Shown one piece after another: positions 1 to 64,000 of a DNA stretch of 64,000 bases (positions are counted from its first letter, which is position 1; each line of letters begins with the position of its first letter). The notes under the pieces were generated by a model. It made no database searches, was not told where the DNA came from, and saw only the letters and a program-made list of their open reading frames with translations. The translations under genes were made by a program, and so were the position numbers. The DNA is from Isoetes taiwanensis. Taxonomy: Eukaryota; Streptophyta; Lycopodiopsida; Isoetales; Isoetaceae. Location of the stretch: NCBI GenBank assembly GCA_021234155.1, contig JAJEKV010000015.1, positions 1,708,852 through 1,772,851 of the forward strand, given 5' to 3'.

Positions 1-450
1 TATCATTGTTATGACTTCCTTGATATGAAGAACAAAGACATAAATCAAGGCACAAATATACATGAACATGTTCAAAAACCCAAAAAAAAGAGTACATTGT
101 TCTTTTTCCTCTAATGCTTCAACTTTGTACTTGGAACAAGGAAAAAACATGAAAAAGAAAAGGAAAAAGATAAACCCTATTTGATAATTTCTTAAAGTTG
201 GTACATATATTGGTGTGGATTCTGGGCTAATCTATCTATTTTTCCAAGCCCACTCTATCTTAGGTTTAGCTAATCGATGTCCTAATAGATATGTCTGGAG
301 GTAAAGGTTGGACTATTAAACCTAAAAGATCACTTGGGCGGCAAAAAAATCAGGCTAAAATTTTCTTTTTTTTCGGCATTTTTTCCATTTACTTTAGCCA
401 TTTTTCTTGGCAAAATTGCCACAAAATAGCCATTTGGCTAACCTTAGCCA
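1..450. other. AT-rich flank without a recognised gene
   Basis: No coding similarity is visible. A short phrase resembling 'tagccatt' recurs around 395-455, just before recognisable retrotransposon gag sequence begins. No LTR is seen here, so the Ty3 element that follows lacks its 5' end within this window. Confidence 0.5.
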
Positions 451-910
451 TTATTTTATTCCATGGAAGGGACCATACAGAAACCAGTCAGCTCAAGGGT
501 CTTCATCTGGCAGGTCAATCAAAAGCTTCCTAGACAGCATTCCAAAAGAAAAGAGGGATGAATGCATCAAGAAACAACTCTGTTTCAGATGTTTCCAACC
601 AGGCCACAGAACACATACATGTCCTTTCGTCATGCAGGCAGCCTTGGCAGAGCTAGATGGATGGGAATCACCTACTGAACAAGATGAAGATGATGATCAG
701 GAGGAAGCCCAAGATTACATAGATGGTGAGTGTAAGATTTGTGCAGCTATTGAGACTGATAATGTTGCAAGTCAGTCCACGGTCATCTCAGCTGATGCTA
801 TAATAGATGATAAACCGTATGTAATTCTAATAGACACAGGTAGTTCACACAATTTTGCATCTCCTAGACTGGCGGCAAAGATTATTGAAGTCAAAGACCA
901 CGAAATCTAA
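407..910 (+). pseudogene. gag C-terminus with zinc knuckle and start of protease
   Basis: The reading frame has a CX2CX4HX4C knuckle (CFRCFQPGHRTHTC, about residues 58-71), the nucleic-acid-binding motif at the end of Ty3 gag. An acidic linker follows, then the protease active-site motif [10 protein letters not shown] near residue 140. The first roughly 20 residues come from unrelated flank, so the printed ATG is not a genuine gag start. The frame closes at 908-910. Protease sequence resumes in another frame (DLIVGMEFL at about 1040), so an indel lies near 895-905. Confidence 0.8.
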
Positions 911-2885
911 AACCTGCGGTCCAAGCATGGCAAATGGGGCAATTCGACATACAAAGGGAAGAAGAGTTAATTTTGACGTCGGATTGACCGGAATTAAGTT
1001 CACCATGGGAGCTGAGATAATGGATATTGGCAAATATGACTTGATAGTTGGAATGGAATTCCTCAAACCAGCTAAGGCAATCATTGACTGCGACAATAAA
1101 GAAATAGCAATCACCGCACCAGATGGCAAACGAATAGTGGTCAGAGGTAAGGAAATTCTTTCAGTAATGCAGTGTATAACTTTAAGCCAGTTGAATAAAT
1201 GCAATTTAAAGAAGGAGATCGAATATATCCTTAGGCTAGAAGCAATTCAACCTGATAGTGAGAAAATAACACAGGAGGAAAGCATAGAAAAATTGCCTAA
1301 GCCTATTGCTAAAATCATAAGAGAATTTTATGATGTTTTTCCGGATGATATCCGAGAGCTACCACCCTATAGAGGTGTGGAATATGAGGTTGCTCTAGCA
1401 CCAGATGCTAAGCCTACTAGCAAGGCTCCTTACAGGATGAGCACACCAGAACTTGGAGAGCTCAAGAAACAGTTGAAGGAGTTGTTGGAAATTGGTTTTA
1501 TAAGACCAAGTGTATCACACTTTGGGGCACCTATTCTCTTCGTGAAGAAGAAAGATGGAAGTCTAAGAATGTGTATAGATTACCGACAACTCAATAAGCA
1601 AACGGTAAAGAATAGATACGCATTACCAAGGGCAGATGATCTAATGGATCAACTTCAAGGGGCAAAGATATTTTCCAAAATTGACTTAAGGTCAGGATAC
1701 CACCAAATAAGAATAAAAGAAGAAGATGTTCATAAAACAGCTTTCAGAACACGCTATGGTCATTATGAATTTACAGTTATGCCCTTTGGCCTATCAAATG
1801 CACCAACAACGTTCATGAGGTTGATGAATGATATTTTCAGAGAGTTCTTGGACGATTTTATAATAGTGTTCTTCGACGACATCCTCATTTATAGTAAGTC
1901 AATCGAAGAACATGATCACCATCTGAGAAAAGCATTACAGAAGCTAAGAAGGCATAAGCTATTTGCCAAATTTTCCAAGTGTCACTTTGCCACCCCCAAA
2001 GTTGATTACTTGGGGCATATTGTATCAGCAGAAGGCATTGCAACAGATCCAGCAAAGATAGAAGCTATCATAGATTGGCCAGCACCAAGAAACGTTCCTG
2101 AAGTAAGAAGTTTCCTGGGTCTTGCAGGATACTACAGAAAATTTGTAAAGGACTTTGCTAAGTGGGCAACTCCTTTGACAAACCTCACAAAGAAACAGAA
2201 GGTAAAGAACTGGATGGACAATTGGATGCAAGAAGTACAAGTTTCTTTAAATAAGCTCAAAGAAGCCTTGACAACAGCTCCAGTTCTAACCTTACCTGAC
2301 CCCAAAAAAGATAAACTTGTAGCAACTGATGCAAGCATGATTGCCACAGGCGGGGTACTTATGCAGGAAGGAAGGGTAGTTGCATATGATTCAAAGAAGA
2401 TGAATGAAGCAGAACAACGATATCCGACTCATGATCAAGAACTATTGGCAGTAGTGAGGGCACTACGCATTTGGAGACATTACTTGTTAGGAAAGAAGTT
2501 CCAATTAGACACAGATCATCAGAGTTTGCAATATATATTCACACAACCGCTTCTAAATTTGAGACAAAGAAGGTGGATGGAGTTTTTAGAAGAATATGAC
2601 TTTGATATAGTCTATAAGCCCGGCAAATTGAATGTAGTTGCTGATGCTCTCTCTCGCAGACCAATAGTCACAAGAACACACTGCAATGCCATATCAACTT
2701 TGTCAAGTGAATTCGGCAGGAAAATTGAGGAGGCAATACCCTCTAGTGTGGAGTTCCAACAGGTTTGGGCAAGCCTTTGCAAGGATGCAAGGACAAACAA
2801 GGAAAGGGAACTTTTTAAGAATTATAAGAAGGAAGGCAAGCTTCTTTATCATAAGGATAAATTGTGTGTCCCAGAAGCATCATAA
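855..2885 (+). pseudogene. pol: protease end, reverse transcriptase and RNase H
   Basis: The open frame starts with the rest of the protease (DLIVGMEFL). A Ty3 reverse transcriptase follows: [39 protein letters not shown] and the catalytic FFDDILIYS at about residues 340-348. Next come the connection domain ([15 protein letters not shown]) and an RNase H with TDAS, the [10 protein letters not shown] region and DALSRR near residue 600. Both metal-binding aspartates of the polymerase site are present. The frame ends at 2885 because a 31-bp tandem duplication shifts the phase just before the integrase. The initiating ATG is arbitrary, since the natural product is an internal part of a polyprotein. 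Confidence 0.9.
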
Positions 2886-2911
2886 GGATAAATTGTGTGT
2901 CCCAGAAGCAT
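2850..2911 (+). repeat. 31-bp tandem duplication inside pol
   Basis: The 31 bases at 2850-2880 are repeated exactly at 2881-2911. Because 31 is not a multiple of three, the duplication moves the downstream integrase into another frame and creates the stop that closes the upstream frame. The two units are identical, so this is probably a recent slippage event. Confidence 0.95.
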
Positions 2912-4275
2912 CAGGAGTGAGAAAATTGATTCTCAATGATACTCACAATAGCCCAATTGCAGGTCATGCAGGCTTTATGAAAACTTACTTCAAGATAAGA
3001 AGTAGTTACTTCTGGCCAGGTATGAAGAAGGACATTGCCAATTATATTCGGCAATGCCAATTACGTCAACAAACCAAGGCCGAACAACTTCGCATTCCTG
3101 GAGCCCTAGAGCCATTAGCAATTCCAGATGCCAAGTGGGAAATAGTGAGTATGGATTTTATCACGGGCCTTCCAAGAACAGCAAGGGGGCATGACGCGCT
3201 CATGGTAGTGGTCGATAAACTTTCAAAGATGGCACATTTCTTGCCATGTAGAACAACAGACACTGCCCTAGATACAGCCTTGCTCTTCACTAAAGAAATT
3301 TTCAGACTTCATGGCATGCCTAGGGGAATAATATCGGATAGAGATCTGAAATTTATAAGTGCATTTTGGAAGGACTTCTTTGGAACCATTGGCACAAAGC
3401 TTTGTATGAGTACAGCTTATCATCCTCAAACAGATGGTCAAACAGAAAGAACAAACAGAATTTTGGAAGATATGTTGAGACACTATGTGTGGAACAAACA
3501 GACGAAATGGGAGGACTACATATACTTGGTAGAATTTGTATACAATAGTACCAAGCAAGAATCATCACAGATGTCCCCGTTTATGATTAATTATGGATAC
3601 CAATGTCTCACACCTGACACGTGGCATAATCCGGTGTCAAAAGTTGAAGTCTCTCAACAAATGTTAGAAGATATGCAACAGCTAGTGCAAGAAGTTTGGG
3701 AATATTTGATAGCAGCTAGAAGCCGTCAAAAGAGCTTAGCAGATAAGCATAGAACAGTGAGAGATTTTCAAGTTGGAGATAACGTATGGCTAAAGATCAA
3801 AGTTAAGCAAGCCAAGCTCAGAATTGGAAATTGCAAGAAATTGGCACCAAGATGGGCGGGACCATTTAAAATTATTGAGAGAGTTGGGAATCAGTCCTAT
3901 AGATTAGACTTACCCGCTCATCTAAAGGTTCATAAAGTCTTCCACGTTAGTCTGCTTAAGAGGCATACCCCAAACCCGGAAGAGATTTTGGAGACTCCAA
4001 CTTTATTGGAAATGACAGAGGAGCATGTTGAAATTGTTCCTGAAATCATCCTTGACAAAGCACTCAAGAAAACGCGAAGATCGGAATTTCTTCAGTACTT
4101 AGTCAAATGGAAGCACGTGCCAGTGGAAGATGCAACTTGGGTACTGAAACAAGATTTAGAAAGACAATACCCAGAATTTATGAACCAATTCGACGGCCAA
4201 GTCATCTCCGAAATGGCCAACATCGAATGTATAGGTCCGCCATTGTTAAAATCTGTAATAGAGTATCTAAGTTAG
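2889..4275 (+). pseudogene. integrase with chromodomain-like C-terminus
   Basis: This segment continues pol after the 31-bp duplication, in a different frame. It shows the zinc-binding HHCC region (AGHAGFMKTYFKIRSSYFWP and following), but the last cysteine pair is damaged: the segment reads CQLRQQ where CxxC is expected. The catalytic core keeps all three acidic residues: MDFITGLP, SDRDLKFIS and QTDGQTERTN. The GPF/Y region follows (GPFKIIERVG), then HVSLLKRH and a terminal chromodomain-like stretch (EFLQYLVKWKH... DATWV). That stretch is the signature of chromoviruses, whose integrase can be guided to heterochromatin. An open frame extends upstream to 2686, but that part is only a shadow of RNase H. 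Confidence 0.88.
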
Positions 4276-4991
4276 TAAATACTTTGTAGTTAGTTATGAT
4301 AATTACAAAGTATAGAGATTATCATGTCTTAGATAAGTCTAGAAGAAGAGTGTGGGCAATGATGAGATCATCCATAAGACGTTCTCTATGCCATTACGCT
4401 CTGCAAGTGTACATGACCATGGGGGGGTCATATAAAAATAAAAGTGATCATGGGCAATGAAGGATACAACTGCATGTTCCTAAGCTTAAACCATGAAACC
4501 ATGAAGCACAATGGGGTGCATGATTAACGGGGGGAGATCATGCACAAGGTAGCTACTATCATGGGCAATGATAGGATCATCTTAAATGATTCTTAGCTTA
4601 AACCGTATGGCCATGATCGTATGCAGTTAGAAAAAGGTATAGTGAGTAGTAAGGGGGGTGGTCCCCTTAAAACCACAATTTATAATTTAAACTAACGTAA
4701 TGTGCTACTCATTGCAGGGAAGTGAATTCAAGCAAATACGAGGGAGCGCATTACGAGAAGTTAGGAGTTAAGAATTTTAGTAGATAGCTTAAACTCCTAA
4801 ACTTAAAGTATGAATTGATGTGTCCAATTCATAATATTTTGTTATAAATAAACTTGAAAATACTTACGTATAAGCTTGCAAGGATATTCTTCCAAGCTAC
4901 TGTTGTAAAAACAAATATATATCGGAAGTTATGCAGGTTCGAAAACCTTACTTTAATGCTGCGGACAACATTATTCTAAGGGGGGGGAGAA
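4276..4991 (+). other. Ty3 3' untranslated region with polypurine tract
   Basis: No coding signal is seen between the integrase stop and the LTR. Phrases such as 'catgggcaatgatgagatcat' variants recur around 4355-4580. The purine run AAGGGGGGGGAGA at 4978-4990, one base before the LTR, is the expected plus-strand priming site. Confidence 0.7.
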
Positions 4992-6596
4992 TGTGACGTT
5001 CCCCTAAAATATAAGGTATGTATACGTATATTTTGGGCCACGTCACCATACAAATCCAGTATGACTTAGATTTGTAAGTTCAAGTCACATTAAAATGTAA
5101 CTTGATTAACCTTAGGAAAGGATATATCCACGTGGCACTACATGATTGGGGTAGCTGGCCACGTGTTCGCATCCCATTGGACAAGGTGTCAACCCTAACC
5201 CTAACTTGCCTATAAATACCTAACCCTAACCCAGAAGACACTTTTGCTCCTCCCACTCTTGAGGCTATTGTCACAACCGGAGTTCAGAATCAAGATCCAG
5301 AAGCTGCAGCATAGCACGGTTTAGCGACCCAAGCAGCGTGGACGTGTTGGATTCAGTAGCAGTAATCTCAAACATTGAAGAATCAATGGAGACCCCAGGA
5401 TCAGGAGGCAATGCGTCAGGAGCAGGTATTTTGAAGCAGTTTCAGCTATAGAGATGTAGTTGAGTCATGTATTCTAGTAGAGCTTTCCTAGAATCACTAT
5501 TGCACCTCATGAACCGAATCAATGAACCCTAATTCCCTAGTTAGATTCATGTGATTAGGTTAGATCTTATTCTTATTGTTCATATGTTATGGATATGATG
5601 TGGTTGATCTCTTGTTATGCTCCTCATGTATTGGGAAGATGGGTAGAGACCTAGCAGCCTTAAGTATGATGCTTCTAGATAGACCCATAATACCTATTAT
5701 ATGCGGCCTGTGCATAGAGCCCACCAGACTAAGGGAGTTATGGAATGACTGAGCACCATATAACGGGATCAGTGACGAGATGGAGGAATAGTCCCTGCTG
5801 AGCGCGGCTACTGGCGACTTGGGCGCACTAGGCCTATGGTCGGTCACTTCGTGTGGGCCGGGCATGGGTTCGTCACCCCCTGGATCAATGGTGCCGCCCT
5901 GATCCTGAAGAGCTGCAGGTGCCGGCCTGGTTCTTGCTTTTGGGGGGTTAAAGACGTGAACGAACGTGTGTCGCCACGATCCTCTAGTCGCCCATCGAAT
6001 CACTTATTTCCGGGAAGGGGAGATGCAACCCGACCTTGCCTCATCGGACCAGGGAGATGAAACCTGGAGTAGTCTCTTAGGGTGAATCCAAGAGATTGCG
6101 TATCCGGCGGCTACAGTCACGCTATAGCTCGTTTTAGCTCATCTGCAAAGTATGCACAGGAGGGGCGGATGGAGTGGTCAACCCTTAGCCATTGTCTTAT
6201 AGCCAGCCCCGCCATTGTTATACTTCCGTCTGTATCTATCTTGAGACCTAGCCGTCAGTGTGCTTTCCCCACGAGTCAGAGCCTGGGTAGAAGCTTTATT
6301 GTTTTATGGTGTATTGATCCTTCTGACGATTCTATGGATGGATGGATTGAGCTACCCTTCGAGGTAGACTTATTATTATTGTTGTTGTTAGTTGCTAGTA
6401 CTGACATTTAGTTATATGCTTCCGCTGTTATTAGGAGTCCATAGGGGACGGATTTACGAGACACCTCCGTGTCCCTTACCGTTCTAGCCATCCCTAGAAC
6501 GGGATAGATGGAGGGCCCATCCAGTGGACGACACTGGTTGGGGGATTTTCCGTGGAGTGTACGGTGGTTACCGTATATTGTGCGGGGAGCGTCACA
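4992..6596 (+). repeat. 3' LTR (1,605 bp)
   Basis: The LTR begins TGTGACG directly after the polypurine tract and ends CGTCACA, giving perfect 7-bp inverted termini with the canonical TG...CA. Reading frames inside it do not resemble proteins. The left part holds a promoter-like region (CCAAT-type sequence near 5173-5180 and a TATA box). The 5' partner lies outside the window or is lost, so LTR divergence and a target duplication cannot be assessed. Confidence 0.88.
5192..5233 (+). promoter_or_regulatory. LTR TATA box between telomere-like CCCTAA repeats
   Basis: TATAAATA at 5211-5218 is the likely TATA box of the LTR promoter. It is flanked by CCCTAACCCTAA-type blocks at 5192-5205 and about 5220-5233. 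These resemble plant telo-box elements, found in promoters of plant translation and cell-cycle genes. The promoter role is inferred from position in the LTR. Confidence 0.6.
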
Positions 6597-6597
6597 A

Positions 6598-7294
6598 ATA
6601 CCTCATCTACGATCCCAATTGTAGTTTATTTCTTCAGAAGGCCATGTATTGTAATGCCATGGGAATGAGTTTAACATCCTAAATAATATAACTCTCCAAG
6701 GTCCTTACCATTGTGTCTTTAAATACATTCTGTAATTGACGTGTATTGCTATTCTATAGTTGACGATTGATAAAATAAAGATATTCTGTAGTTTTTTTAT
6801 TGCATACAAACCCCGGTCTGGCATGAATATAGACATTGTAATCATGATCTGCAATGCCCTGAAACAATATATGCCTCAATCAAAAGTTCCGAAATAGCCA
6901 GCTTTCACATCAGTAATGCATGAAGGAAGCTAGGAAATTTAAAACAGCATCTCAACATGTCAATAGTTTTCTAAACATCAGTACTACTTTAGAACAAATC
7001 TGAAGGCCTATCTCCTTTTGCCTGAAAAGAATATCTAGTTCCGTAAGGCCAAGGAAAAGTACCTAGATATGCACCTATCTAGTAGTCTCTGTCAATTAGG
7101 GGTCAATAAACTCACTGTAACTGGAAATAATCGAGAGGGCAAGTAGCTAACACCCCTGGAGCTGCAAAAAGTGCCGCCAAGATGTAAGAAACCATTATAG
7201 TAAGATGACAGCTTCTAAAATCGGCTTTCCCATTATTGGATGGGTTTGAGGAAGAGAGATCGTGGGCTTGCATTATTCGAGAATTCGACCTCAC
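6598..7294 (-). pseudogene. GT14 / core-2/I-branching (DUF266) glycosyltransferase relic
   Basis: Two exon-like blocks on the minus strand fit a plant GT14 family protein, a Golgi type II membrane glycosyltransferase. The block at about 7126-7294 ends with GVLATCPLDYFQ, comparable to the family's 'LPLD-LW-FF' segment. After an intron, a block from about 6858 downward reads YNVYIHARPGFVC, then KTTEYLYFINRQL, a stop, and KDTMVRTLES. This matches the family pattern of an 'IYVH..PGF' strand followed by 'NRQ..NS' and 'TM..AE'. A TAG interrupts it after NRQL, and the locus stops at the Ty3 LTR. The family call rests on short motifs recalled from the family. Confidence 0.5.
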
Positions 7295-8421
7295 AAATCA
7301 TAGTCTGGTCATATTAACGATTTGTAGATTAATGATCTGACATTAATAAAAGCCTGACTTGAATAGATTAGGGAACTTATTAGTAAAAGATTGGCGGAAT
7401 CATGTGGGTTTCGATTAGTTTAACAAACCCAGGGTTCGACCGAAATCAGTATCTCAAATGGATAGCAAAAATCCATGGCCAGCAACATCCTGGAACCTAA
7501 GAAACCCAAATGAAAAAAATGTAGATTAATTCAACTAAAGAGGCAAACTTGTGTTCAAATTAAACGTAGCAGGACTGAAACACAAATTGGTCGAAACAAT
7601 ATTGAAATGCAAATATTTGCGGAACTTTATCATTAGAAGAGCAAAATTCGATTTTGTTGATTCTGCCCAGCGCTGAAGTTTCAGGCATAAGCTTTTCCAC
7701 AGATTTGTCGTGTCGTTTTGATGAAGGGAGGTGCACCCAGATCTATACATACGATTCTGAAAAAGTCGGCACAAGCCTTCCAGTCGCAGTTCATAGTCGG
7801 CACATGCTGCATCAACAAAAGCTCCCAAACGCTGCATCAGAAACAACGCCAACAAACTTCAATCTCACTTTGAAGAAGGCGCCCTCTCTTTTAAACGAAG
7901 CCAAGGAGAATCCCGGAGGATTCTGGAACCTGTACCAGAAGCTTGTAGCATCTTCTACACCGAACGAAGAAACTTCTAGCACAAACTACTTCCTTCTAAA
8001 AATTTTAAGAGCTTACACGTGTATAAGTCTGACCAATAATATTTAAACAATTAGCTATCTTTAACCTGGCCCCTTATCCTCTATATTACAATTATATATT
8101 AGAGATATATGTGAACTTCATTCGACAATGTGTCCGAAATTAAAAATCATACATTCTTGTTATATAAGGTTTTGAAAGATTTTTAAGGGTATTTGTATAG
8201 GAATATTGGAAATACTGATGGCAGCATGGTGTTAGGTTTAGGGCTTTTTTTTCGTGAACGAGGGATGGCGCGTTGTTGCAGATGGCGATCCTTCACATGG
8301 GTTGCTATTTTGGTGCTTTGCACGTGCCGAATTCTTGCCCCTGTGGTTGTTTTCTTGCATGCGAAGTTTGGAACTCCTGTGTGCATTCATCTGTTGTTCC
8401 TTTGCTCTATCATATGACTTT

Positions 8422-8502
8422 CCCTTGCTGAAAGCCTGATAGGTCTTACTATATTGTAAAGCCCCTTGCTGAAAGCCTGATAGGTCCTACTATATTGTAA
8501 AG
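8422..8502. repeat. 41-bp tandem duplication
   Basis: The unit 'CCCTTGCTGAAAGCCTGATA...' at 8422-8462 recurs at 8463-8502 with one substitution. It has no coding role that I can see. Confidence 0.9.
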
Positions 8503-9266
8503 CGTCTTTATGAGCTACTTTAAATTTCAATTTTAGGCTATCTCTCCATTTAATTTAATGTAATCTAAGTGCAATTATTGGAGAAAAGATACCACATTGT
8601 ACAAATTGTAGGTCGAGTGGTAGTGATTCTTCATCTATTGAATCCAATTATTCGCTACTCTTCTGCATAGATGGTACATTTATCCTGCAAATTCATCAAC
8701 TTATAGAAAGTAAAACCCCACAGGGTACTCTATTTACCACCCAACCGGACCAACTAGAAGAGATGTCACCAAGTCAAGCTACTCCGCAAGACTGTATAAG
8801 AACAAGCTCCTTCTAGCCACCAACCACTGGTGTTATATGAACTCCTTCTAATGATACGATCAAGCAAGATGTAAGAGAAAATACTGCAGAGCAAGGCTAG
8901 GCTCTTCATGAAGCAGATCTAGTTGTGCAGTCAGCTTAGACCCCTATGCACCTTTCTTGTCATAACTTTCAAACCATAAGGAATCTATGGACAACCAAGC
9001 CCAATCTGGAAACTGGACTTCAAGTGCTTTCCAACAAGTAAGGATCATCAATTTCTGAGTTGTGGTCGCAGAGATATCACGTCTCAAAGTTGTCCTTCTA
9101 TTTATAGGTAACATCATCTTTTTTTTGCCTTCTTTTTTTAAATAAAAGTCAAGGTTTATTTTTAGCTCTCTCTTTGATAATATCAAGGTTTAGACATACT
9201 GGATGGCTTTCTTACTTGATCATATTAATAAATATTATTCCATGCAAGGCCACTCCCCGAGCACCA

Positions 9267-9381
9267 TATCAATTCCTTCCCTTCTCAAGACTGATCGTCC
9301 TCGATCATCTTTCTTAAAGATTTACATCCATTCTCAAAGACTATCAATTCCTTCCCGTCTCAAGACTGATCGTCCTCGATC
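9267..9381. repeat. 40-bp direct repeat spaced 75 bp apart
   Basis: The 40 bases from 9267 recur at 9342-9381 with one mismatch (CCCTTCTC versus CCCGTCTC). The core contains the self-complementary GATCGTCCTCGATC. Confidence 0.9.
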
Positions 9382-10497
9382 GCGATTATATCTGAAAGGA
9401 AACCATCAAACCTTCTTTTTCAAAGTTGATATTTGATCAACTTTTAAAAAAGCATATTAGTCCTTCCCTTCTCAGAAATACTTATTTCCTCGAGAAAGTC
9501 TCCAAAAACCACAAGTTGAACATCAACTTAATTTGTCTCAATTAGTTTAAAATAAAATATTTACTAACCTCCGCTAGAAGCTTTGGACATGGCATGTACT
9601 CATTCCAAACACTTGGACCTAGCATCAGCCCATTCCAATCACCTGGACAAGAGCAACAACTCTTTCCCTTCTCTTGGACAAGACCTGACCTATTGTGTTG
9701 ATGTCTGGATCAATAGGTTCTTCAATTGTGCCTTCAGTCATGCCAGGATCTCTTTGGTGTTGCAGTTTTCCATCATTTGAATACTGGCAGAACAATCAGA
9801 TATTGTGGGGGCAACTACAGGCTTATGAAACTGATAAATCTTTTTCCTCTTAGAGGAGTTCTTGCTTTCCTCTTCTAGCCTTCTTCTGGTGGCCATGCCT
9901 AGATCTCCCTTCTTCCTTGTCATAGTAGCAAACTAAAGAGAGCATCAAATGAGCGATTAAGAGGAAGTCCCATACCTTCATATATTTATGGTAATCGGGA
10001 GTATTGTACCGGCCCTAATCCTAAAGGCAAGTCTTTCCATCATCTATTTCCAGCTTGATCCTGGCCATTCCAGTGTAACATAATTTAAATGCATCTTCAC
10101 TCCAGAGCTTAAGTCCTTATGCAAGTACACGCTCGGGATGCCATCGTGGTCGCAGCGATTGCTCACGATTTTTTTCAAACCCTAATTCTTTAGATTTTCG
10201 GTATCGAGAATTGACAAAGAAACTGTTCATGAAAGTGCAAATAAAATGTCATGGTTAGTCATATCATGTTGTATAAAGAACATAAGATACATATTTGTAT
10301 TCAGTCTCTGTGTATCCATCTTCAAACCTTGAACCATAGTTTTAGATGAAAATATGAAGCACAATAAAAGCACAATAGATCGTGTTTATTTTGTATTAGA
10401 TGCCTCAATCCAGACAACCAGGCCCAGATGGAAAGAAGAGAATGAAAAAACGTCAGGAAATGTCTATCCATGCAGGAAGAAGCCCTTACCCTGCATG

Positions 10498-10646
10498 GTT
10501 CAAGAGGAAGAGGGAGGAAACTGTTGAGACGAAGAAGAAATGCCGATTTGAGAAGTTGAAGAAGACTCCTGCCATAAAAAAAAAAACTAAACCAGAGGTC
10601 CAAAACTGCATGTAAAATATGCATGCATGCATGCTCCTCCTCATGA
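10498..10646 (+). repeat. left inverted arm
   Basis: This arm runs from GGTTCAAGAGGAAGAG to ATGCATGCTCCTCCTCATGAG. Its reverse complement is found at 13683-13828 with roughly 85-90% identity by eye. One strand is purine-rich and could encode a lysine/arginine-rich peptide. Confidence 0.85.
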
Positions 10647-10731
10647 GAATCTCGATCCTACAGAGTGGATCGATTTTTGTAAATGATCGTGGCAAAATAT
10701 TTGGAAAATGTAGGTAGTTAGGAAGAGAATT

Positions 10732-10743
10732 TGGTATCAAAGC
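10732..10743 (+). other. candidate tRNA-iMet primer binding site
   Basis: TGGTATCAAAGC differs at one base from TGGTATCAGAGC, the usual initiator-methionine tRNA primer site of plant Ty3 elements, and is preceded by AATT as is common. It implies that the 5' LTR ends just upstream, around 10730, although no clear CA terminus is visible. Confidence 0.6.
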
Positions 10744-10892
10744 TAAGTCTTTCCTAGAATCTGTGACGATGGCTCATCGTTTTAACATTCCTGAAGACCA
10801 GTACCAGCAGGCATTAAGAACTGCTGATTTCATTGCTACCCAGATAATAGAGATGTTAGACCGTCAGTTAATATAGCCGAGTTGTTCACCTT

Positions 10893-11982
10893 TTGGCGCA
10901 CGTCATTCTGATTAAAAAGAAAGATAAGTATAGGATGTGCATAGACTATAGAGCTCTCAACAAGCTGACTATTAAGGATAAGTTTCCAGTACCCAGAGCT
11001 GACGATTTATTTGATGAGTTACGAGGTGCTTGCATCTTTAGCAAGATAGATTTGAAATCAGGATATCATCAAATCCGAATCAAGAATGAGGGCATTAATA
11101 AGACAGCATTCAGAACAACTTTTGGTCATTATGAGTTCCGTGTGATGCCTTTTGGACTAACCAATGCTCCGGCAACATTCTGCCGCCTCATGGGGAGAGT
11201 TTTAGCACCAGTATTGGGGAAAAGTGTTGTAGTATTCTTTGATAATATCCTTATATATAGCACAAACAACACCTTCAGCAGGTTTTTGATCTTTTGAGGT
11301 AGAACAAGTTGTTTGTTAATGAGTCCAAGAGTAGATTCTTTACGCAAGAAGTTGATATTTGGGCCATATTATATCCAGAAAAGGGCATACGGATGGATCC
11401 TAAAAAGATTAGAGTTATTATTGATTGGCCTCGACCTGAAAACCTCAAGGATCTACATTCTTTTGTTGAACTAGTATTAGTACTGCCAGACTGGAACAAG
11501 CCTTTTACAGTATGTTCCGATGCCAGTGAAAATGCTATTGGTGCAGTGCTTGTACAAGATGGACATCCATTAGCCTATATCAGTCGTATGCTCAAACCAT
11601 TGGAACAATAACATAGTACTTATAAAAAAGAACTGATTACCTTGGTTCATACACTAAAGAAATGGAGACATTATCTTATGGGATCAAAGTTTGGGCTCGT
11701 TTTGATCAGCAGAGTTTGAAACATATCCAAACACAGGATATTATCAATGCACGACAGTTAAAGCTCATCGACACTATAAAGGACTTTGAAGGGTTGCAGC
11801 TTGAATATAAGCTTGGGAAGGAGAATCAAGTTGCCAATGCACTAAGTCGAGTGCATATTCAAGCCATATCCAAAACAAAAATTGTTGATTTAGAACCAAT
11901 AAAAGGAGAATATTTGAACAACCTCTCCTTTGTTGTTCTGTATGCACAGGTAGAAAACGATGGTAGAGATTCTTTGGCATAA
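10893..11982 (+). pseudogene. Ty3 reverse transcriptase and RNase H remnant
   Basis: The block at 10893-11297 is reverse transcriptase: [33 protein letters not shown] and [12 protein letters not shown]. The catalytic motif reads FFDNILIYS, so the second catalytic aspartate has become asparagine. A frameshift separates the rest (11309-11611), which holds an RNase H start (CSDASENAIGAVL, ISRMLKPLEQ). A third open block (11662-11982) ends RNase H with NQVANALSR. The finger domain and nearly all of gag are missing. This copy is enzymatically dead. Confidence 0.85.
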
Positions 11983-12039
11983 TACAGAATTCATAATGGG
12001 TTATTATTCTACCAGAATCGCACTTGTGTTACCCAAACC

Positions 12040-12592
12040 ATTAGAGGAAATTTGAGATCTCATTCCATCCCCATAAGAATCCTCCAATGGAATGGCTACC
12101 CTCTATTACCTGCAATTAATGCAGCACCAACAACTTCATTGTTGTTGTTTTCCCCCCATAACTTTTGATCCACTCATCAAAATGTTGTGGCGTTTGTTGC
12201 ATTAGATGCGGAATGAAAAGATCTTTCCAATGATATATGGTTATGATGTATTTCAATATGGTCATATGCGTTAACCTTAAAAAAATATGATTTTTTGCTT
12301 ATTTCTTATATATTTGTATCGTAAAAGATGTATGAATGGGTTATCACTAGATAGATCTTGTGAAGACGAACCCATTGCTACAAAAAGTTTTTGAATCGGA
12401 GTTCTGGATCAAAAGTTATAATGAAAAAATGATACTACAGAAGTTAGTTGCAACTGCATTAATTACAGGCTGCCACATAATACTGGAATGAGATATACTG
12501 GAGCTCTTCTCTTATTGGACAGTTTAAAAAGCTGACATGGCATTTTAAGCATTCCTTAATGGGACAAAATGTGATCTCATTTTTCCTCTAAT
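12040..12592. mobile_element. possible MITE inserted in the Ty3 element
   Basis: Between the end of RNase H and the start of integrase lies about 550 bp of noncoding DNA with partly complementary ends. ATTAGAGGAAATTTGAGATC at about 12039 pairs with CTCATTTTTCCTCTAAT near 12592. An inner pair, CCTGCAATTAATGCAG at about 12110 and CTGCATTAATTACAGG near 12455-12470, also matches. The arms are imperfect and the left one seems internally deleted. No transposase is present and no target duplication is clear. Confidence 0.4.
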
Positions 12593-12624
12593 GATATAGG
12601 TTGAAAGTGATATGGGAATGTGAT

Positions 12625-13503
12625 GAACCTCCCTACTCCAGACATAGAGGAACTCAAGCTACTTTAGCAACTATTAAAAGACGTTTCTTTTGGCCATAAC
12701 TTTAAAGGGATGTTAAAAAGTATGTTGAAGCATCTCTTATTTGTCAACAAATAAAAGCTTCTACAGGTAAGCCTGCCGGATTGGTACAACCTTTGCCTAT
12801 TCCAAAAAAACCATGGAAGCATATTACCATGGATTTTATTCAAGGGTTATCAAAGACCATTCACAAGAATGATCAAATTTGGATAGTGGTAGACAGGTTG
12901 TCTAAACAGGTTCATTTTATTCCATGTAAGTCCAATATGACTGCGCCGCAAGCAAGCAAAATTTTCTTAAAGGAGATATTTAAGATTCATGGAATGCCAG
13001 ATGCAATCATAACGGATACGGATCCTCTATTCTATAGCAGGTTTTGGGCCGGACTTATGAAAAACTTAGGCACGACTTTAAAGTTTTCTACAGCCTATCA
13101 TCCTCAGACGGATGGCCAAATTGAAGTTGTCAACTGTGTTATTGAAGATATACTGAGAGCTTATGTTGCAGAAAGGCAAAGCCAGTGGGAAGAATATCTT
13201 TATCTTCTAGAGTTTGCCTACAATAACATCGTGCATTCACTTACCCAGAGAACTAATTTTGAGGCAGTGTACAGATACTCCTTGGAGTCCCCGATTGCGA
13301 AGCTTAGGGGAGAAGTACCTGCTTCAGATGAACTGAACTGCCACAGACTTTGCAGAAATCTTACAGGACGTAAAGTCACGAATCCAAAAGAGCCAAGAGT
13401 TGATAACTTCCAAACTTGCAAGGAAATGGAAGAAGGTTGTTTACCAAAAAAATCAATAGGTTTGGATTCATCTTCCCAAGAAGCGTCTACAGAAAATGGG
13501 TAA
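12625..13503 (+). pseudogene. Ty3 integrase remnant
   Basis: After the inserted block the zinc-binding region resumes (TLATIKRRFFWP, then stops). From 12781 a frame runs through the integrase core: WKHITMDFIQGL, DAIITDTDPLFYSRFW and STAYHPQTDGQIEVVN. All three catalytic acidic residues are visible. After FAYNNIVHS the similarity fades through frameshifts and the GPF/Y and chromodomain regions are not recognisable. The neighbouring stops in RRFFWP-L-RDVKKYV show advanced decay. Confidence 0.82.
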
Positions 13504-13682
13504 TCGGTATGTAAAACTGGCATGGTCTATTCCAAGTTGACGACAAAGTCGGTGAGAATGCTTATCGGTGAGAATGCTTATCGTTTACATTTATATGAGA
13601 AATGGACTAATCTCTCGCGATTCTTAAACGTTAAGCAGAGTTCTCTTCTTATTGGTGGTTTAGATGCATGAATGCGAGTCTT

Positions 13683-13828
13683 CATGAGCATGCATGCATA
13701 TTCTACATGCAATCTTGGACCTCTAGTTTAGTTTTTTATAGCAGGAATCTTTTTCAGCTTCTCAAATCGCTTCTCAAATCGGCGTTTCTTCTTCGTCTCA
13801 GCAGTTTCCTCTCTCTTCCTCTTGAACC
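13683..13828 (-). repeat. right inverted arm
   Basis: This is the reverse complement of the arm at 10498-10646. It carries an extra in-place duplication of about 15 bp (CTTCTCAAATCG twice, near 13758-13781) that the left arm lacks. Confidence 0.85.
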
Positions 13829-14087
13829 CACCCACCCTCCCCCTTTTAATTATGCCTCTTACTGCCTCGTACTTTTGGTGATCAAGGCCGAGTCCAGCAG
13901 TTACTTGTGCAGGTATAACCTATAAATTTTGGCCCCGGACCCATCAATCTCATTGTAATTGCATCTACAAATGTTACACCAATAGAAGTACAATTAGTAT
14001 GTCATGGGCTTCGATTAGGATAGCTACATATTCAGGTGGGTCGCAGCACATGGATTTTGTGAATGAGCATCACCTTCAAATCAATTG

Positions 14088-17000
14088 TTATGGTGTAACC
14101 AGAGTCTGCCCAACATTAATGCTACCAGGGGTAGCAGATAAAAATTTTGTCCATTCAAATTCCTCGTATTGTGATCCTACTCCATATAATCCAATTGATC
14201 CTTCCATGCTGGATGAAGCATCTTCATGTACGCTTATCTCTATTGATTGAAGTCCTTTCGCAGGACCATCTTTTGCTTTAACAGTACCTTCATAAGATAA
14301 GAATTGGATCACTTTGGACTGCTTTCCATCTTCTTCATTCACTAAAGCAACCCCATCCGCAGGACCATTTTGTAAACTTCCTGATGGAAGAATCACAGAG
14401 TACACAGAATAACCATTACTCAGCTGACCAACATTTGTTGATAGTTTTTTGTTATCCAAGGAAACCGAGCTATACACTTGACCATTTTCTCCATTATAAA
14501 ACGATACTGACAGGAAAGCTGGGTTTGCATTTGGTCCTACAATTACCTCTATAAACTACATAAAACACAAATCGTATTCAGAACCATGTCCTTAAGTTCT
14601 CTCATCTCTTGACTAAAAGAAAAAAGTACCTCATTTTGGTCCTTGCCTTTATTATCATAATGTAACTCATTTATCCACGCATGTAGAGAGTTGATTACTG
14701 GAACATTGCTCCAGATAAGCCTGGCAAATTCAGGGTGATCAACAAAGGGGTTGCGATTGTGCTGGTATAAAGAGCAGACCCGTGTATTACGGAGCTGTTC
14801 CTCAGAAGATGGGGGATCAAGGTCATTCCATTGAAGTAGAACAGAGAGAAGACCCATCTCAGCATTTTCTGCACAAGCACAATGATATCAGAGTACCAGC
14901 TGTGCAAGATTTTGAACTAAGAATACTGAGCCTTTGTTATGAAAGAGCACAACAGACGAGTACCACACCAATCTATCTAAGGACCATGGTGGCCTTATAG
15001 AGGGGATATCAAAAACATTAAAGTTTGTGATCAATATATATGAAGCATCATTCCGATGATAAAATTTTGATATATAGAGCTAGATCCAATTAGCTAATTG
15101 GATAAGAGGAGCCATCTACGCTATTAACAATGCAGGGAGACTACGTTCCTTTATGAATGCAGCTAAAAGATCTAACAGATCCATTGCACTTGTGATGTAA
15201 GGCGTACCTAGAATTGTTCTTCAGATGTTTCTACTGGCAAATAGAATCAGTTTTGCAGATTGGTACAGGAAGTTCTGGACTTACATTGCAAACTATGGTT
15301 GTACTGTGCCCCCATTTAATTTGTTTTCAAATTAGACTCTTATATATCATACCAACACTAGGAGTGTCTGAAAGTTTTAGAGCTGGCAACTGGCCGCTTC
15401 CATATCGAACAGCCATGTACATAATTGCACGTGCTATATCTCCTCTAACCTGCAGATTGGCAAAAGCAGTTCATACATGCTACATTTAATGTTCAGAGAT
15501 GAAGAGAAAAATTAATGAATTATAAAGAAATTAGAAACCAGAGGCATGTGCATGATGCCAAAGGTACCTGCAGTACTGTTATAAGGATTGTTTACTGTTT
15601 CTTAAAAGGATGTTCAACCAGACCTATGGAAGTAGGTAGAAAAGGAACCTTTGTTCTACTAAATTTATCTTGTTATCGAAGCAAAAGGAAGAGGTTCATT
15701 ACAAATATATGTAAATGGTCCATCTAAAGCTGGCAACAAATAGTTTGCTCAATGACCTATGGAGGTCTTTCGATACACGATAACTTGTACATATTACTTA
15801 ATGACCTTCCCTAAGAGGAAGCCTTGTTTTATTCTAGGTACACATATTAAAGGAGTTGCAAGAACAGTGGCTAGCCTGGCTGGCTGGAATTGGTTCATAA
15901 CTACTGAATGGACAGATTACTAGTTTTATATTTGCTTAGACTTGAACTGAGTATCTTGATCTTCCAAAATCCCTAAATTGTCCAGTCCATGGAACCTTAA
16001 AAGAGTAAAATATGAGTGCTGTCCTTAAAGCTATTATGTTGGTCTTTCCAATCTCCACAACCATGTCCAGTCCATCGAACCTTAAAGGGTAGAATATGAG
16101 TGCTGTCCCTAAAGTATGAATTCTGCTATAACTGGGACATCAGACTGGGCTTCTAAGGGATGGCTTACTCCAGACACTTCTGAGAAAAATATCATGATCA
16201 AATAGACTGTAGTAAACGTCACGCGTATACCATTGTGGGCGGTCTCCATGTTTTCCTATCAGTAGCAGTATCAGGTGCAGCCTCTTTATTTGCCGGCATC
16301 ATGCATTTGTCAGTTGGTCGCATAGAACAGTCTCCAAAGTACTTGTTCCCGCGTGATGAGTTTACTGTGCGCAAATACAGACTGCTTCTCCGTTTAGCAT
16401 ACAAAATGGCATTCTGCTTTAAGCATGGAAGAAGATCCTTTACCGTTGATGTCAGCAGGTCTCAAATTGTGTAGGTCTGAAAATTCTGTATGACCTTGCA
16501 CAAGGCCATAGGATCGTGGCCATAAATGCTCTCCTGTGAATCCCAGATAGATTAAATATTTCCGTTTAGCAATGATGTATATTCTCAAGTGCGGACCAAT
16601 TTATTTCAGTACAATTCACGACTTACTGTTCCATCCGTTAATTTTACCAGCTAAATCCTTGGGAATTCTCCCCAGGCTGTATATGTCTATTCTGTGAAAT
16701 GAGAGATGGTGCTTGTCTGAGAATATTACAAATTTAACAATGACTTTAGATCGAGCATTTTACAACTTAAACATTCTAAAATAGAATGCTAACAAAAGTT
16801 AGGTGGTTTACACATCCGTGCTGACAACTGGTTTTTCAGGATCTGCAGAATCCAGAATTTTTAAGGCATCCCATACCTGCCAACGCATAGAGCTAATCAA
16901 AATGTGCTAATAATCTACAATCTGTAAACTTCTCAGTCCAGTGCATAAAATCTGAATGTAAAGAAGCTTGGAGTTCCCACTAATTAGATGGCATGAAGAT

Positions 17001-17435
17001 AAAGCTGTCCTATAATGGGAGTATTGATCAAACAAAGAACGGCGGGTCTTTCAGAGAAGCAGGTTTATAAGGTGGGCAGGTACTAAAAAAGAATGCTTTA
17101 TATCAGCCCTCTCTTCCAGGGGTGTGTTTTACTTTCACAAAAAATTCCTTCATTGGTGCTATTTCGACTTAATTCCTCAGTTTTACCTGAGCATATGTGA
17201 TGGAATGATGACCGTCGATAATGTCATGCAAGCGATTTTTTAACATTTCTCCTTCCAGTGTGCCAAGTCCAGTGTAGTAGGTTGATATCTGCTCACAATC
17301 TGATAACGCAACTGCAGCCATTGTAGGAAGTTGTACAAAGCACATGGTACACATAATCAGATTAAGAACAGCATGCTTTATCCTCCGATGAACAGGTTCA
17401 AGCTTCCAACTGACACGCTCTGGAACCGAATGCAT
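14088..17435 (-). CDS. secreted endonuclease I (EndA/Vvn-like) nuclease with C-terminal lamin-tail-like domain, eight exons
   Basis: Exons (minus strand): 17435-17187, 16876-16812, 16691-16627, 16533-16444, 16364-16231, 15449-15353, 14868-14630 and 14555-14088. All borders are GT-AG and the phases join into 468 codons without a stop. Residues 18-45 look like a signal peptide. The nuclease domain starts at CEQISTYYTGL (about 47), with LKNRLHDIIDGHHSITYAQ, the catalytic NREHLWPRSYG (Glu128, His129), SDLHNLRPADI and VNSSRGN (metal-binding Asn158), RGDIARAIMYMAVRY and NRNPFVDHPEFARLIW. These are hallmarks of bacterial EndA/Vvn enzymes, Mg-dependent nonspecific DNA/RNA nucleases of periplasm or outside the cell. 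From about 310, INELHYDNKGKDQNEFIEV, then NGPADGVALV and VIQFLSYEG match the extra domain of secreted bacterial homologues. Eight exons rule out bacterial contamination. An extracellular or vacuolar role is inferred. Confidence 0.9.
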
Positions 17436-18291
17436 GGCATGAGTTATGTGGATTAGTGGTTCTATAAAAGCAAGGATTCAAATTTGGCTCACCTGTGACT
17501 GGATTGTTGAAAGAACCTCCCTTTCCGCTATGAAGGGTGTAAATCCGCTCTGCTATGTGACGATTTCCAGCAAAACAGTAGGGCGAAACTGCGCAAAGGC
17601 TCAACATAAAGGATGGAAGGGATCAATTGATGAATCCGGGTTTCCAAATTTTGGTAGTATCTATGTAGAATATTCAGGGGAAATCCATGGTTCGGGCCTC
17701 CAATTACCGATTATCTGCTCCGATTTGGGTTTGGACCCGCTGGAAAGCTTAGATTTCTTATTGAAACCTAACATAGTTTCAAGAGAAACCTAACTTAGTT
17801 TTCCCTGGTCCTGCATTAGGTTCCGTGTGTTCCTTCGTTGAAAACCACTAATTGGCAAGATGCTTTTTTATTTAGGTAATGACACGTCTACTTTTTGCAT
17901 ATTCTGTGTTTCGGTCGAGGGGAAAAAATGGCATGTTTTTCCTAAAAAAAAGAAATAGATGCACTCGTTCTATGCGGTTCTTGAGGTAACCATCAGCTGC
18001 CAGGGCACCATCGGCCGCCATAGCCTTGTTTGTAACTATTTTTGCAGTTCTGTGTCTCTAAAAGTTCCAAAGAATCTGCAGACGTTGCCGATTTGAAAAT
18101 CGTTCTTTAGAAACGGGTTCCGATAGAGCAAAAAAAGGAAAAAATAGCAGAGGGGCAGAGCATTTTTTTTTTCCCACAAGCACAACTGGAGCTCCTCGAT
18201 CGTTATGTTTTTGGAGCTTGAAATTTTGAGAGTCCATTGCATTGCCAATGCAATGAGGCACCATAGCCATCCTTTTTTTTAAGCTTCCAAC
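17436..18291. other. upstream region of the endonuclease I gene
   Basis: No gene is recognised. This stretch should hold the promoter and 5' untranslated region of the minus-strand nuclease gene, but no convincing TATA box was found. A minus-strand open frame (17607-17398) overlaps the first exon in another frame and is probably leader sequence. Confidence 0.5.
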
Positions 18292-18696
18292 TAGGGGAGG
18301 GTGCCCTCCTTTCACCCACTCCCCTTCAATGGCCCACTTTTTGCCCCTTAATAGCCCACTTTTTACCTTTTGATAGCTCATTTTTGCCCTTTAATAGCCC
18401 ACCTTAAGAACTATTAAAAATTGAGCTAAATGCATGGTCTATTTAGTGGTCCATTGAAGGGCTTTGGGTGGTCCATTGAAGGGCATTTGGGGGTATATTG
18501 GTGTCAAAATTACCATACAATTTAAAATCTTTATAACAACCTTTCAATTTATCGAAACAACTCGTGCTTAGTATCAATTGAAAGCTAAACTTTGAAATTT
18601 CATAATATTATTTCAAAATAGGAGATTCAAAAAAAATAAACCCATTGTAATAAAGTTTTTTCGCTTAAGTGGGCAGTTTATGGGCACCCTCCCCTA
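18292..18696. mobile_element. MITE with 15-bp terminal inverted repeats and TA borders
   Basis: TAGGGGAGGGTGCCC at 18292-18306 is exactly complementary to GGGCACCCTCCCCTA at 18682-18696. If the outer TA at each end is the target duplication, the element fits Tc1/mariner-type insertion with 13-bp inverted ends. The interior holds a repeated 'AATAGCCCACTTTTT' phrase, has no open frame, and is therefore nonautonomous. Confidence 0.75.
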
Positions 18697-18699
18697 ATG

Positions 18700-19040
18700 C
18701 CAAAGCCGATCGCACTTCATAGGTGAGTAATGAGCATGTCCTTCTGAGGGTTTTAGAAACGCTAGAGTAATGGATGTGGACGAAGATGTTTCAGGCTCCA
18801 GCAGGCGAAAAAAGAGAAGAGGGGGAAAATTGGTGGAGACATTGCAAGGCCATGCTATGGCGCCAACGTCCTCAGCACTATGACCAAGACTCTAAAAAGT
18901 TCTACTGTAACATGATTTTATTTTGATCTATCGCCCTGAATCCCTCAACTTTCAATTTTTATTGCTACTAGCAGAGCAACAAGTTCTTTGAATTGTCAAA
19001 GGTATTCTTTCTGTTTTTGGCGAATCATATATCTCAATAA
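18700..19040. other. intergenic, nothing recognised
   Basis: Short spacer between the MITE and the LINE fragment. No motif or repeat is seen. Confidence 0.5.
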
Positions 19041-19359
19041 CTTATCCCTCCTTATAGCCTGTAGCTTTTGCATTCTGATATTCTTGTGTTAGTGCCACCA
19101 TGTCTTCCCTATTATTTGAACTGGTTATATATGTTCTATCTTCCCTTTTATTTCCTTCAGCAATTGTAACATTTTCTGTGTCATTTTCTATTTCAATATG
19201 CTCAATCTGTCCGTTATGACCATTCTGACCAGCTGTATCCACATGCAATTCGGCAAGTTGTAGAGGAATTTGACTTGAGATAGAGCCATTAGGCAAAGTG
19301 TTATCAAATTGTCCAGCAGTGCGATCAGATAAGTCTATCGGGGGTAAGAATGGAGTATT

Positions 19360-21099
19360 TTATGAGTTCAAAATAGGAGTATTGGCAGTTATAGGTATGA
19401 ATTTGGAAATAGCTATTGAATGATCTGATGAATGGGGTGAGGCTAGTGGCTCCTCAGTATCTGCATAGAAATCATCATCCATATTAGCAAGTACCCCAAA
19501 ACTATTAGTGCATCTGACCTTGTTTGTGTTGCTTGTAGAACTTGCAATATCAATATCAATCTTTTCTTTATTGTTTTCCATAATCAATAATTCTTCATTC
19601 TCCCTTGATTCTCCTTTGTTATTTGTAGTGGTATTCCCACAAGGAGAAATTCTTATACCCATAGCTGCTTTGTTTTTGGAGTAGGGATTATAGAATTCCC
19701 TTACATCCCCATCTTTATCTACTGCAGCTTTTCTTGATTCTTGCATAATATTGTGCAAGATCTTGTCTAGATCATGTTGTTGATGCTGCATAGGAGCCTT
19801 ACCCTTGAGCATTCTTTTATTATGCTCAATATTAGTAGCCATGAGTTGACTGTTTGTATTTTTGTTTTCTGCAACCAAATCCTCCTTGTAATTGGAATCA
19901 ATACCTTTGGTGGTGACATTCCCATTTGACATATCTCCCGTATTTAGAATCTTAATTGTTGAAGGAGCTAGATTGTAAATAGTCGAGTCTTGAGATGTTA
20001 ATTTGTTATCCATGTCTTTCGCAAAGTGCTGCTGTTTTTCCCTCAACTCCCTTTTCTTTAGAATTCTTTTCTGGCTCTAAGGAATCCATTGTTGAAGGTT
20101 TAATTCAGTCGAGTTTTGAGGCTGCCTTTTGTGCTGATGATGTATATAACCACTTTGATCCTTCTGATAATGGTTATTCTGCACATTTTCTGAATTTACT
20201 TCCAATCTGGAGTTTTCTGCATTATCCACTTGTTTTCCCTTTTTATTCTGACCTTCTGACCCTCCTATATCCATTGTCTTCTTGCAAGTGAAGTTAGAGA
20301 AATGCCTGGTATTGCAATTTTGGCAGAAATTTAGTAATCCTACCCATCTCAACTACATACTCATTTGTTTGCCAAAGAAGTCAATCAGAGGAACGGAGGT
20401 GGGAATAGGTTTGGAGATATCAAGTTGAATATAACATTTAGGGGGCTTGTAGGGGGAAAATTCAGTGGAAATATAGGTGCCAATGGAGTTAAAAATGTTA
20501 GAGAAGCATTCCTCACTCCAGTATATAGGGGAAAGATCACTCATCCTGACAGAAGCAATGAAAAAAATTTCAAAGTCATAGATAGGAATGAAAGGGCTCC
20601 ATTTTAAAAAGGAAATTTGGGAGGTGTTAAAGGTTGAATGACCCAACTTAAGCATGAAGTTTGCAGTTCTGTTATTGCCACATTCCATAAGGAGATAAGG
20701 GTAATTAAGCCAGTAAATGGAGTTTATGATAATTCCTTTGTGAAGTCTTAGCAGGTGATCCCATAATTTTTCAACACTAATCCCAACTCTATCCACACAA
20801 ATAATGACATCAGTAGAGGAGAGGGATTCAATTTTTGAAGCAATAGAAGAATTGTCCAGGTGAATACATTTGAAGAGTTGGAGATTAGGCCGAGTCATGT
20901 ATTGCAAATTGTAGAATTCTTGAGTGAGATTTCGATCAGAGATAATTTGCTGAGCTGGCCTAAGATCACCATAAGGGATGGGGACTCTATTAGCATCCAG
21001 ATTAGGAGTGACATTGTCGATCCCAGGATCCTTGGAAAGATTGGCCCATTGTGGAACATCTGTGGAGAAATGTTGCATTTCTTTGGAAAGGAAGTTCAA
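19360..21099 (-). pseudogene. LINE ORF1: DUF4283-like domain, degenerate zinc knuckle and polar tail
   Basis: The first part (21099-20353) contains the DUF4283-like pattern LSPIYWSEECFSNIFNSIG and PPKCYIQLDISKPIPTSV, as in plant LINE ORF1 RNA-binding proteins. After an in-frame TAG the frame continues with FCQNCNTRHFSNFTC. This is a weakened CX2C...H...C knuckle. A long Asn/Lys/Glu-rich, low-complexity tail follows to 19042. The three blocks share one phase, so they were one protein before the stops. The polar tail lengths differ from the LINE downstream, so the two elements belong to distinct subfamilies. Confidence 0.65.
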
Positions 21100-21457
21100 A
21101 TCAGCAAAATCCCCAAGTTAGACACTTTAGAGGGATCAGAATGGAAAGAACTTAACTGTATAGGAGGTTGCCTCTCTGATCATGAAGAAGGAGCATAAAT
21201 TTGTGAAGGAAAATAAGCGAATTGGCATTTAGGTTTTTTGAAATATTTGAGTTTTTTGAATTTTCGAGCATTTAGCCATTGGGGGAAAACAGAGGACGGA
21301 AGGGAGATACAAGTATAGGGGTGATGATCAAGAAAGGATCGAGCAAGGAAATTAAGAAGAAAAGACAAGACAAATTAAGTAGGAGACAGATTGATTAGGT
21401 AGAAATACCAAATAATTGCTATAAAATGCAAGAACAGAGGAGAATTAAAACTTGTAG

Positions 21458-21748
21458 TCATTCTGAGAAAGCTTTGACTGAGATCTTTTTGTCTGTCCAA
21501 CCACATACCTGAAAGATTGTTGTAGGTGAGATATTTTTCTTCCCTGTGAATTCAAGAAGCCAGAAGTCAACAATTTCGCTTTCAAATTCCTCTAAGCAAG
21601 GAAGAAAGGCGTATTCAGGTGTGAAAAGATAATCCGAGAATGTTTGCTTGAACACCAATTGATCCCAAAGTTCTGAGAATGATCCTTGAAGAAAACCACA
21701 GGTAATTCTCTGATCTTGCTTCAGAAGTACAAAGAAATTCCCGTCCAT
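21458..21748 (-). CDS. small LINE leader ORF (96 aa)
   Basis: This frame reads RITCGFLQGSFSELWD in its middle. The same spacing of Gly-(Trp/Phe)-x-(Glu/Gln)-Gly followed by LW is found in both small ORFs at the 5' end of the larger LINE (30078-29713 and 29700-29227). No known domain is recognised. Its position, directly upstream of an ORF1, is the same in both elements, which suggests a family-specific leader protein. Confidence 0.5.
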   Translation of the reverse strand: MDGNFFVLLKQDQRITCGFLQGSFSELWDQLVFKQTFSDYLFTPEYAFLPCLEEFESEIVDFWLLEFTGKKNISPTTIFQVCGWTDKKISVKAFSE

Positions 21749-21749
21749 A

Positions 21750-22262
21750 TATAGCTTAAAACGAGGGGAATCTGCTGGTTACTTAGCCTCTACAAGGCCA
21801 GCAAGCAAATTAGCCAAAGATTCAATTCAAAAGCTTAATTTCTTATGAAAATTCATCAAGAAAATGTTTGAATCAAATAAGACAAAGGATTCAAGAAAAA
21901 TGGCACATTTTGCTGATGTGTACTATATTTCTTATTGCTCTTGCATATTGTAGATTCTGATTGTGAATCGATGTCCTGTTACAGTTTCACATGTGCTGCA
22001 TCATTTGTTGAAGAGTATCAGCTATCAAAATATTATTAAGGAGGCCCTGAAAATTTTATGTCATAGTTGTTTTCCTCCATACTTATTTGAGTGAAATTGT
22101 AGACAAGAATGGTTGGATGAGTTGGAGTATTCATCAAAGCACTAACTAATATATTTGTAGCACAATTAACAGTTAATCACACACATGTTTCGCCATTTTC
22201 AGTGCCCTAATTCTTGATGTTTGGCAGGCTGATAACATTCTTCATGCATGCGTGGCCTCCTT
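21750..22262. other. spacer between two LINE copies
   Basis: No gene is seen. The right edge of this stretch is the target site of the LINE described next. Confidence 0.5.
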
Positions 22263-22271
22263 TGATTGGAG
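22263..22271. repeat. candidate LINE target-site duplication (3' side)
   Basis: TGATTGGAG lies next to the poly(A) end and is identical to 30179-30187 at the 5' end of the same LINE. Confidence 0.6.
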
Positions 22272-22593
22272 TTTTTTTTTTTTTTGAGGGTAAGATATAT
22301 GTATATTAATATTAAAACTAGAAAATATGTACAATAGAACCCCTCAATAGGGGAGATACAGATGATGTGGGAGTCCCGGTACTTGTACTACAGAGGGCGA
22401 CTACTCGTCTTCCCCACTAAGAGGGTACTATAAGGAAAATCTTCTTTCTTCACCAAAGAGTGGGTACTATAGAGAGAGCCAACTCCATTTCAGTACAGAG
22501 GATCCACGAATTAACTTAGCCACAATCAGTTACTCGTTATCAACCCAATGGCACCTGAAGTATGAGTAGAATCCGACCAAGGTCCCTATTTTA

Positions 22594-23857
22594 TCAAGTC
22601 CTTTGTTGTATTTCGTGCCCTTTCTCCTTATGGTGAGATAGAGCCATCAGAGCGACCTCCATATTGAACGAGTTTTTTAGCTTTTCCATAGAGATCCCCT
22701 GACCACCTAGGGCCACATCACAACGATGCTTCCAGATAACCCAGAGTACCAGGTTCACCAGAGAGGCCTCAATGCAGCAGCGATCCGTGTTGATGAGCAG
22801 CTCTGGCCAGACCAATTGGCTTAACATGACTGCCAGAATCCAGCAATCCGGGGGCAGAAAAAAAGGTGAGATATGGATTCAGTAACCTGACAGCCCAATG
22901 GACATCTGTCGTCAACTGTAATGCCCTTAATGAATAATCTTTCCATAGTACTTAATCCCCCTTGAAGAGCTAACCATCTGAAGAACTGAATCTTCCTAGA
23001 GCAGATAGTTTTCCAGGAGTTAGACAGTAAGGTTTTGGTGTCTGCCACACTGACTCCAAGCCTCACCTCTGCTAGCAGGGGGGTATCCTGGCATAGATCC
23101 CTGTATATCCTCTTCACACTGTACTGATTTAGCCCATCATATAGCCAGTTCTCCCGTGACCCCACAATACCGGTCAGATTAATGGTATTCCGTAGGATTT
23201 TCCTTAAGACTTTACGGTCACCTTCCCCTGAATTCGGGATTACCCTTTTGAGTGCAGTCCAACTGACCCATCTGCCATTATCCCAAAGGTGTTGCAACTG
23301 AGTTATACCACAGCCCTTCCATTTGACGAAGATGCGAGGGTGTGAGAGTGCCAAGGGAAGCCCGTTTCTCTCCCAGATCCCAGTGTTCCAAAATAGACTA
23401 AATCCACTCGCATCCCTGGGGGGATCCATCGGAGAGAAGAAATGCTGCACTTTTAGCCATGCTAAAGAATTTTACGCATAACAAGAGAAGTACCAGGGGC
23501 CACCTTGAGGGTGTAGAATAGGGCACCCACCTCATCCCTAGGGAGAGATGGTTTACCGAGGAGCTTGGCCTGTTTCAACCAATAAGAAACAAACCTCAAA
23601 GCAGGGGATGACTCACCTTGTAGTGCACGCCACATAAATTTAGCTGCCAGGGGCTGAGCTTGTAAGAAGGGATCCTTACAGCCCAATTCACCATCTTTTT
23701 TGTCACGACAGAGTTCCCCCAGGGCTACCTTCGCCATGCCCCCCCAAATAAATTTCTGGATGATAATTTGCATTTGGTTATATACCCCTTTCTGGGCAAC
23801 CATAACTGATGAGTAATAAATATGAGAGGCAGCAAGCACAGCATTTGCCACAGTCAC
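22594..23857 (-). pseudogene. LINE ORF2 C-terminus (zinc-binding reverse transcriptase tail)
   Basis: Three open blocks follow the polymerase on the minus strand: 23857-23462, 23450-22821 and 22827-22594. The first shares the phase of the reverse transcriptase block and is separated from it only by a TAG at 23930. The second contains KIQFFRWLALQGGLSTMERL and CPLGCQVTESISHLFFCP. That is the zf-RVT signature of plant L1 ORF2. Frameshifts lie near 23460 and 22825. The last block reads LVLWVIWKHRCDVALGG, the usual 'WxIWKxRN' ending of these proteins. Confidence 0.8.
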
Positions 23858-23929
23858 ACGTCCAGCTGTAGAAAGGGACTTTGTGGACCATAGACCAACC
23901 TTCTTTCTTAACTTATCAAGTATAGGGGC

Positions 23930-25453
23930 CTAGAGTCCTTTAAGACTATCTGACAGCATCAGGGGAAGTCCAAGAAGTTTAACTGGTTCCCTGATAGTGA
24001 CTACTGGGAAACCCAAGCCCCTGCCTTGAGGATCAATGTCGCCTTCTGTAGGCCATAGAACAGAACATTTATTGGCGTTAAGACCAATACCAGAAATAAC
24101 CTCAAAGGACAGCAGGATCTCTCGGAATGAGAGAAAGCTATTGTCATCATATCTGAGAAACATAAAAGTGTCGTCAGCATACTGCATTATCATCAGCTTA
24201 TCCCCACCTTCTGGGAAGGTTAGACCTTCTAAGTTTCCCTCTGACGCTTTGAGGTGGACCATTCTTGTTAAAAGATTTGCCATGATGAGAAACAGATAGG
24301 GAGCAAGGGGGCAGCCTTGCCTAATACCTTTATTGAGATTAAATAGACCAGAAGGTTGCCCATTAACCAGCACCGAGGCTGAGGCCAAGCTATTCATCCC
24401 TAGAGTTGATTGGATGAATTGAGCGTCAAATCCCATGCTACACATAACTGCACGTAATCCTGCCCATCTTAGGGAATCATACGCCTTTCTAAAATCCATC
24501 TTAATCAATACACACTTTTGTTTTGAGGCTTGACACCAGTGCAGCCCTTCCCTGGCTGCAAGATAGTTATCCAGGATATATCTGCCAGGCAAGAAAGCTG
24601 ATTGCTCCATCCCGATGACCCTATTGAGAATAGGTTTCAAGCGATTGGCAATAATCTTCATAACCACTTTGTAGATGGCATTGGTAAGAGCAATAGGCCT
24701 CCACTCACTTAAGCTTAGAGGCCTGGGAACCTTGGGGATGAGCGTGATAAAACCTGCTGCAAGAGTAGGGTGTAGAGAGCATGAGGCCCATGCACCACAA
24801 ACAGCTCTAGTAAAATCTTCCCCAAGAACATCCCAAAATTCGACGAAGAATTCAGGGGGGAAACCATCAGGACCAGGAGATTTTTCAGCAGCAAGAGAGC
24901 AAAGAGTCTTATAGATCTCATCCTTTTCTACACTATGAAGTAAGTGCCTATTTTTAGCAGCACTAACCCTCTCCCCCCAATCAACATTAGCCAGCCAGGT
25001 GTTTAATCGAAGATGGAAGGAGGAAGGTAATGGATCTTCCGCAAATTGTTTTTCAAAACTTCCTCGTATGAAGGACCTGATTTCCTGTGGGTCTTCCAGT
25101 GTATTGAGGTTATCATCCTTCACCGTTAAAATACTATTTTCTGCTAACCTACCCCCAGCCAGCCTAAAGAAGCATTTAGAATTTTCATGGTCTAGCTCAG
25201 CATACCATTTGGTTTTGGAGCGAACAGCCGCTCCTCGAGCCTCCTCCTCTTCTATTGCCTTGGCCTTCCCTTCTAGCACCTTCTCTGCATTTTGTTTTAC
25301 CATGTTGTGCGGGTCCAATAGCAGTTCCTGTTTGACCTCTCTCAGAAGGTTATAGACTTCTTCCTTTTTCTTTTTAAACTCCATAGCTCTGTTCCTGCCC
25401 CAACCTTTTACCCACCACTTTATGAGACCAATCTTTTTAACCCAACCCCTCAT
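23930..25453 (-). pseudogene. LINE ORF2 reverse transcriptase
   Basis: The 507-codon block is a non-LTR reverse transcriptase. It has LAAEKSPGPDGFPPEFF, TLIPKVPRPLSLSEWRPIAL, AFLPGRYILDN, KMDFRKAYDSLRW, NKGIRQGCPLAPYLF and the catalytic MQYADDT at about residues 420-426. The catalytic aspartates are intact. The block opens after a frameshift near 25470 and closes at a premature TAG (23930-23932). The enzyme would copy LINE RNA at a nicked chromosomal site. This copy cannot make the whole ORF2. Confidence 0.9.
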
Positions 25454-25476
25454 ACTGTATGGGTTATCAACAGCAG

Positions 25477-26299
25477 CTAGGAGGAAACAAAGACCCTAAA
25501 GGGCTTGCAGAAAGCCTCTTTCCCCAGCCAAGATGCATTAAACTTAAAGGGGGTGTTTCTATTCATCCTAGTAGTAGGAATGTTTTCCAAGATTAAACTT
25601 TGGGGGGACATGATCAGAGTGAGAAAAAGCCAACTCACCCTCAACATAGCACCTATCCATGAAACCAGCCGACTTGTTAGCCATATAGAACCTGTCCAGC
25701 AAGCAATAAACTCTATCCTGGCCCTTTTGCTTATTTGACCAGGAAAAGGTGGCATTGGAAGGCGGGACCAAGGCAAATCCAACATTGTCAAGTAATGAGT
25801 TCCAGGTGGAGTCCTCCTCAGTTGATAGGTTTCTATGTAGACCTATTTTCTGGTCCCATGTGTCAGTCATATTGAAGTCTCCACCTAAGATCCAATTTTC
25901 CGTAATGTTGGCCTGGAGAGTGATCTAGGACTCAATCTCCTTCCACATGGCTGCCCTTTCCCCCGGCTTATTAGATGCATAGACATTGATGATTCCCCAC
26001 TGACAATTATTTGTTTCAAAGGTAACCACCTGCCATCGCCCATCCCCTGCAGAGTGGTAAGATTTTTGCACTAGACCTTTCCAGAGAATACATGTGCCCC
26101 CTTTAGTCCCACTGGCTGCACAACTGAGGGAGGAATAATTGTTACCAACCCAATTGCCTAGAGAGCTTGCCTGGAGGTCAGGGAGCCTATGTTCCTGAAT
26201 CATAATAGCATCTGCCTTCATGGAGCGAATTGCAGCAAGTACTCTGCCATGTTTGAGAACACCTTTTATACCCCTAAGGTTCCAGGAAACAATCTTCAT
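25477..26299 (-). pseudogene. LINE ORF2 start: APE-type endonuclease
   Basis: ORF2 begins at ATG 26299 with MKIVSWNLRGIKG, the usual start of the endonuclease/exonuclease/phosphatase domain. IMIQEHRL, GIINVYASN, ILGGDFNMTDTW and LAFSHSDHVP follow, giving the metal-binding and catalytic Glu, Asp, Asn and His of this family. A TAG at 25925-25927 interrupts the frame. It continues in the same phase to 25568, and a frameshift near 25600 moves the rest to 25791-25477. The ATG overlaps the stop of the upstream 303-codon frame in the tetranucleotide ATGA. Confidence 0.88.
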
Positions 26300-27207
26300 A
26301 GTTTATAACAGTGGTCTGACAGTATGGTGCTCTTTTTACAGGATCCAGGTGAGATAGGGGGCTTTATCGATAGAAGCCAACATAGATCACAAGTTCCAAG
26401 GTAGATGTAGCTTGTCATGCTGTTATACCCTGACCCCCATTTCTTCCCCAATTTATTATAGGGATATGTCAAAGGAGGACCCACCTCAAAAGTACCTCCT
26501 AATTTTCCAAATGGTAAGCCAATTGCCAGGGTTACCTCAAATAGCAAAGGGACCATTATAACCTTTTTGAGACCCCCCTTCCCACCCGGGATCACCCCAA
26601 GGGCCTTAGTCAACCAAGACCCCCTTAGACATAATGTCCCTATTGAGACATCTCGTGAAAAGAAAGACCAAATAAGCAAGGGGGTGCACAAGCCCTGGCA
26701 TAATAACTTGGCAAGCAAGGGGAAGCTTAAATTCTTTTGGAACCCCTTTACCCCAACTAGGGTAACCTCATGCCTCCAATAACTGCCCCCCCTCCGTTTC
26801 ATTCCCAGACTGTTTGGGGAGAATGTGAAAGGAAGAGGAGGCCTCTCACCCCCCATATAATAGAAGCAATCACTAGTTTGCCCTAGAATGTTCACTGGTA
26901 AACCTGTTGAAATAAGTGTCTCTACTCTCCTTTTGAAACCCACCGCCCCGCCAAAAGTCGCCCAACGCCAAGGGACCCTATTCCACCCAAGCCCCCATTT
27001 TCTCACAGCCACCCAAACATACAATGGGTCACGAAAGTCACCAAACTCTAAGTTTGGACATAGTAACCGTAACATAATTAACCTTATCATATCATTTATA
27101 CATAAACCAATTGGAATATCCATCGGATAGACATTTCTGTCCTCACGCCTGTTGGCCCGCCCGTTCCCAAAACCGGCCCTGAACAACCCACTGCAATCCT
27201 TGAACAA
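26296..27207 (-). CDS. 303-codon ORF between LINE ORF1 and ORF2, function unknown
   Basis: The minus strand is open for 303 codons and its TGA overlaps the ORF2 ATG (ATGA, 26296-26299). The predicted protein is rich in Gly, Trp, Leu and Phe and has no motif I can name. A long C-rich stretch on the opposite strand may explain part of the composition. The openness and the exact stop-start overlap argue for a used ORF. The lack of any family resemblance argues for caution. Confidence 0.4.
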   Translation of the reverse strand: MFKDCSGLFRAGFGNGRANRREDRNVYPMDIPIGLCINDMIRLIMLRLLCPNLEFGDFRDPLYVWVAVRKWGLGWNRVPWRWATFGGAVGFKRRVETLISTGLPVNILGQTSDCFYYMGGERPPLPFTFSPNSLGMKRRGGSYWRHEVTLVGVKGFQKNLSFPLLAKLLCQGLCTPLLIWSFFSRDVSIGTLCLRGSWLTKALGVIPGGKGGLKKVIMVPLLFEVTLAIGLPFGKLGGTFEVGPPLTYPYNKLGKKWGSGYNSMTSYIYLGTCDLCWLLSIKPPISPGSCKKSTILSDHCYKL

Positions 27208-27749
27208 CCACCCTATTCGAGCCTCTGATGGCCTCTAAATAGATAGAGCAATAGAAATGGGATAATAAGATCGACCAAATGATCCTTTCAGAACTGTATC
27301 GGTTGGTTGTAGACCATTGTTGAAATGAGGAAGATGTTTTTAAGCTTAAATTCCCTTCTTAAAGTAGTGCAAGTTCCTTTGTATATCGACAAAAAAGTAG
27401 TAGATAAGAACATGAAGAGAGTATCCATTAATATATCCCTGTTATCATCTTAACAGATATAAAACATAACCAAACCGGCCCCAACAGAAGAGTGACCAGC
27501 TTTGGTAGCAAAAAGAACTTCTAACTTCACCACAAAACCAAGCATTCAGATCAGCTTGTGAACTTGAAGGTACCAGCCACTGAAAGAGAGGTTTTCGAGA
27601 TCCAAAAACAGAGCACCAAATACTAAATAACTGCTGATAAAGGGAGATACTAACCTGAGCACAAAATATCTCCATTAGACTAGCATCAGATAAACATGCC
27701 AGCAACTACCCGCCATCTCACTTCTTCTTAGCTGTACCATTAGAGTGAT

Positions 27750-29234
27750 CTAGGAGAAGTTTGGCAACAACCGATTCAAACTCATGCTTGTTAGCTTTCT
27801 TCCCCGGAGCTTTTTTCTTTTTTTATTAGCATCATCCCCGATTCTTATTTCCTCAGACAGATTCTCGGTACTTTGGAGAGGTAGCTCTACTGGAGCAACA
27901 TCACTAGACAAGGCTGGTATAGCAGCTTCCAAAGGCACATCTCCCTTTTGGAGAGGCAGCTCCACTGGAGCAACGTCACTAGACAAGGCTGGTACAGCAG
28001 CTTTCAAAGGCACGTCTCCCTTTACCAAAGGGTCGTCAACAGCTTGACTGGCCACAGGTGTCGTCTCAGATCGATCTTGGGTCTGAACTAAAGGAACAGC
28101 CTCCGGCAGGGACCCAGCAAGCAAACAGTCCCATTGAGCAGAACATGTAGCTTCTCCATTGGATGGGGCTGCCAACTTGGTTTGTCCTGCAACCACACTG
28201 TTAGTTTGAGAGAGGACAACTGACTTACTTTGTCCTACTTCTTGTTCATCGCCCCGAGCAGAATGAGGGATGTCACTGCAAACCCGACCACAGAGCAGAG
28301 CCTGCGGAGACGACAGAGGCTCACTTTCAGGAAAGGCCTGGGAAGAAGACAGAGGCTCTCCTTCAGGCAAGGCCCTTTGCTGCTTGTCTGTTTGCTCTGT
28401 ATCCAACAGGGCCGTTTTCTGTTTGTCTGTAGCAGGGGAAGGTATCTTGGGATCCTCACTACAGTTGCCAGCAGAATAGTCAATATTATCAGCATACAGA
28501 CTTCGAAACCTATCTCGTTGTTTATGGGGCTTTGTGGCCGGAATAAAACCTTCAGCATCTGAGTGCATAAGCATGCCAACCTCATCCTTGGCTATTGGTT
28601 CACAAATTTCCCCAGCATGCACCAAGGCAGCACACTTATCACAGGGCAGTGGGAGACCCGAAACTTGGAGTACAAACTCAATGGTCTCATTGTTAAAGCC
28701 TTTAAACAGAATGGCATGGGGAAGAGGCTTGAAGAGATTAACAGATACACAAATTTTGGGGGGCTCATTGGGGCAGCCGCCCATGCAAACAAGTTCACCA
28801 AGGCCAGAGGCAATGATTTTGAGCGCTGGTTCTGTCCAGAACTCGGAGCTAAGGTTAGCTAGTGACAGCCAGACTGGAAAGAAAAGGGCTTCCGGGTCTT
28901 TGGCACAAAACTTGGGCCTCCAACGCTGAAACAAGATCTGACCATAGAGGCAAGAGATTATGCCCTTCCTGAAGACTAAATCAGCATCTTTTTCGTTTGG
29001 GAAGGTGACCAGGTAATAAAGATTGCCTAACGGCTGCAGCCTGGATAAACTTCGCCCTCTGGACGTCCGATCCAGAGTCTTTTTTATTTCAGCCATAGAG
29101 GGGTTTCCCCTAATGACCTTTGCAATAAGGCCAAGCCTATCAAGGTGGCGGATTCTGTTTGCCACCTCAGGGATGCGGAGGGAAAGCGAGATGTGCTCCT
29201 CCGAATCCAGTAGAGCCGGCTGAGATTCAGCCAT
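27750..29234 (-). CDS. LINE ORF1: DUF4283-like domain and CCHC zinc knuckle (494 aa)
   Basis: I place the start at ATG 29234 (MAESQPALLDSEEHIS). A longer frame to 29360 is open but overlaps the preceding ORF. Residues about 30-190 resemble the RNA-binding DUF4283 fold of plant LINE ORF1: NLYYLVTFPNEKDADLVF, FPVWLSLANLSSEFW and PPKICVSVNLFKPLP. A knuckle CDKCAALVHAGEIC (CX2CX4HX4C) follows near residue 225. The C-terminal half is polar and low in complexity, with a 25-residue tandem repeat, and ends in a basic KKRKKLRGRK cluster. ORF1 proteins coat LINE RNA and chaperone target-primed synthesis. The frame is intact although ORF2 is not. Confidence 0.75.
   Translation of the reverse strand: MAESQPALLDSEEHISLSLRIPEVANRIRHLDRLGLIAKVIRGNPSMAEIKKTLDRTSRGRSLSRLQPLGNLYYLVTFPNEKDADLVFRKGIISCLYGQILFQRWRPKFCAKDPEALFFPVWLSLANLSSEFWTEPALKIIASGLGELVCMGGCPNEPPKICVSVNLFKPLPHAILFKGFNNETIEFVLQVSGLPLPCDKCAALVHAGEICEPIAKDEVGMLMHSDAEGFIPATKPHKQRDRFRSLYADNIDYSAGNCSEDPKIPSPATDKQKTALLDTEQTDKQQRALPEGEPLSSSQAFPESEPLSSPQALLCGRVCSDIPHSARGDEQEVGQSKSVVLSQTNSVVAGQTKLAAPSNGEATCSAQWDCLLAGSLPEAVPLVQTQDRSETTPVASQAVDDPLVKGDVPLKAAVPALSSDVAPVELPLQKGDVPLEAAIPALSSDVAPVELPLQSTENLSEEIRIGDDANKKRKKLRGRKLTSMSLNRLLPNFS
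27875..28024 (-). repeat. 75-bp tandem duplication in ORF1
   Basis: Two adjacent 75-bp units (27875-27949 and 27950-28024) differ at only a few bases and encode a repeated 25-residue unit containing PALSSDVAPVELPLQ. The frame is preserved. Confidence 0.85.
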
Positions 29235-29700
29235 AAAGCTCAAGCCAATAGTAGCTGTTCTGCCAAGGGCAGTATACAAGCAAGGATTGAGTGGGCTCAG
29301 CGCCCAGATTTCCAAAGACCAACTGTCTAACCTGCCTCCTGACCAAGAAAGGGTCACCAAAGACAGCTAAACCACCAGTGCAGTTAAACTGATCCTGATA
29401 GAGATGTCTACTGTCGATAATAGTCGCCCACAACTGATCAACAGGACCTTGAACGAACCCCCACCAAATGAAATCAGTATTGACGAGGAGGGCAGATCTG
29501 ATGATGGTAAGAACAGCTCGGGGAGGTGGTGAATCAAAGGAAGACGAGGGGGCAGAGGGAAAATCAGCTTGTGGAGGTGGAGATCCAAAAGGAGATGGAG
29601 GAACGGAGGGGAGATCTTGAGAAGAAAGAAAGGGAGATGAGGGGAATGTGGTTTCAGATATATAAGGGCTAGAATCAGAGGAAAAAAACAAATGCTCCAT
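29227..29700 (-). CDS. second LINE leader ORF (157 aa)
   Basis: The ORF starts 12 nt after the stop of the first leader ORF and ends with a TGA that overlaps the ORF1 ATG by 8 nt (29227-29234). The N-terminal 60 residues are Ser/Pro-rich with a repeated FGSPPPQAD / FDSPPPRAV unit. The rest contains FIWWGFVQGPVDQLWATIID, clearly related to the preceding small ORF, and both end in a LEL-Tyr motif. No known domain is recognised. Confidence 0.5.
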   Translation of the reverse strand: MEHLFFSSDSSPYISETTFPSSPFLSSQDLPSVPPSPFGSPPPQADFPSAPSSSFDSPPPRAVLTIIRSALLVNTDFIWWGFVQGPVDQLWATIIDSRHLYQDQFNCTGGLAVFGDPFLVRRQVRQLVFGNLGAEPTQSLLVYCPWQNSYYWLELYG

Positions 29701-29712
29701 TGCAGGCCAACA

Positions 29713-30078
29713 TTAAGTCGTTCTGTAGAGCTCTAAGGAAACAAAATCTGCAAGCTGATCGGAGTAGATAGAGAACTTAGCCTTAGGGGGCCGATCAGAA
29801 CCAAGGTATGCGATTTTGAGCTCAATGGAAGAAGCCACTGGATCGTTGGTTGGGCCGGATTGTTCGCCAATAAAGAAGATATCTGGGAAAATGGATTCGT
29901 CAACCAAGAAGGCCCAAAGATCAACCGTGGAGCCTTCTAGCCAACCGCAACAGATTTGGTCGGCAGTATAAAAAATGGCAAAATATTTAGAGTTTTCAGA
30001 AACAGATGTGATTGGAGATGGTAATGGAGAGCCGGGATCAGAGCATAAAATATGCAGAGGGAGAGGGACACCCATCAA
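29713..30078 (-). CDS. first LINE leader ORF (121 aa)
   Basis: This is the most 5' ORF of the LINE, about 100 nt inside its start. It contains QICCGWLEGSTVDLWAFLVD, homologous by eye to the next ORF and to the 96-aa ORF of the neighbouring LINE fragment. It ends VSLELYRTT. Function unknown. The repeated architecture suggests internal gene duplication. Confidence 0.5.
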   Translation of the reverse strand: MMGVPLPLHILCSDPGSPLPSPITSVSENSKYFAIFYTADQICCGWLEGSTVDLWAFLVDESIFPDIFFIGEQSGPTNDPVASSIELKIAYLGSDRPPKAKFSIYSDQLADFVSLELYRTT

Positions 30079-30178
30079 GATCCAGCATTATGAAGAAAGA
30101 ACCTTGATTAGGCCGGAAAGGATATTGAGTAGAAAGCTGCAGTTAGGAATAGCAGAATGAAGCAGGAATGGATTGGAC

Positions 30179-30187
30179 TGATTGGAG
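30179..30187. repeat. candidate LINE target-site duplication (5' side)
   Basis: TGATTGGAG begins about 100 bp upstream of the first LINE ORF and matches the 3' copy exactly. A nearby GATTGGAC at 30171 makes the precise border slightly ambiguous. Confidence 0.6.
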
Positions 30188-30189
30188 TA

Positions 30190-31060
30190 TTTTCCTTGTA
30201 TGCACTTGCACAGTTGCAGTGTTGTGAATCCTGTGCAAAGCTAGCTATTCCTTCATGAATTGAACAATTGGACTGTTGTTAATTGTGATGTTCTTCTCCT
30301 TCATGGTTTTGAATACCAGTATGCGCCACTATTGTAAGTTGTAACAGAGCATCTGTTCAACATACATCATCTTGTAATTTCAATATTCTTCTAATTTCAA
30401 TGTATGCTCACTATTAATGGGCTTTGGTTGTGTTGAACATTGTTCTACGACTTTCTGTTCTATGAGTTATTGTCTTCTATGGACGAAGCTGCACAACATT
30501 GTTCGTTAGAAATTTCTGTGTAGATCTTGTGTTATGTGTGTGATTGTATCATTGACTTCTACACCATGGCCCAGAAATTTTAGGTAGGGCGACGTGGAAA
30601 GGGTGTTTGACCCCATCTTATTTTTTGATGTACGGCCACTCTTCAAGGATATGGTATATTCTCTAGTGGATTCTCTGGATCAACGGTCTAGATGCAACGA
30701 GTATGAGGATGCAACGAGTATGGATCAATATTCCTCGAATATTTTACATCTTATACCCTTGTCATAGTATTGAATGATTGAGTCACCACCTTATCTTTGA
30801 GTTTCCTTTGGCTTCGAGCTTTTTTCCCATCATGATGGTCTTATCTCAAGAATTATTGGTTAGGCCCTCTTTTGTTTTCTATTTTCTCTACCTCAAGGCT
30901 TTCTTTAAGAATATGTACCTAAAGTTTTTTGGGCGATGAAGCTCTCAGGTCTTATTTTGGTGTTCGAGATGATGCATGCTTCTTCAGCAAAATTTTATGC
31001 ATGCGACTATTTTGAAGACAATCAAATATTCTGGTTGCAGACAAAATATGATTGCAGTAT
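30190..31060. other. intergenic, nothing recognised
   Basis: No protein-like frame or structured repeat is seen on either strand. Confidence 0.5.
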
Positions 31061-31068
31061 GATATCGT

Positions 31069-31483
31069 AAGGTTATCGGTCTAGCCGAGGCCGATAACCA
31101 AAAATGCGTGATTGAGGTTGTACATCTGAGGCGTTGCATTTTTTGTTATCGGCCGAGGTAAAGACCGATAACCACCTTATCGGTCTTATATGGGTGGAAC
31201 AGTACTGATAATTAGTTATCAATACTCCTCCAGTACTAATAATTAATTATCAGCCTGCCCCAATAGTCATAACCAAAAAACAAGGACTCCCACTTCACAT
31301 TAAAAGTCCGATAAGGTAAGGTTATCGGTCTGGCCGAGGCTGATAACCAAAAATGCGTGGCCTCTGTTATACGTCCTCAGCCAGATATTTGCACACGGCT
31401 AGATATTTGCACATATACATGCAAATATCTGGCCGAGGACGTACAGCCGAGGCGACACATTTTTGGTTATCAGCCGAGATAAA
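31069..31483. repeat. compound foldback DNA, two nested hairpins
   Basis: Arm GGTTATCGGTC...CCGATAACCAAAAATGC (31071-31105) pairs with GCATTTTTTGTTATCGGCC...GACCGATAACC (31136-31173). A second unit starts GGTTATCGGTCTGGCCGAGG (31320) and pairs with its complement near 31455-31483. Inside that loop, ACGTCCTCAGCCAGATATTTGC (31371-31392) pairs with GCAAATATCTGGCCGAGGACGT (31420-31441). No ORF is present. It looks like a nonautonomous foldback transposon or a silencing-prone inverted repeat. Confidence 0.75.
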
Positions 31484-31899
31484 GAAGCATCTGTTCACCA
31501 AGAGAAGCTATAGTTGAGATGACTGCTGCTATTGTTGACGCGGCATGATTTAAACTTGAAACACTATTTTTTGTCTAAAGGACATGGGATGAGCGCATGT
31601 GCACTCTTCTATGTTGTGGTTACACATATTGCAATGTCTGCAATGAGAATATCCATTGATGGAGTTGCATTGTCTGCGAGAGGACCTTGATATTTATAGA
31701 TATATAATACCATATTTGGCTATATTGGGAAGATTGCTGAGGTTGAGCAAAATCTTGAGGAACCATAATAGGTTGTATAAATGGGAGATCTGGGAGAGGG
31801 ACACCACAAGAGAAAACATTGATGAAATGATTGGCAAGTTCAATAACTTCTTCTAAGAAGGTAGGTCGTAAGTACTCGGTTATGAGGCGAAGAGTCGAC

Positions 31900-32350
31900 G
31901 ATAATCCTTGAAGGAACCATGCAAGAATCTGTTAGTCGGTTATTCCCCAAGTTTGTTGGCAGTGACAAGCAGGTGGTCAAAAAAGTCTCGTGCAGATTTT
32001 GTGGTCTATTGTTACATGTCATTGAACTGCTTCAAGAGTTGTTGGTCATCATCAGAAGATCCATAGTGATCAAAAAAATCAGTTTTCATGTTTTTCTAAC
32101 TTTATTTGCAAAGACTCTTATTGGCCATGAGCCATTGATGTGGAGCTCCTAGCAAGGTGTTGAAAAAGACGTGAAATTTGATTTGTGGTTGAGAGTGTCC
32201 ATTGAGAATTGTGATTTAGCCTCAAACTCTTCAAAATGTGCTTTGATACTTTCGGGTTTGCCTTTTGTAGTGCCAAAGATGGGATATAAGAGGTTAAGGT
32301 GAACTGAGAATTGAAGCAGAGTGTCCTTAAATAAAAATAAACTGAATTGG
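31900..32350 (-). pseudogene. LTR-retrotransposon gag relic
   Basis: On the minus strand a decayed frame reads FFNTLLGAPHQWLMANKSL, then DFFDHYGSSDDDQQLLKQFN, a stop, and SARDFFDHLLVTANKLGE. This is the retrotransposon gag (capsid) pattern 'F-LP-A--W---...F...F.....LL.LKQ...ESVRDF..R...L'. Several stops interrupt it. No protease or polymerase lies beside it. Confidence 0.45.
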
Positions 32351-33664
32351 GGGTTGTGTGAAAATACTGGAAAATGGGGCAGAAAAGACAATTGCTGAGC
32401 AGCAAAAGTAACTAAAATGGACAGATTCATGAAGAAAATAGCAGAAGGGACAGAATAAGGAGGCAGGTGGGCATCTTCGACACTAGGGTAACCTTCCTGT
32501 TCAACACCCATGGAATAAAGGGGGATTGGATGGAGTGGGTTGGAATTTATTAACTTGAGTAGGGCCAAAAGACATATGTGAAAAAGCCATGTTGTGGTAT
32601 GGCAAAGATAGTTGTGAGTGATGGAGTGATGGAGAATGAGTATGAACATAGGTACTCTCCGAAGATTGAAAATACTGGGGAGAGGGGCCATGAAAAGCTG
32701 TTTGACGAGCAGAAATCTAAGCTAGAGGAAATGGCGGCTGAGATTCTCTCAAATAATGGCGCGTAGGGAATGGTGGTCTTGAAAAGACACGAGGAATAGG
32801 AGGTGAGTGTGAGAGTCTGGGCGACCTCCTTCAATATCATGCTCTTCCATGGAGGGAAGAGGTTGTCTGCGGGAATCCTTGTACTGCTGACGGTTTGAAG
32901 ATATATATAGCATGATAACAGGGGTTTTTTTTTATGTTTTTGTACAATTTTTACTAAGATTTTTCTATGATTTCGGTGCCATATTTGATGAGGTGTACTA
33001 AATAGTATTTCTAGAGTGCGCCCTTTCTGGACCCTTGATTTTTGTGGACTTTCCAATGGTCAGCTATGAATGTTCAATATTATTTCAAATTGAACATGCA
33101 AGGCTCGAGTAATGTATTTTAGGGTTCTTTGCATCTGTGTCTGTGAAGTGGAAAACGATGCCAAAAAGCTGTGTTAACGAAGAAATTTAGGCATTTGGAT
33201 ATGATATTCAAGGATGGAGATTGTGTTAATTAATGTGTTTTAAAAAAAAGGGGAAAGAAGATCAGAACGGGTAACATTTAGGGCATGCTGCCGGAACTGG
33301 AGTCGTGAAGCAATCCAAGGCCGGAGCAGATCGATAGCACAAGCAGATGGCCAGTTCTTACAAATCATGTTGTTCCTGTGATTAGGGAGCCATTAGCTTG
33401 GAATGTCCCGAGTATCTCACCATAATGGAAGCCATGGAGAAATCTGACTATGGAAAATGTTTATGAGCTGCTCTTCTGGCTTGCTAAAACAGTGGTTTAT
33501 TTGCGCTGTAGGTTTATTGTCTTAGGTTTCAGAAGAAGTTGAGATGCAAGACGCTTGTTCCGGTTATGGGTTGTGGATTATGGCTTGGCCAACTAGACTG
33601 AAAACAGCCTTGTATGCAGCTGGAAGGGAATTACATGCATCACCCATCATGTTACTTGAGTGAT

Positions 33665-33742
33665 TTTCAGCTAAATGGCACCATATCTCCTCAGATTGGA
33701 GGTTTGCATTATCTTAGGTACTTCAATCTCTCCCATAAGCGG
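33665..33742 (+). pseudogene. leucine-rich-repeat fragment
   Basis: A 26-codon stretch reads LNGTISPQIGGLHYLRYFNL, the plant-type LRR consensus (LxGxIPxxIGxLxxLxxLxLS). No kinase or further repeat is seen nearby, so it is an isolated gene fragment. Confidence 0.5.
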
Positions 33743-34499
33743 TTTTTTGGTCATAAGCAAATATACAGCTTAGAATAGCCACGTTGAGAGGAATGAAGCC
33801 TGATTCGAAAATTGACTCAGGATCATCCTTCATCTTGCCCACTGTGGCTGAGTCTGACATCCTCATTGCAAGAACTTGCAGAAGATTTGCTTGTGGATCA
33901 AAAGCTTGAGTGAACTGAAAAAGAAACAGGGAGAGAGGAATGAATTGAAAAAAGAAACAGGGGGAAGGAGCTCAAGACATGGCAAGTGCAGATGAAATGG
34001 GTATGTGTTGCCAATCTTCTTGTGGTGAAGATTTGACAAAAGGTTTTTATCCATAACAAACCCTGTTAAGCTCCTGCTAGCTGGCTATGGCAAAAAGAGG
34101 TAAGAACCTTTTTGTACCAATGCTTTCTATGGCAGCCTTGCTGGATATTTAGAGTGCCTTTTTCCTGAGTCTGTAAATTGATCCCATAAACACAGATAAA
34201 TGCCCTATTTCTTTAGGGTTACATTTAATACTCAGCTCCAATTGGGAAAGGCTCCAGCAAAGAAGTGCCATGCCCTGAAGTCACGAATATTGCTAGCAAC
34301 ATGGAAACAGACTTGTAGGTATGCACAATGGACAAAACTAGAGATTATTTATTTGTCTTGCTCTACCTTTAGTAGAAGATGCAAAAGCTAAAGATTCTGC
34401 CGAAAGGAACAATCATTATCATCAATCTATCTGTATAGGTGCTTTGCACTGCCATCTTCAAGTTTGTTGGCAGCCTATGTATCTCTAGCAATGACAATA

Positions 34500-34630
34500 T
34501 CAGATGATTTGTATAAAATAAAAGCGTGTTGATTGCATCATTTTATGTAGATGGAGTTTCATCAGATGGTTTGCATAAAGCAAAGGCGTGTTGATTGCAT
34601 CATTTTATCATTTTATCATTTTATGTAGAT
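34500..34630 (+). repeat. 62-bp imperfect tandem duplication with CATTTTAT expansion
   Basis: The unit beginning TCAGATGATTTGTATAAA at 34500 recurs at 34562 with a few changes. The second copy has the octamer CATTTTAT expanded to three. Confidence 0.85.
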
Positions 34631-34639
34631 GGTGTGTTT

Positions 34640-36800
34640 TTTTTTTTTATGTTTTCATTATAGTTATTTTTCATATTATGCATCATCATGGTTATTATTT
34701 ATTTATTTTGCCTTATTACAAGTCATGCTAAGCATCTAAACCTTCTTAGACTCAGCAAAATTCTCGGATGCAATCAAAATACCAAGCTTCTTAGTAACTA
34801 ATATTTAAGTCCTTAAATTACTTATGTTAGCTTTTGTTCTGACCCAAAGCCGCCCCTTCCAACCCCCTCCCTCCTTTTTTTTAATATAACAACCAACATA
34901 TAACCCTAAACCATTACATCGAACACTAAAAAATTAAATTCCTCCTGAAACCCCTTTGGTTTGGGTGCATATATATTCACACGGGGGGTTACTCCGGGCA
35001 CCGAGAGCTGTCGGATGGGCATATTTGCCCTTTATTCCTCGATCTGGACCGTACATAACGATCCTCGTTTGTGGAGTATGTCTGTACAAGTTTTTGTATA
35101 ATGTATATCAAGATTTGCAAAATACTATAAGGTTTGACGAAAAACTTCTTTTTGAGGAAAATCTCTGTAAGACCAGTGATGATTTTAATGGTACTATATC
35201 ATAATTCGAGTATCACTATTTTGGCGATAATTTTATATTCGAAACTTCTTTGGAAGGCGATGAGTTTTACCCATTTAAGAATCTATGTAGTGCATGTGGC
35301 GATAAATGTTAATCACTAACATATTTGTGTAGTACTTGTAAAGATGTCTAAAATCCTGCCGTAGCATTGTTGTCATGACTTCAACATAATCATATACATA
35401 AGTGCCACTAACTAATGTCGTAATCTCCCATTTTGTTTTGGTGATCATATCTGAGAGTAGTATTTTCCTGAATATGATTGTATCCCATTGTAAAGACATT
35501 AAAACAGCTTTATCACATTCTATAGATATTTAAGGATAGTTATGGCACAAATAAAAAATCAAAACCTTCAACTCTATACTCCCTAGGTATATGGAATTGG
35601 TAACTCTAGTTTCTAAGTAGGCGATTTGTTTGAGATTCAAACATTGAGATTATTGATAGAGAGGCGAAAAAGCTCCTTCACAAAGTTCATATAGTTGGCG
35701 AATGTGGTAGAAGATGGAAAGCTTCTCTAGAAAAATTTGGCGAATTAATCTCATTATTTTACTAAAGGAAACCTACTAAGCATAGTGGCAATTTTTTCAA
35801 AAACCCAAAATAGCAATTTTGTGATAAATAGCCACTAAAATCAACACTGTGTAAGACATAATGCGAGACGAGGAAGAAAAGAACAAAGACCCGACAATGA
35901 CGACAGTGTTTGGGGGTCTAAAGCGGGTTCGGGATTGCCTGCAAGATAACCCTTTATGAGGATCCTTGAATGTTATAGACCGATCCTTAGTAAGTGTCAT
36001 GTGGGATTTTGCAGAAGAACTAAGAGACAATGAAGAAAGAGAAAAACAAGAGAGACATCGAAGCCAAAATGAGAATCCCTTGATATGATAAGCAATACAA
36101 TGAGAGTCTCGCTGAAGATAGAGACTTGGAACAAGAAAGTGCTAACTCTTGTCTAACTTATAAGTCTAAGCTTTTGATATATATTACAATAGCCTTGTGC
36201 CCATGCTTCAAAAGCTTGCCAATCTTTGAGAAATCTAGGTGAACCTTTACAGAATCTGAATGAATCTAGGGAATCTACATAGAATCTTGAGGAATGTATG
36301 AGACTAGATATATTCAAGTTGACATAATCCCTACATATGACTTCGACTCCGTATTTTACTCTCATTTTTACGTTGACTTTTGCATTAAAAATTGTCCCAA
36401 CACTCTACATTCTCTAAAATAGATCAGTCCTTTGTATAATAATATCAAGGAATATAAATCAGACAGTACAATATCATAAATTTATTATAGAAAGCATTTT
36501 GGACCAGAACAACTTTGCACTCAGTTGAGCAAACAATGGTCGGCCTCATCAATCCCTAAATAGTAAGGGACTTGTATATAAGGACAAACTACCTAAATTT
36601 CTAAATCCTCTAAATCCAATGATCTTATACTAGAGAAAATATACATTCACCACCTTTGTCGAAGCATTGTATTTGCAAAATTTCAGCTACAATTTCTTGC
36701 TCAATGGCTATGGCTACATTTAACTCCGGCAAGAAAATGTGCACATAATTCTCGATCTTTCTCCACCGTTGTTTCCTAACTGAAGACAATGAATGTGCGC
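34640..36800. other. AT-rich intergenic DNA
   Basis: No recognised gene. Open frames are short and show no motif. A pyrimidine-rich stretch is present at about 34850-34880. Confidence 0.5.
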
Positions 36801-36802
36801 AG

Positions 36803-38172
36803 GCCCGTTTCTAAGAAGATCCCTCATGAAATGCAAATTTTTGGAAATTGTAGAATAAATGACTATTTTTTGATGAAAGATCGCAATAATCCCAAAGTGT
36901 TGCAACACCTTGAAGCTGAAAACAATTCCACTGAACTCATAATGCAAGGTACGTTTTCTTAACCGAGCTAAAATTCTTCTCATTTAGTTGAAACTAAAAA
37001 TGCTTACTTAGAACTCATAAGCAACATACCTATTCCTTAATCGGGCTAAAATTCCTAAATAGAATCTTCCAATTTAGTAGATCAACTCGTGTTTTCTTTC
37101 TGCTTCGGGTACAAGAGAATTATAGGAAAAGATTTTGCAAGAAATGGCCGACACCATTGAGGAAGGAGATGAAAATGAGCCTTACCTCCTTTTCCGACTC
37201 TGATTTTGTTTTGGCCATATTTTTTGCGTATTATACTTCAAAATTGTGTCATATCATTTGAATAATATGTATTGAGTATAAAACGTATGCAGTATTGAAC
37301 CTATCCCTGGTTCAAATGATTCAAGCACATCAGAGGCAGAGGCAAGCACATCGTATGTTGATGAAGAAATCATTTTAGATGAGAATGAAGTGGCTTTGGG
37401 GCACAGATTTTCATGGTGCTTTTGAGGTATTGTTTGCCATATTTGGATTTCATTCTCTTTCTGTCCATTCAATTAGCATTTTCCCATTACAAATTTCACT
37501 CAGCTATTCTTGAAGAGTTTTCTTCACTAAAAGTCTAACTTACTCCAGAATGAGCAGTCTATACCCATGATATAGTGGGCGATGATTGTATACCATCTAT
37601 AACTTAGATATTGAAACACGTGAACAGCTTGGAAACCCATTTCTAGTGTAATAAAATCAGTGCAGTCGATTAGTAGGGATGCAATTGCATATGTTACGAA
37701 AAAAATACACACCGAGGTGACAAGATATTTCAAACATACTACATTTTGATACTTCTGCTTTTAACTCTAATGTTACTGCTTTAATACTTGTGCTTTGAAC
37801 TTCAATATTTGTGCTTTGATACTTGTGCTTTGAATTTAATGTTTGTGTTTTGAGTGTGATGATTTGATTTTAAGTGTCATACTTGTGCTTTGAACTTTAA
37901 GATTTGTGCTTGACTGATTTTGACTGTAATAAAACTGACATGCTATCGGTGTGAAATTATAAGCATATAGTTTTTCACATGCTTGTTAATATTAGGCATG
38001 GTGTCACCAATTGCATAGTACTTCAGGGAATGACAGGCTTCTTTATCATGAGCCCGAGGAGAACCTTTATCTTGATGTCCAAACCTCAGAAAGCAAAGAA
38101 TACTTCTTCCTACTTTCTGCTGGTGGAACTATATCTCTTGTACTTTACATGAAGAAGGGAGATCCAACAAAG
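36803..38172 (+). pseudogene. oligopeptidase B-like serine protease (S9A) pseudogene, N-terminal part
   Basis: Four exon-like blocks match the N-terminal propeller region of plant oligopeptidase B in the right order. Block 36803-36948 reads KKIPHEMQIFG and LQHLEAENNSTEL, flanked by AG and GT. Block 37115-37190 reads EKILQEMADTIEEGDENEPY after an in-frame TAG. Block 37293-37420 has YVDEEIILDENEVALGH, then GAFEV after a frameshift. Block 38027-38172 has DRLLYHEPEENLYLDV and SESKEYFF, again flanked by AG and GT. The catalytic Ser-Asp-His domain is absent downstream, and the blocks in between are missing. Active relatives cleave short peptides after basic residues. This copy is dead. Confidence 0.65.
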
Positions 38173-38179
38173 GTTGTCT

Positions 38180-39400
38180 AATTTTTATAGTTTGTATAAA
38201 CATAATGAAAATACTTTTAAATTATCGTTAGTTAAATCTCTTGCATGATAGCTACTTACAATAAGAAGTCAGATATTTATCATAGAATTGTTGATAAAGA
38301 TTTTTTATAAGAACTTCTGAACTTTAAGTATTGTTTCTTATTACGGTGCAATTTTTATTTTTGAAAGTATTACCTAGAATTCTTATATATAATTTATATA
38401 AATTATTTTATTTTTAATTGAAGGTGGTGTATTATATTTATATTTATGTTTTGGAGTAAAAAAACAAAAAGACTCTTTTAGAGGGAGTTTCCACCTTTTA
38501 ACCTAATGAAAACAGAATAGGCTTTAAGTCTTGATTATGACAGATGCTGAGAATAAGTATAATGTCAACATTTAACATCGTAACCAAATAGAAAAAATAG
38601 AACTTAGAAAATGCATACAAATTATATTTCTGAATTTCTAAATCTTTAATTTCATAAATAAGTTATAAATATATTATTTATAAAATATCATTTTTCAAAC
38701 ATTTGAAAATTATTGATTGTCAAAATTTTTAAAGACATTCTATGAAATAAAATTTGATACTTTTAAATATTAGTCTAGTAATATTTTGAGTTGTTTCTTC
38801 GTATTTTAACCATGTTGCCATTGTTCGAAACTGAATTTTATATTAATTACTTATATAATAATATATCATATACATATGTATTAAAGTAAGTACTAATATA
38901 TGGTAAAGAATTGATAAATAACTAAATAATATGAATATAGAAATGTAAAATATTTTAATAAAAGTGGTCATTTTAGTGAAGGGCTGATAAATTTTCTCCA
39001 TTTTCATTTGAATTGCATCTTATTTAGTCATTCCTCTGCATGCCTAAATAAAAAGATGGCATTCTCTGAATGGCCAAAGACCTCAATAATGGTATAGCAA
39101 CATTCAAAATTAACCCTTGCCAATAAGTACTATTTTTTTTTGTATAGTGGAGTTCGTATGCTCCAAATAACAAACACACCAAGTTCTTTTTGTATAGTGG
39201 AGTCTATATGCTCCAAACAAGATGACGGTGCAACGATGTGTTTGTACTCTTCCTAACAATATTGTACATAATGGTTACACTTGGATGCATTGGCCAATGA
39301 TATTTGGAGATCCTAATAGAAAACATGTTGTTGTGCCTAAGGGCGAATATTCGCTAAAAGGCAAATATCCTCAAATTTTTAAAAATAATCCATGAATCTT
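38180..39400. other. very AT-rich intergenic DNA
   Basis: No gene is seen where the protease catalytic domain would be expected. The phrase 'TTTTTGTATAGTGGAGT..ATATGCTCCAAA' occurs twice near 39135-39220. Confidence 0.55.
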
Positions 39401-40760
39401 AATTAGGTTCTCGAAAAATTAAGAAGGCATCAACTTTACGCAAAGTTATTCGAATGTCACTTCGCCACTACAATGGTAAGAGTATTTGGAGCATGTACAA
39501 TCAGCCGATGGCACCAAAGAATGTACACAAGGTGAGAAGCTTCTTGGGCTTAGTAGGTTATTATAACTTTGCCAAGATAGAAGCACCATTGACGGACCTC
39601 ACCAAAATAGAGAAAATAAAGAACTGGGTGGATCATTAGCATAAAAAGGCACAAGAAGGATTTTAGAAGTTAAAAGAAGCTTTGACAACCAACCCAGTCT
39701 TGACTTTATCAAATCCAGAGAAGAATAAGTTAGTGGCAACCGACGTTAGCAAGATTGCGACTGGAGAAGTGTTGATGCAGAAGGAAAGAGCCGTGGCATA
39801 TGCAGGAGGCATATGACTTTCAAAAAATGAATGACGCCAAGACTCACGATCCAAGTCGTGGCATATGACTCTTAGAAAATGAATGATGCCACGACTCGCT
39901 ATCCAACCCAGGATCAGCAGGTGCTAGCAATAGTAAGGGCACTTAAAATTTGGAGACACTACTTGTTGGGAAGGAAGTTCTAGTTGGACTCCGACAACCA
40001 GTCTTCAATGTGTCTTCACCCAACTACATCTTAATCTAAGACAGAGAGATGGATGGAATTCCTGGAGAAGTATGACTTCGAGATAGGATACAAATCAGAT
40101 ACCAAGCAAGAGTCTCCTAGATATCACCATTCATGATAAATTATTGCTATCAATGTTTAACTCCAGACACTTGGCACAATCCAATGTTCAAAGTAGATTT
40201 CTCAAAAGGTGTTGGCAAATATGCAACAAATAGTCGAAGAAGTTTGTGGGATATCTGCTAATAGCAAAAGGCCATCATAAGAGCTTAACAAATAAGCATT
40301 GGACTATAAAGGAGTTCTAAGTAGAATGACAATATTTGGCTTAACATAAAAGTCAAACAAGCAAAGCTCCACATTGGCAACTACAATAAACTTGCTACAA
40401 GGTGGGCTGGACCATTTAAGATAGTCCAAAGAATAGGTAACGAATCCTACAAATTGGATCTATCAGCTCACTTGAGAACCCGTCTAGTTTTTCATGCAAG
40501 TCGACACATCCCGAATCCAGATGAAGTATTGGAGACAGCAGCATTGTTGGAAATAACCATCGAACAACTTGAGATTATTCCAAAAGTTCTTCTTGACAGA
40601 TCATTCAAGAAAATAAGAAGATCACAATTTCTCCAATACCTTGTCAAATAGACGGACTTAGCTGTGGAAGATGCTACATGGGTACTATAATAAGATCTTG
40701 AGAAGAGTAACTACAATTTATGGATCAATGCAAAGCTCGACTCATCACCGAAATAATCGA
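39400..40760 (+). mobile_element. internally deleted copy of the chromovirus family
   Basis: The fragment carries VRSFLGLVGYYNFAK and RNase H-like sequence, then jumps directly to the late integrase and C-terminus: RHIPNPDEVLETAALLEITI and RRSQFLQYLVK. These parts align with about 2100-2640 and 3550-4140 of the element at the left of the window, so roughly 0.9 kb is missing between them. Many stops interrupt the frames. No LTR is recognised at either end. Confidence 0.75.
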
Positions 40761-40769
40761 TACCGACTC

Positions 40770-42640
40770 GATAGGTGAGTGGAAGGTAAATTAAAGTCTA
40801 CTTTCGATGAGACAAAAATAAATACCTTTGAGAGATAAGAGTCATATATATAGTTTGCTGTTAGGAGAGGGCGGCTACCTACTCCAGAGATCTATGTTGA
40901 TAGACCTAAGTAAACTCCGTCAGTGATGATTATTGAGCAAAACTATTATGCTATAAAGGTCGTGATTTTTGCCGTGAAGGACTCACATGCAGAGCCGAGA
41001 TGTCCTCACGCCTTGGAATCCCTTGGTCTCGGTTTTGGCATGGACTTTGGAGCTAAAGTTGATGTTGGACTCTTCCCACACGATTCCCTCCCATACCTTA
41101 GAAATAGGCGGAGATAGAGAGTGTGGGAGAGGGATGTGCGGGCAATGAGCCATAATAGAGCCCATAAGAAAGAGGAAACAAAGTCTCAAGGTTACATTTT
41201 CAAATATAAATCACGTGTCCTCATTTTGGCATTTCTATACAATTGTCTTATAATATGATTGCACACATCCAATATGTTTTATTCTTCAAGATCCAATATA
41301 TTGAGAATATTTTCCATATTCAAAACAAGACTGCCTTGTAAATTAAGTTCTAAATGTGTTTAGAGTTCACTAAGGGTTGTTCCTCTACATTGTGAATACA
41401 TCATTAAGCTCGAGGATTATGTTACATAATATGGAGAGAGATCCCCATGGCTGGCTTAATATATCAAGAAACAACTTTTGAATGCAAAAGCGAGTACTAT
41501 TATATTCTCTCTTAGGTTATATCAATGACATCACAACTGCCAAGCCATGGAGAGACATGGAGAATGTAGATATTTAGAACGCAAACATATACAGACAGTT
41601 TGCTCAGCATTTCTTAATATTCAAGGAACTTGTCAGCTGCAAAATCCAAATCTGCCTGACTGTCATCATGGTATTGAAGCAAACAGACTAAACATATGTG
41701 GAGGAACCACCGCTATGCCTTATTGTATCTGCTATCCTCATCGAGTTTTTTCTCGAAAACGTAAAGGACTGCATTCAGCCTTATCCGCCAATGTGACATT
41801 AACATGTATCAATTATTCTTTAAGCGAATGTACGGTGCCGTTTTTGCATCATTTTTTGGTCAATATTCTGAAATTCGTGGTCTTCATTCTGCAATGTTAG
41901 TCCACATTCTGCCAAGATTTGAACTAGATCACCCACGTGTCAAGTATGGTTTGGTGAATGCTGCTCGCCCTTCACGTTGGGCGAATCGCCGGAAGTGCCA
42001 TTTTTTGGGCTTGCAAAGGGCCCTCCTGTGATAAGGGCAAAAAATGGCGCTCTGGGCCATCCCCTATATAAAACCTCAATTGGAAACTTATTTCATGTTT
42101 TTTCTCCCATAAAAGCCTCAAGTGGGAACTTATTTCATGTTTTTTCTCACACAAAAACCTCAAATATGATGTAATAAACAGAAGGTTCAGATTACTGTCT
42201 ATTTTAGCTTAAATTATAAGACGCAATGTCTCTGCCACCATCACACAACAGCGCCACTATCCCCTGTTTTCTCTGCAGCGCTCGGCAGAGTCCCTATAGC
42301 AGTTCGAGTTTCCAGATGCTTGCAACAAAGCTCTTCATGTTTAACTCGACAGGATGTTAGAATGCTCGGAGTCCGTCTGCGTGACAGAAATTTCCATAGC
42401 AGCCCGGAGCAGAGCTACGGCCACTGCTAAGCAAGAGTCAAAACAGAGTTAGTCTTCATTTTGTAACAGAGTTCTTGATGAAGAAGACCTTCAATTTCAA
42501 ACACTACGATTGAAAGGGCCAGACCTCCACAGCTGAATCCCTCAAGAACCCCATAGCTGAATCTGGCAAGACTGCCATAGCCGCAGTTAGCAATCTTTTT
42601 TCCAATGACACGTGTCATAATCTGAACCTTTTGTTTATTA
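40770..42640. other. intergenic, no recognised gene
   Basis: No domain is seen. The longest frame (41547-41900 plus) lacks any motif. A 41-bp tandem repeat is listed separately. Confidence 0.5.
42071..42152 (+). repeat. 41-bp tandem repeat, two units plus partial third
   Basis: The unit 'AAACCTCAATTGGAAACTTA...' at 42071 is repeated at 42112 with four or so changes, and a third copy starts near 42153. It follows a CTATATAAAA sequence at 42064. Confidence 0.8.
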
Positions 42641-42646
42641 CGTCCC

Positions 42647-42744
42647 GTAATCCACCGCCGGCGCACATCACGCCCTCGTAGGGCTTCTCGGCGGCACCGC
42701 CTCGAAGCCCTACGCGGCGTAATGCAGCACTGCCGGTGAATTAC
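42647..42744. repeat. 98-bp GC-rich near-palindrome
   Basis: GTAATCCACCGCCGG at 42647 pairs with CCGGTGAATTAC at 42733-42744, and the inner arms CGTAGGGCTTC / GAAGCCCTACG (42677-42713) pair exactly around a short GGCGGCACCGCC centre. Almost the whole 98 bp can fold. The base composition is far richer in GC than its surroundings. It ends about 290 bp before the SAE2 start codon. Confidence 0.85.
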
Positions 42745-43035
42745 ATAGTCCATTATGAACTTATTACCAGTGGTTGATCAAAATCAAACCATTCCATTTC
42801 AATTCTCTTGGCCTTGGATAATAGGCTGGACCATTGAACAATCCACAACATTTGAGAGTGTTTCTTCTTTTAATATAATATTATTCATATAACGATTTTA
42901 TAACAGTTCTTCCTGCCAAAGATCAACGGTGAAGATTATACCTTTTTTTCAATCCTACCAAACTGGGTCCGCCGGAGCTCTGATTATTTTTTTGTTCAGA
43001 AACTTTGGCGATCCCAGTGAGGAGCTTGCGGCGCA

Positions 43036-46000
43036 ATGTCTTCGCCGGAGGAGGTAGCAGCAATTCAGGCAAATGCTTATACGCCATTTCCCCTGTGCTT
43101 ATCAAATTTGTTTTTTTTTCTGTGTGCTTCGTACCCATCTGCGATTTTTTTGTATTTTTTGGTCGAGTTTCTGATCTCTTTTTGGTTCTTCAGGGGTCGA
43201 AGATCCTGATGGTCGGAGCTGGAGGAATTGGATGTGAACTGCTTAAAACGCTGGTTTCGTCTGGTTTTAAGGACATTCACGTGGTGTGTAACACTTTGAC
43301 CAAGCTTTACAGTAGTTTTCTCTGCTCAAATTGTAAGCGCTTGGTTGAGAACTTCAAAGCGCGAGACATTTTTGGTGGAATTTAGTGTGCTGTGAGTTAA
43401 ATGGGAGGATCCATAAACCCTAGGAATTGGTAGCAGTGGTTGTCCCAAAGCTCGCAGAAGATTGTGCCACGCCAAGATCTAGAAAGCCATTGTTTAGTAG
43501 ACTGGCAGCACGTTCGGCATTACTTTCATACACTCTAAGGCATTGGTCCTCTTGTTTCTTCCGAACTTTTATTGTGCATGTTACGTTTGAGAATCAAAAT
43601 TATTATGGTACCCTTACAAAATCATTATGTACAGTATTGTCCAAAAGATAGCCAAAAAGCTTAGCTCTTATTTATATTAATAAAAGGCCGTGTGTTTTTT
43701 GAGTGTTAAAGCTCATTTGTACGCGCTCTAGCCTCTGCTTTTATTTATGACTTAGTTCCAAATAATAAGTGGAGTAAGCACAATACTTACTTGACTACGT
43801 GTTTATAGATTGATATGGACACCATCGAAGTCAGCAACTTAAACAGGCAGTTTCTTTTCCGAAAGTTCCATGTTGGGCAATCAAAAGCTAAAGTGAGTCA
43901 TGGCACGGTAGTTCAGTCACAAAATTAAATTTGTTTGTTAAATATCTCCTTATATGAAGTCACCATATCAGGCATTACATCCCAGGTTGCACGCGAGTCT
44001 GTCTTGAAATTTCGTCCAGATGTGAACATTGTTGCTCACCATGCAAATATCAAAGACAAGGAGTTTGATATTGAGTTTTACCAGAAGTTCAATGTGGTAC
44101 TTAATGGGCTGGACAACCTTGATGCAAGAAGACATGTTAACAGGCTTTGTTTGGCGGCAAACGTACCACTGGTTGAGAGTGGAACAGCTGGTTATTTGGG
44201 ACAGGTATGTGACTAATAAAGTAGATGCATAAGGTTATATTTGATGTTTGTTTGTGATATTTCCAGGTCACAGTACACATAAAGGGACGAACAGAATGCT
44301 ATGAGTGCCAGGAGAAGCCTCCACCAAAGACATATCCAATTTGTACTATAACAAGTACACCATCAAAGGTCTAGATATGATTTGTTTTTAAGGGTTTCAA
44401 TATGGAGCATGTAGTCTTTCTTTTTCTGATAGGACGAGGGTGGTTCAGTAAGTCAGGGATGTTTATTGTTTTACCACTGCTTTGATGTTCTTCTTCATCA
44501 ATAAGTCAGTAGAAAGGTAGTCATATTACTCAATCGGTGAAGGTGTTTTCTAAAGATGACATTTGAAAAGTTTTATAAGAACTGATAATCTAGTATTGAA
44601 TTATGATGATAGTGTTAACTGTCGAAACGCCTGCGAGAAATGCTTGTTTCAGTTTCTAGCTTCCTGAAGTTATCATGTTATGTAGTATGGAATTATATCT
44701 TCTAAAGCTTATAAATTGTTGATGCAGCCTGTCCATTGCATTGTCTGGGCCAAAGAGCTAGCATTTACTAAGCTTTTCGGGGACAAAACCCAGGCAGCTG
44801 ATTTGCAATTAGGTATGGTGGAGGCACCTTTGAAAGAAGAAGATAGTACAGCACAGCCTAAGTTGCAGAATGGTGAAGCAGCAATTGACTTGGCTTGCAG
44901 GATTTTTGACCAGATCTTTGGTCAGAACATCGAAGTGGCCTTAAAAAACGAGGATGCTTGGAAAACTAGGAGAAAACCATCTCCACTTTATATTCAGGAG
45001 ATTTTACCAGGAGGAAGTGGAAAGCTCGATGGACATGATTTCACCCATTCTTCTGTATCGGCAATGACAATTCTGGGCTTGCATGATCCGCAAAAAGTTT
45101 GGAATATAGAAGACAGCGCAAGAGTATTTTTGACATCAGTCAGATTGTTCTTTGAAGCACGAAGTAAGGTACAACAACTTTTTAACAAGAGGCATTGCCT
45201 GCATAAATTGGACATCTCATTCCCGTGTGCTTAGCTGAAGGCCAAATCTGCATGTTTATGACGACTTGTTCTTTTGTTTATGTGCATTTTAATACAGCTT
45301 TTGATCCATATATAATCTCCAGGAAATAGGAAGTTTAGCTTTTGACAAAGATGACAAATTAGCGTTGGAGTTTGTCACAGCAGCCGCCAATTTACGGGCC
45401 TATTCTTTTGGGATCCCAATGCTGAGCCTCTTTGACGTAAAAGGAATTGCAGGGAATATTGTCCATGCAATAGCAACAACGAATGCCATAATTGCTGGTC
45501 TGATTGTCCTTGAAGCAGTTAAAATCCTGACAAATAATCTTGCTGATTCTAGGTATATGCAATTTCCTTTGTTGTCACGGCTTTTTTCATTTGACATGGC
45601 ACATGAGAGAAGTTTCTTGCTTCAAAATATTGCAATGAAATTTTGTTTGTATCACCATAGCATAAGCCTCCTTTTCCTTTGGAAATTTGGTAATTTATTT
45701 AATTGTTGAAGCCTCCGTGAAGAAAGCATTCTGCTGGAATTGGAGCCATAGAACATTGTAGTCTTTGCCATTGTCCTACTTTGCAATAGAACATGTTCTC
45801 CTACTCATGCTGCTGTAAGTAGCGAAGCCTTAGCCCAATGCACTAGCCAAGATAAACATTAAGATCTACTCGCATCTATAAGTTCCTTTTTGAATAATAT
45901 TGATATTGTCTATGTCAAAATAATTGCCAGAACTTTTTATCTGATCATCTATAGGATAGTTTCTGAGGTTTGATTGATATTATTTGCAGGTCCACATATT

Positions 46001-46847
46001 TTTTGGAGCATCCATCTAAGAATATGCTGTTAATGCCAGTGGAGCCATTTGAACCTAACTCTAGGTGCTATGTTTGCTCACAGGTATATAATTTAGCCAG
46101 ATTTCTTATATGGAGTTTTTTCATGTTTTCTTATACCTATGACCTCATAAAATTTTCTTGCTTGGCAGACACCACTAGTTTTAGAAGTCAACACTTTGAA
46201 GACGAAATTCAGGGACTTGATAGAAAAGATTGTCAAGAGAAAGCTTGGCGTGAACTCACCTATCGTCATGCACGAATCAAATGTGCTATATGAAACTGGT
46301 GAAGATGTGGAAGCTATCATGGCCTCGAATTATGAAAATAACTTAGAAAAGGTGATTCTCATGCATCCTGAAATTCAGATATTTTCTGGGAAACTTAAGC
46401 TCATTATGATGTCATTGTAGATCCTTGCTGAGCTTTCTACACCAGTTATAAATGGTACTGTTCTTAGGATAGAAGATTTCGATCAGGATTTCACTTGTAC
46501 GGTTCACATTAAGCACAGGTTTGTTGTGCTGCTTTTACACGGTTTGTCCAATTCTAAAGAATCCATAGCGTAAACTTACTGATTTGTTGAAGAATGGCAG
46601 GGATGACTTTGATGAAGAAAAGGAACCTGATGGCATGCTCATACACGATGCTGCAATTGCGAGCATGCCATCCACCACACAGCCGAATGCTGGTAATGAA
46701 GCAAAGGTTGATGGTGATGGAGATGATTTGGAGGTTGTCTCTATGGATGAAGTTACCACAAGAGACAGAAAGAGGAAGCTTGAAGAGGCAAGCTGCAGTG
46801 ACGAGAAGAAACTCAAACTGCAATTATCTCCAAAAGAAGTTCTGTAA
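43036..46847 (+). CDS. SAE2: SUMO-activating enzyme subunit 2 (SAE2/UBA2), 11 exons
   Basis: Exons: 43036-43068, 43194-43283, 43809-43892, 43986-44204, 44267-44368, 44728-45168, 45323-45552, 45990-46083, 46169-46351, 46421-46518 and 46601-46847. They join in frame to 606 codons, close to the 625-640 aa of known SAE2. The protein has the ATP-binding loop [13 protein letters not shown] (about 17-29), [20 protein letters not shown], the adenylation region [12 protein letters not shown], and the catalytic-cysteine motif [11 protein letters not shown] (Cys168). Zinc ligands are ECYEC (153/156) and RCYVC (about 426/429). A ubiquitin-fold region ([13 protein letters not shown]) and an acidic tail with an RDRKRKLEE nuclear signal follow. 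With SAE1 it adenylates SUMO and passes it to the E2. The first intron appears to use a GC donor. Confidence 0.95.
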
Positions 46848-47061
46848 AATTATCAAGCTGCTCGCATATGCACAGCATTTTGAATCAATTTTGTAAATTT
46901 ACTAATCCCGCATTTTGGTGCCATAAGTGGGTCAAAAAAATTTGGGCATAATCACTGCTTATGGTAACGGTTTGTCAAAGTTTCAATCCGAAGAGCCATG
47001 CTCAAATGCCTTTGGCAGTGCTGCAGTCCAACAAATGTATTGCACATTCAAGTTATGTAGT
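46848..47061. other. SAE2 3' flank
   Basis: Presumed 3' untranslated region and spacer. No canonical AATAAA is obvious. It ends at the foldback next to the Crypton-like element. Confidence 0.5.
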
Positions 47062-47222
47062 AGGGAATCTACGCCCCGAGGGCATTCCGCCGAGGAATTT
47101 CCGAGGCGGCGCCGCCAGCCGAGGCGGCGCGACGAGCGGGCGGATGAAAGTGCGCCGGCCGAGGCTGGCGGCTCCGCCGAGGAATATTCCGAGGGGGGAT
47201 GCCCGAGGGGCGTAGATTCCCT
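47062..47222. repeat. 161-bp GC-rich foldback
   Basis: AGGGAATCTACGCCCC at 47062-47077 is the exact complement of GGGGCGTAGATTCCCT at 47207-47222. The interior is more than 70% GC by eye, with repeated CCGAGGC/GCCTCGG-like blocks that allow further pairing. It directly abuts the palindromic left site of the Crypton-like element. No ORF longer than its own length is meaningful here. Confidence 0.85.
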
Positions 47223-47224
47223 TA

Positions 47225-47251
47225 CGTAATCCCACGTAAGGGTGGGATTAC
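47225..47251 (+). other. left palindromic end site
   Basis: Ten-base inverted arms GTAATCCCAC and GTGGGATTAC flank the six-base asymmetric spacer GTAAGG. The layout resembles the core site of a tyrosine recombinase, but no recombination has been shown. Confidence 0.6.
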
Positions 47252-47349
47252 GAACAGAGTAATTTTTTTTTTTCCTTGCTTCATTCCGGCAAGCCGATTC
47301 TCGCCGGTATAGTGGCGCTGCTTCTTCTGATCAGTTCCGGTGAGGCGCC

Positions 47350-47707
47350 GTGTTAGTTAGATAGGATTTTGTTAAAGAAATTTCATGTTCTTCAAGTTTC
47401 TTGAAAGTTGTTCGAGTTTTTTGGAGTAGAGGCACTTCCGGGCAGCTTCTGGCGACTTTGTTCTCGGCTTTTTTTTGTTTGGTGAGGATACGCTTGAAGA
47501 ATCTGTTTATTCTGCTGTTTTCTTGTAAATCTAACTTGTTCTTTCTGTTTTTTGTTAGGTTCTTGGTTACGTCCGGATTCGGTGGAGGCTAGTGTTAGTT
47601 AGATAGCATTTTGTTAAAGAAATTTCATGTTCTTCAAGTTTCTTGAAACTTGTTCGAGTTTTTTGGAGTAGAGGCACTTCCGGGCAGCTTCTGGCGACTT
47701 TGTTCTG
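47350..47707 (+). repeat. 116-bp direct repeat 242 bp apart in the recombinase leader
   Basis: The sequence from GTGTTAGTTAGATAGGATTT at 47350 to about 47465 recurs at 47592-47707 with a handful of changes. It lies in the probable 5' untranslated region and may duplicate a promoter or leader exon. Possible leader introns with GT-AG borders follow (for example from 47730 and 47892). Confidence 0.85.
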
Positions 47708-48058
47708 GCAGCTCGATTTGTTCTGGCAGGTAATCTTTAGTTTTATTTAGTGAGTGATTTATCTATGGATTTCTTTATGTTTATGCTTGCATTACTTTTA
47801 CAGATTTGAGAGTCTGTTGTTGTGCTCGAGTCTGTTATTGTGCTCAACTATAAGGAAGACATCTGTGGATCCTTCTGCAAGACAAATTTTAGGTCAGTAA
47901 TCCTTGTGCTAGGGTTTAGTTTAGTGGTTTGGTTTAGTTTAGTTTAGTTTTAGTTTAGTGTTTAAGTTCGGCTAGGGTAACTAATGTTGTTTTCTTTTTA
48001 TGTATGGTGCAGGTTCAGTTGTGTTGTAAACAGCAGGTGTTAAGACTGACTTGTTATT

Positions 48059-50398
48059 ATGTCTGTTATGCAACCAGTATGTTTAACATGCTTGTTTGTC
48101 ATAATAGCAAATATGGGAGAGAGTTCTCAGCCAAGTTTCTGTCTGGTACCTGGAGAGGGTTCTTTATTGATGCCTTCAAGTCCTGTTACATTGGAAGAAA
48201 GTCAAAGCATCCTAGCAGAGTTTGCTGTTGGTGACAGTAGTAGCGATGAGGAATATGATCCAAAGGAGAATTGGCTTCCACTTGATGAGGATTTATTGTC
48301 TGAAGCTTTGAACGGTGGTCCTGAGCGGTCAAAGAGTGTTAATAGCTGGGCGAGAAGAAGATTTGATGAGTGGAGGAAGGATTTTGGTTTGGATATGAAT
48401 ATTCCGATTGAGAAGTTGAGTTTGGTTGAGCTGAACAAGATGTTGACGAGGTTTATTCTTCAGGTAACATTTCGTTTGTTGTTTCGTTTATTTTTTTTTG
48501 TTTTGTATTTTATATTCTGATATCTTTGTTATGTTTTTCTAATAGGCTAAAAAGAAGAATGGAAAGATGTATCCACCCGGAACGTAAGTTCTCTTTGTCA
48601 TTTGCTATTTTCAATTTTATTATTTTCTTTTTTTGTTGTATTTTATTATATGTTCTTGTTTCCTTACTTTCTATTCTTGTTTTTGTTTCTGTTGTAGGCT
48701 TAACTCTCTATTGAGAGGTATCGGCAGGATTGTTCGTAGAGAGCAGCAGAGAGTTCAAGGAGAGACGGGTGTTCGGGAGCCTCCATTTAATATCTTGTAT
48801 GACCCAATATTTACGCAGACTATGGATGCGTTTGTCAGCAGGGTTAAGAAGTTGAGACAAGATGGAAATTACGAGAAACCAAAGAAGAAAGCACCTGTCA
48901 TAACCTTCGCTTTAGAAAAGGATATTTTAGATGACATAGATCATCAGATGACACATCCCACAGGTTGTATAAAAAGGCTTTTCTATTACATGGTTACACG
49001 CTTTGGGATTAGAGGAAACAAAGAGTTGTGGAGAGTAAAGGATTGTGACATGACTCTTGAGGTCAATGATGGTGGAGAGTTGGTCAAATACGGGGAACGA
49101 TTGAGTAAGAATCATAATCCAACGCCTACAAAGTATGAAGATCATCACTTTCGCCAACCTGTTTGGACATACGAGCGTGATTTTGTACTGACATATAAGC
49201 AGTATATTCGACACTTGCCCGCGAAAGAAAATAATTCCATGCCACGTCCTTTTTTTCTACAGCCTATTCCTAGGTATAAAAAAAATGTAAGTTTCTAATT
49301 CTTTCTTTTGTTTTTTAATTGATTGTTCTGTTAATGTTTGTGTTAATGTTTCTGTTAATGTTTCTTTTCTGTTAATTGATTGTTCTGTTAATTGACTGTC
49401 CTTGAGTGTTAATGTTTTAATTCTGTGTTTTAATTCTGTATTTTCTGTTTCAGGTGTGGTATGCTGTGACAACTGTTGGTATTAATTCTATTACGAAGTG
49501 GCTCAATACAATGGCAGCAACAATCCATCCTGACACTGAAGTCTGCAACAAGTCTGGCAGGGTTTCATTAGTTTCACGTCTTTCAGCTGCTAGTGTTCCT
49601 TCTGACGTAGGCATGGCAATTACTGGGCATAGAAGCGCGCCAGGTTATGAGAGGTAATTCATAATTTATTTTGTTTGTTTTATCTATTTTGTTTTGTCTA
49701 TTCTGTTTGCCTTTGGTAACATTTTTCTTGCAGGTACGATCGAACTGGAGAGTCGAAAATAAATGCATGTATGAATTTAATTAGTCAACCAATCAATTCT
49801 GATGGGCAGATGCGTGCATACAAGGATGTCCTTTCTGGTAATGTCTTTGAACCTTCTGTTGTTTTTGTTATTTCTTTTGTTATATTTTTTTCCTTTCTGT
49901 TTTGCAGATGAAGTTTCCAAGCAGAATGCTGTTGGGACTTCTTCCAGGAACGTTCTTCAAGAATTGAATGGAAATGTGACAACATCAACAATTCTGCGTG
50001 TTAAAGATAGTTCAGTTGCTACTGGTTGTGATGATATGCAGTTAGGAGGTGATGCTAGTGCTTGCGATCAAGTACAGGTACAGACAGGTGTACAGGAAAG
50101 TATGAGTGAGATTGCTGCTAAGCAAATTACCATTGAGAAGTCTCGAGACATTGTTAGTAATCCTGTGCCAGTTATTGAGGTCGACGAGGAGGACGTATAT
50201 GATGCAGCTTTTTATGACGAGCTTAGCAAGTGTTTCCCTGAAAGTGCTAAAGCAATTGGGAAGTATTCAGGTCCTGTCATTAACACTCAAGGAAGCTTCA
50301 CGAACTGCACGATTAATATTGGAATGGACATGAATCAGTTTGTTGGAGCTATCGGAGCTATTACGAGTGCGTTGTGGAAGAAGAAAAATGAAGCCTGA
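48059..50398 (+). CDS. Crypton/DUF3504-type tyrosine recombinase, six coding exons
   Basis: Coding exons: 48059-48463, 48546-48583, 48698-49286, 49454-49653, 49734-49837 and 49908-50398. All have GT-AG borders and join to 608 codons without a stop. ATG 48113 is in frame, has a better context, and would give 590 aa. The N-terminal core-binding part has NSWARRRFDEWRKDFGL, KNGKMYPPGTLNSLLRGIGR and FNILYDPIFTQTMDAF, as in DUF3504 proteins (Cryptons, ZMYM2, KCTD1). The catalytic part shows Arg in FGIRGNKELW (about 253), Lys in RLSKN (about 285), Arg in KSGRVSLVSRL (about 380), His in TGHRS (about 403) and the nucleophile Tyr in RYDR (about 412). The usual His before the second Arg is Lys. The C-terminal 160 residues are acidic and unrecognised, and could bind DNA or partners. 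Confidence 0.8.
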
Positions 50399-50730
50399 TA
50401 TCTAGATCCAGTTGACTTTGAGCTGTGTTTTCTCTTTAATCAGAATGTTCAGTTGTTTCATAATGTTCAGTTGTTTTCAGAATTTTCAGAATGTTCAGTT
50501 GTTGAAACTATCAAATTGGTGAAACTATGAAACTATGATTTTGCTGTGTAACTGTAACTATGAAACTATGATTTTGCTGTGAAACTATGATTTTGAAATG
50601 CTGTGTAACTGTAATCTTTTAATATTGTGAATCTTGTCTTGTTAATGTATGAAATAAGAGTAATGTTGTGAATCTTGTAATCTTGTGGTGGAGATAAAAT
50701 TACTGGTTTTAAAACACACAGAAAAAAACA
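50399..50730 (+). other. 3' region of the Crypton-like element with short repeats
   Basis: Noncoding DNA after the recombinase stop. ATGTTCAGTTGTT and GAAACTATGATTTTGCTGTG each recur several times (50440-50620), giving a low-complexity tail before the right end site. Confidence 0.6.
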
Positions 50731-50756
50731 GTAATCCCACCCTTACGTGGATTACG
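50731..50756 (-). other. right palindromic end site
   Basis: Arms GTAATCCCAC and GTGGATTAC (one base shorter) flank CCTTAC, the reverse complement of the left spacer. The site is therefore inverted relative to the left one. Confidence 0.6.
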
Positions 50757-52278
50757 AAATGTGCAAAGTTTCAAGCCGACGTCTTGATTTTCATTTTCCG
50801 TGGTTTCCTTTGCACTATGTGTTCAATTGACTGGTATGGGATGTTTTCATCTTTTACTGTGAACCATTGATCTGTGGAATATTCTTAGATGAAGGGCCTC
50901 TAATTTTTTCTGCGTGAACCCAATAAAAGTTTCAATGGTGCAACTAAAATAACAAAAACTAGTGGTGGGTGACAAACATGTATCGCATTATTGTCATAAA
51001 ATATCTACAACCCAAAGTCTTGAAGCACAATTTAAAAAGTCAAGTTGGCTATGCTGTGGCTATGCCGTAGAATTCATTGCAAGAATACCTTCCTGTAATA
51101 CGAAACAAATTGTGCAAAGTTTATAGGAGTCCAAATTGAACTCTTGGTACTAGTGGTGGATAGGTGATTTTTTATTTGCGTAATTGGCCAGTGTTTTTTA
51201 TATGCAATTATATGCCTGCAATGTTGGGCATTAGTCAAGGTGAGGATATGAAAAGACGAAGCAATAATATTGCACATACGCTTCTGAACCCAAGAAGGTA
51301 GTGATGTTACACCTCTTTTATTGAATTGTTTTTGCTAAATATTCATATAGTGAATGGTTTGTATTTGAGATTAAGTGTTGAGTTTCTTACAACATATTAA
51401 AATCTAGTATCTATTGAAATACATCTTTGTTAATACAAGAAATTTATCGTGGCGGAAGGCCGCCGCAAACATTTCTCTTCTTCTTCTTTTCCAAAATTAT
51501 CATAAGGGATTTTTGTGTTAATTCGAAAATGGTGTAAAGAAGTCCAAAAAAGCACCCTAAAATTCCCTCATGTTCTAGGATTCTTTGACTATAACGAATG
51601 TGGTCTCTGAAAGAGAGTGATTGGCCGTATGATGTTTTTCATGCCAAACCTACTTCATATTCTGCCCTATTTATACTACAATTACATTCTTTCTCATCTT
51701 ATTCAACAATAAGAACCCTCATCTACATAATTGGTAATAGAATCAACATAATAGGAATTCACTTGTTAAATGTCAAATGTTTGCCAAATTTTATGTACTA
51801 TACGTCCCAAGTATGAATGGAAAATATTTGCTATATGCTACAATGCTAACATACAGATGACAAAAAATATTTGGTACGTGTTGCATGCCGTCCTTATAAG
51901 CCAACTTACGTATGAATATAATTGAAGCTCGTTTTTATTAATGGGTTCCTATTTTATTATCTTTATTTCTTTGGCTCCTAGCCTGTTTAATTAGAATGTG
52001 CAACAGTATAAATTTCCAAAGCTAACTTCTGGACCATTTCCTTTCGTTTAAAGATGTGCAGGCAGACTCATTATTAACATCATAATCCTTCTAACTTTAC
52101 TTGTTTAAAGGTTAGAATTGCCAAGACTACTCGATGTATCAATTTAGATAGTTGAAAACATGCAGGAGTTGAACCCGCACTACAACCTTATGTTTTATGC
52201 CCGTAGGATAGATAGGCGCTATAGTTGACCACCATGGAATTCCCATTATTGTTTGTCCCATCCTTTTTTTGTTTCCAG
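50757..52278. other. intergenic, nothing recognised
   Basis: No protein domain or structured repeat is seen on either strand. Confidence 0.5.
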
Positions 52279-52363
52279 CATCCGATGACAGTCAATGGGT
52301 TTTGGGCCTGGGTGGGGATCGTCCATTATCAATGGCTTTACCACTAGGGTGTCACCGCGATGA
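52279..52363 (-). mobile_element. SINE-like unit, copy 1
   Basis: On the minus strand the ~85-bp unit has a tRNA-like head with a box A-like 'TAG.GGTAAAGC' region, a box B-like GGNCGATCCCCACCCAGG, and the conserved end CATCGGATGC. It shares about 85% identity with copies at 52410 and 60333. Confidence 0.5.
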
Positions 52364-52409
52364 ATGTTCTTCTTATTAACCCCCCTCTCCCCATTTTTCC
52401 TTTTCTATG

Positions 52410-52495
52410 TGCATCCGATGAGAGTCAGTGGGTTTTGGACCTGGGTGGGGATCGCCCATTACTAATGGCTTCACCGTTAGGCTGTCATCGCGATG
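52410..52495 (-). mobile_element. SINE-like unit, copy 2
   Basis: The minus strand reads CAGCCTAACGGTGAAGCCAT, then GGGCGATCCCCACCCAGG, resembling RNA polymerase III boxes A and B of a tRNA-derived SINE. It is oriented like copy 1, 131 bp away, and is separated from it by a pyrimidine-rich stretch. Confidence 0.55.
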
Positions 52496-52577
52496 CACAT
52501 TGCTTTCATTATTTCCACTTACCCTCTCTTCTCTCTCTCATAGGCCGATTGGCCTCAGTGGACAATAAAAAATCATT

Positions 52578-52689
<112 letters not shown>

Positions 52690-52740
52690 AAAACAGCAGC
52701 AAAAACAGGTCCACGGTCGGGTGTATTAAAACCCTTTCAA

Positions 52741-53451
52741 GATTTCGGTGGGTTGTTCCAGACAGCAGCAGCAGGGGAAACCCAAGGAGTGCTCCAAATT
52801 CTGATTACACTAGTCCAAGAAATGGCTGCAACAAGGAGGATGATGGCTACGGAGATGGCAGAGACTAGAAAGCTGATGATTAGGATGCTGGAGCAGATGG
52901 AACAAGGAAGGAAAGAGGTTGAGCATTTCAAGCATGAATCTGCAATGAAAGAGTCTGAGGTCACCAAAGTCATGGCAGAAATAGTGGTTTCTCTCAAGGA
53001 GATCAAGCAAGAGAATCTGTCCATTCAATCTGAGCTGCGGATACTACACAGATCTGATACTAATGAAGAACCAGATGAATATTATAACAAATCCACATTG
53101 GAAGACATCTTGAATAAGCTGGAGACTGTAACTGAACAACAAGAAAGAGATCGAAGAGCGTTAAATCTAAGGATTACGGGGCTTCCGGAGAAGGATAAAG
53201 AAGATGTGCGTAACGAGGTAAGCAATTTTTTTGCTGCTGACCTGCAATGTAATGATGTAGATGTGATTGATGCATTTAGAATTGGAAAAAGAGGGGATAG
53301 ACTGCGAATAGTTGTTGCTAAGATGAGAAATAGGAATGATAGACTGCAAATACTGCAAAAAAGACCGTTGCTTAAAGGAAAGGACATATGGATCAATGAA
53401 GATCTTACTTTTACTCAGCTGCAACACGCAAGGAAGAAACTAATAAAATGA
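52741..53451 (+). CDS. LINE ORF1: coiled-coil RNA-binding protein (Transposase_22-like)
   Basis: The open frame begins upstream at 52360, but that part runs through the SINE-like unit and the TC tract (a poly Ser-Leu stretch) and is unlikely to be real. A natural start may be ATG 52822 or 52831. A long heptad-rich region with repeated MAETRKLMIRMLEQME-type sequence forms a coiled coil. The RRM-like core then reads LNLRITGLPEKDKEDVRNEV, VIDAFRIGKRGDRLRIVVAK and WINEDLTFTQLQHARKKL. This is the signature of L1 ORF1p, a trimeric RNA chaperone. The frame closes at 53451, although similarity seems to run on toward KRAFWRGGKV. Confidence 0.75.
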   Translation, partial: DFGGLFQTAAAGETQGVLQILITLVQEMAATRRMMATEMAETRKLMIRMLEQMEQGRKEVEHFKHESAMKESEVTKVMAEIVVSLKEIKQENLSIQSELRILHRSDTNEEPDEYYNKSTLEDILNKLETVTEQQERDRRALNLRITGLPEKDKEDVRNEVSNFFAADLQCNDVDVIDAFRIGKRGDRLRIVVAKMRNRNDRLQILQKRPLLKGKDIWINEDLTFTQLQHARKKLIK

Positions 53452-53537
53452 AAGAGGCCAGGGACGCAGGCAAACGAGCTTTTTGGAGAGGTGGGAAGGT
53501 GATTGTTGAATAGGAATTTGAGGCCATCAGGTTTTGT

Positions 53538-54293
53538 TTGTGGAATGTCAATGGGAAAACAGGTGATGTAGCAGTTCTCACGGACGTTCTCAAATCTTGG
53601 GATGTGGTCTTCTTGGTAGAAACACATGAATATGAAGAGCAGGGATTACCGGATTTGGCTGATTTTTCACTTGTACACTCAGTATGGCATACTAAAGGAT
53701 GGCGCAGGAAACAATATATATGGCTTGAAATTGGGGGCATCAATAAGAAAACTTATGTGGCAGGGTGTTATTTTCCACCACGTGATTCACCTACATATAA
53801 CGCTGATAACATGGACAGAGATGATCCGTTCCATCATTTAGAGAAGGAAGCATTGCAGCTTGGGAAGTTAGGAGATATTTTGTTAATGGGGGATTTTAAT
53901 AGTAGAATTGCTAACAGGCAGGCATATGTTGCAGTAGATCGTGGAGATCCTATTTGGATGGATGGACTGGATGAGGATGAGATGAAAATAGATGGTTTAT
54001 ACAGGTACACGCAAGATAGGAATGATGATGTGCAACCACAGGGAGCACATTTGTTGAATATGTGTAGTGGCCTGGGATTAGTTGTGTTAAATGGTATTCA
54101 AAAGTTTCCCATGTCAGGCAAATGCACTTCTATAGGCTCTATGGGTAAAGGACTCAGTGTAGTGGATCTGGCAATGACAAGCATGCACAAAATTGAGGAT
54201 ATACTTGAGTTTTATGTAGAAGAATCTGTGGCTACATCTGACCATTACCCTATCGTGTTGCATTTAAAAACTGAGGAATTTTTTTACACATGA
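53538..54293 (+). CDS. LINE ORF2 start: APE-type endonuclease
   Basis: The 251-codon block starts CLWNVNGKTGD (an in-frame TGT upstream of the ATG belongs to the domain). It contains VVFLVETH, ILLMGDFNSRIANRQ and VATSDHYPIVLHL, which supply the Glu, Asp-Asn and Asp-His residues of the endonuclease/exonuclease/phosphatase fold. It nicks the target for primed reverse transcription. The block closes at TGA 54291-54293, just before an AAT-type trinucleotide run (about 54305-54331) that probably shifted the frame. Confidence 0.85.
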   Translation: MWNVNGKTGDVAVLTDVLKSWDVVFLVETHEYEEQGLPDLADFSLVHSVWHTKGWRRKQYIWLEIGGINKKTYVAGCYFPPRDSPTYNADNMDRDDPFHHLEKEALQLGKLGDILLMGDFNSRIANRQAYVAVDRGDPIWMDGLDEDEMKIDGLYRYTQDRNDDVQPQGAHLLNMCSGLGLVVLNGIQKFPMSGKCTSIGSMGKGLSVVDLAMTSMHKIEDILEFYVEESVATSDHYPIVLHLKTEEFFYT

Positions 54294-55912
54294 TGATGTG
54301 GTTAATTATAATAATAATAATAATAATAATAGATTATCTGAAGCCCGTTTGGGACCTTGATTATACTACAGTGCGTATGCAACAAAAAAAAAAAAGAGAT
54401 GCATATATGCAGCAATGTGAGGAGCAAGCTAGCAAAGTAGTGTGGCCAAGTGATGCAGTGGGAATTGATGAGAAACTTACATTTATGCTATTAAACATTG
54501 TGAATCAATGTTTTTTATCTGGAAGAAAACAAAAGGGTTTACCGTGTAATAGTTGGTATGACGCTGAATGTAAAGCAAAGAGGCTTGAATTTAAGAATGC
54601 TGCTTTGGAAGAAAGGCAAATGATAAGGAATGAATATCGCTACCTGGTTAGACGTAAAAAAAGGATGTATTTGCAGGAAAGGCAAGAGGCTCTAGTGGAG
54701 GAACTTCTAAAAGATCCCAAGAAGTTTTGGACACAAATAAAAAATAAAAGGAAACATGACCAAAAGTTGGATATAGAGCAGCTTATGCAACAAGTACGTA
54801 AATTGTATCACATAGATGGATTAGATGACCGATTGCAAAGAAAGGGATCTCTATTGGTGCTAACTGAAGATGATGTGACAGATGGTATAAAGAGGCTCTC
54901 ATATGGGAAAGCGAAAGATGCTTTTGGTTTAGTCGCAGAAATGGTGAAGTGGGCTGGTGTTACTGTGAAGAGGGTTATTACAAATATGTTGAATGATGCT
55001 TTAGTTAATGGCTTTCCTCCCTCCTGGCAGGTTAATAGAGTTACACCCATTCATAAAAGTGGAGATGTTCATGATCCGAACAACTATCGGTGGTAAGCAG
55101 TTTGTTTGCTAAACTTTTTGCTACAATATTAGAGCGTAAAGTAAGTACATGGGCTGAAGAAAATAATGTAAGGGCAACCGGACAAGCTGGTTTTAGGCCT
55201 CAACGATCCACCATAGACCATTTGGTTACTATTAGAGCCATTACTGAGTCTGTTAAGAAGACCAAAAAGCCGCTTTTTGCTCTTTTTGTAGATTTGACTA
55301 AAGCATTTGATATGCTTAGAAGGAGAAATATTTGGAAGTACATGGAGTTCATTGGGGTACCTATAGAACTAAGAAATGCAGTGGCCACTTTGTACGAGAA
55401 GGTTGTGGTGAGGCTTTCTTTCCCATTATATAGGTCATTAGTAACATTGGATTGGAGTCAAGCAGGGGTGTCCACTTTCTCCAACACTTTTTGGAATATA
55501 TGTTGATCAATTGGAGGGATGGTTACAATAACAAGGTGGAAGAGGGACCACGATTGTTGGGTATATACTCTCATTGTTGCTTTATGCAGATGATATTGTG
55601 ATATTTGCTAGAACGGTGAAAGACATGCAACAACATATCAATGCGCTTGCGCTTTTTTGCAAAAATACAGGTATGCAGGTAAATTTGAATAAGACTAAGA
55701 TATTAGTTTTTGGTGTGAGATCACCCAATTTTCAGTTTTACTATAATGAGCAACAAATTGAGATTTGTGATACCTATAGGTATCTTGGTTTGATAGTTGA
55801 TCATAACTATGGCTGGAATAAATCTGTGGAGCATAGGACAAATGCTGGGCTTAAAGCCCTTTATGCAATGCAAAGGAAGTGTTGGAAGGCAAATATCCGC
55901 ATTGGAAATTAA
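54290..55912 (+). pseudogene. LINE ORF2 reverse transcriptase, broken
   Basis: Three blocks (54290-55096, 55090-55506 and 55574-55912) make up the polymerase: VNRVTPIHKSGDVHDPNNYR, GQAGFRPQRSTIDHLVTIRA, FALFVDLTKAFDMLRR, then VKQGCPLSPTLFGIYVDQLE in another frame, and LLYADDIVIFAR. The catalytic YADD is intact. A frameshift near 55090, another near 55445 and a TAA near 55535 interrupt it. The first block's start runs through a poly-Ile stretch encoded by the trinucleotide run. Confidence 0.85.
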
Positions 55913-56802
55913 AAAAGATGCTCTATGATATGCTTGTGCGCAGTGTAATTCTATATGGATGTGAAGCATGGGGACCGGGATTGTCACTTGATATGTGGAA
56001 GAGGGTAGAGAAAATACAAAAAAAGTTTATTTTGGCAGAGTTGGGTGTTGTGCAGACTCCGTATCCTATGATGTTGGCAGAAACTAGTATGTGGCCATTA
56101 GAAGAAGAAGCACTTTATTGCACTCTAAAGTATCTGATTAAAGTACAGGAAATGGATGCACAAAGGTTGCCTAAGCTTGCATTGATACAAAGTACTATGA
56201 AGGGTTGGTATGCAGATATCGATAAATGGCTCAGGAAATGGGGGATGTCGTTAAACGAAATTCCTGATGATAGTAAAAAGTTGAGAGAATGGATGGCAGG
56301 AAAAATCTATACTACTCTATGGCATGATGCAGGTACAAAAGGAAAGTTTTACAAGGCCATTATTAACCCTGAACTTCAAGTTGCACCCCATTTGGGGAGT
56401 AAGATGACTTACTTTAAACGACATTTACTATGCAGATTACGTTTGAGTTCACATCATCTGGGGGTGGAGGTAGGCAGATGGGGTAATTTCCCTAGAAGCA
56501 GACGCACTTGTAAGGTTTGTGGTGATGATGAAATAGAGGATGAAGAACACTTTGTACTGGAGTGTCCTGCATATCAAAACTTGAGGCGTAAGAATAATAT
56601 ACCTCAGGGGATTTCATTACATACCTTCTTTATGCTACCATTGGAAAATATATGTAACTATTTGATAGATAGCTGGAAAGTGAGAGAGTTAGCTGTTAAA
56701 AACTACAGACAATTGTTAGAGTTATATGAAGATGAGGAGAGAGAGGACAATGATGCTCTAATGGAGAGCTCATTTGATCAGATGGATGATAAGCAATTTT
56801 GA
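55879..56802 (+). CDS. LINE ORF2 C-terminus with CCHC motif
   Basis: This 307-codon block continues the ORF2 protein. It has MLVRSVILYGCEAWG, a conserved segment found after the thumb of many LINE polymerases, and near residue 215 the zinc motif CKVCGDDEIEDEEHFVLEC. The frame overlaps the previous one near 55880-55912, which indicates a small indel. The stop at 56800 precedes the short 3' untranslated region. Confidence 0.8.
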   Translation: MLEGKYPHWKLKKMLYDMLVRSVILYGCEAWGPGLSLDMWKRVEKIQKKFILAELGVVQTPYPMMLAETSMWPLEEEALYCTLKYLIKVQEMDAQRLPKLALIQSTMKGWYADIDKWLRKWGMSLNEIPDDSKKLREWMAGKIYTTLWHDAGTKGKFYKAIINPELQVAPHLGSKMTYFKRHLLCRLRLSSHHLGVEVGRWGNFPRSRRTCKVCGDDEIEDEEHFVLECPAYQNLRRKNNIPQGISLHTFFMLPLENICNYLIDSWKVRELAVKNYRQLLELYEDEEREDNDALMESSFDQMDDKQF

Positions 56803-56842
56803 TGTCTTATAAACCTGATGGTCTCACGGACAATAAACACAT

Positions 56843-57001
<159 letters not shown>

Positions 57002-57052
57002 AATGAGCTAAACGATAACAAAGACAGGATAAGGGAATGGGTAAGAGAAGCA

Positions 57053-57430
57053 GTGGTACGGAAATCTTGGAGTAGGCCAGGCACGAAAAAGATGTACTAC
57101 ATGGAGTTTATGAACCCAACATTGAAGGAGATGTCTTATTGCAGGGGTAGAGTTTATGTGGAAAATGGGTTCGGGATTGTCAAAGAGAAATTCAGAATTC
57201 TAAAACATCTGCCTGTGCATGTTGGCAAGGCCTCCAAGATTATACATGCTGCTTGTGTGCTTTGGAACTTCTGTATTATGGAAGATATGGGATGGGACAT
57301 GCTGCCAATCGAAGAAGAGCCTGATCCAGTTTATTACTATGAGACTGAAGCTATGAACAGAAGTCTAAAAAAACAAGGAGATCAGATGAGGCATGTTTTG
57401 TTTAACTTGGATGGCCATGTGTTGCTGTAA
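57053..57430 (+). pseudogene. PIF/Harbinger transposase, C-terminal part
   Basis: The frame contains CRGRVYVENGFGIVKEKFRI, then HAACVLWNFCIME. This is the C-terminal end of DDE_Tnp_4 (Harbinger) transposases, with the third catalytic acid in VENGFG. The N-terminal two thirds, with the first two aspartates, are missing. The coding similarity starts directly after the TC tract, so the gene was cut by the LINE/TC insertion or by a deletion there. The natural stop at 57428-57430 is preserved. Confidence 0.75.
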
Positions 57431-58005
57431 AATTTGATGATTCTGTCAGCAAATTTTTTTCATAATTTGTTCATTTTTTCAAGTTCTCGAATATTATTGA
57501 TTTCATCTTATCTGAACCTGTAATAAGTCTTAAATACCAACAACACCATTCTGCTAGAATAACTGAAGTTGAAATAGAGATTTTATTCAAAATGTCACTG
57601 CAGTACAACTGAGTTTCTGTGCATACAAATAAAATTGGCCACATTTATTGGCCTGTCTTTTAGACCCTAAAAAGAACAGCTAAAACTTGATTCGTAGTCC
57701 TCAACACTCTATGATCTGCAATCAGAAAGTGAAGACAAAAGATTGAGAACATGTCATCTAAACAACAATCCATAGCTGCAGACAGAGATAGCAATGTGAC
57801 AGGTATTCATGAAATAAAAAGATTTTGTATTCCTTGTATTCCTCGAAAGCTGTTACATCATTAAGAAAACATTTTTTCTCGGATATAAGCTGAAGGGGTT
57901 GCCAGGGGGCTTTTCATAGAAATTTTTTTTGCTTTACAAAAAAACATTACAGAAATAAAAACAAGACAAAAAAAAAAAAAACAAGGCAAGGTGATCTTCT
58001 TTTCT
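57431..58005. other. spacer between convergent Harbinger genes
   Basis: AT-rich, no ORF. It contains A runs at 57969-57981 and probable 3' ends of the neighbouring convergent genes. Confidence 0.5.
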
Positions 58006-58591
58006 TCATGCACAAAGCTCACAGTACTCGGTGACAGTCTTCACTTCATGCAATGCCCATTTTCCTGCATGTTGGATATAGACACATTCCACATGGGCTT
58101 TTTGTGTCAAAGGAGCTGCTTCAGCCCAAGCCAAAACCTCAGCTTCGATGATGACTCCCATATCCAAAAAATTCATCACGGCCCGCTGTGACAGAGAGCA
58201 GTGGATTACTTTGTGTGAAAGAACTTCAACTTCTTCAACTTCGGCTTCGATAGTTGGAGACGAGTCTTGAACTTCATCTGCTTGAGGACGAGGAGGATCT
58301 GCAGGGGGGAAGGAGGAGCAGGGGCCGACAAACTTGAGAATGAAGACTCCTCCCGAACTTCTTCTACAGAAGTTTCTGGCCATGATGAGTATTCGGAAAA
58401 ATAATTTTCCTCCGAATCTGAAGTGTCGTGGAAGACTTCAGAAGTATCAAGGGATACTCCTCTCTGGAGTATTCTTCCAAAGAAGAAGACGAAAAGGAGG
58501 AGGTCGGAGGGCTCAAAGAAGATCTTGGATGCTTTGGTGCCATTTCCTTCACGATTGAGTTGTGGGTAGAGGGGACGTTTAAATGGGGCAA
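58006..58591 (-). CDS. uncharacterised small gene, frame disrupted
   Basis: Two overlapping minus-strand frames (58591-58364, starting MPHLNVPSTHNS with an internal MAPKHPRSS, and 58383-58006) appear to be one protein split by a frameshift near 58380. The second part contains QRAVMNFLDMGVIIEAEVL and ECVYIQHAGKWALHEVKTV, which look protein-like, but I recognise no family. It lies between the Harbinger transposase and Myb-like genes and may belong to that element or to a nested one. Confidence 0.3.
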
Positions 58592-58742
58592 ATTGACAAG
58601 ACTGGCATTTAATGATATATGCTACGATGCGTAGATTGAAGTACCATTCATTGAATATTAGGACAGTTAACCAATTTGAGACAGTTCTAAAAGAAACAAA
58701 AAGAAAGGTATAGCAGAGTGTAGGAAAGTGAACATCATACCT

Positions 58743-59845
58743 TTATTCTTTGTTTTTGGTTGCCAGTTTGGCAATTTCGAGAAGTGTGTCCTTTGTCATC
58801 TGACATATGCTCTGGGTCATTGCTGCCATAGATTCAGCAATCTTCAAACTATTTGCTGAACGAATTGTCTCTAATTCCCTTACCAATTCCATTTTCTTTG
58901 CAGATTCTTCCTTCATGAAATCCAATTTCTTCACCTCTGTTTCTCCAAAAGTGCTTTCATCAATCTGCAACCTGGACTTCTTTCTGCCAGTTGATTTTCC
59001 ACAAACTCCAGGTTGATTGCATGCTGCAGATCTAGGGTTGGAGGAATCTGTGTTGTTTCCTGTGGGAGTTCGATTGTTTGGCATTTCATGCACTCTTGGG
59101 CTACCAGAATTATCTATGTTGACATTGACATTGGGAATGTCTTCAGTACTTTCAAAGGGGTCATGGAAAGTAGCATCAGATCCAACTGTCTCATAGAAAC
59201 TGTCAGAAAAGTGAGTGTGCAAATCTGCTGCCTCAAAAGCTTCACTTCTGAAATCCCCATCATCACCAGCCCCTGGAATGGGGTTATCAGATGTCACTCC
59301 ATATTTGACTTCTTCCATTCTTTCATACCACTGCCAGCCTGAAGGCTCTGAACCCTTTTGACTAGAAGCCCCTTTCTCATCCTTGAATTTTGCCTGTAGT
59401 TTATCCTGGCTGTAATTTCACAAGAATTTCTCTCCACTGTGAATTGGAAAGATTCAGACTGCCATTAGTAACCAGTTTCATCTCATTCAGAAGATTCAAG
59501 AAGGTGGAAATACCCTGATCTGTCCATTGGACTGGAGCCTTCCTATTCTTTGTGTCAATTTGCTTGGGATTTTCTTTTTCCTGAACAACAAGAGCCATTG
59601 AATTATCAGGCTGAGAAGAATCACTCACAATACTAGGAGGTGTTTGGATTTCGCTGAGCTCGCTTGCATCTCCTTTCCTTTGGCTCTTTTGCTGTTACAA
59701 TTGGCTCAGAATTTGTCTCCAAGTCCACGTTCACTGAAATCGGCCCTATCATCTTTCGTGTCTTCCTTGGAGCCATTTTCTCAATGCGAGGAGGCACGAA
59801 GGGTTTGCTACTTGATGGCAGGGCAGATCTAGTTGACTTAGACAT
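58743..59845 (-). pseudogene. Harbinger-associated Myb/SANT-like protein
   Basis: Three minus-strand blocks line up as one gene: 59845-59633 (basic N-terminus, MSKSTRSALPSSSKPF), 59628-59401 and 59318-58743. The middle block holds the Myb/SANT-like motif VQWTDQGISTFLNLLNEMK with NSQWREILVKLQ, continuing as DKLQAKFKDEKG in a shifted frame. The last block is polar and ends in a helix-rich, coiled-coil-like tail (MELVRELETI, SICQMTKDTLLEIAKLA). PIF/Harbinger elements typically encode such a DNA-binding partner that moves the transposase to the element ends. One-base shifts near 59690 and 59400 suggest decay, although short introns could explain the second. Confidence 0.6.
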
Positions 59846-60269
59846 TGGAGTGTATAGAATTCAAGCTAATCAACTAAGAAACAATACCTGCCGGGCTAGA
59901 ATTTGATAACAGAACAATGTAAGATCGAATTCAAATGAATTAACAAGGATTGAAAGGGCTGAGAAATACCTCTAGACCGGAAATCAATAGCGCGGATGGA
60001 AGAATTAGGGGGAATTCAAGGAATTGCGCGGCATTGAAGACCAAGAAACAAGGGAAAATGGCGCCCCGGAATTTCGATGAGGGAAAGTTTTCAGTCATGA
60101 AATCCAGGCGACATAATTTTAGGGGGTTGTAATGGAAATGCTCCTAATGGCTGTTAGGGGCGAATCATCTCTCAAGGTGAGAGTTGAGTTTTTCCACTCT
60201 CACCCATCTCTCATTATCTCTCACCTCTCGTATTCTCTCTCACCTTCTCTAAGTCAGCATGTGGCCAAG

Positions 60270-60326
60270 GCATCTATCTCCCTCCCTCCCTCCCTCCCCC
60301 CCTCCCTCCCTCTCCCCCCCCCCCAC
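60270..60326. repeat. (CCCT)n low-complexity tract
   Basis: CTCC repeats pass into C runs. It lies next to the SINE-like copy 3. Confidence 0.9.
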
Positions 60327-60332
60327 TTTTTT

Positions 60333-60417
60333 ATGCATCCAATGATAGTCGGTGGGTTTTAAGCCTGGATGGGGGTCGCCCATTACCAATAGCTTGACCG
60401 CTAGGCTGCCACATGAT
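60333..60417 (-). mobile_element. SINE-like unit, copy 3
   Basis: The minus strand reads TGGCAGCCTAGCGGTCAAGC (box A-like), then GGGCGACCCCCATCCAGG (box B-like) and ends ATTGGATGC. It shares about 80-85% identity with the two units near 52.3-52.5 kb and, like them, sits next to pyrimidine-rich and microsatellite DNA. Confidence 0.5.
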
Positions 60418-60445
60418 GGTTATTTTTTGGGTGTTGACTCTCTCT

Positions 60446-60454
60446 CCCCCCCCC

Positions 60455-60542
<88 letters not shown>
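60446..60542. repeat. C12 (CA)43 microsatellite
   Basis: A C run is followed by an uninterrupted CA tract from 60457 to 60542. Confidence 0.97.
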
Positions 60543-60546
<4 letters not shown>

Positions 60547-60921
60547 AGATGTATAAGGGGAATCCCATGGTAATTGAATAGCACGTCATCTATCGTACGA
60601 GCTAAAGTGTTTTTGGGTTGCCCCTAGGGGGGCAAACCCTTGTTTATGTGGGCTTTTGGCATATCCTAGGTATATGCTAGAATATCCCTAGGATATGCTG
60701 GTGACTGCTAAAAACTTATGATTGGCTGTAAATGCTAGGTCACTTGTTGGTGGGCAGCCGCTTCCGAAACCGCTAATGGGAGAGGTCTCTTAGGGCGATG
60801 GCAAGTATTTTGAGTGTGTCTCCACGGGCTCGAAGTTTCATCTCGGCGATGGCCCTTGGAGGCACTCTTTTTGGGGCTTTGCTTACGTTTTTAAATTAAC
60901 GGCTATTTTGAGAGGTCAGCA

Positions 60922-61037
60922 ACCAGTGTGGGAGTCTAGCAGCTGGATTGGTGTTCTGCAACTAGAATAATGAGCTTCGACCAGTGTGGGAGTTTAGCAG
61001 CTGGATTGGTGTTCTGCAACTAGAATAACGAGCTTCT
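60922..61037 (+). repeat. 58-bp tandem duplication
   Basis: The unit beginning ACCAGTGTGGGAGTCTAGCA at 60922 is repeated at 60980 with two or three changes. Confidence 0.9.
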
Positions 61038-61039
61038 TG

Positions 61040-62790
61040 CCAGTTCTTGGTATTCGTAAGACATTTGGTGAGTTTGCAGGAGTTTTACGAGTTTGCAAGG
61101 TTCTTTTAGTGAGTTTGATGTCGGATCTTAGGCTGCAGATATGTCGGAGATGTAGCGGCAACTATGGTAGCTATGGCGGAGCTGTAGAGAAGTAGCCACA
61201 AATCTAATCGGCCCTATTTCTGGCTCACCCCGTCTCGGCGATGGATCTTGGGAAGGAAGCATTTTTCAAGTTCCCCGAGTCTTTTGGTCCATCCCTATTG
61301 CCACGCTTCACACTTTTACCTTTGCATCTTACTTCTTTCTTCATCACATTGCCCCGCAATCGGTTATACCCTCCAGACGTTTTTGCCCGATCAAATGGGT
61401 TAGCTTTTCCGCTTTTCTGTCACATTCTCTGATTTTATTATTTAATGTAGACCTTGGGGATTAACCAGGAAATGGGTTTTGACGATTTCAGGAGATTCAA
61501 GCTATCTTAAGTCTAGCCACCATGCTGCTAATAAAGGTATTACAATTACATTGGATTAAAAAAGTACAGATCTTATGTTCTTATTAATGTACGTACATCA
61601 GTACATCAGGGTATAAACCATCTTCTTTGCTATATTTCAGTATATTAATGTGCAACTTTGGAGGCATTTTTAGCAGATGCTTTCTCGTATGGAAAGGCAA
61701 GGAGCTTGAGCTTGAGCTTTTTACAGATCTAGTATAATGTAATTTATTGAACCAATTCTTAAGAAAATGCAATTACATGGCGTGGAATCATGTTATTCTT
61801 TGGCATTTATGTTGGATTACCGTTTACTCGCTTGGTACCTTGTTATCTTTGCAAGTAATTTTTTTTCTTACAATAATGCATATTGACCTCTATCTTAACT
61901 CAAGATGGTGTTTTCAGTATTGTTTCTTATCTGCCTTCAGCCTTCATATAGTGGTCCAAGTATGCTGTGAACGTTGAACTTTGAGTTGTATATCAAACTT
62001 ATCATGTTCAGCATGTATGCTGTTCTCATCATAGTTCGATTATCATCTCCAAAGGACTTTTTACTTAATGCATGTGTTGCACAAAGTGCAACACGCCGAT
62101 ACCTCAAGCAACGGGCATGTTGCAATGGCTTGTGAAGGTGTGAGAGGTCATTCCTATTGAATGCCTCACATGCTTATTATGCTATTTGCATTAATTTTTG
62201 TGCAGCCATAAATTTGCACACGAGGTTATCTTTGGGAGGTTCTAATCACAAGATCAAATGATGCTTGAAGTGAGTTCTCCATGGGGTTATCTAATTATAA
62301 TATTAGCCAAGATCTTGCGTTTTATGCCGCGGTGGTTCGTTTATCTTGTGTGCTTGTTCTTATTTTATTGGTCTTAAAAGTCGGTTAATTACGTCATTGC
62401 GAAAAACATTAGTGAACTTACACCACCGAACTGGAGAATCATCTTGTTGATGTGTTGATGGGAATGGAAATGTGTCCGGCTGGGTCGATCTTGCCACTTT
62501 TCTATGTTATTAAGATGCATTCTACAATTGCTAAGTTAATGTTCTTTCATATGCTGTGTATATTCGATATGAAAGGCTAGACACCACAACAAGACTTTGC
62601 ATTTGCTTCTTGTTGATTTTGATAAGTTCTTTGGCTTTCATTACTTCAAAAGCAAACAGATATGCTTAAAGGTCTAATTTCTTCCAAGAGGAAGTAAACC
62701 TATAATGAACATATACATAAAAACATGCCTGGAACGGTCGTAAATGAGATGCATTGGTGTGCTGAAGTGGAGACTAAAGTTTTGAGGTCT
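61040..62790. other. intergenic, nothing recognised
   Basis: No gene is seen. Earlier exons of the TMX2-like gene could lie here but were not recognised. Confidence 0.45.
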
Positions 62791-62795
62791 TTCAG

Positions 62796-63534
62796 GTGGA
62801 GTTCTCAACTGCATGGTCACCGCGCTGTGCTCTTTGCAGAGCTTTCTGTGCGGTAGGTATTAGATTAAAATGTTGTTGTGAGTTTTCGCACCTCCTATAA
62901 ATCAAATGGGATAGAAATGGGATAGCAACAATAAGACACGTTTTCTTGTTCCTGCTTTGCAACTAAGTACGATATTGAAAAAGAATTACCAGTATTTTTC
63001 TTAGTTTTAGAGGCTTGGCATTGTAGAGACATCATGTTCCTGCAGATGTGAGCCCAACAAGTGCACAAACTATTTGTGCTATCCTCAAAGTTTTGGTAGT
63101 CACGTTAATGTTCCTAATAGTTTTTAATAGTTAGATATGCATTTTTGCATTATGTAGTGTGTAACAGTAGACTGTCAGGATAGAGTATGTTTTTGATATT
63201 TTCTGCAATTCTAGTAATGCACATAGTGTGTGTTCCTTATTTTTCGTCTTTCTATAATTTTACTAGCTACTCTTCTAACAGAATTCAGTTTGGGAGAATT
63301 GAATTAAGTCGGTTTTCCAATGCAGCTGCAAAATATGGAATTAACTTTGGTGGTGGGTCGCTTTTTATGAGCACTTTTTATCTTTTACTTGCTATTTCTG
63401 ATGTGTATTATTCTGTATTAACAGTGGTGGTAAGACAATTACCAACACTCATTTTTTTCAAAGGAGGAACTGAAATATCACACCTTCCAGAACCAGATTA
63501 TGATGGAACTATGTAGAAAACTAACTTTAATAAG
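62796..63534 (+). pseudogene. TMX2-like (thioredoxin-related transmembrane protein) pseudogene
   Basis: Exon-like block 62796-62852, flanked by AG and GT, reads VEFSTAWSPRC, then FAELSVR after a frameshift. This is the thioredoxin-like active-site region, where TMX2 relatives have an unusual Cys motif. The next block, after an AG near 63281, reads RIQFGRIELSRFSNAAAKYG, followed after intron-like sequence by RQLPTLIFFKGGTEISHLPE. These match the TMX2 pattern 'FG-VD--R---A--Y----...QLPT-I-F--G-E'. A TAG at 63514-63516 and the frameshift show loss of function. The N-terminal membrane segments were not found. Confidence 0.55.
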
Positions 63535-63539
63535 GTTTG

Positions 63540-64000
63540 CTTTCTTGCTCCAAGAAAACAAATAGAAAAGGGATGCTACAAATTTATAACTTGGCAGCGC
63601 CCTTTTTGTGTCCGCCATGCCACCATATTGAAAATCTGATTTTTGACACTTTGGTTTATGCCCTTGATTTTCTTTCCCTTGGGGACGTGTAGTGTCTATG
63701 GGTCTTTAGTCTATCAACATTTAGCAAAAACAGTAATTATTGAAAGGAACATTTGCATCTGTATATCATATGTATTAGCAGTTGTTCCTTGGTTAGACTA
63801 GACTTATAAGACCCTGCAACGACAAACTGATGGTTACAAGTATCAGCCTGGCAAAGAAGTGCACAGATGCCTAAGGTGATTGCATAAGTGTTCAATGGTT
63901 GCTCCTCTTTGGTTGGAGAGGAACTTGAGCATGTCATTGCAAATAATGGTGGGCAGGAGGTTGATGGTAAGGGAGTGAATAAAGATGTTGTGTAATACAA
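63540..64000. other. window end, nothing certain
   Basis: A short plus-strand frame near 63900-63995 (VGEELEHVIANNGGQEV) looks protein-like but is too short to assign. It may be a coding fragment cut by the window end. Confidence 0.3.

Follow-up and report, generated by a model that had tools for sequence, protein, structure and literature searches.

Introduction

According to the passages that Kojima and Jurka (2011; PMC3212892) devote to their structure, Cryptons carry a tyrosine recombinase (YR) of the DUF3504 lineage and no other recognised gene for transposition, have no detected reverse transcriptase and possess neither terminal inverted repeats (TIRs) nor long direct repeats. In animal Cryptons no terminal repeats were found and a C-terminal domain is said to be absent; Crypton boundaries are called difficult to characterise, and Crypton movement is therefore poorly tested. 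The same domain lineage occurs in the domesticated genes QRICH1, ZMYM2-4, KCTD1, KIAA1958 and WOC, from which most catalytic residues are reported lost in the part of that study concerned (PMC3212892). As for the DNA sites on which such enzymes act, Kojima and Jurka give arms of 11-13 bp and spacers of 6-8 bp for YR substrates (PMC3212892), and dif sites are described, in the passage on their structure, as a pair of 11-nt repeats separated by a spacer of 6 nt (PMC8371274).

An earlier note on the DNA analysed here had held that Cryptons are not a standard transposon class in land plants. This agrees with a 2024 paper according to which no Cryptons have been identified in plants (PMC11397423), and is weakened by a comparison table of plant transposable element databases, one column of which lists 'Crypton 535' in a passage that contains no sequence evidence (PMC8729191). 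Among the matches listed in open-access literature, as far as their text extends, none describes a Crypton from plants whose ends are inverted. Here we describe a 3,532-bp element which is probably a complete-looking, potentially autonomous DNA transposon, with a DUF3504-lineage YR as its sole recognised gene and with inverted ends that resemble YR sites.

Results

A predicted six-exon gene encodes the recombinase

The window, i.e. the whole 64-kb stretch of DNA that was analysed, contains a predicted gene at 48059-50398 composed of the following exons:

48059..48463, + strand: exon 1, acidic N-terminus and start of the core-binding part; its start codon is a candidate
48546..48583, + strand: exon 2, predicted from splicing, with its join within the alignment to the related protein P0005
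48698..49286, + strand: exon 3, core-binding part, catalytic R253 and conserved K285
49454..49653, + strand: exon 4, K377xxR380 box and H403
49734..49837, + strand: exon 5, nucleophile Y412
49908..50398, + strand: exon 6, C-terminal tail with a GS-x-x-NC motif common to P0005

Splicing computed on the window sequence gave 1,827 nt, corresponding to 608 codons and a stop. GT..AG borders were present at all five introns, which are 70-167 nt long and contain 58-64% T, compared to 13-32% T in the exons. Whichever one of the five introns was kept, each being retained singly, a premature stop appeared between aa 149 and 470.

Protein searches found five related proteins (P0001-P0005), the closest of which was P0005 (556 aa, source tag lgn). 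In BLASTP, P0005 was identical to the window protein in 167 of 529 columns (32%; E 7e-70 for the single comparison), the alignment spanning residues 75-583 of the latter. All five exon joins (residues 135, 148, 344, 411 and 445) fall inside it, and the alignment therefore gives independent support to the predicted gene model. Joins 1 to 4 lie in well-aligned stretches, whereas the fifth, at residue 445, is less well supported because the P0005 alignment is weak and gapped there. Residues 1-74 are outside the alignment; ATG 48059 and ATG 48113 are among the candidate start codons, and similarity to P0005 extends from residue 75 on. Splicing, intron borders and the P0005 alignment thus bear out the claim of the earlier note that six exons join into 608 codons without a stop, and all the motifs quoted there are present in the translation.

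The protein belongs to the DUF3504 lineage and has a KxxR active site

Alignment of the 608-aa protein yielded the active-site set R-K-(K)-R-H-Y (R253, K285, K377, R380, H403 and Y412). The tyrosine recombinase pattern R..(H/K)xxR..(H/W)..Y is satisfied by R253, K377xxR380, H403 and Y412, with Lys in the place of the first His; the HxxR box reads N-K377-S-G-R380, as had been claimed. P0005 resembles the window protein in layout, in the Lys of the HxxR box (the Lys-for-His change in P0005 lies within residues 345-355) and in a similar C-terminal end, but differs in that it is identical over 529 columns to the extent of 32% only and is known here from protein alone.

The direct Pfam match of the window protein to DUF3504 (PF12012; 19.3 bits, E 0.0013) was below the gathering score of 29.7 bits, and so was that of P0005 (15.9 bits). 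Profile homology to DUF3504 was found with hhalign, using as target the four proteins above the DUF3504 cut-off (probability 99.8%, E 6.4e-28, 327 columns). The window protein had no match to Pfam Phage_integrase (PF00589), whose gathering score of 27.1 bits was passed by P0001 and P0003 and not by P0002, P0004 and P0005. In PDB sequences, QRICH1 was the best match of a six-member profile (E 5.7e-15); the 360-residue core of the window protein, searched by itself, had no match up to E 5. A structure model of P0005 (mean pLDDT 48.9; 55-84 per ten residues over 191-390) shows the YR catalytic fold. Taken with the profile evidence, the modelled fold supports the identification of the gene product as a DUF3504-type tyrosine recombinase, as the earlier note had proposed, and sequence comparison suggests a KxxR subgroup of DUF3504-lineage recombinases.

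Near-perfect inverted repeats with the structure of recombinase sites flank the gene

The gene is bracketed by a 20-bp perfect inverted repeat (47232-47251 and 50731-50750), from which the boundaries of the element were inferred:

47225..47252, + strand: left TIR, 11-bp arms CGTAATCCCAC / GTGGGATTACG, 6-bp spacer GTAAGG
50731..50756, - strand: right TIR, arms GTAATCCCAC / GTGGATTACG, spacer CCTTAC, outer arm one base short
47225..50756, + strand: whole element, 3,532 bp, with boundaries inferred from the TIRs
47350..47464, + strand: 115-bp direct repeat, copy 1, 5' non-coding part of the element
47592..47706, + strand: 115-bp direct repeat, copy 2, 98% identical to copy 1, 5' non-coding part of the element

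When the two ends were aligned locally, the best alignment comprised 30 columns, of which 28 were identical, with one gap and one mismatch. Shuffling the flanking regions (46851-48058 and 50399-51600) 40 times produced perfect inverted matches of 12 at most, as compared with the 20 observed. Each end is itself a palindrome whose two arms enclose a 6-bp spacer; it is perfect at the left (11-6-11) and lacks one base at the right. The left end is the sole palindrome of the window with arms of at least 10 and a spacer of 6. If all spacers of 4-9 are considered, the window has three perfect palindromes with 11-bp arms, the left end among them, the other two having spacers of 5 and 8; because of these two further cases, the palindrome by itself is weak evidence. 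The end motif had no further exact match in the 64 kb. In viral and prokaryote contigs, neither collection being from plants, the pattern GTAATCCCAC-N6-GTGGGATTAC of the ends had 0 exact matches. With regard to dif/Xer sites, the ends share the 11-nt arms and the 6-nt spacer given in the passage cited above (PMC8371274), although dif is a chromosomal site and those described here would be transposon ends.

For Cryptons, terminal direct repeats of 4-6 bp are a criterion. Here the palindromic arms place GTAATCCCAC in direct orientation at both ends; immediately outside them, a search for direct repeats of 4-8 bp detected none, except for ATGT when a foldback next to the left end was left out of the flank. 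The absence of a target-site duplication would fit a YR, and also a chance pair of ends. By eye, 5'-UTR introns look possible around the 115-bp direct repeats.

Ten further frames between the TIRs gave no Pfam match to a transposase, polymerase, reverse transcriptase or RNase H, and inspection by eye of the remaining frames revealed neither reverse transcriptase nor RNase H. The YR is thus the only transposition protein recognised, as in Cryptons. One copy of the element was seen in the 64-kb window.

The element lies in plant-type DNA next to a putative host gene

Upstream of the element, and ending 378 bp before it, is an open frame (46569-46847) which we take to close a SAE2/UBA2-like (SUMO-activating enzyme) gene with pieces at 42984-46847; SAE2 is our presumptive name for it. 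In Pfam, a ThiF match at 42984-43382 was above its cut-off and a UAE_UbL match at 46421-46570 (28.6 bits) just under its cut-off of 30.8. Elsewhere in the window Pfam recognised a LINE carrying DUF4283, reverse transcriptase and zf-RVT domains and, close to the start of the window, a retrotransposon that has reverse transcriptase and RNase H. LINEs combining DUF4283 and zf-RVT are marks of plants, and the LINE found here supports the view of the earlier note that the genome is plant-like. In a Pfam scan of ten neighbouring frames four, among them 55855-56799, had no match, and neither Rfam nor ARAGORN (run with the bacterial code) detected RNA genes in the window. Two long pure (TC)n arrays at 52583-52674 and 56846-57000 bracket LINE-like frames at about 53.5-56.8 kb.

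A GC-rich 161-bp foldback (47062-47222) with 16-bp perfect ends (AGGGAATCTACGCCCC) lies on the outer side of the left TIR, two bases away from it. It was rejected as a part of the element and treated as a separate insertion because nothing alike was seen at the right end; it is perhaps a Harbinger-like insertion, judging from the 16-bp ends and an imperfect GTA/TTA target repeat noted by eye. An overlapping 9-6-9 palindrome, CCCTTACGT-AATCCC-ACGTAAGGG, is made up of the tip of the foldback and the bases next to it (47219-47242). The repeat CAAAGTTTCAA(T/G)CCGA (46976-46991 and 50764-50779) was rejected as a target duplication, having an E value of 0.63 in the window and not abutting the ends. 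A repeat, TGTGCAAAGTTT, which is not significant, is common to 50764-50779 and to the host flank at 51111-51122.

Discussion

The best description of the locus is a YR transposon which resembles Cryptons and has inverted ends. Its enzyme is of the Crypton lineage and it would operate as Cryptons do, but we do not class it among the canonical Cryptons because it has a 20-bp perfect TIR and Cryptons are described without TIRs; a simple Crypton assignment, as implied by the earlier note, which left the TIRs unreported, is not supported. Other departures from the Cryptons as portrayed in those passages of Kojima and Jurka (PMC3212892) are the Lys for the HxxR His, the plant-type DNA and the long C-terminal tail.

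The earlier note had left the gene as either recently active or domesticated. The intact gene and the near-perfect ends favour a mobile element. That the gene is instead a former transposon kept as a DNA-binding host gene, as ZMYM2 and QRICH1 are in animals, is unlikely, although it would account for the length and intactness of the gene, its five introns, its acidic N-terminus and its extended C-terminal tail, for the single copy seen in the 64-kb window and for a Pfam match to the QRICH1 domain that lies below threshold (E 0.0022). The animal genes are reported, in the passage on their catalytic residues, to have lost the catalytic Tyr and the second Arg (PMC3212892), whereas R253, R380, H403 and Y412 are kept here together with the Lys; with Y412 and R380 retained, the gene falls outside the domesticated DUF3504 genes as defined by this published criterion, and the almost perfect TIRs speak against this origin as well.

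TIRs are the usual mark of cut-and-paste (DDE) elements, and with Cryptons described as lacking them (PMC3212892, in the passages cited) the repeats might belong to an unrelated element of this kind, the YR gene being a passenger or a chance neighbour. We consider this improbable: no other transposase was recognised by Pfam in the ten further frames between the TIRs, the ends are structured as YR sites, no target-site duplication abuts them, and most of the element is occupied by the YR gene.

The small number of related proteins found, five in all, could point to a recent acquisition from another eukaryote or to foreign sequence in the assembly. There is little to recommend this reading, however, as the element shares a single continuous window with LINE domains of plant type, stands 378 bp past the frame taken as the end of the SAE2-like host gene, and has a closest relative found that is only 32% identical. 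An old horizontal origin of the element may apply. A phage or virus origin was rejected, no confirmed relative having emerged from scans of limited reach, based on 6, 2 and 2 peptide patterns, in which viral contigs were compared with P0005 and alignment A1 and prokaryote contigs with alignment A2. DIRS elements combine a YR with inverted ends, but a remnant of a DIRS/Ngaro-type retrotransposon is highly improbable here, given that neither reverse transcriptase nor RNase H was found by Pfam in the ten further frames or by eye and that the YR belongs to the DUF3504 lineage.

If the locus is a mobile YR transposon, recombinase dimers would bind the arms at each end, the bound protein would pair the two ends, Tyr412 would cut where arm and spacer meet, by way of a phosphotyrosine link, and the element would leave as a circle with a mismatched 6-bp joint and then re-integrate. 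Pairing of the ends in the direct sense is possible because the arms are palindromic, GTAATCCCAC standing in direct orientation at both 47226 and 50731. The spacers GTAAGG and CCTTAC are reverse complements with no match in direct orientation, so that an enzyme demanding matching spacers would invert the element instead, and excision across mismatched spacers is the weakest step of the proposed mechanism. Mismatched circle joints are a feature of Tn916/Tn1549-type integrases; those elements differ in being bacterial, conjugative and multigene, and no sequence kinship with them is apparent.

It is conceivable, though we put it at somewhat below an even chance, that the element represents a plant lineage of YR DNA transposons apart from canonical Cryptons, characterised by inverted dif-like ends, a KxxR active site and a Tn916-like circle with a mismatched joint. 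An intact YR gene with clearly defined inverted sites offers a small, concrete substrate for a eukaryotic YR transposase. Should copies exist elsewhere in plants, a transposon class would be added to plant genomes, and if the existence of such a lineage proves true, it would constitute a eukaryotic mobile element with the logic of bacterial integrative transposons.
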